Below are positions 1 to 64,000 of a stretch of 64,000 bases of DNA, piece by piece; position 1 is the first letter of the stretch, and each line of letters starts with the position of its first letter. Under the pieces are notes generated by a model that was given only the letters and a program-made list of their open reading frames with translations, searched no databases and had not been told where the DNA came from. The position numbers and the translations under genes were made by a program. Origin of the DNA: Curtobacterium flaccumfaciens (lineage in GTDB: Bacteria > Actinomycetota > Actinomycetes > Actinomycetales > Microbacteriaceae); contig CP121450.1 in the NCBI GenBank assembly GCA_029689965.1, positions 1,984,001 through 2,048,000 on the forward strand, given 5' to 3'.

Positions 1-735
1 TCGACGTCGAGCCCGTCGTCGTCCACCGGCACGCCGATGAGCACCGCCCCGGCGCTCGTCATCGCCCGACGTCCGGAGCGGTAGCCCGGGTCCTCGACCG
101 CGAGCCGTGGGCGCCGGCCGAGGTGGTTCCGGAGCCCCTCGACGACGAGTGACAGCGCCTCGGAGGTCCCGCCCGTCACGAGCACCCGGTCGACGTCGGG
201 AGCGAAGCCGCGGTTCAGGCCGAGCTGTGCAGCGATCCCGACGCGGAGTCCAGGGAGGCCGAGCGGGTCCGACAGGCCGTTGCGGAGCGGGGCGTCGGCG
301 GCCGCGCGCCAGGCGGCGCGCCAGTCCCGTCGGACGATCGCGGTGACGGCGGGGATGCCGGGGCGGCAGTCGAGGAGCCGGTCAGCTGCTGGCTGCAGCC
401 CCAGCCGCTTGCGTCCGGGTGGAAGGCCGCGCGGGCGTCGGCAGCGGGGCACCGCCCGCGGGCACGCCGCCGTCAGCGGCGCCGCCCGTCGGAACGCCCT
501 CGGGCACCCGCGCCGCCGTGCCCTGCCGCGTCCGGATCCACCCCTCGCCGTCGAGCTGCTCGTACGCGGCCACCACCGTGCCCCGTGCGACCCCCAGCTC
601 CGCCGCGAGGGCACGGGTCGAGGGCAGCGCGTCGCCCGGTCGGAGCGTCCCGTCCCGCACCATGGCGCGCACCCGCGCGACCACGCCAGCCGTCTTGCCG
701 ACGCCACCCGACTGGTCCACTGGAGAACCGCCCAT
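1..735 (-). CDS. MocR/PdxR-type GntR regulator with aminotransferase-like domain (partial)
   Basis: This is probably a PLP-responsive transcription regulator. The N-terminal winged helix of the GntR family is visible at about residues 10-80 (LPSTRALAAELGVARGTVVA, then YEQLDGEGWIRTRQGTAARV). It is followed by the start of a fold-type I aminotransferase-like domain, with PLRNGLSDPLGLPGLRVGIA and VLVTGGTSEALSLVVEGLRN. The two parts are in different frames and meet near 385-400, which I read as a single-base sequencing indel. The C-terminal half lies beyond the window start. I chose the ATG at 735; an upstream ATG at 816 would overlap the divergent gene. It is transcribed away from a flavin-nucleotide-binding split-barrel gene, an arrangement typical of MocR regulators. 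Family assignment is firm; the target and effector are inferred. Confidence 0.85.
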
Positions 736-756
736 CTGGTCCACGGACCGGACCAC
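712..756. promoter_or_regulatory. Candidate MocR operator
   Basis: The nonamer CTGGTCCAC occurs at 712-720 and again at 736-744, followed by GGACCAC at 750-756 in the opposite sense. MocR/PdxR regulators are known to bind paired direct repeats in the divergent promoter they share with the gene they control. These repeats overlap the chosen start of the regulator and lie just upstream of the divergent gene. The operator role is inferred. Confidence 0.5.
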
Positions 757-778
757 CCGCGACCCTAGCGTTGCCCGC

Positions 779-1511
779 ATGCGCACCACGAGCCTCCAGG
801 CAGAACCGTCGCTCACCGTCCGCCGCCTGCGCGACCGTCAGTCGCACGATCCCGTCGACCTCCACGCGATCCTCGCCGAGGCGATCGTCGCGCACGTCGG
901 CTTCGTCCGCGGCGGGCACCCGATCGTCCTGCCGTTCCTCTGCGGCGTCGGCGATCTCGGTGCTGGCCCGGTGCTGCTCCTGCACGGCTCCACCGGTGGC
1001 GGACTCTTCCTCGACGCCGGGGCTGACGGCGTGCCGGTGTCCGCGACCGTCACCCACGTCGATGGACTCGTGTTCGCGCGTTCGACCTTCGACAGCTCCG
1101 CGAACTACCGCAGCGCCGTGGTCCTCGGCACCGCGACCGTCGTGCCCGACGAACGCCGGGCCGACGCGCTCCGGCAGGTCGCCGACCACCTGATGCCGGG
1201 CCGTCGCGCGGAGGTCCGCGAGATGACCGCCAAGGAGGTCCGCGCCACCCAGGTCCTCCAGCTCCCGCTCGACCGTGCGAGCGTGAAGATCCGCGCCGCC
1301 GGTGTCGGCGAGGCCCGCGACGACGGCGAGGACCACACCGTGTGGGCGGGTGTCCTGCCCCTCGCCGTGCGCGCCGGGGCGCCGATCGCGGGGACGTCTC
1401 GGGGACGCGCCGGTCGACGGTTCGGTGCGCGCCCTGGCGGCCCGCCTCGACGACGCGGCGCGGGGCCGGGAGGCACGGATCGCCGCCGTCATGCGGCCCA
1501 CGCCCGCCTGA
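779..1511 (+). CDS. Pyridoxamine 5'-phosphate oxidase-family FMN-binding split-barrel protein
   Basis: About 245 residues of the flavin-nucleotide-binding (Pyridox_ox_2-like) family. Visible features are SLTVRRLRDRQSHDPVDLHA at the N-terminus, then GFVRGGHPIVLPFLCGVGD, then LLLHGSTGGGLFLDAGADG, SATVTHVDGLVFARSTFDSS and NYRSAVVLGTATVV, which form the barrel strands seen in these proteins. Such proteins bind FMN, F420 or haem, and the substrate here is unknown. The C-terminus continues in another frame (DAPVDGSVRALAARLDDAAR to MRPTPA). Both breaks, near 1388 and 1400, fall in GGGG runs where GGGGG would keep the frame. The start ATG lies about 44 bp from the divergent regulator's start, which suggests that regulator controls this gene. 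Confidence 0.8.
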
Positions 1512-1550
1512 CGGACGGCTCCAGGGCGCACCGTGGGCCGTCGAGCGGCC

Positions 1551-1613
1551 CGCCGTCGGATCGGCGCGGGCTGTCATCGGATCGGAGCGGGCCGTCGTCG
1601 GATCGGAGCGGGC
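1551..1613. repeat. Three 21-bp tandem repeats
   Basis: Three imperfect 21-bp units lie end to end (1551-1571, 1572-1592, 1593-1613). Each contains TCGGATCGG followed by a GCGGGC end. They lie in the gap after the split-barrel gene and before the wall hydrolase. I see no coding use for them. Confidence 0.8.
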
Positions 1614-1625
1614 TGCGAGGAATCC

Positions 1626-1653
1626 GCGTTCCTGTGACGAACCGCAGGAACGC
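1626..1653 (+). terminator. Inverted repeat, possible terminator
   Basis: GCGTTCCTG at 1626-1634 pairs perfectly with CAGGAACGC at 1645-1653 across a 10-base loop. No T-tract follows, which is common for actinobacterial hairpin terminators. It could also be a regulator site for the downstream hydrolase. Confidence 0.45.
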
Positions 1654-1753
1654 GCCGGTGCTGTCCAGCGGAGTTCAGGTTCGTGACCAATACGTTATCT
1701 TCCCGAGTCGCCTCCTCACCCGCTCGGTCGGCTCGTCCGACCCGGAAGGAACC

Positions 1754-2712
1754 ATGGGACGCCACGCACTCCCCGCAGCACCCGACGGCCACGAGTCCGA
1801 GCGCGCCGCCACGACCGCGACCACCGCGCCCGCCGCCGGGGACGACACCGCCGTCGAGCTGCGCCGCCCCCGGGGACGCCGGTCCGCGTTCGGCCCCGCC
1901 GTCGCCCGCTCGACCTTCGTGGAGCACGCCAAGCCGGCCCGGAGCGTGTCGCTCTCCCCGGCACGGCCGGTCGCGTCGACGGCGGTCGCCGGTTCCGCGG
2001 TGCTGAGCCGCTCGGCCGCGCTCCGGGCCGAACGCGCCGTCGATCCCCGCCACGTCCGCCGGGCTGCGAACGCCAAGCGCGCGGCGATCCTGCTCGCGCC
2101 GGCCCTCGCGGTCACCTCGAGCCTGACGCTCGCCGTCCCCGCGAACGCCGCGACTCCGTCCACCGAAGCGCACCACGGGACGACCACCTCGCAGCTGGCG
2201 CAGACCTACACGGTGGCCCGCGACGTCCAGGTGCCGGTCGTCTCGACCGACGGAATGACCACCACGACGACGATCGTGTCCTACCCGACGATCGTGACGA
2301 AGTTCGGCGTGAGCACGCAGCAGGCCGAGGACGCCATCTCGAAGGTCCTCTCGGCCGGGGCGACCGTGCGACCGTCGTGTCCACCGCGCTGCAGTACATG
2401 GGCGACCCGTACGTCGAGGGCGGTGCGAGCCACGAGGGCATCGACTGCTCGGGCCTGACGATGGTGGCGTACGCCGCCGTGGGCATCCCGCTCGTGCACC
2501 ACGTCCCCACGCAGGACGCGGCCGCGACGACGATCCCGGAGTCCGAGGCGAAGCCCGGCGACCTCGTCGTGTACGACAACGAGGACCACGTCGGCATCTT
2601 CCTCGGCGACGACCTCGTGCTGCAGGCTCCGCACCCGGGTGACCCCGTCGACATCGTCCCGATGTACTCGGCGGCCCACCACTTCGCGCGGGTGCTCCCG
2701 GCCGGCAGCTGA
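1754..2712 (+). CDS. NlpC/P60 (C40) cell-wall hydrolase
   Basis: This is a secreted or anchored peptidoglycan peptidase of about 319 residues. The C40 domain shows the catalytic cysteine in SHEGIDCSGLTMVAYAAVG, a substrate-pocket stretch PLVHHVPTQ, and the catalytic histidine in PGDLVVYDNEDHVGIFLGDD. A hydrophobic export stretch (AAILLAPALAVTSSLTLAVP, then ANAAT) appears only near residue 120. The preceding 115 residues are Arg- and Ala-rich, so the annotated start may be upstream of the true one. However, the ATG at 1754 has a good GGAAGGA ribosome site. The N-terminal and catalytic parts are in different frames that meet near 2370, most likely a one-base sequencing deletion. Confidence 0.85.
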
Positions 2713-2741
2713 GGGCGCTGCGGCGCCTGCGTCACGTCGGC

Positions 2742-2881
2742 GCTCGCTTCGTCCCGGTGCGGCGGCGTCCGCATCGCGCCGGCGCGGCTGTGTCCGCTTC
2801 GTCCCGGCGCGGCTGTCTCCGCTTCATCCGGACGCGACCGCGTCCGCTTCGTCCGGGCGCGGCGGCGTCCGCGTCGTCCCG
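2742..2881. repeat. 25-bp tandem repeat array
   Basis: Five complete imperfect 25-bp units and one partial unit lie end to end at 2742, 2767, 2792, 2817, 2842 and 2867. The common form is GTCCGCTTCGTCCCGGCGCGG plus a four-base variable end. The array ends about 13 bp before the rlmN start and fills the gap after the wall hydrolase. Tandem repeats this close to a start can vary in copy number between strains. Confidence 0.85.
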
Positions 2882-2893
2882 TAAGCTGGAGTG

Positions 2894-4125
2894 ATGGCCA
2901 CCGAGACCCGCACCCCGTTCGAAGAGCAGCGCTCTGCTCGTCCACAGGTGCGCCCACGGACCGAGGGATGGACGCAGGCGACGGGTCCGACGGCCGGCCG
3001 CTGCTGCAGTTCGCCTCCCCGAAACGCGGCAAGCCGCCCGTGCACCTCGCCGACATGACCGTGCCCGAACGCGAGGCAGCCGTCGTCGCCCTCGGTCTGC
3101 CGAAGTTCCGCGCGAAGCAACTCGCGACGCACTACTTCACGCACTACACGTCCGACCCCGCGAAGATGACGGACCTGCCGGCGGCCCAGCGCGAGCAACT
3201 CGTCGCCGGGCTGCTGCCGCCGCTCCTCACCGAGACCCGTCGTCTCGAGACGGACAAGGGCGACACGATCAAGTTCCTCTGGAAGCTGCACGACGGCGCG
3301 CTCGTCGAGTCCGTGCTCATGCGGTACCCCGGGCGCATCACGCTCTGCGTCTCGTCCCAGGCCGGCTGCGGCATGAACTGCCCGTTCTGCGCCACCGGGC
3401 AGCAGGGACTCACCCGGAACATGTCGACCGCCGAGATCATCGAGCAGATCGTCCGCGCCAACGCCGCCATCGCCGCGGGGGAGCTCGGCGGGGACCCGCG
3501 CAAGGGCGGGCAGGACCGCGTCGATGCAGAGCGCGTGACGAACATCGTGTTCATGGGCATGGGGGAGCCGCTCGCGAACTACAAGCGGGTCATGGACGCA
3601 GTGCGCACCATGGTCGCTCCGCAGCCGAACGGTCTCGGCATGAGCGCCCGTGGCATCACCGTCTCGACCGTCGGTCTCGTGCCCGCGATCAACAAGCTCG
3701 CGGACGAGGACATCCCGATCACCTTCGCGCTCTCCCTGCACGCTCCGGACGACGAGCTCCGCGACGAGCTCATCCCGGTGAACTCCCGGTGGAAGGCCGA
3801 CGAGGCGATCGACGCCGCCCACAACTACTTCGTCAAGACCGGTCGACGTGTGTCCATCGAGTACGCACTCATCAAGGACATGAACGACCACGCGTGGCGC
3901 GCCGACCTGCTCGCTTCGAAGCTCAACGCCCGCGGCAAGGGCTGGGTGCACGTCAACCCGATCCCGCTCAACCCGACGCCCGGCTCGGTGTGGACGTCGT
4001 CCGAGGTGCACGTGCAGGACGAGTTCGTCCGCCGGCTCAACGCCGCCGGCATCCCGACGACCCTGCGCGACACCCGCGGCAAGGAGATCGACGGGGCGTG
4101 CGGTCAGTTGGCCGCGGCCGAGTAG
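2894..4125 (+). CDS. rlmN: 23S rRNA (adenine-2503-C2) / tRNA (A37-C2) methyltransferase RlmN
   Basis: Radical-SAM enzyme that methylates C2 of A2503 in 23S rRNA and of A37 in some tRNAs. The SAM/iron-sulfur motif is clear in [20 protein letters not shown] (CxxxCxxC), followed by [20 protein letters not shown]. The C-terminal catalytic cysteine is in [14 protein letters not shown]. The true start is probably the ATG at 2894 ([20 protein letters not shown]). That frame breaks near 2982 at GACGGGTCCGA, where one more G restores the reading frame into [20 protein letters not shown]. An internal ATG at 2968 would give a shortened N-terminus and is likely an artefact of the indel. The gene lies upstream of the rRNA operon. 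Confidence 0.95.
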
Positions 4126-4407
4126 ACGGCTGGTCTGGTCCTACCTGGAGGCACGGTGCGGGTCCGCACCTGGGCCAACACGTCCGGCCGCATCGGTGAA
4201 TTCCCGCCCGTCGTTCGCGGAGTGTCGCGTCAGCGTCGGGTCAGCAGCGCCGGCGGGAGCCTCTCGTCGTCCGTCTGCCGCGGCATCTGACCGGCCGCGG
4301 CGGCGGCGAGTCTCCCGTCGTCCCCGTGCCCGCTCGGGTATCCCCTCGCGTCTGGCCAGCGCCGGGAAGGTGGTACGTCGTTCCCGGTCCCGCGGGGTCA
4401 CGCGCCC

Positions 4408-4516
4408 GCACCGCGTGAGGCGCGTGCGCGGCTCGGCCGCATGGTGCCAGGTCCCCGGCGTCACGCGACTCGCACCGTGCGAGGCGCGTGCGCGGGTCGG
4501 CCGCATGGTGCGAGGT
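4408..4516. repeat. Pair of 45-bp direct repeats
   Basis: Copy one (4408-4452) and copy two (4472-4516) differ at only a few positions. Each runs from GCACCG through GGCGCGTGCGCG and GGCCGCATGGTG to an AGGT end. The same GTGCGAGG word recurs in the palindromes at 59540-59631. Confidence 0.75.
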
Positions 4517-4621
4517 ACCGCGCACGGTGGGACGTCCGGCGGGTCGCACGCCGGTCGGAACCTCGCACGATCGGCGTCCTTGCGGGCATTCGGACCACGA
4601 CACGCCCGGGGTGTGGGCGGG

Positions 4622-4651
4622 TTGGCGGGCCTTCCGGGGCGTGTGTAGAGT
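4622..4651 (+). promoter_or_regulatory. Candidate rRNA operon promoter
   Basis: TTGGCG at 4622-4627 and TAGAGT at 4646-4651 are separated by 18 bp and precede the AT-richer leader of the rRNA operon by about 310 bp. The -10 element is a fair match and the -35 element weaker. Other promoters inside the leader are possible. Confidence 0.4.
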
Positions 4652-4963
4652 AATCACTCGTTGCCGCTGCGGCGGAGAACGGAACGGCCGGTTCGGTTGG
4701 GTCCGAGTCTCGCCCGGGTGACGAAGCCAAAGCCCCTCTGATGATGTCCGCTGGTCGCGGTCGGAGTGGGGGGTGCGTCTGGTCCTTGAGAACTCAACAG
4801 CGTGCACATTGTCAATGCCAATTATTTTGTCCTCGTGACTCATCAGTTTGCTGGTGGGTTCGGGAGCAATTCCTTTTGGATTGAATTGATTGTCAGTAAT
4901 GATGGTCTTTACAGTCAGTTTCAACTCGGCTACTGCTTTCGGGTAGTGGTTGGTAATTTTTTT

Positions 4964-10047
<5,084 letters not shown>

Positions 10048-10179
10048 GACACACAACTATTTCCGTGGCCTTCGGGTCACGGGCTCGCGTCCACTTTGTG
10101 GTTCCCGACAGACGATCGGGAATCAAACTGAATACCCGCTACGGCGGAGCATGTTTGAGACCAGATCATGGTCGACAGT

Positions 10180-10297
10180 GTTCCGGTGGTCATAGCGAGA
10201 GGGAAACGCCCGGTCACATTCCGAACCCGGAAGCTAAGCCTCTCAGCGCCGATGGTACTGCAAGGGGGACCTTGTGGGAGAGTAGGACGCCGCCGGA
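10180..10297 (+). rRNA. 5S ribosomal RNA
   Basis: A segment of about 117 nt carries the conserved GGGAAACGCCCGGTCACATT, CCGAACCCGGAAGCTAAG and GGGAGAGTAGGACGCCGCCG blocks. It follows 23S by about 130 bp and precedes the operon terminator. Ends are approximate. Confidence 0.95.
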
Positions 10298-10316
10298 CTC
10301 AACTTGCAACGCCGGG

Positions 10317-10350
10317 AACCCCTGACCAGCACTGGTCAGGGGTTTCTTGC
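10317..10350 (+). terminator. rRNA operon intrinsic terminator
   Basis: AACCCCTGACCAG (10317-10329) pairs perfectly with CTGGTCAGGGGTT (10332-10344) across a two-base loop and is followed by TTTCTTG. This is a strong classical terminator right after 5S. Confidence 0.92.
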
Positions 10351-10367
10351 GTTTGAGGGCGCAGCAC

Positions 10368-10399
10368 ATCGCTCGGCTCGGCAATCGCTCGGCTCGGCA
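10368..10399 (+). promoter_or_regulatory. Tandem 16-bp repeat upstream of ROK regulator gene
   Basis: The 16-mer ATCGCTCGGCTCGGCA is repeated exactly twice, followed by an ATAGGATCAGCCGAG segment. It lies 29 bp upstream of the ROK regulator start. It may be a regulator binding site or simply a short tandem duplication; the sequence alone cannot decide. Confidence 0.4.
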
Positions 10400-10427
10400 A
10401 TAGGATCAGCCGAGAGGAAGGAGAGCG

Positions 10428-11573
10428 ATGACTCCGCAGCTTCGAGCCTGCACCCGCGTGGCCGGTGCTGACCGATGCCACCCGCGCGGCACTGCGCCAG
10501 ATCCTCGTGCACGGTGTGCTCTCCCGCGCCGAGATCGCGCGGGCGCTCGGACTGTCGCGTGCGAGCCTCACGAGGGCGGTCCGGACACTCCAGGAGCACA
10601 GGTTCGTCATCGAGGTCGGCACGGACGTGCGCGGTGCCACAGGTCGTCCCTCCGAGCTCCTGCGGACGAGCGAGGGCGTGTGGGAGTTCCTCGGGGTGAA
10701 GCTGACCCAGGAGCGCTTGTACGCGGCTGTGACGGACCTCACAGGACGGGTGCTGGCCCTCCACGAGGAGCCCCTGCGCGACACTGCGCCGGGAGCCCTG
10801 GTCGAGCAGATCGCCGAGGTGACGGAGCGGCTCCGCGGTGCGTCGTCGGCGATCTGCTCCCTCGGTGTCTCGGTCCCCGGTGACGTGGTCACGCGTGACG
10901 GCGTGAGCGTGGTCGAGGTGTCGCAGTTCCTCGGTTGGCGTGACGTCCCCTGTCGGAGATGCTCGAGGACCGCACCGGCGTGTCGACGTTCATCGTGAAC
11001 GACGTCGATGCGTTGACGGCCAAGGAGCACTGGATCGGTGCCGGCACCGGTGTCGGGTCGATGGCCCTCGTCACGGTGGGCGCTGGTGTCGGCTTCGGGT
11101 TGGTCACCAACGGCGAGGTGTCGGAGGGCGCGCACGGGCGGTTCGGTCGGGTCGGGCACCTACCGGTGTACGGCGGCGGCCCGGACTGCGGTGTCGGTCA
11201 CGAGGGATGCGTTTCCGGGTACCTACCGAGCTCGATCATCGCCCGCAACGCCGGTCACGACGACACGGCGTACGGCGCGGTCGTGGACCTGGCACGTGCC
11301 GGGGACGACGCGGCGCTCCGCGCCTTCCGCGACGCGGGCACGGCGCTCGGTGTGCTCCTGTCCACGGTCGTCACGCTCGTGGACCCGGAGACGATCGTCC
11401 TGACCGGCGACGGCCTGCCGGTGTACGACGTCGCGCGAGCCGAGGTCGACGCAGCGTTCCGGAAGGGGCTGCGTCCCTACGAGCCCGCGGTGACGGTCGT
11501 GGTGCAACCGTTCGAGTTCTCGGAGTGGGCGCGGGCTGCCGCGGTGTTCGCCCTTCGACGGCTCTTGCAGTTC

Positions 11574-11576
<3 letters not shown>
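10428..11576 (+). CDS. ROK-family transcriptional regulator
   Basis: A sugar-responsive repressor of about 383 residues. The N-terminal winged helix is seen in VLSRAEIARALGLSRASLTR, then AVRTLQEHRFVIEVGTDV. The C-terminal ROK/glucokinase-like domain follows (VTVGAGVGFGLVTNGEV, the zinc-motif region GHLPVYGGGPDCGVGHEGCV, and VTLVDPETIVLTGDGLPVYD). The strong GGAAGGAGAG ribosome site fits the ATG at 10428. From there one indel before about 10465 and a second at about 10955 (CCCC where CCCCC keeps frame) are needed to join the domains. It lies directly upstream of the glycosidase operon, so it probably controls it. The CTTAGTT words in both sugar promoters are candidate operators. Confidence 0.88.
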
Positions 11577-13653
<2,077 letters not shown>

Positions 13654-13657
<4 letters not shown>

Positions 13658-15810
13658 CCGTTCTGGACGGCGACGAGGCGACCGCTGTGGTCGCGGCGTC
13701 GGCCGCACGCGTGCACGTGTTGCGCGCCGCGGGACGAGTCTCGTGCTCGCCGCCCGGGCCGACGGGCTTCCCGAGGTTCTGCACTGGGGCCGTGACGTCG
13801 GCGACGTGGCGCCCGAGGACGCCGACGACCTCGTCCTGGCGCTCGCGCGGGCCGTCTCGCCGAGCGCGGTCGACGCCGCGTGGCCGCTCACCGTTCTGCC
13901 GACCGAGCACGACGGCTGGGAGGGGCGACCGGCCCTCGGCGGACAGGTCGGCGGCCGTCCGCTCGTGCCGGTGTGGCGGAACGTCGTCGTGACCGCCGAG
14001 CAGCGGACCCTGGTGGTCGACGCGGAGTCCGACGACGTGTCGCTGCGCAGCGAGTTCGTGCTCGACGACGCCGGGGTCCTGCGCGTCCGGCACACGGTGA
14101 CGAACACCGGCGACACGGCCGTCGAGGTACAGGCGCTCGAGGCGGTGCTGCCGGTGGGCGAGCGGGCGGCGGAGGTCCTCGACCTGGCCGGACGGTGGAC
14201 GCGTGAGCGGACCCCGCAGCGTCGGGCGATGACCGACGGTGTGCACGTGCGGGAGAGTCGCCGCGGACGTACCGGGCACGACGCCCCCACGCTCACGGTG
14301 CTGGGGACCGCGGGCTTCGACGACACCACGGGCGAGCTCTGGGCGGTGCACCCGGCGTGGAGTGCCGATTCGGTGCACCGGTACGACCGGCTCGCCGAGG
14401 CCCGGCCGGTGCTCGGGGCCGGCGAGCTCCTGCGCGCGGGCGAGATCGTCCTCGGGCCGGGCGATGCGTTCGGCACTCCGGACACCGTGTTCCTGTGGAG
14501 TGACGCGGGGCTCGACGGCCTGGCCGCCCGGTCGCACGACTCGCTCCGCGCCCGACCAGGACACCCGCGCACGCCGCGTCCGGTCGTGCTCAACACGTGG
14601 GAGGCGGTCTACTACCGGCAGGGGCTCGAACCGCTGCTCGCCCTGGCGCGGGTCGCGGCCGACGTCGGGGTCGAACGGTTCGTGCTCGACGACGGCTGGT
14701 TCACCGGCCGTCGCTCGGACACGACCGCGCTCGGGGACTGGACGGTCGACGCCGAGGTCTGGCCGGACGGACTCGGTCCGCTCGTCGCCGGCGTCCGGGC
14801 GTCCGGCATGGAGTTCGGGCTCTGGTTCGAACCGGAGATGGTCAGCCCGGTGTCCGCCTTGGCGGAGGTGCACCCGGACTGGTTCCTGCAGGCCCCGACC
14901 GGACCCGGACGTGGCGGCACCAGTACGTGCTCGACTTCGCCCGCGCGGACGTCCGCGAACACGTGCTCGACCGGATGTCCGCCGTGATCGGCGAGCACCA
15001 CGTCGACTACGTGAAGTGGGACCAGAACCGGGACGTCGTGCAGACCGTGCACGCCGGGCGGGTCGGTCTCGACGCCCACACCCGGGGCGTGTACGCCGTG
15101 ATGGACGAGCTCCGGCGCCGACACCCCTGGTTGGAGATCGAGGCGTGCGCCTCGGGAGGGGCCCGGGTCGACCTCGGCGTGCTCGAACGCACCGACCGGG
15201 TGTGGGCCTCCGACTCGAACGACGCGATGGAACGCCTGCCGATCCAGCGGTGGACGGAGCTCCTGCTGCCGCTGGAGCTCATCGGCTCGCACGTCGGGCC
15301 GGAGGTCTCGCACACCACCGGGCGGCACCTGGACCTGGACTTCCGGATGGCGGTGTCGCTGTTCGGCAGCGCCGGCATCGAGACCGACGTCACACGCTGC
15401 AGCCCCGCGGAGCTCGACCGGCTGCGGGAGTGGACCGCGCTCTACAAGCGGAGCGCGGGCTGCTGCACTCCGGACGGGTGCACCACCTGGACCTCGGGGA
15501 CCCCGGGCTCGACGCCACCCTGGTCGTCGGGGCGGACCGGGACCGTGCGCTCGTGCGGGTCGCCCGGATCGTCACCGGTCCGCGCTCGCTCGCCGTGCCG
15601 CTCCGGCTGCGCGGGCTCGACCGGGCGCGGCGCTACCGGATCGCGCCGGTGACCGGGCTGCGGGTGCCGACGGGCGTCGACGTGACCCGGACGCCGTGGC
15701 TCGAGCGCGGGAGTGTGGAACTCCCCGGCGCCGTGCTCGAGGACGTGGGCGTGCGGATGCTCGCGCTCGCGCCGGGCACGGCCCTCGTGCTCGAGGTCCA
15801 GGCGCTCTGA
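13654..15810 (+). CDS. GH36 alpha-galactosidase (type 1)
   Basis: Hydrolyses terminal alpha-1,6-galactose, as in galactomannan side chains or raffinose sugars. It is a retaining GH36 enzyme of about 719 residues without a signal peptide. Seen are the barrel start RPVVLNTWEAVYYRQGLEPL, VERFVLDDGWFTGRR, FGLWFEPEMVSPVSALAEVH, the nucleophile aspartate in DYVKWDQNRD, the acid/base region EIEACASGGARVDLGVLERT and DRVWASDSNDAMERLPIQRW. Breaks are near 13732 (GCGGGACG), 14905 and 15452 (GCGGAGCG). Translational coupling to the upstream beta-galactosidase by a 4-bp overlap indicates one operon. It converges on the beta-mannosidase gene. Confidence 0.92.
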
Positions 15811-15863
15811 GCTGCTGCCGTACCCGGGCGTCGGCGCGCCGTGCGCCGGCCGCGAAACTCGGC

Positions 15864-15909
15864 CTGGGCGACCGATCTCGCGGGCGTGGCCACGAGATTG
15901 GTCGCCCAG
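15864..15909. terminator. Bidirectional hairpin between convergent genes
   Basis: CTGGGCGACCGATCTCG (15864-15880) pairs with CGAGATTGGTCGCCCAG (15893-15909), 16 of 17 positions, with a 12-base loop. It lies in the 138-bp gap between the convergent alpha-galactosidase and beta-mannosidase genes, where a two-way terminator is expected. Confidence 0.75.
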
Positions 15910-15948
15910 TGCGAGACTCGGGCCCGCCGGGCCGAGACTCGGCCGGGC

Positions 15949-18513
15949 TCAGGCGTGGAGCTGTCCGGCGTGGCGGAGCACGAGCGGGTCGACGAGCGCC
16001 TCGGGGGCGATGCCGGGGGCGCCCGACACCGTGAACACGATCGACTCCCCGGCGAGCAACGACACGAGCCCCTCGTCCACCCGAGCCCGGGCGTCGACCC
16101 GGTCCGGGAAGAGTGACACGTCGCGGGCGTACGACGTCGCCGTGACGGTCACCCGTGCGCCGTCCGCGGTGGACTCCACCGACGCGACGAGCGGGGACGG
16201 CGCGAACACCTGGTCGACGACCTCGGCGAAGTCGAACACCGTGCGGGTGCCGGCACCCGTGACGACGAGCACCTCGGACGCGGCGTCGCTGGGGACCGCG
16301 AGCGCGTCCGGCAGCGTCGCACGATCGGAGGACGCGGGGCCGGCGGCGAGCGGGAACGACGACGATTCGAGGACGGTGCCGTCGAACGCGACCCTGGCCA
16401 CCGTGACCTGGTCGGACACCGGCGCACCCGAGGCGTTCACCAGGACGACGTCGAGCGACGACGCGCCGGTGGAACCCGGCTGCACCGTCAGCAGCACCGG
16501 CTGGTAGGCGTGCCGCACCGCGTACCAGACCGGCTTCCGGATGCCCGCGTGGTCGACGAGCGCCCAGGACACCACCGGCCAGTCGTCGTTGAAGCTGCCA
16601 CACGATCATCCCGGTGTTGTCCGGCGTCCGGGAGCGGAACCACTCCATCCCGAACCGGATCGCGTGCGCCTGGTTAAGCTGCGCGGCGAAGTGCCAGTCC
16701 TCGATGCGCCACGCCGAGTCCGGAGCGGGCGTCGGCAGGTGCCCGCGCATCCCGTCGGCGAGCTTCCGGTTGCCCTGGTCGGCCTTCTGGTGCACGAGCA
16801 TCTCGTGGCCGTCCGGGTCGAGCGGCTCGTCGTGCACCACGGCGGCCAGCGTCGACCACGCCGGCGGCCCCTGGAACCCGAACTCCGCGACGAACCGCGG
16901 GTTCCAGTCGGCGTAGGCGCGGTAGTCGAGCCGGTTCCAGACGTCCCAGATGTGCACGCTGCCGTTGCGCTCGTCGTTCGGCGTCAGGTATTCGTCGAAC
17001 GAGAACGGGCTCCCGGGCGTGTACGGCCGGGTCGGGTCGAGCTCCGCGACGATGGACGGCAGCAGTGACCGGTAGTACCCGTTGCCCAGGTCCGGCCGAC
17101 GAGCGACGGCCGCCAACCCCACTCGGCGTACGCCACGAGGTTCTCGTTGTTCCCGTTCCACACCACGAGCGACGGGTGCGGGCTGAGGCGGGTGACGGCC
17201 TCGCGCACCTCGGGTTCGACCTCGTCGGCGAGCCAGGGCTCCTCGGCGTAGGCGGCGCACGCGAACAGGAAGTCCTGCCACACCAGGATCCCGAGCTCGT
17301 CGCACCGGTCGTACAGGTCGTCGGACTCGTAGATCCCGCCACCCCAGATCCGGAGCAGGTTCACGTTCGCCTCGACGGCGTCGTCGATCCGCGCCGCGTA
17401 CCGAGCCGGCGTCATCTCGGTCAGGAACGCGTGGTCCGGGATCCAGTTCGCCCCGCGGACGATCACCGGGCGGCTCGTTCACCCGGAGCAGGAAGGGGCG
17501 CCGCCGGCGTCGGCCGCGGTGTCCAGGGTCACGGTGCGGAACCCGACGCGGCCGGTCCAGACGTCGTCGCCGACCGCGACGCGGACGTCGTACAGCGGCT
17601 GGTCGCCCTCGCCGCGCGGCCACCAGACCGCGACGTCGGGGACCTCCAGGCGCACGGTCACCGATTGGTCGAGCACCGAGCCGTCGACAACCGGTCGTGA
17701 CGCGGTCCGGCCTGGAGGCACGGTGTCGGAACCGGCCGACGCTGCGGACGCGCGGTGCGGGGCCACGGTGATCCGCGCCTCCAGTCCGACCGTGCCGTCA
17801 CCACCCGCGGACGTGACGGGTGCGCTGCCGATGGCCTGCGCGAAGGCGCCGGTGGAACCGGCGTGCTCGACGTCGACGTGCGCCGTGAGGACGCCGGTCG
17901 TGCCGTCCAGGTCGACGAGGGGGCGGACGGCCGCGATGCGGACGCCGCTCCACGACTCGATGCCGATCGACCTCCAGATGCCGCTCGTGGCGACGTCGAT
18001 GCCCCAGTCCCACCCGAAGTTCGACGCGTTCTTGCGGAGCGCGTTGTACGGGTGGTGGTTGACGTGGGGAGCTCGCCGCCGTGCAGGGCGGACAGGCGCT
18101 CGGCGGCGGGGACCGGGGCGTCGAAGGTGACGACGACCTCGTTCGTGCCCGGCCGGAGCAGGTGCCCGACGGGGAACCGGTACGCGCGGTGCTGGTTCGC
18201 CGTCGTCGCGACGACGATGCCGTTCACCTCGATGGTGGCCAGGGTGTCGAGTCCGTCGGCGACGAGGTCGTGGCGGGTCTCGTCCGGGCACGCCACTCGA
18301 AGGTGCGGCGGTAGCGCCAGACGGTGTCGCCGATCCACTGCGTCGCGGCCTCGTTGTCGCCGTCGAACGGGTCGGGACCCGCCCCGCCCGGAGCAGGTCG
18401 GTGTGCACGCAGCCGGGGACCACCGCCTCGACCGGGTGGCGGTGCCGCTCGGATTCGTCCGGCCCGGTCACCGCCTCGACCGTCCAGGTGCCGTCCAGGG
18501 TGGTCCGCTCCAT
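15949..18513 (-). CDS. GH2 beta-mannosidase
   Basis: Cleaves terminal beta-mannose from manno-oligosaccharides, probably in the cytoplasm. The N-terminal sugar-binding domain has PVEAVVPGCVHTDLLRAG and DTVWRYRRTFEW. The segment NALRKNASNFGWDWGIDVAT is typical of beta-mannosidases. The barrel shows NLLRIWGGGIYESDDLYDRC, the acid/base glutamate in VVWNGNNENLVAYAEWGW and the nucleophile region RFVAEFGFQGPPAWSTLAAV. The full product of about 855 residues is spread over all three minus-strand frames. Breaks lie near 18390, 18300, 18075, 17480, 17095 and 16590, and I attribute them to indel errors. The ATG at 18513 follows GAGGAGACG. The gene is divergent from the ABC importer and shares its control region. 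Confidence 0.9.
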
Positions 18514-18562
18514 CGCGTCTCCTCATCGTCAGGGTCTGTCCGCGGGGTCGTGACGCGACCCC

Positions 18563-18591
18563 TTGACCGACTTAGTTTAGGCGTGTAACAA
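18563..18591 (+). promoter_or_regulatory. Promoter of the ABC importer operon with candidate operator
   Basis: TTGACC (18563-18568) and TAACAA (18586-18591) are separated by exactly 17 bp, a good housekeeping-type promoter. GACTTAGTTTAGGCGTGTAA fills the spacer and the start of the -10 box. It shares GACTTAGTT with the control region at 11574 and also contains GTGTAAC, the reverse complement of GTTACAC found there. ROK repression is inferred. Confidence 0.65.
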
Positions 18592-18640
18592 TCACGCTCA
18601 CAACGTGGATCCTGCGACGACGCAGACCGAGAGGACAAGG

Positions 18641-20320
18641 ATGTTCAACCCAACCCGTTCACGGCTCGCCATCGGCGCGGCCGTTCTCCTCGCCGCCGGC
18701 CTCGCGCTGAGCGGCTGCAGCTCCAGCGGCACCGCCAGCACCGGCGCCTCGGACTCGACCCTCATCGCCTACACCGGACAGTCCGGCGACTACCAGATCA
18801 ACTTCAACCCGTGGTCGCCGTCGAACATCGGCGGCGTCGGGACGATCTACGAGTCGCTGTTCTTCATCACGAACGTGAACAACAACGACCCGAAGCCGCT
18901 CCTCGGCAAGTCGTACGAGTGGAACGGCGACGGCACGCAGCTGACGATCACGCTGCGCGACGGCGCCACCTGGAGCGACGGACAGCCCTTCACCTCGAAG
19001 GACGTCGTGTTCACGCTCGACATGCTCAAGAAGCAGAAGGCCCTCAACTCGATCGGCTACGACGGTACCGCGAAGGCCGAGGGCGACAGCAAGGTCGTCG
19101 TCACCTTCGCCAAGCCGTCGTTCGTGCTCGGCCCGAACCTGCTCGGCAAGACGTGGATCGTGCCCGAGCACCTGTGGAAGGACATCGACCCGACGACCGA
19201 CGTCGTGCGGAAGCCGGTCGGCACCGGGCCGTACACGCTCGGCACTTTCAAGGCGCAGGCGTTCACGCTGGAGGCCAACAAGAAGTACTGGGGCGGCGCC
19301 CGCCGTGAAGACCGTGCGCTACCTGTCGCTCTCCGGCAACACCGCCGGCGCGGACGCCCTGTCGCAGGGCTCGATCGACTGGCAGACCGGCCCGGTCCCG
19401 AACATGGACGACATCGCCGGCCACTACCAGGGCTACGACGGCATCACCGTCGGGCAGAACCAGATGGCGCTGCTCACCTGCTCGTCGACCGCGCTCGGCT
19501 GCACCGGCCCGCAGACCGACCCCGCCGTCCGCCACGCGATCGCCGACGCCATCAACCGCAAGCAGCTCAACTCGCTGGCGTTCTCGAACACGGCGAGCGA
19601 GATCTCGCCGACCTTCGCGCTCACCACGACGCAGAAGGACACCATCTCGAAGGACGTCTCGCCGGCCGTCATGCCGAGCGGCGCGGACACCGATGCGGCC
19701 GCCTCGACGCTCGAGGGTGCCGGGTGGAAGAAGGGTGCCGACGGCATCTACGCCAAGGACGGGAAGAAGCTGTCCCTGACGGTCGAGGTCGTCACCGGCT
19801 GGACCGACTACATCACCGCGATCGACACGATGACGCAGCAGCTTAAGGCCGCTGGGATCGAGCTGAAGGCGCAGCAGTCGTCCTGGAACGAGTGGACCGA
19901 CAAGAAGACCAAGGGGACCTACCAACTCGCGATCGACTCGCTCGGCCAGGGCCCGACCGCGAACCCGTACTACCTGTACAACAACTACTTCTCGACCGCG
20001 AACACCGCCAAGGTCGGCGAAGCAGCCCGATGAACATCGCCCGGTACAGCAACCCCGAGGTCGACGCCGCGCTCACGAAGCTCGCGACGATCAATCCGGA
20101 CGACACCGCCGCGACCCAGCCCGAGCTCGACGTCATCCAGCAGCACGTCGTCGAGGACATGCCGTACATCCCGATCATGACCGGTGGCACGACGAGCGAG
20201 TTCCACGCGGCGAAGTTCACCGGCTGGCCGACGAAGGACGACCTGTACGCCTTCCCGGCGGTCTGGGCGAGCCCGGACAACGCCGAGATCTTCAAGGCGC
20301 TCGAGCCCGCCAAGGGCTGA
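18641..20320 (+). CDS. ABC importer substrate-binding lipoprotein (SBP family 5)
   Basis: A lipid-anchored binding protein of about 559 residues in the Dpp/Opp-type family 5, which also includes binders of cello- and manno-oligosaccharides in other bacteria. The lipobox is seen in LLAAGLALSGCSSSGTAST. Family-5 features are LTITLRDGATWSDGQPFTSK and DVVFTLDMLKKQKALN, then GPYTLGTFKAQAFTLEANK. Breaks near 19298 and 20026 are each consistent with a missing C in a C run, and the C-terminus reads through to EIFKALEPAKG. The surrounding alpha-galactosidases and beta-mannosidase suggest the ligand is a galacto-manno-oligosaccharide rather than a peptide. That ligand is inferred. Confidence 0.9.
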
Positions 20321-20348
20321 CGGCGGACTGCGACCGAGGAGCGCTCGT

Positions 20349-21339
20349 ATGCACTACTTCCTGCGAAAGATCGGCTTCTACATCGTGGCACTCTGGGCGG
20401 CGTTGACGCTGAACTTCATCATCCCCAGGCTCCTGCCCGGGAACCCGGTGGACATCCTGCTCGCCAAGCTCCAGCAGCGCGGCGGACAGGTGACCCCGGC
20501 GACCCGGCAGGCGTACGAAGCTGCTCCTCGGTGGCGATTCGTCACAGCCGGTCCTCGCCCAGTACTGGGCGTACCTGGGCAACGTGTTCCGCGGCGACCT
20601 CGGGGTGTCGGTGAGCTACTTCCCGGCCCCGGTCACCGAGGTCATCGGGAGCTCACTGCCGTGGACGATCGCCCTCGTCGGCATCGCCACCGTGCTCGCC
20701 GCCGTCATCGGGGTCGCCCTCGGCGCCTTCGTCGGCTGGCGGCCGGGCACCTGGCTCGACTCGTTCGTGCCGGCCACCACCCTGCTCGCCGCGGTGCCGT
20801 ACTTCTGGCTCGCGCTCATCCTGGTGTACTTCTTCGCCACCGGGATCCACCTGTTCCCGGCGCAGGGCGGCTACGACGTCACCCTCACCCCGGGGTTCAC
20901 CGGCGACTTCCTCATGTCGGCGCTCAAGTACGGGGTCCTCCCGGCGGCGACGATCGTGCTCGCCTCGCTCGGCGGGTGGCTGCTCGGCATGCGGAACATG
21001 ATGGTGTCCACCCTGTCCGAGGACTACATCACCACGGCGCTGGCGAAGGGCCTGCCGCACGGCAAGGTCCTCCGCAGCTACGCCGCCCGCAACGCCGTGC
21101 TGCCGTCCGTCGCCGGGTTCGCGATCTCCCTCGGGTTCATCGTCTCCGGGTCGGTCGTCACCGAGCAGGTGTTCTCGTACCCGGGCATCGGCTCGAAGCT
21201 CCTGTCCGCGGTGACGAACAACGACTACGCGCTCATGCAGGGCATCTTCCTGTTCATCACCCTGGCGGTCCTCGGCGCGAACCTCGTCGTCGACCTGCTC
21301 TACGGGCTCATCGACCCGCGCACCCGGGCCCGGAGCTAG
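20349..21339 (+). CDS. ABC importer permease, DppB-like
   Basis: An inner-membrane permease of about 331 residues. It starts with the usual MHYFLRKIGFYIVALWAALT and LNFIIPRLLPGNP segment of DppB/OppB proteins. Further membrane segments follow (LPWTIALVGIATVLAAVIGV, FVPATTLLAAVPYFWLALIL). The EAA-loop region, which contacts the ATPase, is at DYITTALAKGLPHGKVLRSY. A frame break near 20520 (one A apparently missing in GAAG) separates the first 57 residues from the rest. It is 28 bp downstream of the binding protein gene and 14 bp before the second permease. Confidence 0.9.
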
Positions 21340-21353
21340 AGGAGGACACGACC

Positions 21354-22406
21354 GTGACCAACATCCAAGAAGAGACCGAACCCACCATCGGGCAGCTCGT
21401 CGAGGAGGCCGACGCCGGCTCGACCCGCAGCATCGCCACCGCGCGTGCCGCCCGCCCGGGGAGCGGACTGCGACGGTTCCTCCCCACGCTCACCCCGTGG
21501 CTCGTCACCGGCATCGTGCTGATCGTCGGCGTCGCCCTGTTCGGGCTGCTCGGCCCGTTCCTGGTCGGCGACCCGACCACCATCCGCGACTCGGGGATGC
21601 AGCCGCCGAGCGCCGACAACCTGCTCGGCACGACGCAGACCGGGCAGGACGTCCTCGCGCAGCTCGCCTACGCCACCCGCGGCAGCCTGCAGATCGGCCT
21701 GATCGTCGGCGTGCTCGCCACGGTGCTGTCCGCGTTCTTCGGCATCCTCGGCGCGTACCTCGGCGGGATCATGGACGAGGCGTTCTCGCTCTTCTCGAAC
21801 GTCTTCCTGGTGATCCCGGGCCTGCCGCTCGTCATCGTCATCTCGGGCCTCGTCCCGCAGGAGGCACGCGGGCTCTGGACCATCGCGGTCGTCCTCGCGA
21901 TCACGTCGTGGGCCGGGTCCGCCCGGGTCCTCCGAGCGCAGACGATGTCGATCCGGAACCGCGACTACGTCTCCGCCGCCCGGGTGGCCGGCGAGCGGCC
22001 CTGGCGGGTCATCGCGGTGGAGATCCTGCCGAACCTGCTGCCGGTGCTCGCGTCGCAGTTCGTGTTCGCCGTGATCGCCGCGATCCTCGGCGAGGCCGGC
22101 CTGTCCTTCCTCGGGCTCGGCGCCTCGAACTCGTCCACCCTCGGCACGATGCTTTTCTACGCGCAGAACGGCTTCGCGCTCGCCCAGGGCGCCTGGTGGT
22201 GGTTCGTCCCACCGGGGCTCCTCATCGCGCTGCTCGGCATGGGGCTCTCCCTCGTCAACTTCTCCATCGACGAGGTGATCAACCCGCGGCTCGCGAACGT
22301 GCGGGCGCAGCGACGGCGTGACCGTCGTGCGCGTCGCGCCGCCCGGACTGGAGGCACGACTCGCCTCCCCGAGACCGCCACCGAGCGGAAGGGGGTCACC
22401 CGATGA
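21354..22406 (+). CDS. ABC importer permease, DppC-like
   Basis: The second inner-membrane permease, 350 residues, and one of the few long genes here with an unbroken frame. DppC-type features are PSADNLLGTTQTGQDVLAQL (an HxLGTD-like region), LIVGVLATVLSAFFGILGAY, the EAA loop RNRDYVSAARVAGERPWRVI, and ILGEAGLSFLGLGASNSST. The GTG start at 21354 follows AGAGGAGGAC. The stop overlaps the ATG of the first ATPase gene by four bases. The Arg-rich C-terminal tail carries an imperfect copy of the GGACTGGAGGC word (22338), read in frame. Confidence 0.93.
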   Translation: MTNIQEETEPTIGQLVEEADAGSTRSIATARAARPGSGLRRFLPTLTPWLVTGIVLIVGVALFGLLGPFLVGDPTTIRDSGMQPPSADNLLGTTQTGQDVLAQLAYATRGSLQIGLIVGVLATVLSAFFGILGAYLGGIMDEAFSLFSNVFLVIPGLPLVIVISGLVPQEARGLWTIAVVLAITSWAGSARVLRAQTMSIRNRDYVSAARVAGERPWRVIAVEILPNLLPVLASQFVFAVIAAILGEAGLSFLGLGASNSSTLGTMLFYAQNGFALAQGAWWWFVPPGLLIALLGMGLSLVNFSIDEVINPRLANVRAQRRRDRRARRAARTGGTTRLPETATERKGVTR

Positions 22407-23256
22407 CCCGGGACGCCGTCCTCACCATCGACCACCTCGACGTCGTCTACGAGACCGAGACCCCGGTGCACGCCGTCAAGGACGTCTCGCTGACGCTCGC
22501 GCCCGGCGAGATCCTCGGGCTCGCGGGGAGTCCGGCTGCGGCAAGACGACCCTCGCCTACGCCATCACCCGGCTGCACAAGCCACCGGCGAAGGTCGCGT
22601 CCGGCAGCATCACCTTCCACGACCGGGACGGCAGCGACGTCGACCTGCTCGGCCTCGGCGACGAGCAACTCCGGGCCGTGCGCTGGTCGAAGCTGTCGAT
22701 GGTGTTCCAGGGTGCGATGAACGCACTCAATCCGGTCACCACCATCCGGGCGCAGCTCGACGACGCCCTCGTCGAGCACCGCCGCGGCATGCCACGAAAG
22801 GAACGACGAGCGATCGCGGAGGACGCCCTCCGCCGCGTCGGCGTCGACCCGTCCCGCATCACGGCGTACCCGCACGAGCTTCTCCGGCGGGATGCGGCAG
22901 CGCGTGATGATCGCGATGGCGATGCTGCTCGAACCGCAGGTCATGATCATGGACGAGCCGACCACCGCGCTCGACGTCGTCGTGCAGCGGGAGATCCTGC
23001 GCGAGATCGTCCGGCTGCGCGACGAGCTTGGCTTCGCGGTCGTGTTCATCACGCACGATCTGCCCCTGCTGCTCGAGATCAGCGACCGGATCGCGATCAT
23101 GCTCCGCGGCGAGGTCGTCGAGTGCGCCACCGCCGACGCGATCCAGCACGATCCGCAGCACCCCTACACCCGCCGGCTGCTGCAGTCGTTCCCGAGCCTG
23201 TCCGGGTCCGCGGCGGGTTCATCCGTTCCGGCATCGATGAGGAGGTCGCGTCGTGA
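22403..23256 (+). CDS. ABC importer ATPase, DppD-like
   Basis: The first of two nucleotide-binding subunits, about 285 residues. The Walker A region is present if one G is restored at GCGGGGAGTCCGG (about 22526), giving [19 protein letters not shown]. The signature region ([20 protein letters not shown]) needs one base removed near 22877 in GAGCTTCTCC. Walker B is in [20 protein letters not shown], and the H-loop in [21 protein letters not shown] third break near 23210 leads to the end [10 protein letters not shown]. The next gene's GTG overlaps this stop by four bases. Confidence 0.9.
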
Positions 23257-24145
23257 CCAGTGTGACCGTCAGCCACCTCGGCAAGGACTTCCACACCCGG
23301 AAGGGCCTCCGCCGCACCACCCTGCGCGCCGTCGACGACGTGTCGTTCGAGCTCCTGCCCGGCCGGACCGTCGCGCTCGTGGGGAGTCCGGGTCGGGCAA
23401 GTCCACGATCGCCCGGATGCTCGCGAAGCTCGAGAGCACCACGCGCGGCTCGATCGACGTCCGGTTGGAGGACGGCACCCCGTCCTCGGCAGCATGTACC
23501 GGCGGCACGTGCAGATGGTGTTCCAGGACCCGTTCGCGTCGCTCAACCCGTTCCACTCCATCGAGCACCACATCGCCCGGCCGCTGCAGCTCCACCACCG
23601 TGCGCGCGGCGCCTCGGAGACCGCCGAGCGGGTCCGCGAACTGCTCGGCCGCGTCAACCTCGACGAGGACTTCGCCTCGCGTCGGCCGCACGAGCTTCTC
23701 CGGCGGGCAGCGGCAGCGCGCCGCGATCGCCCGGGCGCTGGCACCCGGCGCGCAGGTGCTCGTCGCCGACGAACCCGTCTCGATGCTCGACGTGTCGATC
23801 CGCCTGAGCGTCCTCAACCTGATGGGACGACTGCAGCGCGAGGACCACCTCGCCGTGCTGTACATCACGCACGACCTCGCAACCGCACGGCACTTCTCGG
23901 ACGAGATCCTGGTGCTGTACCGCGGCCGGGTCGTCGAACGCGGGCCCTCGGATGCGGTCATCCTCAACCCGCAGCACGACTACACCCGGCTGCTCGCCGA
24001 GGCCGCTCCGGACCCGGAGCGCACCGACCGGCGGGTGACCTCCGGATCGGCCCTCGACCGGTCGAAGATCGACAACACCACCTGCTACGACCACGCCGTG
24101 GGCGACTGGGTGACGAGTTCGCCCGCGCCGGTCGGGGCACGGTGA
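23253..24145 (+). CDS. ABC importer ATPase, DppF-like
   Basis: The second nucleotide-binding subunit, about 298 residues. It has the same two indel contexts as its partner. Walker A ([18 protein letters not shown]) needs one G at GTGGGGAGTCCGG (about 23381). The signature ([20 protein letters not shown]) needs one base removed in GAGCTTCTCC (about 23694). An additional break lies near 23490. The Q-loop is in [15 protein letters not shown], Walker B in [20 protein letters not shown], and the H-loop in [20 protein letters not shown]. The end, [13 protein letters not shown], overlaps the start of the second alpha-galactosidase gene by four bases, so all six genes are probably one transcript. Confidence 0.9.
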
Positions 24146-26291
24146 GCGGGGTCTTCGCGGACTGGGTCACGCCGGGGTTCTCCGCACGCTTCCGGGTCGG
24201 CGACGACCAGCCCGCCGCGCTCGTGTCCTTCGTGCCGGCCGGCGGTGCGATCACCAACGGCGCGCTCGCCGACGGAGCGCTCTCCGACGGACCGGCCGAT
24301 CCGCAGCCGCTCGTCGACGGACCCGCCGACCCGCAGCCGCTCGTCGAGCTGACGACCGTCGGGCACGGTCGGTTCCCCGGCGGGTTCCGGCACGTCGACT
24401 CCACGATCGGGGCGCGACTGCGCCCGTGTCGCACCGCGAGCACGAAGACGGGACCGATCTGTGGTTCCGCATCCTGCAGGAGGACGCGGCCACGGGCCTC
24501 CAGGCCGAGTCCGTCTTCCGGCGGAAGCCGGTGTGCCGGGGTTCCAGACGCGGACCGAGGTGCGCGCGGAGCGCGGCGAGCACGTCGTCGACTTCGTGTC
24601 GTCGTTCGCGACCGGAGCGTTCCTGACGGACTCGGGCGTGACCGTCGACGAGCTGTCGCTGCTGCACGCCGACAACGACTGGGCGGCCGAGAGCCGGTGG
24701 CGCACCGATCCGCTGCGCTCGATCGGCCTCGCGCGCATCGACCGCGAGGCCCAGCACCACCCGCCCCGCAGCCGTGCCGTCGTGCAGAACCGGGGGTCGT
24801 GGTCGACCGGCGAGGCGCTGCCGATCGGGGTGCTGGACGCGGCGTCCACTGCGTACTCGCTCGTCTGGCAGGTCGAGCACAACGGGCCGTGGCTGTCCGA
24901 GCTGGGGGAGACCCGCCGGCACGCGTACCTGCTGCTGAGCGGACCGACCGACCAGGAACACCAGTGGACCACCGTCGTCGCACCCGACCGGCCGTTCGTG
25001 TCGGTGCCGGTGTCCGTCGGGATCGCGTCGTCGGTGGGTGGGGCGTTCGAGGTGCTCACGGCGCAGCGCCGGGCACGGCGGTCGCTGCGGCCCGTCGATG
25101 CCTCGATGCCGCTGGTGTTCAACGACTACATGAACACGCTCATGGGCGACCCGACGACCGAGAAGCTCCTGCCGCTCATCGACGCGGCCTCCGACGCCGG
25201 GGCGGACCTGTTCTGCATCGACGCCGGCTGGTACGCCGAGGGGCACTGGTGGGACACCGTCGGGGCGTGGGAGCCGGCGGCGTCGCGGTTCTCGACCGGG
25301 CTCGAGTTCGTCATCGGCCACATCCGGTCGCGTGGCATGCAGGCGGGGCTGTGGCTCGAGCCCGAGGTCATCGGGATCCACTCGCCGCTGGCGTCGTCGT
25401 TGCCGTCCTCCGCGTTCGTGCACCACCACGGGGTGCGGGTCGCCGAGCACGGGCGGCACCTGCTCGACCTGTGCTCGGCAGAGGCCCGGGCGCACCTCGA
25501 CGCCGTGGTCGACCGGCTCGTGGGTTCCCTCGGGGTCAGCTTCTTCAAGATGGACTACAACACGATGACCGGGCCGTTCTCCGGGTCGCTCGAGCACTCG
25601 CGTGCCCTGCTCGACTGGCTCGACGACGTGCAGGCGCGGTACCCGGCGCTGCTCATCGAGAACTGCGCCTCGGGAGCGATGCGGGCCGACGCCGCCATGC
25701 TCTCCCGGTTGCACCTGCAGTCGACCTCGGACCAGCAGGACCCGGTGCTGTACGCCAGCATCGCTGCTGCTGCTCCCGCGGCGATGCTGCCGGAGCAGGC
25801 GGGGAACTGGGCGTACCCGGCGCCGTCGATGTCAGAGGACCTGTTCACGCTGTCGTTGGTGAACGGGGTGCTCGGGCGGATGTACCTGTCGGGGTACCTC
25901 AGTTCGATGTCCGATGCGCAGCGGGCGGTCGTCGGGTCCGCGATCGCCGCGCACCGCGAGGTCCTCGACGTGGTCGACACCGCGCTGCCGGTGTGGCCGC
26001 TCGGGCTGCCCGGGTGGGAGGACACCTGGGTGGCACTCGGATTGCGCGCTGCGTCGGGCGACCTGTACCTGTCGGTGTGGGCCCTGCCGGGGCTCCGTCG
26101 GCGGTGTCGTTGCCGCTGCCCGGGTTCGCAGGGTGTCCGGTGTCCGTGGAGCCGCTGTTCCCGACGGGCCTCGGAACGTGGGCGGTCTCGTGGGACGCGT
26201 CCGCCGGGGTGCTGCACGTCGACAACGGCGGGGCAGCGCCGACGGCGCGGGTGCTCCGCGTCCGGACGCAGGGGCGGACGCGGGGCGCTGA
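24142..26291 (+). CDS. GH36 alpha-galactosidase (type 2)
   Basis: A second GH36 enzyme, about 715 residues, clearly distinct from the one at 13654. Seen are [60 protein letters not shown], the nucleophile aspartate in [17 protein letters not shown], and the acid/base region [20 protein letters not shown]. The duplicated short stretch [10 protein letters not shown] near residue 53 is a tandem repeat inside the N-terminal domain. Breaks lie near 24425, 24530 and 26090, and a last one near 26270 yields a stop at about 26291. No signal peptide is seen. As the last gene of the importer operon it probably trims imported sugars. Confidence 0.88.
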
Positions 26292-26382
26292 CCAGGGCGG
26301 GCGTCGGATGGCAGACGGGGCCCGTCCTGGGACTGGAGGCGCGGTGCGGGCAGGTGCCGCGCCTCCAGTCCGGTGGGGTGTG
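26276..26382. repeat. Long direct repeat, copy A
   Basis: About 107 bp, close to 90 % identical to 30029-30135. Both start with CGGACGCGGGGCGCTGA and contain the hairpin element (here arms GGACTGGAGGCGCGG at 26330-26344 and CCGCGCCTCCAGTCC at 26357-26371). The two copies bracket the WXG/LXG gene unit and could support recombination or duplication of it. Confidence 0.8.
26330..26371. terminator. Dispersed hairpin element, copy 1
   Basis: Perfect 15-bp arms GGACTGGAGGCGCGG and CCGCGCCTCCAGTCC with a 12-base loop TGCGGGCAGGTG. It lies about 40 bp after the second alpha-galactosidase and before a convergent small gene. A terminator or transcript-end role is likely. The same element recurs at 30083, 33595, 36687 and 39958. 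Confidence 0.75.
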
Positions 26383-26499
26383 CGTGGGCTCTCGGCGGGT
26401 CGGGCGGGGTGGGGCCGGCGGTGGTGCCGGCCGACTCGGAACGACGAGTCCGATGTCGTACGACGTCGGAGAAGTCGTTCTGGGTCCGCGGCGAGGCCG

Positions 26500-26781
26500 T
26501 CAGCGCCAGCTGCGGCGCAGCGCGCGGAACCAGCGTGGGGTGAGCGCCGGGGGCAGGTACCACGTCGAGGCCGCGCCGAGCAGGGCGACGACCGCGGGGA
26601 CCCAGAAGAGCCAGGTCGGGGCCGGTGTGGCGAGGACGATGCTCACCAGGACGATGCCGAGGCCGAACCAGAACAGGCCGAAGACCCAGTAGGACAGGCC
26701 GCCCTTCGCCCAGGAGCGCCAGAGGCCGGTGTAGCCGAGCACGCCGACGAGCATGCAGGCGGCGCCGATGATCCAGATCAC
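26500..26781 (-). CDS. Small membrane protein, WRSW family, paralogue 1
   Basis: Ninety-three residues, start GTG at 26781 chosen by alignment to its two paralogues (28434 and 30178). It has an N-terminal membrane segment (VIWIIGAACMLVGVLGYTG), then the motif GLWRSW, a second and third hydrophobic stretch (VFGLFWFGLGIVLVSIVLAT, LFWVPAVVALLGAAS), and the end LTPRWFRALRRSWR. All three paralogues share the YxGxWRSW motif after helix one and a TP(R/G)W(F/Y)R end. The function is unknown. This copy alone is on the minus strand, facing away from the WXG-like gene. Confidence 0.75.
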   Translation of the reverse strand: MIWIIGAACMLVGVLGYTGLWRSWAKGGLSYWVFGLFWFGLGIVLVSIVLATPAPTWLFWVPAVVALLGAASTWYLPPALTPRWFRALRRSWR

Positions 26782-26913
26782 ACGGTCCCTCTCTCGTCGC
26801 ACTCGACGGTAGCGGATCGATCGAGGACGGCAGGCCGCCGATTCCCCTCGCCCGCAAGTGTCGCTATCCTCGATGGGTTCCGACACACTGCAGCAGGTCG
26901 AGGGGGATGCAGC

Positions 26914-27228
26914 ATGGCGATCAACGGATGGCGGCTCGATCCGGCCGCCTTTGACCGAGCGATCTCGGAGGCTGAGACCGCACTCGAAGACATGGCGACG
27001 GCAGAGCAGTCGTTGCAGAACGCCGCCGGCTCAGCGGAGTCACTCGCGGCCCGAGCAATGAACACGGCGACGGCGCTCAGTGCGTTCAAGCAGAACCCAG
27101 GGGAGATCCGGCTCGCCTCGATCGGTAGCCGCGTGACCGCGTCCGTTGCGGCAGCGCGGTCGATCGCGAACGCGTACGCATCCGGCGACGAGGAGATGGC
27201 GTCGAACGCGAACAAGGGGATCGAGTAG
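26914..27228 (+). CDS. Small helical WXG100-like protein
   Basis: One hundred and four residues, predicted almost wholly helical, beginning MAINGWRLDPAAFDRAISEA and ending GDEEMASNANKGIE. Size, composition and position directly before a larger LXG-like protein fit the WXG100/ESX-like class of type VII secretion partners (DUF6507-like). The GW at residues 5-6 is the only tryptophan motif and no central WxG is present. The ATG follows AGGGGGATGC. The stop codon overlaps the next gene's start by one base, so the two are translationally coupled. A secretion role is inferred from context. Confidence 0.65.
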   Translation: MAINGWRLDPAAFDRAISEAETALEDMATAEQSLQNAAGSAESLAARAMNTATALSAFKQNPGEIRLASIGSRVTASVAAARSIANAYASGDEEMASNANKGIE

Positions 27229-28437
27229 TGACCTTCGCTCCCACCGTCAACGAGCTGCCCGACCCTGCGACGCTCGAGTCGATCGGTTCGGATCTGGTCT
27301 CGGCGGCAAGTACGGCGCAGACCCAGGCCGATGCGATCGAAGCCGCGTGGAAGGCGTTCGGGTCGTCCGACGTCTACGACGCTCCTGAAGCGGCCACGCT
27401 CCGGAATGCCTTGTCCCCGATCGATGCGGACGTGGTCGGGCTGGTCGACGCAGCTTCCAAGGCGAAGAGCGCGCTCGACACGTACTCGAGGACGGTGCAG
27501 GCGCTTCAGACCCAGCGGGCGACTCTGCTCTCTGACATCAAGGCCTTCGCCGGGGCCGACACATCGACTCCAGCCGGCGCAACCGACGAAGAAGTCGCGG
27601 CAGCGGAGCAAGCACGGGATGACCAGCAGCGGGCCCTGCAGCGACGGGTCGACCAGTTCAACGCAGCGGCACTGCAGGCAGACCAGGAGTGCGCCGGCGC
27701 GATCAACGCGCTCAAGGCGTACGAGCAGTCAGCGGCCTCGAAGTTCCTGAGCTTCGTCGGCGGTGGGACTTCCGGAGCCATCATCGGTGGCGGGATGTCG
27801 GTCTCGCAGGAGACACTCGAACGGTGGCGTCAGCTCACCACCGTGCCTGCCGGAGTCATCCCGGAGGCGACGCTGCGCACCCCGCCACCCGCGTTCATCG
27901 ACGCGAACGGCAAGCAGTGGTGGCGTTCACCGAGCGGGCTCGAAGTTCCGTACCCCCGAAGGGGCCCGACATCCCCTCGACGATCCTCGGTACGGCTCGC
28001 ACAATCTGCTGGTGAAGGACAAGAACGCCCTGCTCGAGGCCATGCCCGACGCAGCCAAGGGCGCGACCAAGGTCTTGGGCGTCGCCGGAACGGTCCTCAC
28101 GCTCGGCTCGACCTGGAACGATCAATGGCACGAGGACGAAGTCGATCACCCCGACTGGTCCGACTCGCGACGCACCGAGAGCGCGGTCACCACCACGGTG
28201 ATCAAGGGAGGGACCACGGTCGGCGCCGCGGCGGCCGGTGCGTGGATCGGTGGCGCCATCGGGACTGCGCTGTTCCCAGGGGTAGGGACTGTCGTGGGCG
28301 GTATCGTCGGGAGCGCCATCGGAGGTTGGCTCGGCGGGACAGGTGGCGAGATGCTCGGCGACAAGCTGAACGACATATACCAAGGGTCGGACTTCGCGAA
28401 GGGTGTGCACGACGTGTGGAAGGGGATCTTCGGATGA
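27228..28437 (+). CDS. LXG-like protein with glycine-zipper C-terminus (putative T7SS substrate)
   Basis: About 403 residues. The N-terminal 185 residues are helical and Ala/Gln-rich (TLESIGSDLVSAASTAQTQA, SRTVQALQTQRATLLSDIKA, then AEQARDDQQRALQRRVDQFN), resembling the targeting domain of LXG/WXG-type secreted proteins. A linker follows (PAFIDANGKQWWRSPSGLEV). The C-terminal part has an acidic stretch (WNDQWHEDEVDHPDWSDSRR) and a long glycine-zipper segment (WIGGAIGTALFPGVGTVVGG, IVGSAIGGWLGGTGGEM) that could enter membranes. No known toxin domain is recognised. One frame break lies near 27960, in a C run. It overlaps the following membrane-protein gene by four bases (ATGA). Confidence 0.65.
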
Positions 28438-28739
28438 TCTGGGCGATCATCGCGGTGTCGTGCGCTTTCGCGGTCGTGGGACTGACCGCCTACACCGGGT
28501 TCTGGCGGAGCTGGACGCGTTCGTGGAGCGCCGACCGCATCTTCCCGACCGCGTTTCTCGGGTTCGGCGGCATCTGCCTGGGCGTCTTCGCGGCGCTCCT
28601 GTCGACGCACGCGTTCATGCTCACAGCGGTCATGATGATCGCGGCCTTCGTGCTGATCCTCGTCGCTGTCGGCCTGTTCGTGTTCGGTGTGCCCGCGTGG
28701 CTGACACCGCGCTGGTACCGGAATCGGAGCGGCGCGTGA
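28434..28739 (+). CDS. Small membrane protein, WRSW family, paralogue 2
   Basis: One hundred and one residues with three hydrophobic segments (MIWAIIAVSCAFAVVGLTAY, FLGFGGICLGVFAALLSTHA, MLTAVMMIAAFVLILVAVG), the motif YTGFWRSW after the first, and a TPRWYR end. It starts inside the stop codon of the LXG-like gene (ATGA) and its stop overlaps the next gene's GTG. This tight coupling suggests that the products act together. An immunity or membrane-docking role is possible; nothing in the sequence decides between them. Confidence 0.75.
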   Translation: MIWAIIAVSCAFAVVGLTAYTGFWRSWTRSWSADRIFPTAFLGFGGICLGVFAALLSTHAFMLTAVMMIAAFVLILVAVGLFVFGVPAWLTPRWYRNRSGA

Positions 28740-29161
28740 TCGCGGCCGACCTACCCAACGGCTGGGTCCTCACCGAAGCCATTTTCGGCACCGTGATCGA
28801 ACGTCCGACGCCCAACGGGTTCCGGCCCAACGTGGTCGTGGCGCAGGAATCGACGACGGTGTCGCTGGTCGAGGCATCCTCCGGCATGCTGGCCGCTGCC
28901 ATCGCCGCACACCCGGGAACGCGAGTCCTCGAGGTCCGTCGCCAGGAGCACGCGCTCGGGCCCAGTGCTCGACTGCTCTTCGGCTACCCGCTCGTTGACG
29001 ACTGGATCGTCGTCGAGCAACGTGTCATCACCACGGGCGACACGGCCGTCCACCTGACAGCCAGTGCTTCCGTGCTCGAATGGACCGCTGTCGAACCGCT
29101 GCTCGCACAGGTGATGGATTCCGTGCGTCTGGTCGACGTGCAGGAGGGAACGAGCGCATGA
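28736..29161 (+). CDS. Uncharacterised accessory protein A (LpqN/DUF1795-like fold suspected)
   Basis: One hundred and forty-one residues: LPNGWVLTEAIFGTVIERPT, then alternating strands (RPNVVVAQESTTVSLVEASS, GYPLVDDWIVVEQRVITTGD) and an end helix (EPLLAQVMDSVRLVD). The layout of a PxGW start, a middle beta sheet and a final helix resembles small Mog1/PsbP-like lipoproteins such as LpqN, but there is no signal peptide. It is clearly related to the N-terminal 140 residues of the gene at 30483. GTG start; 4-bp overlaps join it to both neighbours. Confidence 0.65.
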   Translation: MIAADLPNGWVLTEAIFGTVIERPTPNGFRPNVVVAQESTTVSLVEASSGMLAAAIAAHPGTRVLEVRRQEHALGPSARLLFGYPLVDDWIVVEQRVITTGDTAVHLTASASVLEWTAVEPLLAQVMDSVRLVDVQEGTSA

Positions 29162-29936
29162 TGCCGCGGATCGATCGCGCTGCGAGCGAGCGTGCCGGCG
29201 TCGAACTCGAAGCGCTCGACCGTGTACGCGACTACCAGCCTGGATGTCGTCTCGAGTGGCAGGGCTCGGAAGCCCTCTTCGACCACCTGTGGCACGTCCG
29301 GAGTCGCGGTCTGGTGTCGGCCGGTACTCGTCGTTCGGAGGAAGGCCGGGCCGCACGTGAGTTCGGGCTGGTCAACCGTTTCGGAGCATTGTCGGAGAGC
29401 GGCCAGGAGTTCGTCGGGATCATCGCGAGCGCCGACCGCTCGCTCCGGACGCGGATCGAATCCGGGGAAGGGACTCGTCACGCCGCGATCTGGGTGGACG
29501 GGAGTCGGGCGGCCATGCGCGTCGAGCTCGGTGCTGGACGGGTCGGCCTCGGCGTCACGTCGATCGCCGGCGCGGTCGGACACCTCCTCGACTGGGTCGC
29601 CATCGACCCGACGTGGTTCGTCGGTGAGCAGGAAGCCGTGACCGTCCCCTCACGACGCTGCAGGCACGGTATGCAGAGTCCATCGAGGCTCCGACGCCTG
29701 ACGTGTCATCACCTGACGAGCCGGAGTGGTTCCGCCGGGCCTGGGCGACTCCCGGTTGGCGGTCCGTGTTCGGCTGGTCTGAAGAGACCGGCTACGGGAT
29801 CTTCGCGATCGATGTTCCTGGGTTCGGTTGGCTCGAGCGGTACACGCAGACCGACGGTGCTGTCTCGCTCCGGCCGATCCGTACCGAGGCGGTGGTTCGA
29901 CAGGTCGTCGGCGCGGTGACTCGCGACGATCGTTGA
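29158..29936 (+). CDS. Uncharacterised accessory protein B (possibly EspG-like)
   Basis: About 259 residues. Segments shared with the C-terminal part of the gene at 30483 are RGLVSAGTRRSEEGRAAREF, GLVNRFGALSESG, AGAVGHLLDWVAIDP, and EWFRRAWATPGWRSVFGWS. Its size and its place in a WXG/LXG unit recall EspG, the ESX substrate chaperone. I see no diagnostic motif, so this is a suggestion only. A frame break near 29648 sits in CCCC where CCCCC keeps the protein reading (VTVPLTTLQARYAES). Starts overlap the upstream stop (ATGATG). Confidence 0.6.
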
Positions 29937-30028
29937 CCACGGGGACCTCGCCGGAGCGGGTGGAAGAGGGCGTTCGTGTGACCCCTGCTCCGCGTCCGGC
30001 GCAAGCCGGGCATCGCGCCGGATCGGTC

Positions 30029-30135
30029 GGACGCGGGGCGCTGAGCAGGGCGGGCGTCGGATTGCAGACGGAGCCGGTTCTGGGACTGGAGGTGCGGTGC
30101 GGGCAGGCGCCGTGCCTCCAGCCCGGTGGGGTGAG
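30029..30135. repeat. Long direct repeat, copy B, with hairpin element copy 2
   Basis: The partner of 26276-26382. The internal hairpin has arms GGACTGGAGGTGCGG (30083-30097) and CCGTGCCTCCAGCCC (30110-30124), less perfect than copy A. It lies about 90 bp after accessory gene B and just before the third membrane paralogue. Confidence 0.8.
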
Positions 30136-30177
30136 CCCGATTACGATGGGAGGGACGGGCGCGCGACGGGGGATGCA

Positions 30178-30486
30178 TTGGGGACACTGGTCTGGGTGAT
30201 CGTGATCGGCGCAGCGTTCGCGCTCCCGGGGGCGCTCGCGTACGCGGGGTGCTGGCGGTCGTGGTCGCGGGCGAGGTACCCGGTGCGGTGGTTCGGACTC
30301 TTCTGGCTCGGGGTGGCGATCGTGTGCTTCGGTACCGCGCTGCTGTTCACGAACGGCCCGTTCGTCCCGCTGTTCTTCGTACTGATGCTGGCGTTCGTGC
30401 TGTGCGGCGCACTCGGCTTCTGGATGGTGTTCGACGGCGCGCAGTGGGCGACGCCGGGCTGGTACCGACGGTCGATGCGACGATGA
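30178..30486 (+). CDS. Small membrane protein, WRSW family, paralogue 3
   Basis: About 102 residues. It has the same plan as the paralogues at 26500 and 28434: a first membrane segment (VWVIVIGAAFALPGALAYAG), the CWRSWSRARYPVRWF motif region, two more hydrophobic stretches (FGLFWLGVAIVCFGTALLFT, LFFVLMLAFVLCGALGFWMV), and the end ATPGWYRRSMRR. A TTG at 30178 after GGGGGA is my preferred start; a GTG at 30196 is the alternative. The stop overlaps the ATG of the fused accessory gene (ATGA). Confidence 0.7.
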   Translation: MGTLVWVIVIGAAFALPGALAYAGCWRSWSRARYPVRWFGLFWLGVAIVCFGTALLFTNGPFVPLFFVLMLAFVLCGALGFWMVFDGAQWATPGWYRRSMRR

Positions 30487-31638
30487 CCCTGCACGTGCCG
30501 TGGGACCCGTGGCCGGACGTGCGGTGGGGGTCGCTCGTGATCGTGGGCGGACTCGTCGCCGAGGTCCCCGAAGGATGGGCGGCGCGCGCGGACACGGTCG
30601 GCACCGTCGTGCTCGACCGTGCTGACGGCGCCGTCTCGATCGTGCTCCGAGCGTCAGACGTGCCCCTCGTCGATGATCTGAGGCGCGTGCCGATCGACGC
30701 AGTCCTCCTCGAGGCGAGCACGGACCGGCTGCTCGTCGCACTGCTGTCGGTCGACGACGTGGTGATCTGGGACGAGCGACTCGTGGCCGACCGAGGTGTG
30801 CAGGTCCGCATCGGTCTCGAGTGCTCGGCGGACGACTGGCCGGCAACGTCGCAGATCGTCGACGGGTTCCTGGAGTCCCGGTGGCACCAGGCGGTCGACC
30901 GGCCGGTGGTCGCGATGCCCGATGCCGCCGAAGTCGATCGTTCCGGGCCTTCGCTGCGGTGGGTCGCGCACCCCGCGGTGCTGGACCACCTCGCACGGTT
31001 CCGGGACCGCGGCCTGGTCCCGGGCAGTTCCCGCCGCTCGGAAGCTGGCGCCTCCGCCCGCGAGCTCGGGTTCGTCGGTCGGTTCGGCGGCGTCACCGAC
31101 AAGGGTGACGAGGTGATCGGCCGGTGTTCGACCACGACGCGGTGCTCGCCGTGGAGGCGTCCGATCCCGCTGTCCCGGCGTCGTCGATCGGTGGACGTGC
31201 TGGGTGCACGGACGGCGCTGTGTGGTCCGGGCGTCCCGGGACGACGGGACGGACACGCTCGGCATCGTCGACGTCGGCTCGGTCGCGGCGCACCTGCTCG
31301 GCTGGCTCCACCTCGACCCGGTCGGTTCCGTCGGTGTGGGGGAGGCGGTCACGATCTCCACCGCACAGTACGAGGACCGTTCCGGCCCGTGCCCGAGCGC
31401 CGTCGAGTGGTTCCGGAGGGCCTGGGCGGCGCCGGTGTGGCGGTCCGTCAACGGCTGGAGCAACGAGGCGCGGGTCGGGTTCGGCGTGCTCGTCGTTCCG
31501 GGCGTCGGTGTACTCGACTGGTCCCGTGGGGACGAGGAGATCACGCTGTCCCCGGCCAGGACGGCGACGATCGTGCGGAGTGTCGTCGAAGCCGCGAACA
31601 CCCTCGCGCCGGGGACCCGCACACGATCTCGCATCTGA
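30483..31638 (+). CDS. Fused accessory protein A+B
   Basis: About 385 residues. The N-terminal 140 residues (GGLVAEVPEGWAARADTVGT, then VIWDERLVADRGVQVRIGLE) match accessory A. The rest matches accessory B: RGLVPGSSRRSEAGASAREL, GFVGRFGGVTDKGDEVIG, VAAHLLGWLHLDP, EWFRRAWAAPVWRSVNGWS. In the first unit these are two separate coupled genes, so this is a gene fusion that links the two functions. Frame breaks near 31122 and 31205 are each repaired by one base. A strong terminator begins at its stop codon. Confidence 0.65.
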
Positions 31639-31682
31639 CCGTTCCGGTGCAGGATCCTCGGGGATCGCGCACCGGAACGGTC
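31637..31682 (+). terminator. Hairpin terminator of the WXG/LXG cluster
   Basis: GACCGTTCCGGTGC (31637-31650) pairs perfectly with GCACCGGAACGGTC (31669-31682), 14 bp with an 18-base loop. It begins within the stop codon of the fused gene. Related but imperfect copies occur near 36604 (one arm) and at 56014-56059. Confidence 0.8.
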
Positions 31683-31739
31683 AACTCCTGCACGCCGGAC
31701 GGGTTCGACCGGAGGACCGGAGGACCGGAGGACCGGAGG

Positions 31740-32507
31740 TCAGCGCATCCGCGTGGACGCGATCCCGCCATCGACGTCGATCGTGCCGCCCGTGACGAAG
31801 CCGGCCTGGTCCGACACCACCCAACCCACGGCGCGCGCGACGTCCGACGGCTGCACGGCCCGACCGGCCGGCGTCCCCGCCGTCATCGCCGCGAGGACCT
31901 CCGCCGAGTCCGCGTTGCCCGGCGTCGCCGTCGCCCCGGGCGCGACGGTCACCACGCGGATGCCCCGGTGCCCGTACTCCGCTGCCCAGGCACGGGTCAG
32001 CTGCTCGACCGCGGCCTTCGTCGCCGGGTAGAGCGCCATGAAGGGCACTCCGACGCGGGCCATCCACGAGCCGATGTTCACGATGTGCCCTCCGCCGCGC
32101 GAGACCATCGACGGGGCGAGGGCGGCGACCAGGACATGCGGTGCCCGGATGTTCGTGGCGAGCAGGGCGTCGACCGTGTCGTCCGACAGTGACTCCGTCG
32201 GGCCACCGGGGTAGACGCCGGCGTTGTTCACGAGGACGTCGACGTGCCCGCCGAGCCGTTCGGTGGCCGCCGTGGCGAGAGCCCGCACCTGGTCCGGCCC
32301 GGCGGACAGGTCGGCGACCAGCGCGACCGCACGGCCGCCGTGCTCCTCGATGGACGTGGCGACGGCGTTCGTGCGCTCGACGTCGCGGCCGTGCACGGCG
32401 ACGAACACGCCCGAGGCGGCGAGCTCGCGGGCAATGGCCTCGCCGATGCCGCTGGAGGCTCCGGTCACGAGGGCGGTACGAGGGGCGGAGGCTGTTGCTT
32501 CGGTCAT
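31740..32507 (-). CDS. SDR-family oxidoreductase
   Basis: A classical short-chain dehydrogenase/reductase of 255 residues with an unbroken frame. It has the cofactor motif TGASSGIGEAIARELA, the arginine-type NADP discriminator region AVHGRDVER, the NNAG motif in VDVLVNNAGVYPGGP, and the catalytic YxxxK in FMALYPATKAAVEQ. The expected Ser is replaced by the stretch VNIGSWMARVG, in which Ser is retained. The end is VTGGTIDVDGGIASTRMR. It is divergent from an AraC-type regulator with 123 bp between starts, a common arrangement for a regulated SDR. The substrate is unknown. Confidence 0.92.
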   Translation of the reverse strand: MTEATASAPRTALVTGASSGIGEAIARELAASGVFVAVHGRDVERTNAVATSIEEHGGRAVALVADLSAGPDQVRALATAATERLGGHVDVLVNNAGVYPGGPTESLSDDTVDALLATNIRAPHVLVAALAPSMVSRGGGHIVNIGSWMARVGVPFMALYPATKAAVEQLTRAWAAEYGHRGIRVVTVAPGATATPGNADSAEVLAAMTAGTPAGRAVQPSDVARAVGWVVSDQAGFVTGGTIDVDGGIASTRMR

Positions 32508-32630
32508 GACTCGATGCTCGGCCCGCCCGGCACTCGAGCCCTTGCCCGGATCCACGAGGACCTTGCCGGATTCCGCACGAGACCGTTGCGAGCGCCGGAG
32601 CCCGGCACGGTGCCTGGGTAGGTTGGGGCC

Positions 32631-33574
32631 GTGGACGACCTCACCGCGCAGCACCTCGACCGCGCCGCGGCGATCGCGTCCGCACACGCTGCGGTCCTGG
32701 GCTCCGACCACCACGCCGCCGCCGCACGCGCCGGATCCGCGCACCGAGCCGACGCCCTCGGGCTCACGGTCTCCCGCGTCCACGCGCCGACCGGCCTGTT
32801 CGACCGTCGGTACGTGCCATCGCTGTCCGTCGTCCTCCGCGGCCGGAAGCGCTCGATCGTCGGCGACGACGACCAGGTGTGGGGTCGCGAACGGTTCATC
32901 ATCACCCCGGTCGACCTGCCCGTCGTGGCCGGCGTCGTGGACACCGCCGGGGCCGACGGTTTCGTCTCCGCCGTCTGGCGCCTCGACCCGGCGATCGTCG
33001 GCGAGGTCGTGTCGACGATGTCCGCGCCCACCGCTCCGGCCCGTGGTAAGCTGCCACGACTCGGCACCTGGACCGCGCCGCTCGCCGACGCCTTCGCGCG
33101 CATGCTCGCCCTGCTCGACGCCCCCGAGGACGTCCCGTGCTGTTCCCCCTCGTCGCCCGCGAAGTCGTCCTCCGCCTGCTCCAGACCGAACAGGCACCGC
33201 GCATCACCGCCGCGCTGGACGGCTCCGGCACCTCCGTCGTCGCCGCCGCGACCGCGCTTCTGAACGGGCGCATGGCCGAGCCGTGGTCCATGGAGCGCCT
33301 CGCCCGCGAGCTCCGGGTCAGCGAGTCCACCCTGTTCGCCCGCTTCAAGGAGGCGACCGGCATGACGCCCGCCCAGTACCTCAAGCGGACGCGGCTCGGC
33401 GAGGCGCGTCGGCTGATGGTCGTGCACGGCGACACCGCCGCCCGCGCGGCCTCGGTCGTCGGCTTCCGCAGCGCCTCGCACTTCTCACGGGACTACCGGG
33501 AGGCGTACGGGCGTCCGCCGGCGGCGGACGCTGTCGCGGCACGGGCGCAACTCGCCCTGGCGACGGCCGTGTAG
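32631..33574 (+). CDS. AraC-family transcriptional regulator (AraC_N type)
   Basis: About 314 residues. The N-terminal cupin-like ligand domain has YVPSLSVVLRGRKRSIVGDD and FIITPVDLPVVAGVV. The C-terminal double helix-turn-helix shows MERLARELRVSESTLFARFK and the second half AASVVGFRSASHFSRDYREA. A frame break near 33137 (CCCGTGCTG, one G short) divides the domains. Start GTG at 32631. It is divergent from the SDR gene and likely regulates it, as is common for this AraC_N subfamily. Confidence 0.88.
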
Positions 33575-33594
33575 CAGGAGGGTCGGGACGGATC

Positions 33595-33636
33595 GGACTG
33601 GAGGCGCGGTGCGGGCTGGTGCCGCGCCTCCAGTCC
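33595..33636. terminator. Dispersed hairpin element, copy 3
   Basis: Perfect 15-bp arms GGACTGGAGGCGCGG (33595-33609) and CCGCGCCTCCAGTCC (33622-33636), loop TGCGGGCTGGTG. It starts 21 bp after the AraC-type gene's stop, the position of a terminator, and differs from copy 1 only by one loop base. Confidence 0.8.
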
Positions 33637-33733
33637 GCACGACCGACCGTCGCTGGTTCGTCGGCCCGGATCCGGCGGCGTGGGTCGAGTCCGAACCTGG
33701 TTGCGTCGAGCAACGTCCGCGTAGACCGGGAGG

Positions 33734-34668
33734 ATGCAGGTCGTCGGAGTCGAACAGTTCGGAGGGCCGGAGGCCCTCGCCGTCCACGAGGTCCCGGAGC
33801 CGCACGCCGGATCGGGGTCGGTACGCATCCGGGTGGCGGCGTTCGCCGTGAACCCGACGGACACCGGGGTGCGCGCGGGGCAGCGGGACTCGTCGGAGGC
33901 GTCGCCGCCGTACGTGCCCGGGATGGACGCCGCCGGCGTCATCGACGAGGTCGGGCCGGACGTGTCCGGGTGGTCCGTCGGCGACGAGGTCATGGCGATC
34001 GCGCTGCCGCTGAGCACGCACGGCGGCGCGTACGTGCAGGAGCTCGTCGCGCCGGTGGGGTCGTTCACGCGCGTGCCTCGAGGCGTGTCGCTCGAGGCCG
34101 CCTCGACGGTGCCGATGAACGGGCTCACGGCGTTGCAGATCCTGTCACGGGCGGGGCTCACTCCCGGACGGACGCTCGCCGTGACGGGTGCTGCCGGGCT
34201 GCTCGGGAACTACGTGGTGCAGCTCGCCCGAGCCGAGGGCCTGACCGTTATCGCGGATGCGGCTCCGGCGGACGAGGCGCTCGTGCGGTCGCTCGGGCCG
34301 GACCACGTCGTGCCGCGGGGGTCCGGGTTCGCTGCCGCTGTGCGTGCCCTGGTGCCGGAGGGGGTCGATGCGCTCGCCGATGCCGCGGTGCAGCGCTCGG
34401 AGGTCGTGGACGCCGTGCAGGACGGGGAGTGTTCCTCGACGTGCGGGGGTGGTCCGGGACGGCTCGCGGGCATCCGGTTCGAGCAGGTCATGGTGTTCTC
34501 GGAGTACCGGTCGTTCGACAAGCTGGAGCAGCTGCGGCACGCGGTGGAGAGCGGGACGATCACACCCGGGTCGCCGAGGTGCTGCCTGCGGCGCGGGCGA
34601 GCGAGGCGCACGAGCGGCTCGAGGCGGGCGGGACGCGCGGTCGCTTCGTGCTCACCTGGGGTGCGTGA
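33734..34668 (+). CDS. Zinc-independent MDR alcohol dehydrogenase / quinone oxidoreductase-like
   Basis: About 312 residues of the medium-chain reductase family. It begins MQVVGVEQFGGPEALAVHEV with the GroES-like fold (VRIRVAAFAVNPTDTGVRAG). The NAD(P)H-binding glycines are in LAVTGAAGLLGNYVVQLARA. The zinc ligands are absent, as in QOR-type enzymes. The end (RFVLTWGA) is in the original protein line after breaks near 34425 (GACGGGGAGTG, one G short), about 34445 and about 34565. NADPH-dependent reduction of quinones or enones is typical of the family; the substrate is unknown. Confidence 0.85.
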
Positions 34669-34739
34669 GCACGGGGATGAGCGAGCGTGGTGCGTGAGCA
34701 CCGCGGTGTGTGCGGGTCGCGATCGCGACCAAGGACCGT

Positions 34740-34775
34740 CTGGAGGCGCGTCATCAGCTGGTGGCGTGCCTCCAG
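34740..34775. repeat. Degenerate hairpin element
   Basis: CTGGAGGCGCG and GCGTGCCTCCAG form an imperfect stem between the oxidoreductase and the convergent lipoprotein gene. It is related to the GGACTGGAGGC element but lacks the outer GGA/TCC pairs. Confidence 0.5.
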
Positions 34776-34823
34776 GCCGTCTGCTGGTCGCGTCGGGACG
34801 CGACCTCGACCACGGTGGCGCGC

Positions 34824-35923
34824 TCAGTCGAAGGCGTCGGCCGGGATGATCTGGAGGTCGGAGTCGGCGTAGCCGCCGACGTAGAGGGCACCGCTGCTCG
34901 GATCGCGATCGAACGAGACCGGGTTCCGCACGGTCGGGACGGTCGAGTCGAGCTCGGGGCTGCCGTCGGAGCGCACGCTGAGCTTCGCGATCCGGTTCGT
35001 GTTCGAGAGCGCCGTGTAGATCGTGCCGGTCTCCGGGTCGGCGCGGATCCAGAACGCCCGGCCCGGAACAGCGGCACGTCCGAGCTCCCTCGGCTGCCCG
35101 CTCACGTCGTAGGTGAGGACGGCGTTGCCGCGGACGTCGCAGACGGCGACCCGGTTCCCACCGATCGGGACCACGTGACTCGGTCCCTTGCCGGCCGGGA
35201 GCGCGTCGACGAGTTCCAGGGTCTTCGCGTCGAACACGAACAGCAGGTTCGCGGCGACGTCCACCGCGACGACCCGGTCACCGACGGCGGTGATGCCGCC
35301 GGGCTGGACGGGCTCGGTGAGCCGCTTGACGACCTTGCCGTCGCGGATCGCCCGGACCGCGTGGCCGAACTCCTCGGTCACGAACTGGGTGTCGCCGACC
35401 TGCACGGCCTGGTGCGGGTGCCGTCCTGCCGGTGCTGATCCGGTGACCTCGAGTGAGGGCAGCGCGACCGTGAAGAGCTCGTCCTTGTTCTCGGCCGGCA
35501 GGAGCAGGGGCCGCCCGGGGAGGCGAGGTCGATCATCCGCGCCGAACCCGGGACGTCCGCAGAGGTGACCTTCCCGCTCTCCAGGTCGTACACGGCGAAC
35601 CGGTTCTGCTTACGGGCCGCGAGGTAGACCCTGTCCACGGAGTGGGCCACCGCGACGCCCCAGGGGCGGGTTCCCTCGGGCGGGTCGACCACCTCGCCGG
35701 CCGGCTTCGTGGTGGGCTCCGGCGCGGTGCCGGGCTCGGCCGCGCCGGTGATCGCGGCGCCCTCGTAGCCGGTCTTCGTCGGCGAGGGCGTGGAGGTCGA
35801 GGTCGAGTTCGTGTCCGAGCATCCGGCGACGAGGGCGAGTGCGGCGACGGACGCTGCGAGCGCGGAGGCGGCGCGTCGGACGCGAGGGCTCGACCACCGT
35901 CGGGTTCGGGTCGGAATGGGCAT
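34824..35923 (-). CDS. Beta-propeller lipoprotein (YncE-like)
   Basis: A secreted lipoprotein of about 366 residues. The signal peptide and lipobox are in AASVAALALVAGCSDTNSTS, followed by a Ser/Thr/Pro-rich linker. Repeated blade-like units follow: PWGVAVAHSVDRVYLAARKQ, GGITAVGDRVVAVDVAANLL, GPSHVVPIGGNRVAVCDVRG, and FDRDPSSGALYVGGYADSDL. These resemble YncE/SMP-30-type seven-bladed propellers. Frame breaks lie near 35520 and 35430. The ATG at 35923 gives a normal twin-Arg-rich n-region. The ligand is unknown. Confidence 0.75.
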
Positions 35924-36096
35924 CGAGTTCCTGTCTGCTCGACCGCTGCGCATCGCGTGCCGAGCTCGGAGCCACGGCCGGCTCCGGGCGCCACACTACG
36001 TGGCGTCGCGACACGGAGGCGTCGAAGGTCGGTGAGCGCGGCTGGGAAGGTGCTCGTGATCGCCCCCGCCGCCGTCACACGGTGAAGTCGGATCCC

Positions 36097-36390
36097 TCAG
36101 GCGGTCTCGGGTGAGCGTCCCACGAGACCGAGTGCGAGCACCGAGAAGAGCGCGCCCGCGAGGCCAGCGGCGACCGTCACCACCGCCAGGAGCGCCGAGT
36201 CCGGCGGGTATCAGTCGTGCTGGGTGACGATCGGCTCGGTGACGGTGGGGTCGGCGACCCAGGCGAGCCCGACGATGCCGAACGCCTCGAGCGCGCCGAT
36301 CGCACCGCCGAGGATCAGCACCACCGCCCACGGCCAGCGCTGTGGTGGTCGGTCGAACGCGCGGCGCATGTGATCCCCGGTGCGTGTCAT
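36097..36390 (-). CDS. Small two-helix membrane protein with an in-frame TGA
   Basis: Ninety-seven codons. The first part is MTRTGDHMRRAFDRPPQRWP and a membrane segment (WAVVLILGGAIGALEAFGIV). At codon 60 (36211-36213) there is an in-frame TGA. The same frame then continues as YPPDSALLAVVTVAAGLAGA, a second membrane segment, and LFSVLALGLVGRSPETA. A TGG codon at that place would give one intact protein. It is either a nonsense mutation, a base error or two short ORFs. Function is unknown. Confidence 0.5.
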
Positions 36391-36827
36391 GCTCGAGGCT
36401 AGTGGAAGGACTTCCGACCTCTGGTCGGTGCGGGGCCGTTCGCGTCGCAGCGCAGTCGCAATCCGGGTCAGAGTTCATCGGGATCATCTTGGAGGTCCCT
36501 CGCTGCTTCGCGCAGAGCATGTGGTATATCTGAAACTTCCGATATTGGTGTTTCTCTGCTTCCCTTGTGAAGCGACCGAACGGGTCACGATCTCCGTGGA
36601 CCGAGAACCGGAACGGTCAAGTACAGGAGATCTGTACGGGGCGACGCCGGAATGTCTGCTCAGTCCGCGGTGCCGGCGCCGCCGACGGACGGGAGGCGCG
36701 GTGCGGGCTGGCCTCGCGCCTCCCGTCCGGCCTGATGGATCCTTTCTTGTCCGCATTGCAATATTGCTTCAATATCTATAGTGTCGCGGACGTCGCCAAT
36801 CGGCGATGCTGACCGCAAGGAGTCACG
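36391..36827. other. Intergenic region with hairpin element copy 4
   Basis: No gene is supported. The region has an AT-richer part with GAAACTTCCGATATTGGTG followed by TTTC near 36532, an imperfect inverted repeat that could be an operator. A one-armed relative of the GACCGTTCCGG palindrome lies near 36604, then hairpin copy 4. Last is an AT-rich promoter-like stretch (TTGCAATATTGCTTCAATAT, then CTATAGT) about 55 bp before the next gene. Confidence 0.6.
36687..36728. terminator. Dispersed hairpin element, copy 4 (compensated variant)
   Basis: Arms GGACGGGAGGCGCG (36687-36700) and CGCGCCTCCCGTCC (36715-36728). Relative to copies 1 and 3, one T in the left arm is G and the matching A in the right arm is C. 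The pairing is therefore kept. Confidence 0.75.
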
Positions 36828-37286
36828 ATGGCGATGGAAGAAGTGCGGGTCCTGGTGCCCGCCGAACGACTGTCCGAGTTCTACCGCTGGTTCGCGGACT
36901 GGTCCGATGGGGTCCTGACACAGCACACGCGGGGTGCTCAGCCGACCGAGGTGCCCACTTCGGGTGCGGACACCCTCGCCGCAGCCGTCGCCTGGTGGAA
37001 CTCCTTGAAGTTGGCCGAACGCAAGATCTGGGGCATGTGGATCGACGCGGCGCCCGCACTCGTGACCGCTGGCGCGATCGTCGCGCAGCTCGGGCTCCGC
37101 GGCCCGCGCGACATCCCCGGCACGCTGTCCTGGTCGAAGCGCAAGGGTGACAAGGTCGGACACGCGGTCGACTGGCGCTTCACGTACGACGCCGTCACCA
37201 ACGAGCCGCTGTACGGCATCGAGGACGTCGAGTACGCCGCGCTCGTCGGCAAGGCCCGGGCCGAGGCCGAAGGGGCGACCCGATGA
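36828..37286 (+). CDS. Hypothetical protein
   Basis: One hundred and fifty-two residues with an unbroken frame: VRVLVPAERLSEFYRWFADW at the N-terminus, a middle helical part (WWNSLKLAERKIWGMWIDAA), and VDWRFTYDAVTNEPLYGIED near the end. I do not recognise the family. No signal peptide or membrane segment is seen. The ATG follows AAGGAGTCACG, a strong ribosome site. The stop overlaps the ATG of the next gene (ATGA), so the two form an operon. Confidence 0.7.
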   Translation: MAMEEVRVLVPAERLSEFYRWFADWSDGVLTQHTRGAQPTEVPTSGADTLAAAVAWWNSLKLAERKIWGMWIDAAPALVTAGAIVAQLGLRGPRDIPGTLSWSKRKGDKVGHAVDWRFTYDAVTNEPLYGIEDVEYAALVGKARAEAEGATR

Positions 37287-37690
37287 GCGACACCTCAACT
37301 CCATTCGACTCGCTCGACGCCGCACTCCGCGCTCGCCGAATCCCGATCGAGAACCACCGCTTCATTGCAGACCTGCTCGCGTGGATCGACGTCGAGGGGT
37401 ACTACGACACCTCGACGTACATCAAGGTCGTCCGCGTCGACGGCGGACCAGCACTGCAGATCGCCTCCGGGTACACCAACGGGTTCCGGTCCGAGGACGA
37501 GATCGTCCGGGCAGTCGGCGATGTCGAGCGGTGGCCGAGCGCCCTGGGCTCCAGTCAGTGGGGCGTGTCGCACCCGGTGAACAGCCTGCGGGAGACCGAG
37601 GGCGGCGGCCGATCCGAGCGGGAGCGCGCTCGGTGCACCGCCTGCGGTGCGGAGCTGCCGCTGAGCGGGGAGTGCGACTTCTGTCGCTGA
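37283..37690 (+). CDS. Hypothetical protein with C-terminal zinc ribbon
   Basis: One hundred and thirty-five residues. The main part (ENHRFIADLLAWIDVEGYYD, TSTYIKVVRVDGGPALQIAS) is of unknown fold. The last 20 residues, RCTACGAELPLSGECDFCR, hold two CxxC pairs that would bind one zinc. It is translationally coupled to the preceding gene. A nucleic-acid or protein-adaptor role is possible from the ribbon; no more can be said. Confidence 0.7.
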   Translation: MSDTSTPFDSLDAALRARRIPIENHRFIADLLAWIDVEGYYDTSTYIKVVRVDGGPALQIASGYTNGFRSEDEIVRAVGDVERWPSALGSSQWGVSHPVNSLRETEGGGRSERERARCTACGAELPLSGECDFCR

Positions 37691-37767
37691 GATGATCACG
37701 GACGCATCAACCTCGGACATCGTGATGCCTGCACGCAGTGGGGACTGCGGAGCCCTAGGCTGCCGCC

Positions 37768-38291
37768 ATGGCACAGACCTCGCCGCCGTTCGACCCCGCG
37801 GAGCTGACCGTTCGGCAACTCCTGGCATCGTCCGTCGCGGTCATCGACGAACTCCTCCGTCGAGAACTCATCCGGACCAGGAACGCCCCGCTCGGCGACC
37901 TCGCGGAGTCGCTCGCACTGCGTGCGTACGGCGGAACGCTCGCGCCGAACTCGGAGAAAAGCTACGACCTGCTCACCCCGGACGGGACGCGCATCCAGGT
38001 GAAAGCCCGGATGGTGCAGCCGAGCGACGCGCGCTCGCAAGCGTTCTCGGCGATTCGGTCATGGCACTTTGATGTCGCGCTGTTCTTGCTGTTCGACGCC
38101 GGACGTACGACCTCACGTGGGCTCGGGAACTCACCCGCGAAGAAACCGAGCTGCTCGGCAGACGAGTGGAGCACACGAACTCGTGGGCGGTCCTTGTGCG
38201 CCAGGTCGAGGGCGCAGGAGCCGACGTCACCGAACGGCTGGCGGACGCCTATGACCGACTCGACGAGCCCCGAGCCAAGGACCGGCGGTAG
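37768..38291 (+). CDS. Uncharacterised protein with PD-(D/E)XK-like region (DUF6998-like)
   Basis: About 174 residues. The segment GDLAESLALRAYGGTLAPNS followed by EKSYDLLTPDGTRIQVKARM has the E...D...(Q)VK pattern of PD-(D/E)XK nuclease-like folds. It is followed by WHFDVALFLLFD. The continuation TYDLTWARELTREETELLGR to DRLDEPRAKDRR is one frame away, from about 38105. It could be a nuclease-like domain involved in defence or an unknown pathway. The family suggestion is from memory and moderate. Confidence 0.6.
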
Positions 38292-38307
38292 CAGCTCCAG
38301 CGAGCAG

Positions 38308-38903
38308 TCAGGGGCGCCAGGCTGCCGCTTGCGCGCTCAGCACCGAGCGCGCGGCCGTCAGCTCCCTTCGTGATGTGCGCACCCCGGCGATGTTGATCGG
38401 CGGGTCCCACCGATCGATGATCGTGCCCTCGACCGCCCGCAGGGAACGGTCACGGTGTCCGGCTTCGGCCAGACGGACAGTCGAAGTGCCTCGTGCATCC
38501 ACGCCGTGAGCCGTACCTCGTCCTCGGGGCGCAACGCGAAGTTGGAGAAGTGCCCGGGCTTGGCCGGGTTCCGGGGGACCGCGCGGAGTCCCATCGACGG
38601 AGCCAAGAGCGCCACGAACGAGCGCCGCACCGTCGACGAGCCGGTCCGCGCCGCGGAGCCCTCGATCGCGTTGAAGTGGGTGCCGAACTCGCGTGCCTGG
38701 AGACTGCGCTCGGCCTTCCCGACGTACAGCGGCCTTCTCGATCCGCTGCGCTCCAGGCCGAGATAAGTCCACGTCCGTTCGTCAGCCCAGACGGCGTAGA
38801 GCCCGGGTCGGCTCGGCACGTCGATCTCCGAGATCACGGACCGCTCGGCCTCGAGCGCGCGCATGGCCTGGGTGGCGAGCTCCTCCACGGACTCAGCGAT
38901 CAT
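38308..38903 (-). CDS. GIY-YIG-like nuclease-domain protein
   Basis: About 198 residues. The core shows a GIY-YIG-like layout: SRPGLYAVWADERTWTYLGL, then RPLYVGKAERSLQAREFGTH, with arginine and histidine after the second strand. Such domains cut DNA or act as inactive adaptors. A frame break near 38440 leads to the end GTIIDRWDPPINIAGVRTSR. The ATG lies in the stop of the upstream helicase gene (ATGA), so the two are coupled. Confidence 0.65.
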
Positions 38904-40300
38904 CCTCGAAGCCTATGCGCGCGGCCCGCGCCCACACCGCGGTCAGCGACTCCGCGCCACTCCGCCGCGGACCCCACCCAGAGCCCGTCCCGTGCCCGCG
39001 TCATGCCCACGTAGAAGCTCGCGCCGCCCGCGCTCCCGCCGCTCCCTGTCCGACTCCGACGACTCGGCAGGTGCAGCGTCGACCATCCCGCCGTCGACGT
39101 GCGCGAGCAGCACCTGCTTGAACTCGAGGCCCTTTGCCCGCTTCACGGTGCCGACCCGCACCGCGTCGGTCGTCCGGCCCGTGTACTCGTCGAGCATGAC
39201 CACCGGAACACCGCCTTCGCGCAGGACGGCTCGGACGTCGTCCGCCTGCCGGTTCGTCGCGGCCAGGATGCCCACGTCGCCGTGCCCGGTGCCGATCAGC
39301 CGCAGGACCTCGCCCAACCGATCGATCATGGAACGATCGTGCTCGGCGCGGCTCGAGAATCGGTGGAACGCCGGCCGCGGCCCCGAGCGGGAGATCGCGG
39401 AGACCGTGTCGCCGACGCCGTCCACGCCCTCGATGTCGACGAACTGGTCGTCCGCCACCATCTCCTTCGCGAACTCGAGGATCTCGGCGGTGTTCCGGTG
39501 GTTCACGTCGAGCACGACACCGCGCCCGGAGAGGCTCATGCCGACCTCGCCGAGCGTGTACCCGCCCGGGGAGACCGTCTGCTGGCCGTCTCCGATGAGC
39601 GTCAGCCCGTCCGCACGGTCGCCCACCAGGTGGTGCATCAGCGAGACCATCGCGCACGACAGGTCCTGCGCCTCGTCGACGATGACCGCGTCGTACTGCT
39701 CGAGGGGCGTCGCCGCGACGGCGTCGCGCGCGAGCAGGACGATGTCCTCCCAGTCGTGCGCGCGCCGGTCGCGCAGCCCGCGCGAGTACGCCTCGTACAG
39801 GTCCCACAACGCCTGCCGCGTCTCCAGCGGGAGCGCGTGCTTGCGCCCGACCCGCGCCAGGTCCGCGTACTGCTCGAAGCGCGTCAGGCCGCGCCCCTTG
39901 ATGACGTGCTTGATCTCGTCCTCCCAGTAGGGGCGGGAGAAACGTGAGGACCGCAATGGACTGGAGGCGCGGATCGCGTTCCACGCGTCGTCGAACGCGA
40001 GTCGCGCCTCCAGTCCGGGTGTGCGGAACGCGATCCCACGTTCCTTCAGGAGGCGCGTGGCGAACGCGTGGACGCCCATGAAGTCGACGCGGCCGACCAT
40101 GTCGGGCGCGAGGCGCTCGAGGAGCGCCTCGAGGACTCGCCGGAGGGTCTTGATGTACCTGGTGAAGAGGACGCGGCCGCCGGTCGAGCGTGCGAGGTAG
40201 GCGGCGCGGTGCAGGCCGACGACGGTCTTCCCGGTGCCGGCGGCGCCGCGGATGCGTGCCGGGCGCTTGAAGCTGCGGCGGATGAACTTCGCTGGAGGTA
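38900..40300 (-). pseudogene. UvrD-like superfamily 1 helicase, 5'-truncated
   Basis: About 467 residues remain. Walker A is in RIRGAAGTGKTVVGLHRAAY, the Walker B/motif II in YDAVIVDEAQDLSCAMVSLM, motif III in LTLIGDGQQTVSPGGY, motif IV in LDVNHRNTAEILEFAKEM, motif V in TVKRAKGLEFKQVLLAHV, and motif VI in SFYVGMTRARDGLW (after a frame break near 39010). The protein line can be followed only to PPAKFIRRSFKRPARIRG at about 40300. No start codon exists in frame before it meets the methyltransferase gene. The N-terminal domain that usually precedes Walker A in these proteins is missing, apparently cut off by the island at 40.3 kb. A hairpin copy is built into the coding sequence at 39958-40016. 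Confidence 0.75.
39958..40016. repeat. Hairpin element arms inside helicase coding sequence
   Basis: GGACTGGAGGCGCG (39958-39971) and CGCGCCTCCAGTCC (40003-40016) are perfect 14-bp arms 31 bases apart. They are read in frame as part of RTPGLEARLAFDDAWNAIRA and SSPLRSSRF. This is the only full pair found within a gene. Confidence 0.7.
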
Positions 40301-40353
40301 CAAGTGCGCCACCGACGTGTTGGCGAGCGCATGACTTGCGCCGTGCTACGTTG

Positions 40354-41987
40354 ATGCAGCTGATAGCTAAAATCGCAGAGCCAGGGGTACTCTTGACACT
40401 TGCTGACCTGACCGGGCGGGACGTCCTACACGTGCCTGAGGTGCGCCGCAAGGCTTTCTCAGCGTCCAAGGTGAACCGAGTCATTAGCGCCCTTGCGAGG
40501 CCAAGCGCCACGAAGGCCGAGGTTCGCCGAAGCTGGCTTTCAGCGGTTGCTACCCGCGTTGTCGCGGCTCGTCCCGACATCGCGCCTGCTTTGCTAGACG
40601 TGCTCGGAGTCGGCCTCTTTGAACACGACCATCTCGAGGGCCTCTCAATTGGTGAAGTGAGCGTCTGCTACGAGGCGTTGCTGTCGGAGCTCGACCGTGA
40701 CCACCGGAAGAGTTCGGGGCAATTTTTTACGCCAGACGACGCCGCCGATTACATGGCGCAGCAGTCCGCATCATTCGGAGATGGCGTCTGGCTCGACCCC
40801 TGCTGCGGCGTCGGCAACCTCGCTTGGCATCTCGCCGGCGTGCAGAACGAGCCCGACGCGTTCGTGCGCGATAACTTGGTTCTTATAGACCGCGACGAGA
40901 CCGCGCTGAAGAGCGCAATCGCCCTGATCGCCGCTGACTACGCGGCCGATGGCGACCAGGACGGGTCCGAATGCTGGCGAAGAACGCGGTGCTGCGCGAC
41001 TTCCTGAGCCGTCCGGCGCTGCCCGTACACGACTTCATGATCGTTAATCCTCCGTATGCCCGCGCAGACGAGAAGGTGGGCTACGAAACGGCGCGCTGCC
41101 GAGACCTCTACGCGTACTTCATGGAGCGAGTGGCGAAGACCTCACATGGCTACATTGCTGTCACTCCAGCTTCCTACCTGTCGGCTCCGAAGTTCCAGCC
41201 CCTTCGCGATGTCATCGACCGCGAAAGTGGTGGGGGCGACATCTACGTGTTCGACAACGTCCCCGACACATTGTTCCGAGGGTACAAGTTCGGGTCGAAC
41301 AACACCTCGAAGACAAACTTCGTTCGTGCCGCCGTGACGGTATGCAAGCCAGAGGCCGATGAGTGGAAGGTGACGCCGATCATCAGGTGGCAGGCGTCGG
41401 CACGGGCAACGATGTTTGACGAGTGCGGTTCACTCCTCGTGCCACGACGAATCGGTCCGCACGGGGAGTGGGCCAAGCTTGGACCAGGTCTCGAACGAAT
41501 TTGGGATGCACTTCTGTTGGAGTCGACGACGATCAAGGACTTGGTAACGCCGGAGGTGACTAAGTACAGGCTCGACGTTGGTCTAACTCCTAGATACTAC
41601 ATATCGGCTACTCACCGGAAGCTCGATCGAGGCTCGAAGGCGACTCTCTTCTTCGGGTCGAAGGAGGATCGTGACAGAGCAGCTGTAGTTCTCAACTCAA
41701 GTGTCCCGTACCTGTGGTGGCGGGCTCTCGACGGCGGCGTGACCCTGCCAAGCCGGGTCTTGATGTCCGTGCCCGTACCGCCCATCGAAGACTTGGACCC
41801 GAGTCTCATTGAGCGTCTCCACGCTTCAGAAGAAGAGAACTTGGTGATCAAGATCAATGCCGGCCGCGCGAACGAGAACGTGAAGCACCCCGAAGAACTG
41901 GTCCGGGCGCTTAACGACCTCGTTCTGCCTGGCGGAGGAGACCTCCGTCTCCTGTACGCGAACAGCATGTTCCCGCTCGCGAGATAG
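40354..41987 (+). CDS. N6-adenine DNA methyltransferase
   Basis: About 545 residues. After a helical N-terminal part, the methyltransferase motif region starts with HRKSSGQFFTPDDAADYMAQ. SAM motif I is GVWLDPCCGVGNLAWHLAG. The catalytic motif IV is HDFMIVNPPYARADEKVGYE, the NPPY type of N6-adenine enzymes. Later, PYLWWRALDGGVTLPSRVLM and a C-terminal region resemble target-recognition parts of Eco57I-type or HsdM-like enzymes. A frame break near 40966 lies at GACGGGTCCGA, the same context as in rlmN. GC content falls to near 58 %. It probably protects DNA from the adjacent nuclease candidate. Confidence 0.87.
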
Positions 41988-42027
41988 TATTCGCGAAGAG
42001 CGATGACTATGCGAAAGGCTATGTCCC

Positions 42028-42777
42028 ATGACGAACGGTTCCGGATCTGCGGAGTTCGATGCTGTGCGCAACCACCTTCTGTCGAACAGGGAGGTCAAGC
42101 GCGAAGTAGAGTTCGCGTTCTCCTCCCTCCTGACCGCTGCTAACCCATCGGACCGCGGACTGCGGTTTCTGTTCGGCAACGGTGCCGAGTGGATCATGGC
42201 CACGGCAGCTTGGTCGGCAGGTGTGCTCACCGCCCCAGCGGGCCACAACGCAAACGGATTCGACCTCGGCGACCTGCTCAACCGGGCCAAGGGGCTCTGG
42301 AGTGTGAAGGCCAGCGCGAGTTCCTCAGCAGGCGACATCCGACTTAAGAACTTCATGGGAGACGGCGCGAACGCGGACTGGACAGAGCCAACGCTCTTCG
42401 TGGGTGCGTATCTCAAAGGTGCAGTACTTGTCGATCCGACCATCCATCGGGAGGTCAAGGATAGGATGCGCCACAGCAGTGACGCGCTGCTGCTCGGTGG
42501 GGGCGTGGTCAAGCGCTTCGCTCAGGAAAATCCGGAGAACTACGTCACGTTCGATGTGGCCATCAACCAGGGTGGCGGGGCCAACGATCCATATGCGTTC
42601 GTAAAGTCGGTCATCACGCCAGAGCACTTCCCTGTCCTCTCGAAGCCGTTCCTGGCCGCCGCCCCTGTCGCCACCGGCAACCTCGTCGAGGAGATCAAGA
42701 AGCTGGCAGACCTCCGCGATCAGGGCGTACTGGATGACGAGTCCTTCAAGAAGGCAGTCGATATGCTCACTCGTTAA
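42028..42777 (+). CDS. Putative restriction endonuclease-like protein with SHOCT tail
   Basis: Two hundred and forty-nine residues, frame intact. The central stretch NGFDLGDLLNRAKGLWSVKA with following SASSSAGDIRLKNFMGD has the D...(x)VKxS pattern seen in PD-(D/E)XK restriction folds. The last 30 residues (LVEEIKKLADLRDQGVLDDE, SFKKAVDML) are a clear SHOCT domain, a short helical oligomerisation module often found on the C-terminus of otherwise unrelated proteins. It lies 41 bp after the methyltransferase gene, the usual place of the partner nuclease. The nuclease role is inferred. Confidence 0.6.
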   Translation: MTNGSGSAEFDAVRNHLLSNREVKREVEFAFSSLLTAANPSDRGLRFLFGNGAEWIMATAAWSAGVLTAPAGHNANGFDLGDLLNRAKGLWSVKASASSSAGDIRLKNFMGDGANADWTEPTLFVGAYLKGAVLVDPTIHREVKDRMRHSSDALLLGGGVVKRFAQENPENYVTFDVAINQGGGANDPYAFVKSVITPEHFPVLSKPFLAAAPVATGNLVEEIKKLADLRDQGVLDDESFKKAVDMLTR

Positions 42778-43507
42778 GTCAGATCGGAACAGATCAGAAC
42801 CGCCGATCTCCTTGCTGGACGCCTTCGAGAGTGGCCTTGAATCCAACACGGATCTTGTAGCTCGCAAGCCATACGAAGACGAGTGAGGACTCAGCCGACC
42901 CGGCGTGATTCTCGGGAATAGACACTATATTATTTGTTGCGTCAAGCGCAACGACCCGGGGGTGGCAAATTCGGTCCATGGATGAAGTCGGATCGACTCC
43001 CGTGCCGAGGTAAAGGGTAGTCAAGACGGCCAAATCTATTCCCTTAACAACTTGCGCAACGGCCGCGCGCCGGCACCTGGCGCGAGCCCGCGTTGCTTTG
43101 CCGCGCATTTACAGGACTTATGACCGTGTTTCCCATAAACCATGGAAAGCACCACAGATCCACGGTGACTGACTTGATGCGTGGGTAAGGAGCACTCCTC
43201 GCCCCGACGGTGAGATACGACAATCTCGATCGGCGCATTCAGCCGCTACGGGCACCGAGCGAAGCATCCGTAATCTCGTGTTAGAACCGACGGGCAACAA
43301 CCCTTACAGCAGTCGCGCCACCGTCCTTCATTAGCAGGAGTGTCCAAAGTATCCCAAAGTGTCCAGAGCATCCCAAAGAGTGCACTGTTAGGTGATTCGG
43401 ACGGACGTCAAGTCCAGTGGTAATTATACGAGTTCAGCGGAGTATGTAGATTCGGTCGCGGCACCCGCTATCGGGCGAAACTGTTGCCGCAGCGCACGCC
43501 GATATGG
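42778..43507. other. Low-GC noncoding stretch within the island
   Basis: Seven hundred and thirty bases without a convincing gene. A minus-strand open frame (42794-43108) has a plausible protein-like end (GIDLAVLTTLYLGTGVDPTS) but no good start or family. It may be a gene remnant. A 19-bp tandem repeat lies at 43339-43376. GC content is clearly lower than in the flanking genome. Confidence 0.6.
43339..43376. repeat. 19-bp tandem repeat
   Basis: AGTGTCCAAAGTATCCCAA (43339-43357) is followed by a second unit (43358-43376) with three changes, and an AGAGTGC stub. It lies about 130 bp beyond the end of the small minus-strand gene 43508-43816. Confidence 0.75.
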
Positions 43508-43816
43508 TCAGGCTAGCAAGATCTTGAGCGCGTCGCGCAATGCCTGTGCACCTTCCAGGGTAACGGTGGAGCCGCCGCCTGACGCAGTGTTTCGCGAGTC
43601 GAAGTGTGAGTGATAGGCCAGCCCAGCTTTGGTGATGATGGACTCGGTCCGAGCGGGCATCGATCGGCCTGCTGCCCCCACTCGGTCTGCGGCGACTTGG
43701 AAGACATCGCTAGGCAGGCTGGAGCCGCGAGACACCTTGCGGCGCGGCAGCCCTAGCAGATCGGTAATCTCGTCTAAGACGTCTTGCTTCTTTTGCTGGA
43801 GATCATCGTTAGTCAT
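43508..43816 (-). CDS. Hypothetical protein
   Basis: One hundred and two residues: NDDLQQKKQDVLDEITDLLG at the N-terminus, then LPSDVFQVAADRVGAAGRSM and VTLEGAQALRDALKILLA at the end. I do not recognise it. It is 47 bp downstream of the GmrSD-like gene on the same strand and probably shares its transcript, so it may belong to that defence system. Confidence 0.6.
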   Translation of the reverse strand: MTNDDLQQKKQDVLDEITDLLGLPRRKVSRGSSLPSDVFQVAADRVGAAGRSMPARTESIITKAGLAYHSHFDSRNTASGGGSTVTLEGAQALRDALKILLA

Positions 43817-43863
43817 CGTGTCATACTTCCCTTGCTGCCGTGAGTTGTAGTTGAACTTCTTGC

Positions 43864-45689
43864 CTAGTTCGCCGCGTCGTCGTCGAGATCGTCGTTGGCG
43901 ACATCGTCCAGTGCGTCTTTGCTTGAATCGAAGAAGCCTAGCGCGCTCACCTCTTGTTTAGTGAAAGGAGATATGAAGGCGCTGGCGGCTCGGAGGATTA
44001 GCTCCTGAGTTCGCTGATTGATACGGGCGCTGTCCCAACGGTCGACGGTTAGCAAGCCGTTATTGATTCGAAGCGTATCATCTTTGTAAATCTCTTGCTT
44101 CTTGGCCAAGGCCTTGTTGCTCAACTGTGAGTTGGTTGCCGAAAGCGTCAGGTTACCGAGGACGTCTCGGTGGCTTTCGAGGAGGTTTGGAACGCTTGCA
44201 ACCCCCAACCCTGCAGGTCACTCTCCCACTCGGCGGAAGGTCGCTGGGGAAGAATGTGTTCTATTGTATAAGTAGATTCGTCCAGGGCCTTCGGAGCATT
44301 TGCTTCATACTTGAAGTATTCTTTGTTGATTAACTCAAGTACTATGAATACCCACTTTCTACGCGGGGCAGTGTATAGCGGGGTTCCGATCGCTCGCTCG
44401 GCGAGATAGGTGTCATTGGGCCATGCATTGTCGCCGTCTAGTTCGGAGAGAAGGGCGCGTAGTAAGAGTACAAGCTGCTCCCCTCGGAGATCCGCGCGCT
44501 CCCGCAATCGCTGGGCTACTCTCACGAATATAGATCGGTGACGATTAGGAGCAAAACCCACCAGGAAGCGACGTGCAAGGAAGCTCAGGATAATCTCGCC
44601 CGCATCGCGCAATTGGACTGCGTCGATCACCTCATCTTGATGCAGTCGGAGGAGATGCAGTATCAGCCCCTCTGCAGGCTCGGTGCCCCAGCGCGAGAGT
44701 GTTTCAAATGTTTGCATTGTTGCAGCTGGAATGCCCTGCCACTCTACAGGATATTGGGCGTGGCGGAACAGCTTTGCGGCCTCTACTAAGGCCTTTCCAT
44801 AAGTGAGGACCGCTGCCGTATCGTGTTCTTTCGGACCTAAGTCTTCCTGGAAGTAGCTGAAGAGCCTTGACTTCCCACCGGTGAAGCCTTGGCTGATGGT
44901 CCAGGCCGCGAGGTAAGCCTCCAACCGACCTTGTGGGATGTCCGCTTCGAGGTGCTTCCAGTGTTGGCGATAGAACTCGTCACCCTTGTCGCCGAGCAAG
45001 AGAAAGAAGTAATTGCGGACCAAATCGGCTTGGTCGAGCTGCTTCCCGCCGGAGTTCAGCGTTTGGAACACTCTGTGTGCATTGTCGCCTGGCTCCAGCA
45101 CAACCCAGACGGCGTTCAGTCGTTTGGCAATCACTTTGATCAGAGATTCAACGCGATCGTTCGACAATCTTGCCAGCGCTTGCGAGAAGTATTCATAGGC
45201 TTGCTCGACACGAGCGCCACCACTTCTTTCCTCGCCATCAATAAGTAGTGTCAAGGCCGAGCGGTCCGGCTGCTGCAGCACAAGACGTTCTTGATAATCG
45301 GGTGCAAGGTTCGTGTTGCGGAGGTACCTCGATGTGTACAGCTCCTTGACCCGATCTCGGGCCGCCGAATCTGTTTCTCGACGAGCAACTTGGTCGCGTA
45401 TAGCACAGATCACGATCGTAAGAGTGGTTATGCGTTGCTGGCCGTCGACAATCAGGTACCGATGTGCCTCAGACGGGAGGCCAGTCCCTTCCTGGGCGTG
45501 CAACACGACGCTACCGACGAAGTGGCTTATGGCTTTGTCTCCCGAACTGGCTTCTTCTACGCGCATGAGATCGTTCCACAGCGCTTGCCACTGATCGCGT
45601 TGCCAGGCGTATCTGCGTTGCCATAAGGGGACCGACAACTGATTATCGCTCTTGAACAGCTCTTCCACGTTGATCTCTGCGGCGTGCAT
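43864..45689 (-). CDS. GmrSD-like restriction protein (DUF262 + DUF1524)
   Basis: About 608 residues, a single-chain type IV-like system related to GmrSD, which cuts DNA with modified cytosines. The DUF262 part (ParB/sulfiredoxin-like NTPase) has QLSVPLWQRRYAWQRDQWQA, the IVDGQQR-type motif in RYLIVDGQQRITTLTIVICA, and HRVFQTLNSGGKQLDQADLV. The DUF1524 HNH nuclease part has TYTIEHILPQRPSAEW and LGNLTLSATNSQLSNKALAK. A single frame break near 44195 lies between these two motifs. The ATG at 45689 gives MHAAEINVEELFKSDNQLSV, the usual N-terminus of DUF262 proteins. Low GC relative to the host genome suggests recent transfer. Confidence 0.88.
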
Positions 45690-46131
45690 GCACCCTCTTC
45701 TCGTCCTCGTGTGAAGCATACTGAGAGTCCGAGGAAGAACCGAGTACTCGTGTCGACACTGCTTCACGAACGGCGATGACCAACTTCGTGGGCCCGTCAG
45801 GAGACTGCTCGTTCCTATGTAGCGGTGTTCAGGTGCCGATGTCGCGTACGCCATACAGCGACCTCCTGGAGCTCATCTTGCGCGCGGTCATTAGGCGGGG
45901 CGAGTCGTCTCCGCTGGGACACGGCCGAGGTGTGGCACTGCGGCGCTGGGCGTGCTTCGCTGGTGCGATTTCGTCATCGGGTGTTGCGCCTCGTGGTCGG
46001 AGTGCGCTTGAGCCGAGGCGCGCGTCCAGCATGCAGCCAACGCAGACATTGGATGCCCCGAGTTGGGTCCCCTCCCGGGTGCTCGGCGAGGGCGTCGAGC
46101 GCGAGCCGGATGTAGGTGCAGAGCGCGCACC
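45690..46131. other. Island edge without recognised gene
   Basis: No convincing gene. The first 100 bases are the promoter side of the GmrSD-like gene. GC rises toward 46 kb. The word CTTCGCTGG at 45955-45963 also occurs at 40287-40295, at the other island edge where the helicase sequence breaks. The helicase N-terminus is not found here. Confidence 0.55.
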
Positions 46132-47184
46132 TCAGCGCCGGGAAGCGGGTCGCGCCGCGGCGCAGTCGAGCGCCAGGAGCAGTTCTCCGCTCCCGACAGC
46201 GGGGGTCGGCACGACGGTCGAGCCGAGAACTGCGACTCGATTGTCGGTAGGCAGATCGCGCAGCGTGATCGCAACTTCCCCGCAGTACCTCCCCGCCGCG
46301 GGCAACTGCACGGTCACCGACCCCGCCGGCCTCGGCTGCCCACCCACCTCGGGCAGCGGCAACCCCGCGAACCGCTCCCGCGAGTGCTCCAGCCGGATCA
46401 TCGCCTCGGCAGCATCGGGACGGTTCCGATCGGGAACCGCCAGCGCCTCGATCACCGCCGGGTGTACGCCCGGCGCCGCGGTCCCGTCGAGCACGACGAC
46501 GTCATCCCGGACGAACGACCCCAGCCGCCCACGAATGATCCGTCAGCGCCGGATCCCCGGCGTACACGTCGTCCACACCAGCGTCGACGAGCGCCAGCGC
46601 CTGGAACAGCGGCGGCATGGTTCGGTGCTCCTCGACGGTCGGCAACCCCTCGCCGAGCGGCCCACGCAGCACATTGTCGCCCGCGATGAACGCCCCGACT
46701 CGCCACCCGAACGAACGGGCAACCTCGACCGAAGAAGCGACGGACGCCAACGCCAGCCCGGTCCACTCCCGCGGGTAGAAGTTGTGGATCAGCTCGACGT
46801 CCAGGTCGGCGAAAGGAGCCAGGTCGGCGGCCCGCAGCGTGCTTGCGTTGAGCGCGATCGGCAGCACCGAGGCGATCGAGCTGATCTCGGGTTCCGAGAA
46901 CCCGAAGTCGATTCGGACCCGCGCCACCCCGATCGACCGGAGGAACTCCCACGGCGAATCGCCGAGCAGTAGAGCCGTGTTGGGGAGACGTCGGCAACGA
47001 CCGCCAAGCCCGAAGCGGTGGCGTCCGACACGATCGCGGTCGCCGCAGCTCGGGCACCTGAAGGTGAGTCTTCCGGAATGTGCAACGAGGTGAACGCGAG
47101 CGTCGCACCTGCCTCCGCCGCGGCCGAGAACGTCGAACACGCCAGCGGTGCATGCGACAAGTACGCGCTCGCGCCCAACCGCAT
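46132..47184 (-). CDS. mupG: 6-phospho-N-acetylmuramidase MupG (DUF871)
   Basis: About 350 residues. MupG hydrolyses MurNAc 6-phosphate-GlcNAc to its two sugars in the cytoplasm. Seen are MRLGASAYLSHAPLACSTFS (the DUF871 N-terminus), LAFTSLHIPEDS, SPWEFLRSIGVARVRIDFGF, LNASTLRAADLAPFADLDVE, IHNFYPREWTGLALASV, and GLPTVEEHRTMPPLFQAL. The C-terminal domain ends with VVPTPAVGSGELLLALDCAA. Frame breaks near 46985 and 46515 divide it. It is the last gene of the MurNAc salvage operon and overlaps the murP stop (TGATG). Context and motifs agree. Confidence 0.88.
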
Positions 47185-48691
47185 CAGTGGGCAGCCCCGA
47201 CGGAATCGACGGGCGTGACCTCGACGTCGAGCGGCGCCGCGGGAGCAACCGGGTCACCGGGCGACGCTGTCGACTGCGCCTCGAGGTCCGCCTTCACCGA
47301 CGCGGACACCCCGAACAGCAGCGTCGCCACGAACCCGACGACGTACGCCGCGACGAGCCCCGACCCGTACCCGAGCAGTGCCCACCCGTAGCCGGACGAC
47401 CCGTTCAGCAGCGGGATGAGCGACAGGTCGGACGCTCCGATGGCGATCGCCCCGACGGAGTGCCCGAGCTGGTCGAACAGCCCGACGACCCCGCCGCCGA
47501 ACGCACCACCGATGCAGGCGGTGATGAACGGGCGGCCGAGGGGGAGCGTCACGCCGTAGATGAGCGGCTCGCCGACGCCGAGGAATCCGGCGGGCAGTGC
47601 ACCGCGGATCGTGCGGGAGAGGGCCTCGTTGCGACGGAACCGCATCCACAGCGCGATCGCGGCACCGATCTGCCCCGCCCCGCCCATCGCCAGCACGGGC
47701 AGCAACACGGTCCACCCCGTCTGGTCGATCAGCGTGGTGTGGATCGGCGTGAGCGCCTGGTGCATACCGGTCATCACGAGCGGCAGGAAGAACCCACCGA
47801 GGATGAACCCGGCGAACGCCCCACCGTTCGCGAGGAGCCAGGTGGCCGCGGTGCCGATCGCGACGGAGACGACTCCGGCGACGGACATCAGGACGCCCAG
47901 GGTGATCGAGCCGGCGACGAGCACGGTGACGGTCGGCACGACGATGAGCGCGATGACGTCCGGCGTCACCTTCCGCATGAAGCGTTCGACGTACGCGGCG
48001 AGGATGCCGCCGGCCATCGCGCCGAGGACACCGCCTGTCCGGGTGCCAGGGTCTCGCCGAACACGGTGACGTTCGCAACGCCGGCCGCGACGATGATGCC
48101 GCCGACCGCTCCGCCGAGGATGGGCGTGCCGCCGAACTCCTTCGCGGCGTTCATTCCGACGAACACGGCGAGCAGCGACAGGAAGCCGCTGGAGAGCACG
48201 GCGAGGAACGGCGTGATGCTCGGCAGCCAGCCGAGGTTCGTCAGGATGCCGTTGATGCCGGCGATGAGACCACAGGCGATCAGCGCGGGGATGAGCGGGA
48301 TGAAGATCGCCGAGATGCGACGGATGGCGCGCATGGTCCGCCCGTCGGAACGGGACCGAGCGGACGCCTTCATCGCGGCACCGCGCGCCGCGAGCTCCTC
48401 GGGCGACACCGACGAAAGCGCACCAGCAGGAGCGGCCGGACCCGAACGCAGAGCCTCCAGGTCGACCGCGACTCGGTCGACGAGACCCGGCCCGAGCACG
48501 ATCTGCAGGTTCGACCCGGCGGCGATCGCGGCCATGACGCCGTCGGTGGCCTGGAGCGCCGGCAGGTCGACGGAGTCAGGGGAACCGACCTCGACCCGCA
48601 GTCGGGTCATGCAGTTCTCGACGTCGGCGATGTTCGAGGATCCGCCGACGGTGTCGAGGATCCGTTGTGCGAGTTGCTGTGCATCGGTCAT
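47184..48691 (-). CDS. murP: N-acetylmuramic acid-specific PTS transporter EIIBC
   Basis: About 502 residues. The EIIB domain shows the phosphorylatable cysteine in SSNIADVENCMTRLRVEV. The EIIC domain has eight or more membrane segments, such as ISAIFIPLIPALIACGLIAG and SGFLSLLAVFVGMNAAKEFG, with AGFLGVGEPLIYGVTLPLGR, the GxxEP sugar-site motif. No EIIA domain is present, so EIIA must come from elsewhere, as is usual for MurP. A frame break lies near 48030 in the loop CXGGxxGA region. It is flanked by murQ and mupG, which fixes the sugar specificity better than sequence alone. Confidence 0.88.
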
Positions 48692-48738
48692 TGATGGTGC
48701 TCCTCGGGGAAAGGAATCGGGTTTGCAGGGGAAGGGAG

Positions 48739-49661
48739 TCAGAGCACGGCTCTCAGGGAGCCGCCAGCGGCGTCCAGGCGGGCCCGGACGTCAGAGGCGG
48801 ACGCCCCGGTGAGGATCACCGCGATGGCGGTCTTCACCTCGCCGTCGGCGTCGGCGAGAGCAGCGGTCACAACGGAGTCGGCGGCACCGGTGACGTCCTG
48901 CACGAGCGAGAACGCCCGCGCCACGAGCTTCGCGTTCGTCGCGCGCACGTCGACCATCCGGTTGCCGTACGTCTTGTTGCTGCGCACCATGGCCAGCGTG
49001 GTGAGCATGTTGAGCACGAGCTTCTGCGCGGTCCCCGCCTTCAGGCGGGTGGACCCGGCGATGAACTCGGACCGACGACGACGTCGATGGCGATGTCCGC
49101 CTCCCGCCCCGCGGCCGAGTCGGCGTTGCACGCGACGGAGACCGACAGGGCGGACCTGCGCCGCGCCTCCAGGATGGCTGCGACCACGTAGGGCGTCCTG
49201 CCGGACGCGCTGATCCCGACGACCACGTCGTCGGCCGTCAGGCCGAGCGCGTCGAGGTCGCGGACGGCGGCTTCCTCGTCGTCCTCGGCGCCCTCGACGG
49301 CGGTGGTGAGCGCGACCTGGCCGCCGGCGATCAGGCCGACCACCTGCGAGGGGTCGGTGCCGAAGGTGGGTGGGCACTCGCTGGCGTCGAGGACGCCGAG
49401 CCGGCCCGGCGTGCCGGCGCCGACGTAGACGAGTCTGCCGCCGCGTGCGAAGGCGGCTGCGATCTGGTCGGCGGCGAGCGCGATGGCCGGGAGGCACGGC
49501 TCCAGTGCCGCAGGCACGCTGCGGTCGAGCGCGTTCATGCGCTGGGCAGCCTCGAGGGTGGAGACCAGGTCGATGTCGTCCAGGCTCGGGTCGGTCATCT
49601 CGGTGGTGAGGCCCGCGAGTTCGTCGCGCAGGTCGTCGTGGTGCAGCTGGTCGTGGTGCAT
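48739..49661 (-). CDS. murQ: N-acetylmuramic acid 6-phosphate etherase
   Basis: About 308 residues; an SIS-fold lyase that removes D-lactate from MurNAc 6-phosphate to give GlcNAc 6-phosphate. Key segments are GRLVYVGAGTPGRLGVLDAS followed by ECPPTFGTDP, VVVGISASGRTPYVVAAILE, and EFIAGSTRLKAGTAQKLVLN, which are the family signatures. The N-terminal line breaks near 49071 (GGACCGACGA) before the last of these. The 47-bp gap to murP and 10-bp gap after murR indicate one operon. Confidence 0.93.
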
Positions 49662-49671
49662 GGTGCTCGAT

Positions 49672-50576
49672 TCAGGAACGGTGGTGCGTGCGGACCGCGT
49701 GGCGGCTGCGGGCGAGGAGCGGGCGGGAGCGTTCGTCGGTGCGCTGGGCGACGACGATGAACAGGGCGTCGACGATGGCGAGCTGGCTCATCCGGCTGCC
49801 CATCGCGGCGGGGCGGAGGTCGCTCTCGGCGCCGGCGACCCCGAGGAGGACGTGGTCGGTGTGGTGGACGAGCGGCGAGGTCGCGTGGCCGGTGATGGAG
49901 ACGACGGTGGCACGGTTCTCGTGGGCGAGCGCGGCGACTTCGAGCGCCTCGGTCGTCGTGCCGGAGTGGCTCGTGATCACGAGGACGTCCTCGGGGCCGA
50001 GGACGCTCGCGAGGGTGAGGGCGTTGTGCGGGTCGTCGGCGATCGAGCTCGCGATGCCGATGCGCTCGAGCTTGAGGTGCAGGTCACGAGCGACGATGCC
50101 GCTCGCGCCGACGCCGTACAGGACCACCCGGCGGGCGTCGCTGATGCGGACGGCGGCGGCCTCGAGGGCGTGCGGGTCGAGGGTCGCGCGGGTGTCGCTC
50201 ATCACGGCGCGGACGTCCTCGGTGACCTTCGCGATCACGGTGGCGACGTCGTCGTCGACACTCACGCCGGCGTGGATCTCCGTCTCGTGCCGCTCGTGGA
50301 TGCCCCGCTCGACGGCTCGGGTCATGCTGCGCTGGAGTGCGGCGAAGTTCGCGAACCCGAGGTGCTGCGCGAAGCGGGAGACCGTGGCGGGGAGACTCCG
50401 GCGCGTCCGGCGAGCTCGGCGGCCCTCGTCGTCGCTGCCATCGCGGGCTCGTCGAGGACGGCGTCGGCAATGGCGCGCATGCTCGTCGGCATGGTGCGGA
50501 ACTGGGTCCGGACGAGCGCGAACGCGTCGGCACGGTCGGTGCGATCCGTCCGGTCGGTGATCGTCACGCGCTCCAT
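49672..50576 (-). CDS. murR: RpiR-family regulator of the MurNAc operon
   Basis: About 302 residues. The N-terminal RpiR helix-turn-helix has RTMPTSMRAIADAVLDEPAM and AELAGRAGVSPATVSRFAQH (joined by restoring one C at about 50395). The SIS domain has RRVVLYGVGASGIVARDLHL and VLVITSHSGTTTEALEVAAL. In other bacteria MurR binds MurNAc 6-phosphate and represses the murQP genes. First gene of the operon, so probably autoregulated. The symbol is given by context. Confidence 0.87.
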
Positions 50577-50585
50577 AAAAGCGCA

Positions 50586-50612
50586 TTGCAGGATGAGTTG
50601 CTAGTGCTGCAA
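50586..50612 (-). promoter_or_regulatory. Candidate MurR operator
   Basis: TTGCAG at 50586-50591 and CTGCAA at 50607-50612 form an inverted repeat with 15 bases between, 10 bp upstream of the murR start. The position suits an operator for the first operon gene; the binding role is inferred. Confidence 0.45.
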
Positions 50613-50670
50613 GATACTTTCGGCCGCGGTCTTCGGCGGTCCTGTCAGGGGTGTCCGGCAGCCTCGCCGC

Positions 50671-51708
50671 ATGACAGACCTGCTGGTTGGCGGCTGGTAC
50701 GCCGTGTTCGCTTCCGTGACCTGGATCGCCCCACTCTGCCTGATGGTGTGGGCGATCTGGTTGTACGTCTTGTTCCTCAGCCAGGGCCCTCGGCGTGGAA
50801 CGTTGCTGCTCAGCCGGTCGGAGCGTCGACGGCTCGGCCCCGAGCCGCGGGCGGAGCGGTCGTCGCATCGGGCCTGGACGCGCTTGCGGGCGAAGCACCT
50901 ACGTACAGCCCGGGCAGTAGAACGTTCGCACGCCGCGTTGTTCATCGCGCCACTATGGTTCGGAACCTTCTGCGGCCTCAGCTGCCTCGCGCTCGCCGGC
51001 TTCTTTGCGTGGTCATCGATCGTGGACGAAAGCGCACGGGGTGCCGGTGGGCTCTCGATGGCGCTCGGGTTCGTCGCAGCGGTGCCGTCCCTCGCGACCG
51101 TGCTCCTCCGTCGTCGCATGTGGATGTGGCGCGCTCGCACCGAATGGCAGGTGGTCCTGCTCTGCGATCGTCTCGTCTCCGATGCCGAGGCGGAGATCGA
51201 CCAGGACTTCGTCGCTCGCCGGACCGGGCGGGTGCTCTCCGCACTGGCCCGACGTCTTCCGGCTGGACATGGCAGCGTGACCCTCGAGGAACGTCGTCGG
51301 TGGGCGTCTGCTCTCCGGCCGACGGTTGCGATGCGCGCGGAGCTGGTCACGGCGGACCGCACCGAGACGCGGCGGTGGGACGGGTGGGTCGCGTCGTGGA
51401 CGGACTTGGTGGCGCAGTCGTTCGATCCCAGCATCGTCGGGCGCCGTTTTCCGGAGGATCAGCCGATCGACGGGATCGAGCGGCGCGATGTCGACTCGCA
51501 GGGTTTCACTTGGCTCATCGTCATCTGCTGCCTCTTCGCCACCTTCGGCCTGGTGCTGACCGCGTTCGCCGATGGGACGCTCGATCTCGCGTCGGTGTGG
51601 ACATGGTGGGATTCGGCGGCCGGCCGTTCGACGACGGCGATCTCGGGTATCGGAGGGGTACTGGGCATATTGGCGTTCTTCCGGCACCGGTCCCGGGCTG
51701 CGAGCTAG
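50671..51708 (+). CDS. Integral membrane protein of unknown function
   Basis: Three hundred and forty-five residues, frame intact. Four membrane segments: WIAPLCLMVWAIWLYVLFLS, ALFIAPLWFGTFCGLSCLAL and SMALGFVAAVPSLATVLL in the first third, then WLIVICCLFATFGLVLTAFA near the end. A cytoplasmic part of about 150 residues lies between them (RTEWQVVLLCDRLVSDAEAE, TDLVAQSFDPSIVGRRFPED). I do not recognise a family. The gene is divergent from murR, 94 bp apart, but its role need not be linked. Confidence 0.75.
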   Translation: MTDLLVGGWYAVFASVTWIAPLCLMVWAIWLYVLFLSQGPRRGTLLLSRSERRRLGPEPRAERSSHRAWTRLRAKHLRTARAVERSHAALFIAPLWFGTFCGLSCLALAGFFAWSSIVDESARGAGGLSMALGFVAAVPSLATVLLRRRMWMWRARTEWQVVLLCDRLVSDAEAEIDQDFVARRTGRVLSALARRLPAGHGSVTLEERRRWASALRPTVAMRAELVTADRTETRRWDGWVASWTDLVAQSFDPSIVGRRFPEDQPIDGIERRDVDSQGFTWLIVICCLFATFGLVLTAFADGTLDLASVWTWWDSAAGRSTTAISGIGGVLGILAFFRHRSRAAS

Positions 51709-51752
51709 CAAGCCAGCGAGCGGGCCCGCCGGGCCGCTGATCGGGGCCTGGA

Positions 51753-52358
51753 TCAGGCTCGTGGCTCCGGGAGCAGCCGGGCGATCGTCCCTTGCAGCAC
51801 GAGGAGCAGCACCCAGTACAGCCCGACTGACGGGAACACCAGGGCCAGCACGAGCGCGAGGGCGAGCAGTCCCACAGCGATCGGGCCCTTGCGCCAGTCC
51901 CCGAGCGGAGCGGACAGCAGCTCCGGGGATCGCCGGAGCTCCCGATCGATGGCGGTGAGCGCGAGGCTCGTGATGACCATGCTCCCGAGGTACAGCGCGT
52001 ACGCCACGCGGTCGCCGTCCTCGCCGCTGTCGAGCAGGTTCGCCGCGAACGGCAGGAACACGATGCTCAGGAGCCAAACGAAGTTCAGCCGCATCACGCG
52101 CGGGTTGTAGGAGCGGACGTGCTCGAACACCTGGTGGTGCAGCGTCCAGAACCGTGCGATCACCCAGAAGGTGACGAGGAACTCGATGATCGACGGCCAG
52201 TGCTCCCGGACGAGGTCGCCCGCGCCCTCGCCGCGGGTGAGCTCGCCGGCCAGGTCGACCAGCGGCAGGACGAGGAGCGTGATCGCGATGGCGACGGTCG
52301 CGTCGGAGAAGTTCACGAGGCGGTCGAGGCCGCGTTCGGTCCGTGCCTGCTCGGTCAT
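51753..52358 (-). CDS. TMEM175-family membrane protein (potential potassium channel)
   Basis: Two hundred and one residues. The N-terminal motif RLVNFSDATVAIAITLLVLP is the R/K...FSDxxxAIxxTLL signature of helix 1 in TMEM175 (DUF1211) proteins, which are potassium channels in bacteria and in lysosomes. Further membrane segments include IIEFLVTFWVIARFWTLHHQ, LNFVWLLSIVFLPFAANLL, and AVGLLALALVLALVFPSVGL. Frame intact. It converges with the upstream membrane-protein gene. Function from family only. Confidence 0.85.
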   Translation of the reverse strand: MTEQARTERGLDRLVNFSDATVAIAITLLVLPLVDLAGELTRGEGAGDLVREHWPSIIEFLVTFWVIARFWTLHHQVFEHVRSYNPRVMRLNFVWLLSIVFLPFAANLLDSGEDGDRVAYALYLGSMVITSLALTAIDRELRRSPELLSAPLGDWRKGPIAVGLLALALVLALVFPSVGLYWVLLLVLQGTIARLLPEPRA

Positions 52359-52496
52359 GGCCCGAGTCTAGGGATGCCGTGGCGGTTCACGCGGGTCACC
52401 GCGACGGCGGAGGCCTGGAGGCGCGACCCGCCTTGGCAGCGCGGCTGTCGGCGGCCGCCCCTAGGCTCGCAGGGCACCAGACGAGACGGGGAGCAC

Positions 52497-55400
52497 ATGC
52501 AGATCGGCACCGACGGGCACGTCCTGCTCAGCCCGAGCGACCTGTCCACGTGGGCCTCATGCGAGTGGGCGTTCCTCCGCCGGATGGACGCCAAGCTTGG
52601 CCGCGGCGAACCCCTCCCCGAGACGCACGACGACATGCTCGAGCGCACGGCCCGGCTCGGCGACCAGCACGAGCTGGACTACCTCGCAATCCTCAAGCGG
52701 ACGCGGGACGTGGTCGAGTTCGATCGCCCCGAACCCCCGCAGTACGCCGAGGCAGCCGAACAAGCGCGAAGCGCCATGCGCAACGGCGCCGACGTCCTGT
52801 ACCAGCCGACCTTCCACGCACCTCCGACCGCGGACGACGCGGGCTTCATCGGCTTCGCGGACTTCATCATCCGCAACGACCACGGCGAGTACGAGGTCTA
52901 CGACACCAAGCTCGCCCGACACGCCAAGATCAGCGCTCTCCTGCAGCTCGCCGCCTACGCCGAGCAGATGCAGGCGCACGGCATCCCCACCGGCGAACAG
53001 GTCCACCTCGTGCTCGGCGACCGGACCACCACCACGCACGACCTCGCCGACATCGCCCCCGTGTACCGAACGCAGCGCGCGGAGCTCAAGCGCGTGATCG
53101 CCGAGCGGCTCGCGGCGGACGAGCCACTGGAGTGGGGTGACCCGCGGTACTCGTCCTGCGGCCGGTGCGACGTCTGCAGCACGCAGGTCGAGCAGCACCG
53201 CGACCTGGTCCTCGTCGCGGGCATGCGCCTCGACCAGCGCACGAAGCTGATCCGCTCCGGGGTGCGGACGATCGACGACCTGGCGGACCGGACCACGGCC
53301 GTGCCGGGCATGTCGAACACGACGCGAGAGCGGCTGGTCCGGCAGGCGCGCCTCCAGGTCGACGGCCAGCACATCGGCGGACGCAAGCCGCCGTACGAGG
53401 TCCTGGACCCCCGAGCCCTCGACGCGATCCCCGCGCCGGACCCGGGCGACGTGTTCTTCGACTTCGAGGGCGACCCGCTGTACACCGAGGACGGCGTGCA
53501 CTGGGGCATCGACTACCTGTTCGGGCTGGTGGACGACCAGGCCGAGTTCACGGCGTTCTGGGCGCACACGCTCCGCGACGAGCGGCAGGCGTTGGTCGAC
53601 TTCCTCGCCTGGTTGCAGCAGCGGCGCGAGCAGTACCCCGGCATGCACATCTACCACTACGCGGCGTACGAGCGGACGCACCTGCTGTCGATCGCGGCTC
53701 GGCACGGCGTCGGCGAAGAGGCCGTCGACGACCTCCTGCGCGCGGGCGTCCTCGTCGACCTGTACCCGGTCGTGCGGAAGGCGCTCGTGGTCGGCAGCCG
53801 CAGCTACTCGATCAAGAAGCTTCGAGCCGCTGTACATGGGCGAGGATCTCCGGCTGAGCGACGTCACGAACGCCGCGGACAGCATCACCGCCTACGTCGA
53901 CGCGATCACCGAGATCCGCACGGGCGACGCGACCCGCGGGCAGCACATGCTCGACGAGGTCGCCGACTACAACGCCTACGACTGCCGTTCGACGCTGCGG
54001 TTGCGCGACTGGCTCCTGTCCCTGCGGACGCCCGCGCCGGTCACGCCCGAGCCGGACGAACTCCTCCCGCCGATCCCGGTCGACCGCGAACCGAACCCGG
54101 TGTACCTCGCGCTCGCCGCCGAACTCAAGGACGTCGACGCCCTCGACCGCACCCCAGACCAGACCGCCCTGGCGCTCGCCGCCGCTGCGATCGACTACCA
54201 CCGGCGCGAGGCGAAGACGTTCTGGCAGGACCACTTCGACCGCCTCCGGAACCCCGTGGACGATTGGGCCGACACCCGCGACGTCCTCGTCGTCGAGCGC
54301 GCTTCCGTCGAGCGCGACTGGGACACGCTGCCGCGTGCGCGGTCGCAGTCGCGTGAGATCCGGTTGTCGGGGACGCTCGCGCCCGGTTCGCGGCTCCGGC
54401 CTGGAGGCACGCCCCACCTCGTCTACGACGACCCGCTCCCGCCATCGGTCGTCTCCCGGGCCCCGGGTCGAAGGGCGCGTCGACCCGCGCGGTCGTCGTG
54501 GACGTCAACGACGACGGCGATGCCGTCGAGGTCCTGGTGAAGGAGAACCTGCCGGTCGGCGGGTCGCCGCACGGAGACCTGCCGGTCGCCATCGCACCGG
54601 CGGCACCGCCCCGCGCGAAGCCCCAGCCCGAGGCGATCGCCGAGTGGGGTCAATCCGTACTCGACGCACTGCCGTCGATGCTGCCCGACCCGGCGTTCGA
54701 CCTGCTCCGCCGGGTTCCGCCGCGCGGGCCGATCGTCCCCGTGCAGGGCGACGACACCGTGTCCGCGGTGGTCGCCACGCTGCTCGGTCTCGACCGGTCG
54801 TACCTCGCGATCCAGGGCCCTCCCGGCACCGGCAAGACCTACGTCGGGTCGAACGTCGTCGCGCGGCTCGTCCGCGAGTACGGCTGGCGCGTCGGCGTCG
54901 TCGGGCAGTCGCACGCCACCTCGGAGAACTTCCTGGCCTCGGTGGTGCGGGCGGGCGTGCCGGTAGACCGCGTCGTGAAGGTGCCCGAGCCGGTGCCGAC
55001 CCGGAGGACGTCGAGGCTGCCGCGTGGACGCCCGTGAAGAACGGCGCCGCGATCGCCGCGTTCCTCTCGTCGTGCGAGGCCTCGGGTACCGGCGGCGTCG
55101 TGGGCGGCACCGCGTGGACCTTCGCGAACGAGGCGACGATCGCCCGCGGTTCCCTCGACCTGCTCGTCGTCGACGAGGCCGGACAGTTCTCGCTCGCGCC
55201 GACGATCGCCTCCTCGGTCGCCGCGACCCGCCTGCTCCTGCTCGGCGACCCGCAGCAGCTGCCCCAGGTGTCGCAGGGGTCGCACCCCGAACCCGTCGAC
55301 CAGTCGGCGCTCGGCTGGCTCACGGACGAGGCGCACGTGTTGCCGTCCGAGTTCGGCTACTTCCTGGCGCGTACCCGGCGCATGGAGCCGGCACTGACGG

Positions 55401-55957
55401 CCTCGGTCTCGGCCCTGTCCTACGACGGGCAGCTCACCTCGATGGTCTCCGGCCGGCACCTCGACGACATCGACCCGGGCGTGCATCCCGTGCCGGTCGT
55501 GCACTCCGGGAACACGACGTCCTCGGTGGAGGAAGCCCATCGGGTCGTGGCGCTCGCGCAGGACGTGGTCGGCCGGCGATGGGTGGACGGCGACGTCACC
55601 CGGACGCTGACCGACGAGGACGTCATCGTCGTCGCGCCCTACAACGCCCAGGGTGCCGCGATCCGCGACGCCCTGGACCGTGCCGGGCTCCGAGGCACCC
55701 AGGTCGGCACCGTCGACATCTTCCAGGGGCGCGAGGCCGTCGTGTCGATCGTGTCCCTGGCGGCGTCGAGCGCTGCCGACATCCCGCGAGGACTCGACTT
55801 CCTGCTCATGCCGAACCGCTTGAACGTGGCGCTGTCCCGGGCGAAGTGGGCGGCGTACCTCGTGTACTCGCCCGCGCTCACCACGGGGCTGCCACCGTCG
55901 ATCGCCGGGCTGTCCCTGCTGTCCCGCTTCATCGAGCTCGTCGAGCCGCGCCCCTAA
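52497..55957 (+). CDS. RecB-like nuclease / superfamily 1 helicase fusion (TM0106 type)
   Basis: About 1150 residues. N-terminal RecB-family nuclease: FIGFADFIIRNDHGEYEVYD followed by TKLARHAK, the D...(D/E)xK-type site, then SCGRCDVCSTQVEQHRDLVL, a cysteine cluster. A helix-hairpin-helix-like stretch follows (LIRSGVRTIDDLADRTTAV), and an RNase H-like part FFDFEGDPLYTEDGVHWGID. The helicase has Walker A IQGPPGTGKTYVGSNVVARL, motif II LDLLVVDEAGQFSLAPTIAS, LLLLGDPQQLPQVSQGSHPE, and the last motifs TVDIFQGREAVVSIVSL and PNRLNVALSRAKWAAYLVYS. Breaks lie near 53825, 54470 and 55005. It probably acts in DNA repair or processing; a Cas4-like role is not supported as there is no CRISPR in the window. 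Confidence 0.88.
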
Positions 55958-56013
55958 GCTGCTGACGCTGAACCGGCGGTCGCCGCGGGACGGCCGTGTT
56001 CCCTTTCACGTTT

Positions 56014-56059
56014 GATCGTTCCGGTTCACGAACTCCGTCGATCGCGAACCGCAACGGTC
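56014..56059. repeat. Imperfect copy of the GACCGTTCCGG palindrome
   Basis: GATCGTTCCGGTTC (56014-56027) and GAACCGCAACGGTC (56046-56059) pair except at two positions, with an 18-base loop, the same geometry as 31637-31682. It lies in the 217-bp gap after the helicase fusion gene and is a likely terminator. Confidence 0.65.
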
Positions 56060-56173
56060 AACCGCCGAACGGAACCGCCCCGTCCGCCGCGAACCCGATG
56101 CCGAACGCCGCGCGGCAGCAGTCCAGCAACCAACCGTGACGCCTGAACGAGGGCTCGTCGGACACCTGTCGCC

Positions 56174-57014
56174 GTGGGACGGTGGACGCATGGGGAGACA
56201 CGAGGGACCGCGCCGCTCACGCTGCGCGCCCGGAAGCCCGGCTACGCGGTCATGCGGGAGTGCCTGGCGATCCAGGCCGGCGCTCCGGCACGGTCCAGGT
56301 GGCAGCGGTTCTGGGGCCACGACCCGCTCCACCCGGACGCACGGTCGTGGTTCAAGGGCGCGATCGGCGAGCGGGAGGTCGCGAAGGCCCTCGAGTCGCT
56401 CGGTCCGGACTTCACCGTGCTCCACGCCGTCCCGATCGGGAAGCACGAGACCGACATCGACCACGTGGTCATCGGCCCGACCGGGTGTTCTCGATCAACA
56501 CGAAGAACCACTCGGGCAAGACGTCTGGGTCGGCGGGCGGACGCTCATGGTGAGCGGGCAGCGGACCCGGCACATGCACAGTGCCCTCACTGAGGGCGAG
56601 CGAGCAACCAGGCTGCTCTCGGCGGCGGCCGGTGGACCGATCCCGGTGCAGCCGATCCTCGTGGTGGCCGCGGCGAAGCTCCGGTTCGGTGACAAGGTAC
56701 CGGCGGTCGTGACCCTGCGGCCCCAGGAGATCGGGCAGTGGATCACGGAACTGCCGCGCGCGCACTCCGACGAAGCCGTGCGTTTCCTCTCGATGCTCGC
56801 CGAAGAGCGCGGCACCTGGCACGTCGACGCTGTCGTCATCAACGACACGCTCCGGCACGTCCACCGGTTCGAGCGTCTCGAGCGGGACCGGCAGCAGGCC
56901 GAAGCACGCCGCACCCTGATGCGGAAAGCGCGGGTGGTGGCAGTGCTCGCCGTCCCGGCGGGTGCCCTGCTCGGCTACTGGTGGGCAGCCGCGACCACTG
57001 CACTCGGCGCCTGA
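56174..57014 (+). CDS. NERD-domain protein with C-terminal membrane segment
   Basis: About 280 residues. The nuclease-related domain shows FKGAIGEREVAKALESLGPD, then IGKHETDIDHVVIGPTGVFS with INTKNH, the E...D...xK pattern of the family, which implies DNA cleavage. The C-terminus has one hydrophobic segment (VVAVLAVPAGALLGYWWAAA). Breaks near 56484 (one G short) and about 56520 divide the domain. The start is uncertain: GTG at 56174 fits the best frame. It ends 9 bp from the convergent GPP34 gene. Confidence 0.8.
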
Positions 57015-57023
57015 GTCAACGCC

Positions 57024-57692
57024 TCAGCTCGCCGAGATCGTCGCCGTCGTCGCCGCGGTGGTCGCTGCGACGGTGGCCATGATCGCGGCCGTCTGGATCT
57101 CCTCGAGCACGGCCTTCACCGCCGGGGTCGCCCAGCTGCCCGAGGTGATCTCCTTGACGAGCCCACGGTCGACCTTGCCGAACTGCTTGCGCAGGGTGTT
57201 CGTCGCGTCGAGGAGCCCGATCACGGCTGCGGAGAACGGCGTCGGCGCCGACCGCTGCGCGAGGACGTCGGCGATCGCGGATCGGAGCAGCGTTTCCGGG
57301 CCGCCGTCGCGCTCCGGGTACTTCGTCGTCGGGAAGATGCCGAGCGCCTTCCCCTGTTCGAGCGTGATGACACCCCGCGCGATCAGGCCCGCGAAGACGT
57401 CGTCGCGGAGCGGGCGCTTGGCGAGTCGGGTGACCCACCACTTCGCCTTGCGGGGCTTGTCGGCGGCGGCGATGGTGCCCACGACACCGTCGAGCACCGG
57501 GTCCCCGGTCGCGGCCACGTTCACGACGGTGACGAACCCGTCCTGCAACGAGACGACGCCGCGCAGGGCGAGGTCGGCCAGGACGGCGCCGGCGAGCCCG
57601 GCGTCGAGGGTCTGGGCGTCCGTGGACTTCCGCCCGTCGGACTCGACCTGGAGCAGCGCGAACGCCTGCGGGACCGTGAGTTGCTCAGCCAT
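57024..57692 (-). CDS. GPP34 (GOLPH3-like) family protein
   Basis: Two hundred and twenty-two residues, frame intact. The helical fold is visible in LTVPQAFALLQVESDGRKST, LAGAVLADLALRGVVSLQDG, and KWWVTRLAKRPLRDDVFAGL with ARGVITLEQGKALGIFPTTK. GPP34 proteins bind phosphoinositides in eukaryotes; actinobacterial members are uncharacterised and sometimes near membrane or antibiotic genes. Start at ATG 57692, preferred over an upstream start at 57728 that lies in the hairpin region. Confidence 0.85.
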   Translation of the reverse strand: MAEQLTVPQAFALLQVESDGRKSTDAQTLDAGLAGAVLADLALRGVVSLQDGFVTVVNVAATGDPVLDGVVGTIAAADKPRKAKWWVTRLAKRPLRDDVFAGLIARGVITLEQGKALGIFPTTKYPERDGGPETLLRSAIADVLAQRSAPTPFSAAVIGLLDATNTLRKQFGKVDRGLVKEITSGSWATPAVKAVLEEIQTAAIMATVAATTAATTATISAS

Positions 57693-57756
57693 GTCCGCAG
57701 CCTGCCATGCGTGTCGGGGGTGCGCCACGCCTCCAGGCCGACACCCAGCCGTCTCG
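57693..57756 (-). terminator. Hairpin between secreted nuclease and GPP34 genes
   Basis: GTGTCGG near 57713 pairs with CCGACAC near 57738 around a loop holding GCCTCCAGG, part of the dispersed hairpin word. It lies just after the stop of the secreted nuclease on the minus strand. Confidence 0.5.
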
Positions 57757-58550
57757 TCAGCAGCCGCTCAGGATCCTGGCCATCGCGTCGTGCTCCGCGG
57801 GCGCCACCCACAGCCGGTACTTCGTCTTCACCGCCACCTGGTGCTCGATGTACGTGCAGCGGAAGGAGTCGTCGGCGGGCAGCCAGGTCGCCGCGTCGCC
57901 GGAGCGCTTCTGGGCGTTCGAGTGCCCGTCGACAGCGAACAGGTTCTCGGGGTCGTTCGCGAGCGCCTCGCGTTGGGCCTGGGGAAGCTGCTGCGCCCCG
58001 GTCCGCCAGGCGTTCTCCAGCGCGACGACGTGGTCGATCTGCACGAGCGTGGAGGTCGTGTTGCCCGAACGAAGTCGATCGTCGCACCGGTGTACGGCGA
58101 CACGAGCGTCCCCGTGAGGACCTTGCACGGACCCTGGCGCGTGATGGCGGTGAGGTCCCGCGCCAGGACGTCGTTCCGGGTGTCGCACCCGTTGCGGTCG
58201 ACGTCGAGCCACGCCGTCCCGAAGTCCTCGACCCGGTCGTACCCGGTCGCCGCCGCCTTGCCCTTGACGGGCAGCGCCGCGAGACGCGCCCTCGCGGTCG
58301 CCGCGTCCTCGCGGTCCGTGTCCGTCCCGCTGACCGAAGCGGTCGGACTGGAGGCGCGGGTCGTCCCCGGCGCGGCGGGTTCCGTCGTGATGGTGGGCGC
58401 GTCCGATGCCGCCGGCAGGCTGGACCGGTCCGCGGCCGCTTCGGCGTCGGGCGCCAGGATCCCGGCGGTGTGCAGCGCGTACCCGCCGACGGCGAGCGCG
58501 AGGACGACGAGGACGGACGTGAGACTGGTGCGGCGTCGACGGGACGTCAT
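57757..58550 (-). CDS. Secreted HNH (DUF1524-type) endonuclease
   Basis: About 264 residues. An N-terminal signal/anchor segment (SLTSVLVVLALAVGGYALHT) is followed by an Ala/Ser/Thr-rich linker. The catalytic part begins at GYDRVEDFGTAWLDVDRNGC and holds RNGCDTRNDVLARD, VQIDHVVALENAWRTGAQQL, NDPENLFAVDGHSNAQKRSG, and CTYIEHQVAVKTKYRLWVAP. This is the DUF1524-like secreted nuclease family common in actinobacteria. It likely degrades extracellular DNA. A frame break near 58063 precedes the HNH motif. The ATG at 58550 follows AGGAGCTC. Confidence 0.87.
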
Positions 58551-58759
58551 GCTGGGGTGGAGCTCCTGGTGGTGCGGTGGTGCGAGCCGGATGGCCTCGA
58601 CGATCATGCCCGAGACCTCGGACATGACGGGGGAGCCCGACGGAGGGTCGAGTACTGGCGTCGGCCGCTTCGCACTGCCATTTCGCACCGAGCCACTTCG
58701 AGCGTCGGGCCGACCGCGAACTCTGAGCCGGTCCGTGGGCATGGCGTAGACACGAGTGC

Positions 58760-59539
58760 ATGACCGATTACGCGAACCCGTCCGTGTCCGTCACCGGTGG
58801 GTCGATGCCGCTCCTGGGCTTCGGCACCTGGCAGATCCCCGACGCCGAGGCTCCCGCCGCCGTCGGCGAGGCCCTGGCGGCCGGCTACCGCCACATCGAC
58901 ACCGCCACCGGCTACCGCAACCAGCGCGGCGTGGGCCGGGCGATCGCCGACTCGGGGCTCGGCCGTGACGAGGTCTTCGTGACGACGAAGCTCCCGCCGG
59001 AGCACGCCGACCGTGTCCGCGAGACGATCGAGGAGAGCCTCGACCAGCTGGGCCTCGACCACCTCGACCTCTGGCTCGTGCACTGGCCGCCGAACGGCGA
59101 AGCACGGCCGGACGTGTGGGAGCAGGTCGTGCAGGCGCAGGCCGACGGTCTCACCCGAGCCGTGGGCGTGAGCAACTACTCGCTCGCGCAGATCGACGAG
59201 CTGGCGCAGGCGACCGGGACGAGCCCGGCCGTGAACCAGATCAAGTGGAGCCCGGCGGAGTACGACTCGTCGACCGCCGACGGGCTCCGCGACCGCGGTG
59301 TGGTCCTCGAGGGGTACAGCCCGTTCAAGGCGAGCAACCTGCAGGACCCGACGCTGCTCGACATCGCGAAGGCGCACGACGCCGACAGCGCGCAGGTGAT
59401 CGTCGCGTGGCACGTCGCGCACGGCTTCGTGGTCATCCCGAAGTCGTCGAACCCGGAGCGCATCCGGTCGAACGCCGCTGGCGCACGCATCGAACTGAGC
59501 CCGGATGAGGTGGCACGGGTCGACGCACTCGGCCACTGA
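58760..59539 (+). CDS. Aldo/keto reductase
   Basis: Two hundred and fifty-nine residues, intact. Family motifs: PLLGFGTWQIPD, YRHIDTATGYRNQRGVGRAI, with the catalytic Asp-Tyr pair (DTATGYRN), LDHLDLWLVHWPPNGEARPD with catalytic His, RAVGVSNYSLAQIDEL, and the cofactor end VVIPKSSNPERIRSNA. It is an NADPH-dependent reductase of aldehydes or ketones, substrate unknown (2,5-diketogluconate reductase-like). It faces away from the secreted nuclease gene. Its stop is followed at once by strong palindromes. Confidence 0.92.
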   Translation: MTDYANPSVSVTGGSMPLLGFGTWQIPDAEAPAAVGEALAAGYRHIDTATGYRNQRGVGRAIADSGLGRDEVFVTTKLPPEHADRVRETIEESLDQLGLDHLDLWLVHWPPNGEARPDVWEQVVQAQADGLTRAVGVSNYSLAQIDELAQATGTSPAVNQIKWSPAEYDSSTADGLRDRGVVLEGYSPFKASNLQDPTLLDIAKAHDADSAQVIVAWHVAHGFVVIPKSSNPERIRSNAAGARIELSPDEVARVDALGH

Positions 59540-59694
59540 CCTCGCACGGTGCGAGGTCGTCGACATTCGGTGCGAGGTTCCGTACATGGTGCGAGGCCCC
59601 TCGGGTCGCACCATGTACGGAACCTCGCACCGTCCGACGGCGCCCGACGGCGTCCGACGCCGTCCGGCGGCGTCGGACGGCGTCCGGCGGCGTG
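59540..59694. terminator. Palindrome cluster with 26-bp perfect stem
   Basis: First, CCTCGCACGGTGCGAGG (59540-59556) is a perfect 17-base palindrome right after the reductase stop. Second, a 26-base arm at 59569-59594 (starting GGTGCGAGGTTCCGTACATG) pairs perfectly with 59606-59631 around an 11-base loop. Third, from about 59630 to 59694 follow imperfect repeats of about 10 bp on CGTCCGACGG/CGGCGGCGTC. The cluster lies between convergent genes and should stop transcription both ways. Confidence 0.85.
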
Positions 59695-59710
59695 CCGATG
59701 GTCGACGACG

Positions 59711-62700
59711 TCACTCCAGCAGTGAGCGGATGTCGTCAGCCGTCAGGTCGTCGGCGAACAGGGCGTCGTCGTCGATCATCGTCGCGAACAGCTCGGCCTT
59801 CCTGGACGCGAGCGCGAGGACCTTCTCCTCGATGGTGTCCTCTGCGATGAACCGCTGCACGTTCACCGAGCGGGTCTGCCCGATGCGGTGCGTCCGGTCG
59901 ATCGCCTGGTTCTCGGCGGCGGGGTTCCACCACGGGTCGAGCACGAACACGGTGTCCGCCTCGGTCAGGGTCAGCCCGAAGCCGCCCGCCTTGAGCGAGA
60001 TGAGGAACGCCGGAGCCGTGCCGTTCCGGAAGCGGTCGATGACCTCGGGGCGACGCCGCGTCGAACCGTCGAGGTACTCGTACCCGACGCCGCGCTCGTC
60101 CAGTGCACCGGCGACCATGCGGAGGAACGAGGTGAACTGGCTGAACACCAGCGCGCGTCGCCCCTCGGCGGCGAGCTGTTCCAGCTCGTCGAGCAGCAGG
60201 TCCAGCTTGGCGGAGGACACGTCGTCGCGTGAGCCGTCCACCAGCGCCGGGGACAGCGCGAGCATCCGCAGCAGCGTCAGGGACCGGAACACGATCATCC
60301 GGTTCCGGGCCAGGTCGTCGATCAGGTCGAGCACCTTGAGGCGCTCCCGGTTCAGCGTCGTCTCGTAGAGCGCTCGGTGCGCGGGGTCGAGCGTGACCCG
60401 GACGACCTGCTCCTGCTTCGGCGGGAGATCGGCGGCGACGCTCTCCTTCGTCCGTCGGAGCATGAGCGGCCGGATCCGCCGTCGGAGCCGCTCGGTCAGC
60501 TCCTTGCGGGCGGAACCCCGCAGGTCCGGGGAGGCGAGGGGCTTCACGTAGTCGTCGCCGAACCGCGACCACGACGACAGCAGCCCGGGCGCGACGATGT
60601 GGAACAGCGCCCACAGGTCCGTCAGCCCGTTCTCCAGCGGGGTCCCGGTGATCGCGAACGTCACCGGCGCCCGCAGGTCCACCGCGGCCCGGTGCGTCTG
60701 CGACTGCGGGTTCTTCACGAACTGCGCCTCGTCGAGCACGAGGGCCGCCCACGGCAGGTCGGTGTACGCGCGTGCGTCGAGTCGGAGCAGCGCGTACGAG
60801 GTGACGACGACATCCGACGCCGCTGCCGCCCGGGCCACGCGCGCCGGGTCCTTCAGCGACGTCGCGGTCACCGTGGACACCCGCAGCGACGGCGTGAACC
60901 GAGCGGCCTCGGCGGCCCAGTTGCCGACGACGGAGGTCGGCGCGACGACGAGGAACGGCGGGCCGTCCGGCGTCGACTCCCGCGCCGCCGCGATCGTCGC
61001 CAGCACCTGCAGGGTCTTGCCGAGCCCCATGTCGTCCGCGAGCACTCCGCCGATGCCGTGCGCGAGCAGGAACGACAGCCACGCGTACCCGGCGTGCTGG
61101 TACGGGCGGAGCTCGGCGTGCACCGACGACGGCACAGCGACCGACCCGGGAGGCGTCGCCCCAGCAGCCCCGAGGTGATCGCCTGCCAGCGCTCGTCGTG
61201 CGCGGTCTCGTCGGCGAGCTGGTCGAACTCCGACCAGATGCCGGCCTGCAACGGCGTGACCGTCATCGGCTGGTCGGGTTCCCACTCGTCGAGGTCGCGG
61301 GCTTCCTCGATGAGCTCCTTCAGCCGGTCGAACGCGGGGTCGGCGAGCGACAGGTACGAGCCGTCGATGGCTTCAGCCGGCGGTCGCGCTTCGCGAGGGC
61401 CCGGAGCAGCGGTGTGAACGGCAGCTCCTTCCCGTTCACGGAGACGACGATGCCGAGGTCGAACCAGTCGTGCTTCTCCGACGGCATGGTCGTCACGCGG
61501 ATGTGCGGTCGTCCGGTCAGCCGCTCGTAGTCGACACGCTCGCCCTGGACGACGGTGCGGACACCGAGCGCCGGCAGCGCCGGCAGCAGTTCGTTGGCGA
61601 ACACCGCGACGTCGGCGCCGTCGACGGTGCCGTCCTCGAACCAGGCGAGTCCACCGCCGGGTCCGGCCACGACGTGGTCGTCGGAGCGGACGGGAGGCAC
61701 GGCCGCCCCCGCCCCGCCCGTGTCCGCCCGGAGCGTGGCCGGGTCCGCGGTGTCGGGGCCCTGGACCCGTCGGTGTCCGTGCCGAGCGTGGCCGGGGCGC
61801 GGCATCGGTCGCCTGCACCCCGCGGCCGGGTCCGGCGTCGTGGTGCGCCGGCGAGGCCGCGTCCGCGGTGTCCTTCGGGCGCGCGGGGTCGTCCGCAGCG
61901 CGGACGCCGGACAGGTCGGGGAGCGGACCGTGCAGCGCGACCGGGTCCTTCCGGCCGTCGACGTGCCAGCGCCACTGCAGGTGCACGCGGTCGTCCGTCC
62001 GCGGCGCTCGGGCCGGCTCGAACGTCGCCGTGAGCACGAGCTCGGGCGGGGTGCGCTCGGGCAGCTCGATCGAACCGTCGGAGCTGACGAGGCCGAGCGC
62101 CCCGCGGAGCCTCGGCGTCCAGTCGGCGAGGAACTCCTCGACCTCGTCCTCCGGGACGGTGATGCGCGTGCCCTCGACGAGCATGCGGCGCTGGTCCTCG
62201 GGGACGGGCCCGGGCGTGGGTGCGAACGTGACGTGGAACTCGGGGCTCTCGCGGAAGGCGTACACGCCGTGGTCGCCGATCATCCGGGCAGCCCCGTCGG
62301 TCACCGGGCGCCCGTCGAGGACCGCGCTCGCGCCGATCACCAGCGCGCCGTCGCGTCGGGCGGCATCGAGCAGGACGCGGGCTTCGGTGCCGAGCACCGC
62401 GCCGCCCGCGCGCTTCCCGGTGACGAACGCGATCCCGAGCCCGTGGGCCTGTGCGAGCAGCGGCCACAGCAGCGGGCTGCCGAAGTCGTCGAGGTGGATC
62501 CAGTCGGCCTCGCCCGGCAGCCCCGCGAGCTGCCCCGCGCGGTGGAGCGCGGCGAACTGCAGGAACCAGCCGTGCTGCTCGGGCGAGAGCCCGAGCCGGT
62601 TCAGCGAGTACGGGAGCGTGCCCCACGTCAGCTGGCCGCGCACCCAGTTGCCGGCGTCGCTGCGGGTCACCGGGCGGACGCCGATCCGGACGGACCGCGA

Positions 62701-63192
62701 GGCCGTGGGCAGCGGTCGCCCGGCCGCCCGCGCGCGGGACGCGAGCCGGGCGGAGACCGCGTCACGCAACTCGAACTGCAGACCCATGGGGGTGCCCTGC
62801 GGAGTGACCGTCTGCTCGTCGTCACCGGCGAGGCGGGCGAGGTCGTGCCTCCAGTCCGGAGGTGGCGGAGCCGGAGTGTCGGGACGTGGGCCGGCCGCCG
62901 CGGCGAGGGCGCGCGCGTTGATCGTGAGGAGTGCGGCGGCGACGTGCTTGCACTCGCCGCCGATGGGGCAGCTGCACGTGCTGCGGACGGGGCGGACGAA
63001 GTCACCGCGGGCGTGCGTGGTCTCGACACGGAGCTCGTACGGGTCGGCGGCGGAGCCGGTGACCGTCGCGGTGACGGTGCCGTCGTCCTCGTGCCAGACG
63101 GCGTCGTCGACCAGGCCGGCGCGGACGAGGTCGCGGGCACGGCCGAAGGTCTGCGGCCCGACGAAGCGGATGACGTCGACGGCGTCGATCAT
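59711..63192 (-). CDS. SWIM zinc-finger SNF2-family ATPase
   Basis: About 1160 residues. The N-terminal SWIM finger (CxC..CxH) is in VRSTCSCPIGGECKHVAAAL. A long middle domain of unknown role follows. The SNF2 ATPase shows RPYQHAGYAWLSFLLAHGIG, Walker A GVLADDMGLGKTLQVLATIA, motif II LVLDEAQFVKNPQSQTHRAA, ITGTPLENGLTDLWALFHIV, and late motifs ALVFSQFTSFLRMVAGALDE, ISLKAGGFGLTLTEADTVFV and AIDRTHRIGQTRSVNVQRF. Breaks lie near 61790, 61370 and 61160. It is probably a DNA/protein remodelling ATPase of the HepA/RapA-like group; the target is unknown. Confidence 0.9.
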
Positions 63193-63277
63193 CGGGGCGG
63201 CTGGCACGGGTCGAGTCTGCCAGGTGCCACCGACCTCCACCGGTCGGAGCCCGAGCCATACTGGGACGGTGACGACC

Positions 63278-63576
63278 ATGCGAGGCGAACTCCGATCGAC
63301 CGCCACCCGGGAGGCCGAGGGCAGCGGGACGACATCGAAGCGGCCCGGCAGGCAGCGATCGCTGCGCTCGACCTGGACGGCTTCGAGCTGCAGCAGATCA
63401 ACGCGGTCACGAGCAAGGCGACCGGCGAGACCACCGTCCGCGCGGTCGCCCGGGCGCGCGACACGAAGCCGCACGAGGCGACCGGCAGCAGCTACGAGGA
63501 CGCGCTCCGGGCGTTCCGCGAGTCGGTGCCCGACGGGTGGCAGGCGCAGAACATGCGCGAGGTCCGCGAGCGGTAG
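63278..63576 (+). CDS. Hypothetical small protein
   Basis: About 100 residues. The recognisable part is DIEAARQAAIAALDLDGFEL, then QQINAVTSKATGETTVRAVA and YEDALRAFRESVPDGWQAQN. The N-terminal 15 residues (MRGELRSTATREAEGSG) are in another frame that joins near 63322, a likely one-base indel. It is divergent from the SNF2-type gene. I do not recognise a family. An upstream GTG at 63269 is an alternative start. Confidence 0.65.
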
Positions 63577-63639
63577 GGCCGAGCGCTCCGTCCCGTTCTG
63601 GGGCGTCGCGGACGGACGCGACCGTGCAGGATCGACGGC

Positions 63640-64000
63640 ATGCTGCAGTCACTCGTCTACATGAGTTCGGCCACCGAGCAGTTCGACGACGACGCCCTCG
63701 AAGCGGTGTTGGCGCACGCGCGCGAGCGGAACACCGCCGACGGGCTCACCGGACTCCTCGTCCACCGCAACGGTCGGTTCATGCAGCTGCTCGAGGGGCC
63801 GTACGACGCGGTGCTCTCGACGTACCGGCGGATCCTCGGGGACGACCGGCACGAGGGGGTCCGCCTGCTCGCCGAGGAGTCCATCCACACGCGACGCTTC
63901 CCGGAGTGGTCGATGGCGTACGACCGGGACGCCGACGGTGCCTCGGTGCCGACCGGCTTCAGCGACTTCCTCGAGGCGGGGGACCGGAGCGCGGACCTGA
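63640..64000 (+). CDS. BLUF-domain blue-light sensor (runs off window)
   Basis: One hundred and twenty codons are visible and the frame is still open at the window end. The BLUF fold shows MLQSLVYMSSATEQFDDDAL with the flavin-contacting Tyr at residue 7. The conserved Asn lies in RERNTADGLTGLLVHRNGRF and the conserved Gln in FMQLLEGPYDAVLSTYRRIL, with the semi-conserved Trp/Met in RFPEWSMAY. All four key residues are present, so FAD-based light sensing is likely. It may be a short BLUF-only protein, as the visible part already covers the whole domain. Confidence 0.88.
   Translation, partial: MLQSLVYMSSATEQFDDDALEAVLAHARERNTADGLTGLLVHRNGRFMQLLEGPYDAVLSTYRRILGDDRHEGVRLLAEESIHTRRFPEWSMAYDRDADGASVPTGFSDFLEAGDRSADL

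What the first reader, a model, noticed from the sequence alone, without database searches (positions are those of the whole stretch)
30483..31638. Gene fusion that links accessory proteins A and B
The N-terminal 140 residues match the protein at 28736 and the rest the protein at 29158, with shared strings RGLV, RRSE.G..ARE, EWFRRAWA.P.WRSV. Two coupled genes in one unit and a single fused gene in the next is direct evidence that the products work together.
Basis: seen in the sequence. Interest (0 to 1): 0.55.

Follow-up and report, generated by a model that had tools for sequence, protein, structure and literature searches.

The report
Fused helper protein beside toxin genes
A plant-associated Curtobacterium carries a gene in which two helper proteins of a predicted bacteria-killing toxin have become one protein, and the same joining recurs in relatives, which suggests that the two helpers work together to keep a membrane-damaging toxin harmless inside the cell.

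Summary
The fusion is real. The gene at 30483-31638 is one open frame across the junction; 13 other Curtobacterium genomes carry it without a stop. The C-terminal half is clearly a paralogue of the 29158 protein (E). The N-terminal half matches the 28736 protein (D) only weakly pairwise; whole-length profiles align collinearly through both halves.

D and E belong to a predicted toxin cassette: A (DUF6507), B (polymorphic toxin ending in a glycine zipper), C (small membrane protein), D, E. In 66 Curtobacterium genomes, cassette-type D/E and zipper-type B fall in the same 13 (one weak match left out). None of 17 fetched A-B loci without a zipper match has C, D or E. The D model has the PsbP/LpqN fold shared with T6SS Eag chaperones; the E-half model resembles EspG best, weakly.

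D-E single genes recur (three to four forced changes on trees), and a core D-E protein is matched in all 66 genomes.

Best reading: D+E is a cytosolic chaperone and neutraliser of the zipper toxin, analogous to ExiAB of EsxX but built from other folds. The fused copy has no toxin gene of its own, and 7 of its 14 carriers gave no zipper toxin, so it looks like orphan immunity. Nothing was tested at the bench.

The parts
30483..31638 (+). F: fused D-like + E-like protein; 380-392 aa in intact relatives; two frame breaks in this copy (about 31122 and 31204)
30483..30881 (+). N-terminal D-like domain of F (about residues 1-133; strand/helix order as in the D model)
30945..31635 (+). C-terminal E-like (EspG-resembling) domain of F, after a low-confidence linker
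30178..30486 (+). C2: small protein with about three hydrophobic segments, overlaps the start of F; start codon (TTG) inferred. A C-family gene was found beside F in 10 of 14 carriers
29158..29936 (+). E: EspG-resembling protein, 259 aa in close relatives; frame break at about 29648 here
28736..29161 (+). D: 141-aa protein of the PsbP/LpqN/Eag-fold family by homology to the modelled D; overlaps the start of E
28434..28739 (+). C1: small membrane protein, candidate immunity protein
27228..28437 (+). B: polymorphic-toxin-type protein with helical N-terminal domain and C-terminal glycine zipper; frame break at about 27965 here
26914..27228 (+). A: DUF6507 small protein, predicted partner of B
26500..26886 (-). 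orphan C-family membrane protein, 93% identical to the C of a different zipper cassette type (domain 26521-26781)

Best explanation
A-B-C-D-E is an interbacterial toxin cassette of a Curtobacterium type VII secretion system. B carries a membrane-inserting glycine zipper at its C terminus; A pairs with B's helical N-terminal domain. D (Eag/PsbP-like fold) and E (EspG-like fold) act together in the cytosol: the D domain shields the zipper and the E domain holds the helical A-B end or targets it to the EssC-type ATPase, so the toxin is harmless and export-ready in the producing cell. C is the membrane immunity protein against toxin arriving from outside. F is the same D-E pair fused into one protein, usually next to its own C gene; it has no toxin gene of its own, so it most likely serves as stand-alone (orphan) neutraliser or immunity. 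Shown here: the fusion, the cassette and its co-occurrence. Predicted: the folds. Inferred: binding, neutralisation, secretion, which domain binds what, and the role of F.
For: Cassette-type D/E and zipper-type B are in the same 13 of 66 Curtobacterium genomes by two separate searches (Fisher p 5e-14 without correction for ancestry and leaving out one weak match in G015). Of 18 cassette-type D-E loci, 14 have a zipper B beside them. None of 17 fetched A-B loci without a zipper match has C, D or E. The B N-terminal domain carries TNT, endonuclease, CdiA-type RNase or hydrolase domains in 5 of 8 non-zipper proteins scanned. A-B pairs lie within about 10 kb of an EssC-type ATPase gene in six of the eight genomes searched. 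D model: PsbP/LpqN/DcrB/EagT6/SciW fold, Z 10.9-14.0. E half: EspG at ranks 1-11, Z 5.8-6.5. Both halves of F are under purifying selection (dN/dS 0.18-0.53 in six pairs of nine genes). Partial correlations link D with B's zipper part (0.39) and N-terminal domain (0.54), and E with the N-terminal domain only (0.61; zipper -0.02; n=9). A tested analogue exists: ExiAB and ExiCD of EsxX (PMC12744356).
Against: Both structure models are of low confidence (mean pLDDT 59 and 54), and Z of about 6 for EspG is low on its own; Foldseek gave no match at E<=0.001 for F. The PsbP/Mog1 fold is also that of plain immunity proteins (TplEi/Tli4, Tsi3) and of unrelated proteins. D, E and F have no curated Pfam family. 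N-half of F versus D is weak, and versus the core protein's N-half nil (1%). In the EsxX system the soluble neutraliser was not described as an orphan, whereas F and 4 of 18 other D-E loci are. A D-E protein is matched in all 66 Curtobacterium genomes, with or without toxins, so the pair may have another role. Four of 18 D-E loci have no recognisable C (L068, L079, L080, L141), and a C-family gene was found beside F in only 10 of 14 carriers. One partial zipper-region match (G068:C1:822559-822870) has no D/E near it, and one weak one in G015 was left out. The first version of the correlation test did not show the D-zipper link.
Confidence: 0.55

Rival explanations
1. D and E are pure export chaperones or targeting factors (EspG/EsaE-like), with immunity provided by C alone; F is an export factor for some other substrate encoded elsewhere.
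For: E resembles EspG in structure searches. Staphylococcal EsaE, an EspG-fold chaperone, serves an LXG toxin (passage in PMC11217815). C genes show reciprocal orphan copies matching the toxin type that the strain lacks (window and G031).
Against: F and 4 of 18 other D-E loci occur without a complete neighbouring zipper toxin of their own. D-E go with the zipper end and not with the shared N-terminal domain.
Confidence: 0.25
2. D-E proteins have a general cellular role (for example folding of small membrane proteins such as C); cassettes and F are offshoots of the genus-wide D-E protein.
For: A D-E two-domain protein is matched in 66 of 66 Curtobacterium genomes, in 62 over nearly the whole model; in the three loci looked at it is not at a toxin cassette. 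A C-family gene lies beside 14 of 18 cassette-type D-E loci and 10 of 14 F genes.
Against: The core protein was not seen in the 388 other genomes of the family that were searched (only four candidates per genome were scored), while zipper cassettes with D-E occur in three other genera.
Confidence: 0.12
3. F is a decaying relic of a lost cassette without function.
For: No toxin gene belongs to F; the window copy is frame-broken.
Against: Without a stop in 13 other genomes and under purifying selection in both halves in six pairs of nine genes; the breaks fit the poor quality of this assembly.
Confidence: 0.05

Closest known systems
EsxX-ExiAB-ExiCD of Staphylococcus aureus (and TelE-TipE of Streptococcus gallolyticus)
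   Same: T7SS-type polymorphic toxin with C-terminal glycine zipper, small helical partner, soluble cytosolic neutraliser, membrane protein(s), orphan copies
   Different: ExiA/B and TipE are DUF5085, GyrI-like (PMC12744356); here PsbP/Eag-like plus EspG-like domains, separate or fused; orphan copies include the soluble part; other phylum
Eag (DUF1795) chaperones EagT6, SciW of T6SS
   Same: predicted fold of D (VIA-align Z 12.3 and 11.6); neighbour of an effector with hydrophobic helices
   Different: no DUF1795 sequence match; T7SS-type cassette in an actinobacterium; zipper at the C terminus of the effector; second domain
EspG (PF14011) / EsaE chaperones of T7SS
   Same: best structural matches of the E domain; association with a T7SS-type substrate
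   Different: no PF14011 sequence match; joined to a PsbP-like domain; substrate is a glycine-zipper polymorphic toxin and not PE-PPE

Membership tests
EspG chaperones (PF14011) | sequence match to the Pfam family | tested here: not met
   no such Pfam match at E<=1 for the window's E and F pieces or at E<=5 for intact E and F proteins; PF14011 searched in 13 genomes gave no match over the cut-off
EspG chaperones (PF14011) | EspG fold | tested here: inconclusive
   EspG fills ranks 1-11, 13 and 16, Z 5.2-6.5, model pLDDT 54; Foldseek ranks 1-2, E 0.017 and 0.024, prob 0.85 and 0.80; profile comparison prob 7.7%, score above 99 of 100 decoys
EspG chaperones (PF14011) | binds the tip of a helical T7SS substrate pair | not testable with these tools
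   needs binding assays
Eag / DUF1795 chaperones | DUF1795 sequence family | tested here: not met
   no such Pfam match for D proteins (one irrelevant hit at 0.098; none)
Eag / DUF1795 chaperones | PsbP/Mog1-type fold | tested here: met
   PsbP Z 14.0, EagT6 12.3, LpqN 12.2, SciW 11.6, model of G028's D with pLDDT 59; the fold is shared with non-chaperones
Eag / DUF1795 chaperones | gene next to an effector with transmembrane-type helices | tested here: met
   glycine-zipper B beside D in 14 of 18 cassette-type D-E loci of the genus
ExiAB / TipE (DUF5085) | DUF5085 sequence family | tested here: not met
   no such Pfam match for D, E or F
ExiAB / TipE (DUF5085) | GyrI-like fold with hydrophobic groove | tested here: inconclusive
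   models matched other folds; both models are of low confidence
LXG polymorphic toxins of T7SS (for B) | LXG domain PF04740 | tested here: not met
   no such match for the window's B pieces (E<=1) or for ten intact B proteins (E<=0.01)
LXG polymorphic toxins of T7SS (for B) | common N-terminal domain with exchangeable toxin ends, small helical partner gene | tested here: met
   TNT, Endonuclea_NS_2 (twice), RNAse_A_bac and Abhydrolase_8 ends in 5 of 8 non-zipper B proteins scanned, each with A beside it
LXG polymorphic toxins of T7SS (for B) | secreted by a T7SS | not testable with these tools
   A-B pairs lie near an EssC-type gene in six of eight genomes (the EssC matches are strong but below the family's curated cut-off); secretion itself untested
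Glycine-zipper toxins | extended hydrophobic GxxxG-type repeat near the C terminus | tested here: met
   5-9 overlapping motifs in one 40-residue hydrophobic stretch in 12 of 13 D/E-linked cassettes; the count is 0 for the window's broken frame, whose zipper lies in the other frame piece; seen also in three B proteins from other genera
Glycine-zipper toxins | membrane depolarisation or pore formation | not testable with these tools
   needs expression in a laboratory strain

The most novel reading that the evidence does not exclude
An actinobacterial type VII toxin system has evolved its own two-domain cytosolic guard against a glycine-zipper toxin, joining an Eag-like transmembrane-helix holder to an EspG-like targeting domain in one polypeptide. 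This guard was fused or split several times, carried about as an orphan immunity gene, and fixed as a core gene in Curtobacterium.
Probability: 0.35. Interest if true: 0.78.

Novelty: new variant of a known kind. Interest (0 to 1): 0.58.

Why it matters
It would show that the problem of handling a membrane-inserting toxin before export was solved twice in T7SS with unrelated protein folds, and that the Eag-type fold known from Gram-negative T6SS also serves a Gram-positive system. The natural fusion gives a single protein to express and crystallise, so the roles of the two helpers can be tested directly.

Tried and rejected
Pfam, NCBIfam and PADLOC scans of D, E and F gave no family that passes its cut-off; weak chance hits (rpoB, LAL_C2, CtaG, YscX, LtfC; JetC for B) were set aside. 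PDB sequence search with the E profile gave nothing; with the D profile the best was 3lyd at E 0.15, later also the top Foldseek match of the D model. No GyrI-like entry is among the rows that I saw. A first mirror-tree run used two broken B genes from other genera and the last 120 residues of B; there the zipper correlations were low (D 0.14, E 0.17). One search dropped those two loci and took B from 60 residues behind the N-terminal domain to the end; the nine cassettes give low power. In the decoy tests one of 200 column shuffles and one of 100 block shuffles gave an unexplained very high score; I counted them against me. One core row (L067) was first labelled 'split' because its D match missed my threshold; with the label changed the tree needs 5 changes instead of 6. 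The idea that the window's frame breaks mean a dead gene was rejected after seeing intact relatives.

Limits: the genome search scored only part of its candidates in many genomes (up to 40, 28, 29, 4, 6), so absences there are weaker than they look. Seventeen A-B loci without a zipper match were fetched, not every one in the genus; for one of them (L110) the end of B was not examined.

Rows dropped: E matches shorter than 180 aa were left out of the tree, the window's own broken E and F among them; near-identical cassettes were reduced to representatives before the distance test; EspG rows with stops in my frame or too short were dropped, 22 of 30 kept; a weak zipper-region match in G015 (E 5e-6, in a 1272-aa frame) was not counted as a zipper toxin.

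Full report
1. The observation. The gene starts with ATG at 30483, overlapping the stop of the small upstream gene C2, and runs to a stop at 31638. The frame is open from the start across the junction to about 31122; two frame breaks (about 31122 and 31204) follow in the second half. The assembly is one contig of 3.84 Mb with 65.5% completeness, so indels are to be expected. In a search of 59 genomes with the first 214 residues, five other genomes of the genus matched the whole query at 54-80% identity without a stop. In the 66 genomes of the genus the fused gene, here called F, occurs in 14 including the window's; in the other 13 it matches nearly the whole two-domain model without a stop. 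The genus is Curtobacterium by the titles of all nine related records found.

2. The C-terminal half is E's paralogue beyond doubt, and on the tree F and the orthologues of the window's E form one well supported group (100/99; the window's own broken E is not in the tree). The N-terminal half matches D weakly: BLASTP 24% over 51 aa, E 0.003; profile probability 23%, 8% when whole F rows are used, 63% with more rows; 0 of 200 block-shuffled and 1 of 200 column-shuffled decoys did as well. The strongest support is the local profile alignment of 12 whole F proteins to three D-E single-ORF proteins, which runs collinearly through both halves, residues 21-376. The predicted strand/helix order of the N-half resembles that of the D model.

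3. Other fusions. D and E, each recognised by its own profile, lie in one open frame in G066, G068 (contig C10) and G076 and in G165, another genus. A further protein of about 385 aa, away from toxin cassettes in the three loci looked at, has a D-like N-half (profile probability 95%, E 4e-8; but 1% against F's N-half, same call) and an E-like C-half (E about 1e-8 to 1e-11 with a profile that held no core rows). All 66 Curtobacterium genomes match the two-domain model, 62 with one core match over nearly the whole model; in G000, G009, G023 and G068 the core match is in pieces or partial (that model held three core rows). Many of those rows carry one stop; in the two genes that I translated it is the gene's own end, and I did not check the others. 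On the E-domain tree of 41 rows, separate versus fused needs 5 changes, 4 forced by supported branches; without the core rows and two long-branch rows 4 and 3. Twelve of 13 intact F proteins begin at position 24-26 of the E model and one (G028) at 15, whereas the G066, G068 and G076 fusions begin at 2-3. That also points to separate events, though the model held F rows that I had trimmed near there.

4. The surroundings. Upstream lie A (DUF6507, E 7e-10), B, C1, D and E. B's N-terminal domain recurs in the genus with different ends: 5 of 8 non-zipper B proteins scanned end in TNT, DNA/RNA endonuclease (twice), CdiA-type RNase A or alpha/beta hydrolase; three gave no family. So A-B looks like a polymorphic toxin family. 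A-B pairs lie near an EssC-type ATPase gene in six of eight genomes; the other two have EssC-type genes but no DUF6507. The EssC matches are strong but under the family's curated cut-off. The window's B ends in a glycine zipper, read in a separate frame piece. The motif was counted in 12 of 13 D/E-linked cassettes, the window's broken frame being the miss, and seen in three B proteins of other genera, while two further B genes there are broken before the end. Searching 66 genomes with the zipper-type B and, separately, with the E profile gave the same 13 genomes for zipper-type B and cassette-type D/E, leaving out a weak match in G015. Of 18 cassette-type D-E loci, 14 have a zipper B beside them and 4 do not (G022 second locus, G024:C4, G060:C6, G068:C10); in G022 a remnant of the last 55 model positions remains. 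One zipper-region fragment in G068 has no D/E near it. Seventeen fetched A-B loci without a zipper match have no C, D or E. A C gene is recognisable at 14 of the 18 loci; L068, L079, L080 and L141 lack one.

5. Orphans. Seven of the 14 genomes with F gave no zipper B (G001, G005, G062, G067, G069, G070, G082). A C-family gene was found beside F in 10 of 14 (not in L070, L071, L073, L077). The window also holds, on the other strand at 26500-26886, a C-family gene 93% identical to the C of a different cassette type that was not found in this genome, and G031, which has that other type, holds an orphan C 84% identical to the C of the window's type. That reciprocal pattern is what immunity genes show, and it is the main reason to call C the membrane immunity protein.

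6. Folds. The D model (G028's D; mean pLDDT 59) matches PsbP, LpqN, Mog1, DcrB and the T6SS chaperones EagT6 and SciW (VIA-align Z 10.9-14.0), but also the T6SS immunity proteins TplEi/Tli4 and Tsi3 (Z 10-12). The F model (mean pLDDT 54) gave EspG structures at ranks 1-11, 13 and 16 with Z 5.2-6.5 for its C-half and EspG5 as the two best Foldseek matches, at E 0.017 and 0.024. A profile comparison of E with 22 EspG sequences was weak (probability 7.7%) but collinear, and scored above 99 of 100 decoys. Sequence families were not matched, so neither half is filed as a member of PF14011 or DUF1795.

7. How it may work. In S. aureus the glycine-zipper toxin EsxX is kept harmless in the cytosol by the soluble pair ExiAB, whose ExiB holds the zipper, and from outside by the membrane pair ExiCD, also found as orphans (abstract, first part of Results, section on orphans and Discussion of PMC12744356). 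Eag chaperones mimic transmembrane helix packing around effector helices (passages of PMC7773334). EspG, and the EspG-fold EsaE for an LXG toxin, serve T7SS substrates (abstract and passages of PMC11217815). Put together, D would hold the zipper and E the helical end. Distances of D and E to the two parts of B fit this weakly (D with zipper 0.39 given the N-terminal domain; E -0.02; n=9; not seen in the first run). F, with a C gene, would be a one-piece version kept as immunity. These steps are inference.

8. Novelty. The full-text library held no paper with 'DUF6507' and one, a genome announcement seen in the listing only, with both 'Curtobacterium' and 'type VII secretion'. Searches combining T7SS, EspG, LXG, Eag, LpqN, DUF1795, polymorphic-toxin and fusion terms held more papers than they listed; among the 8-12 listed each time I saw no title or abstract start that describes this cassette or fusion, and only three papers were opened. 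I rate it a new variant of a known kind: a toxin-immunity-chaperone module whose soluble part uses a different pair of folds.

Noticed in passing
G000:C1:2101725-2102845 (outside the window); L066:8441-9592, L084:7428-8582: A two-domain D-E protein of about 385 aa is matched in all 66 Curtobacterium genomes (62 over nearly the whole model); in L066 it lies beside an HtrA-type protease gene and a gene that I read as S4-domain (recalled, no call); function unknown.
   Followed up: partly
window 26500-26886 (-): Orphan C-family membrane protein matching a cassette type not found in this genome; reciprocal orphan in G031.
   Followed up: partly
L137 (G460, another genus) 2520-4832: Four C-family genes in a row upstream of an A-B-D-E-D-E locus, resembling an immunity gene array.
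   Followed up: no
L093, L094, L102, L107, L111, L112: A-B pair near the EssC-type locus; in L093 B ends in a TNT domain.
   Followed up: partly
L024 (G022) 1068-2475: D-E-C of one cassette type kept while its toxin gene is reduced to a remnant, with another cassette beside it.
   Followed up: partly
window 24400-32200: The cassettes follow a gene that I read as alpha-galactosidase-like (recalled, no call); in G001 and G005 C2-F alone follows a similar gene, suggesting an insertion hot spot.
   Followed up: no
window genome: Several genes are frame-broken and completeness is 65.5% in one contig, pointing to uncorrected indels.
   Followed up: no
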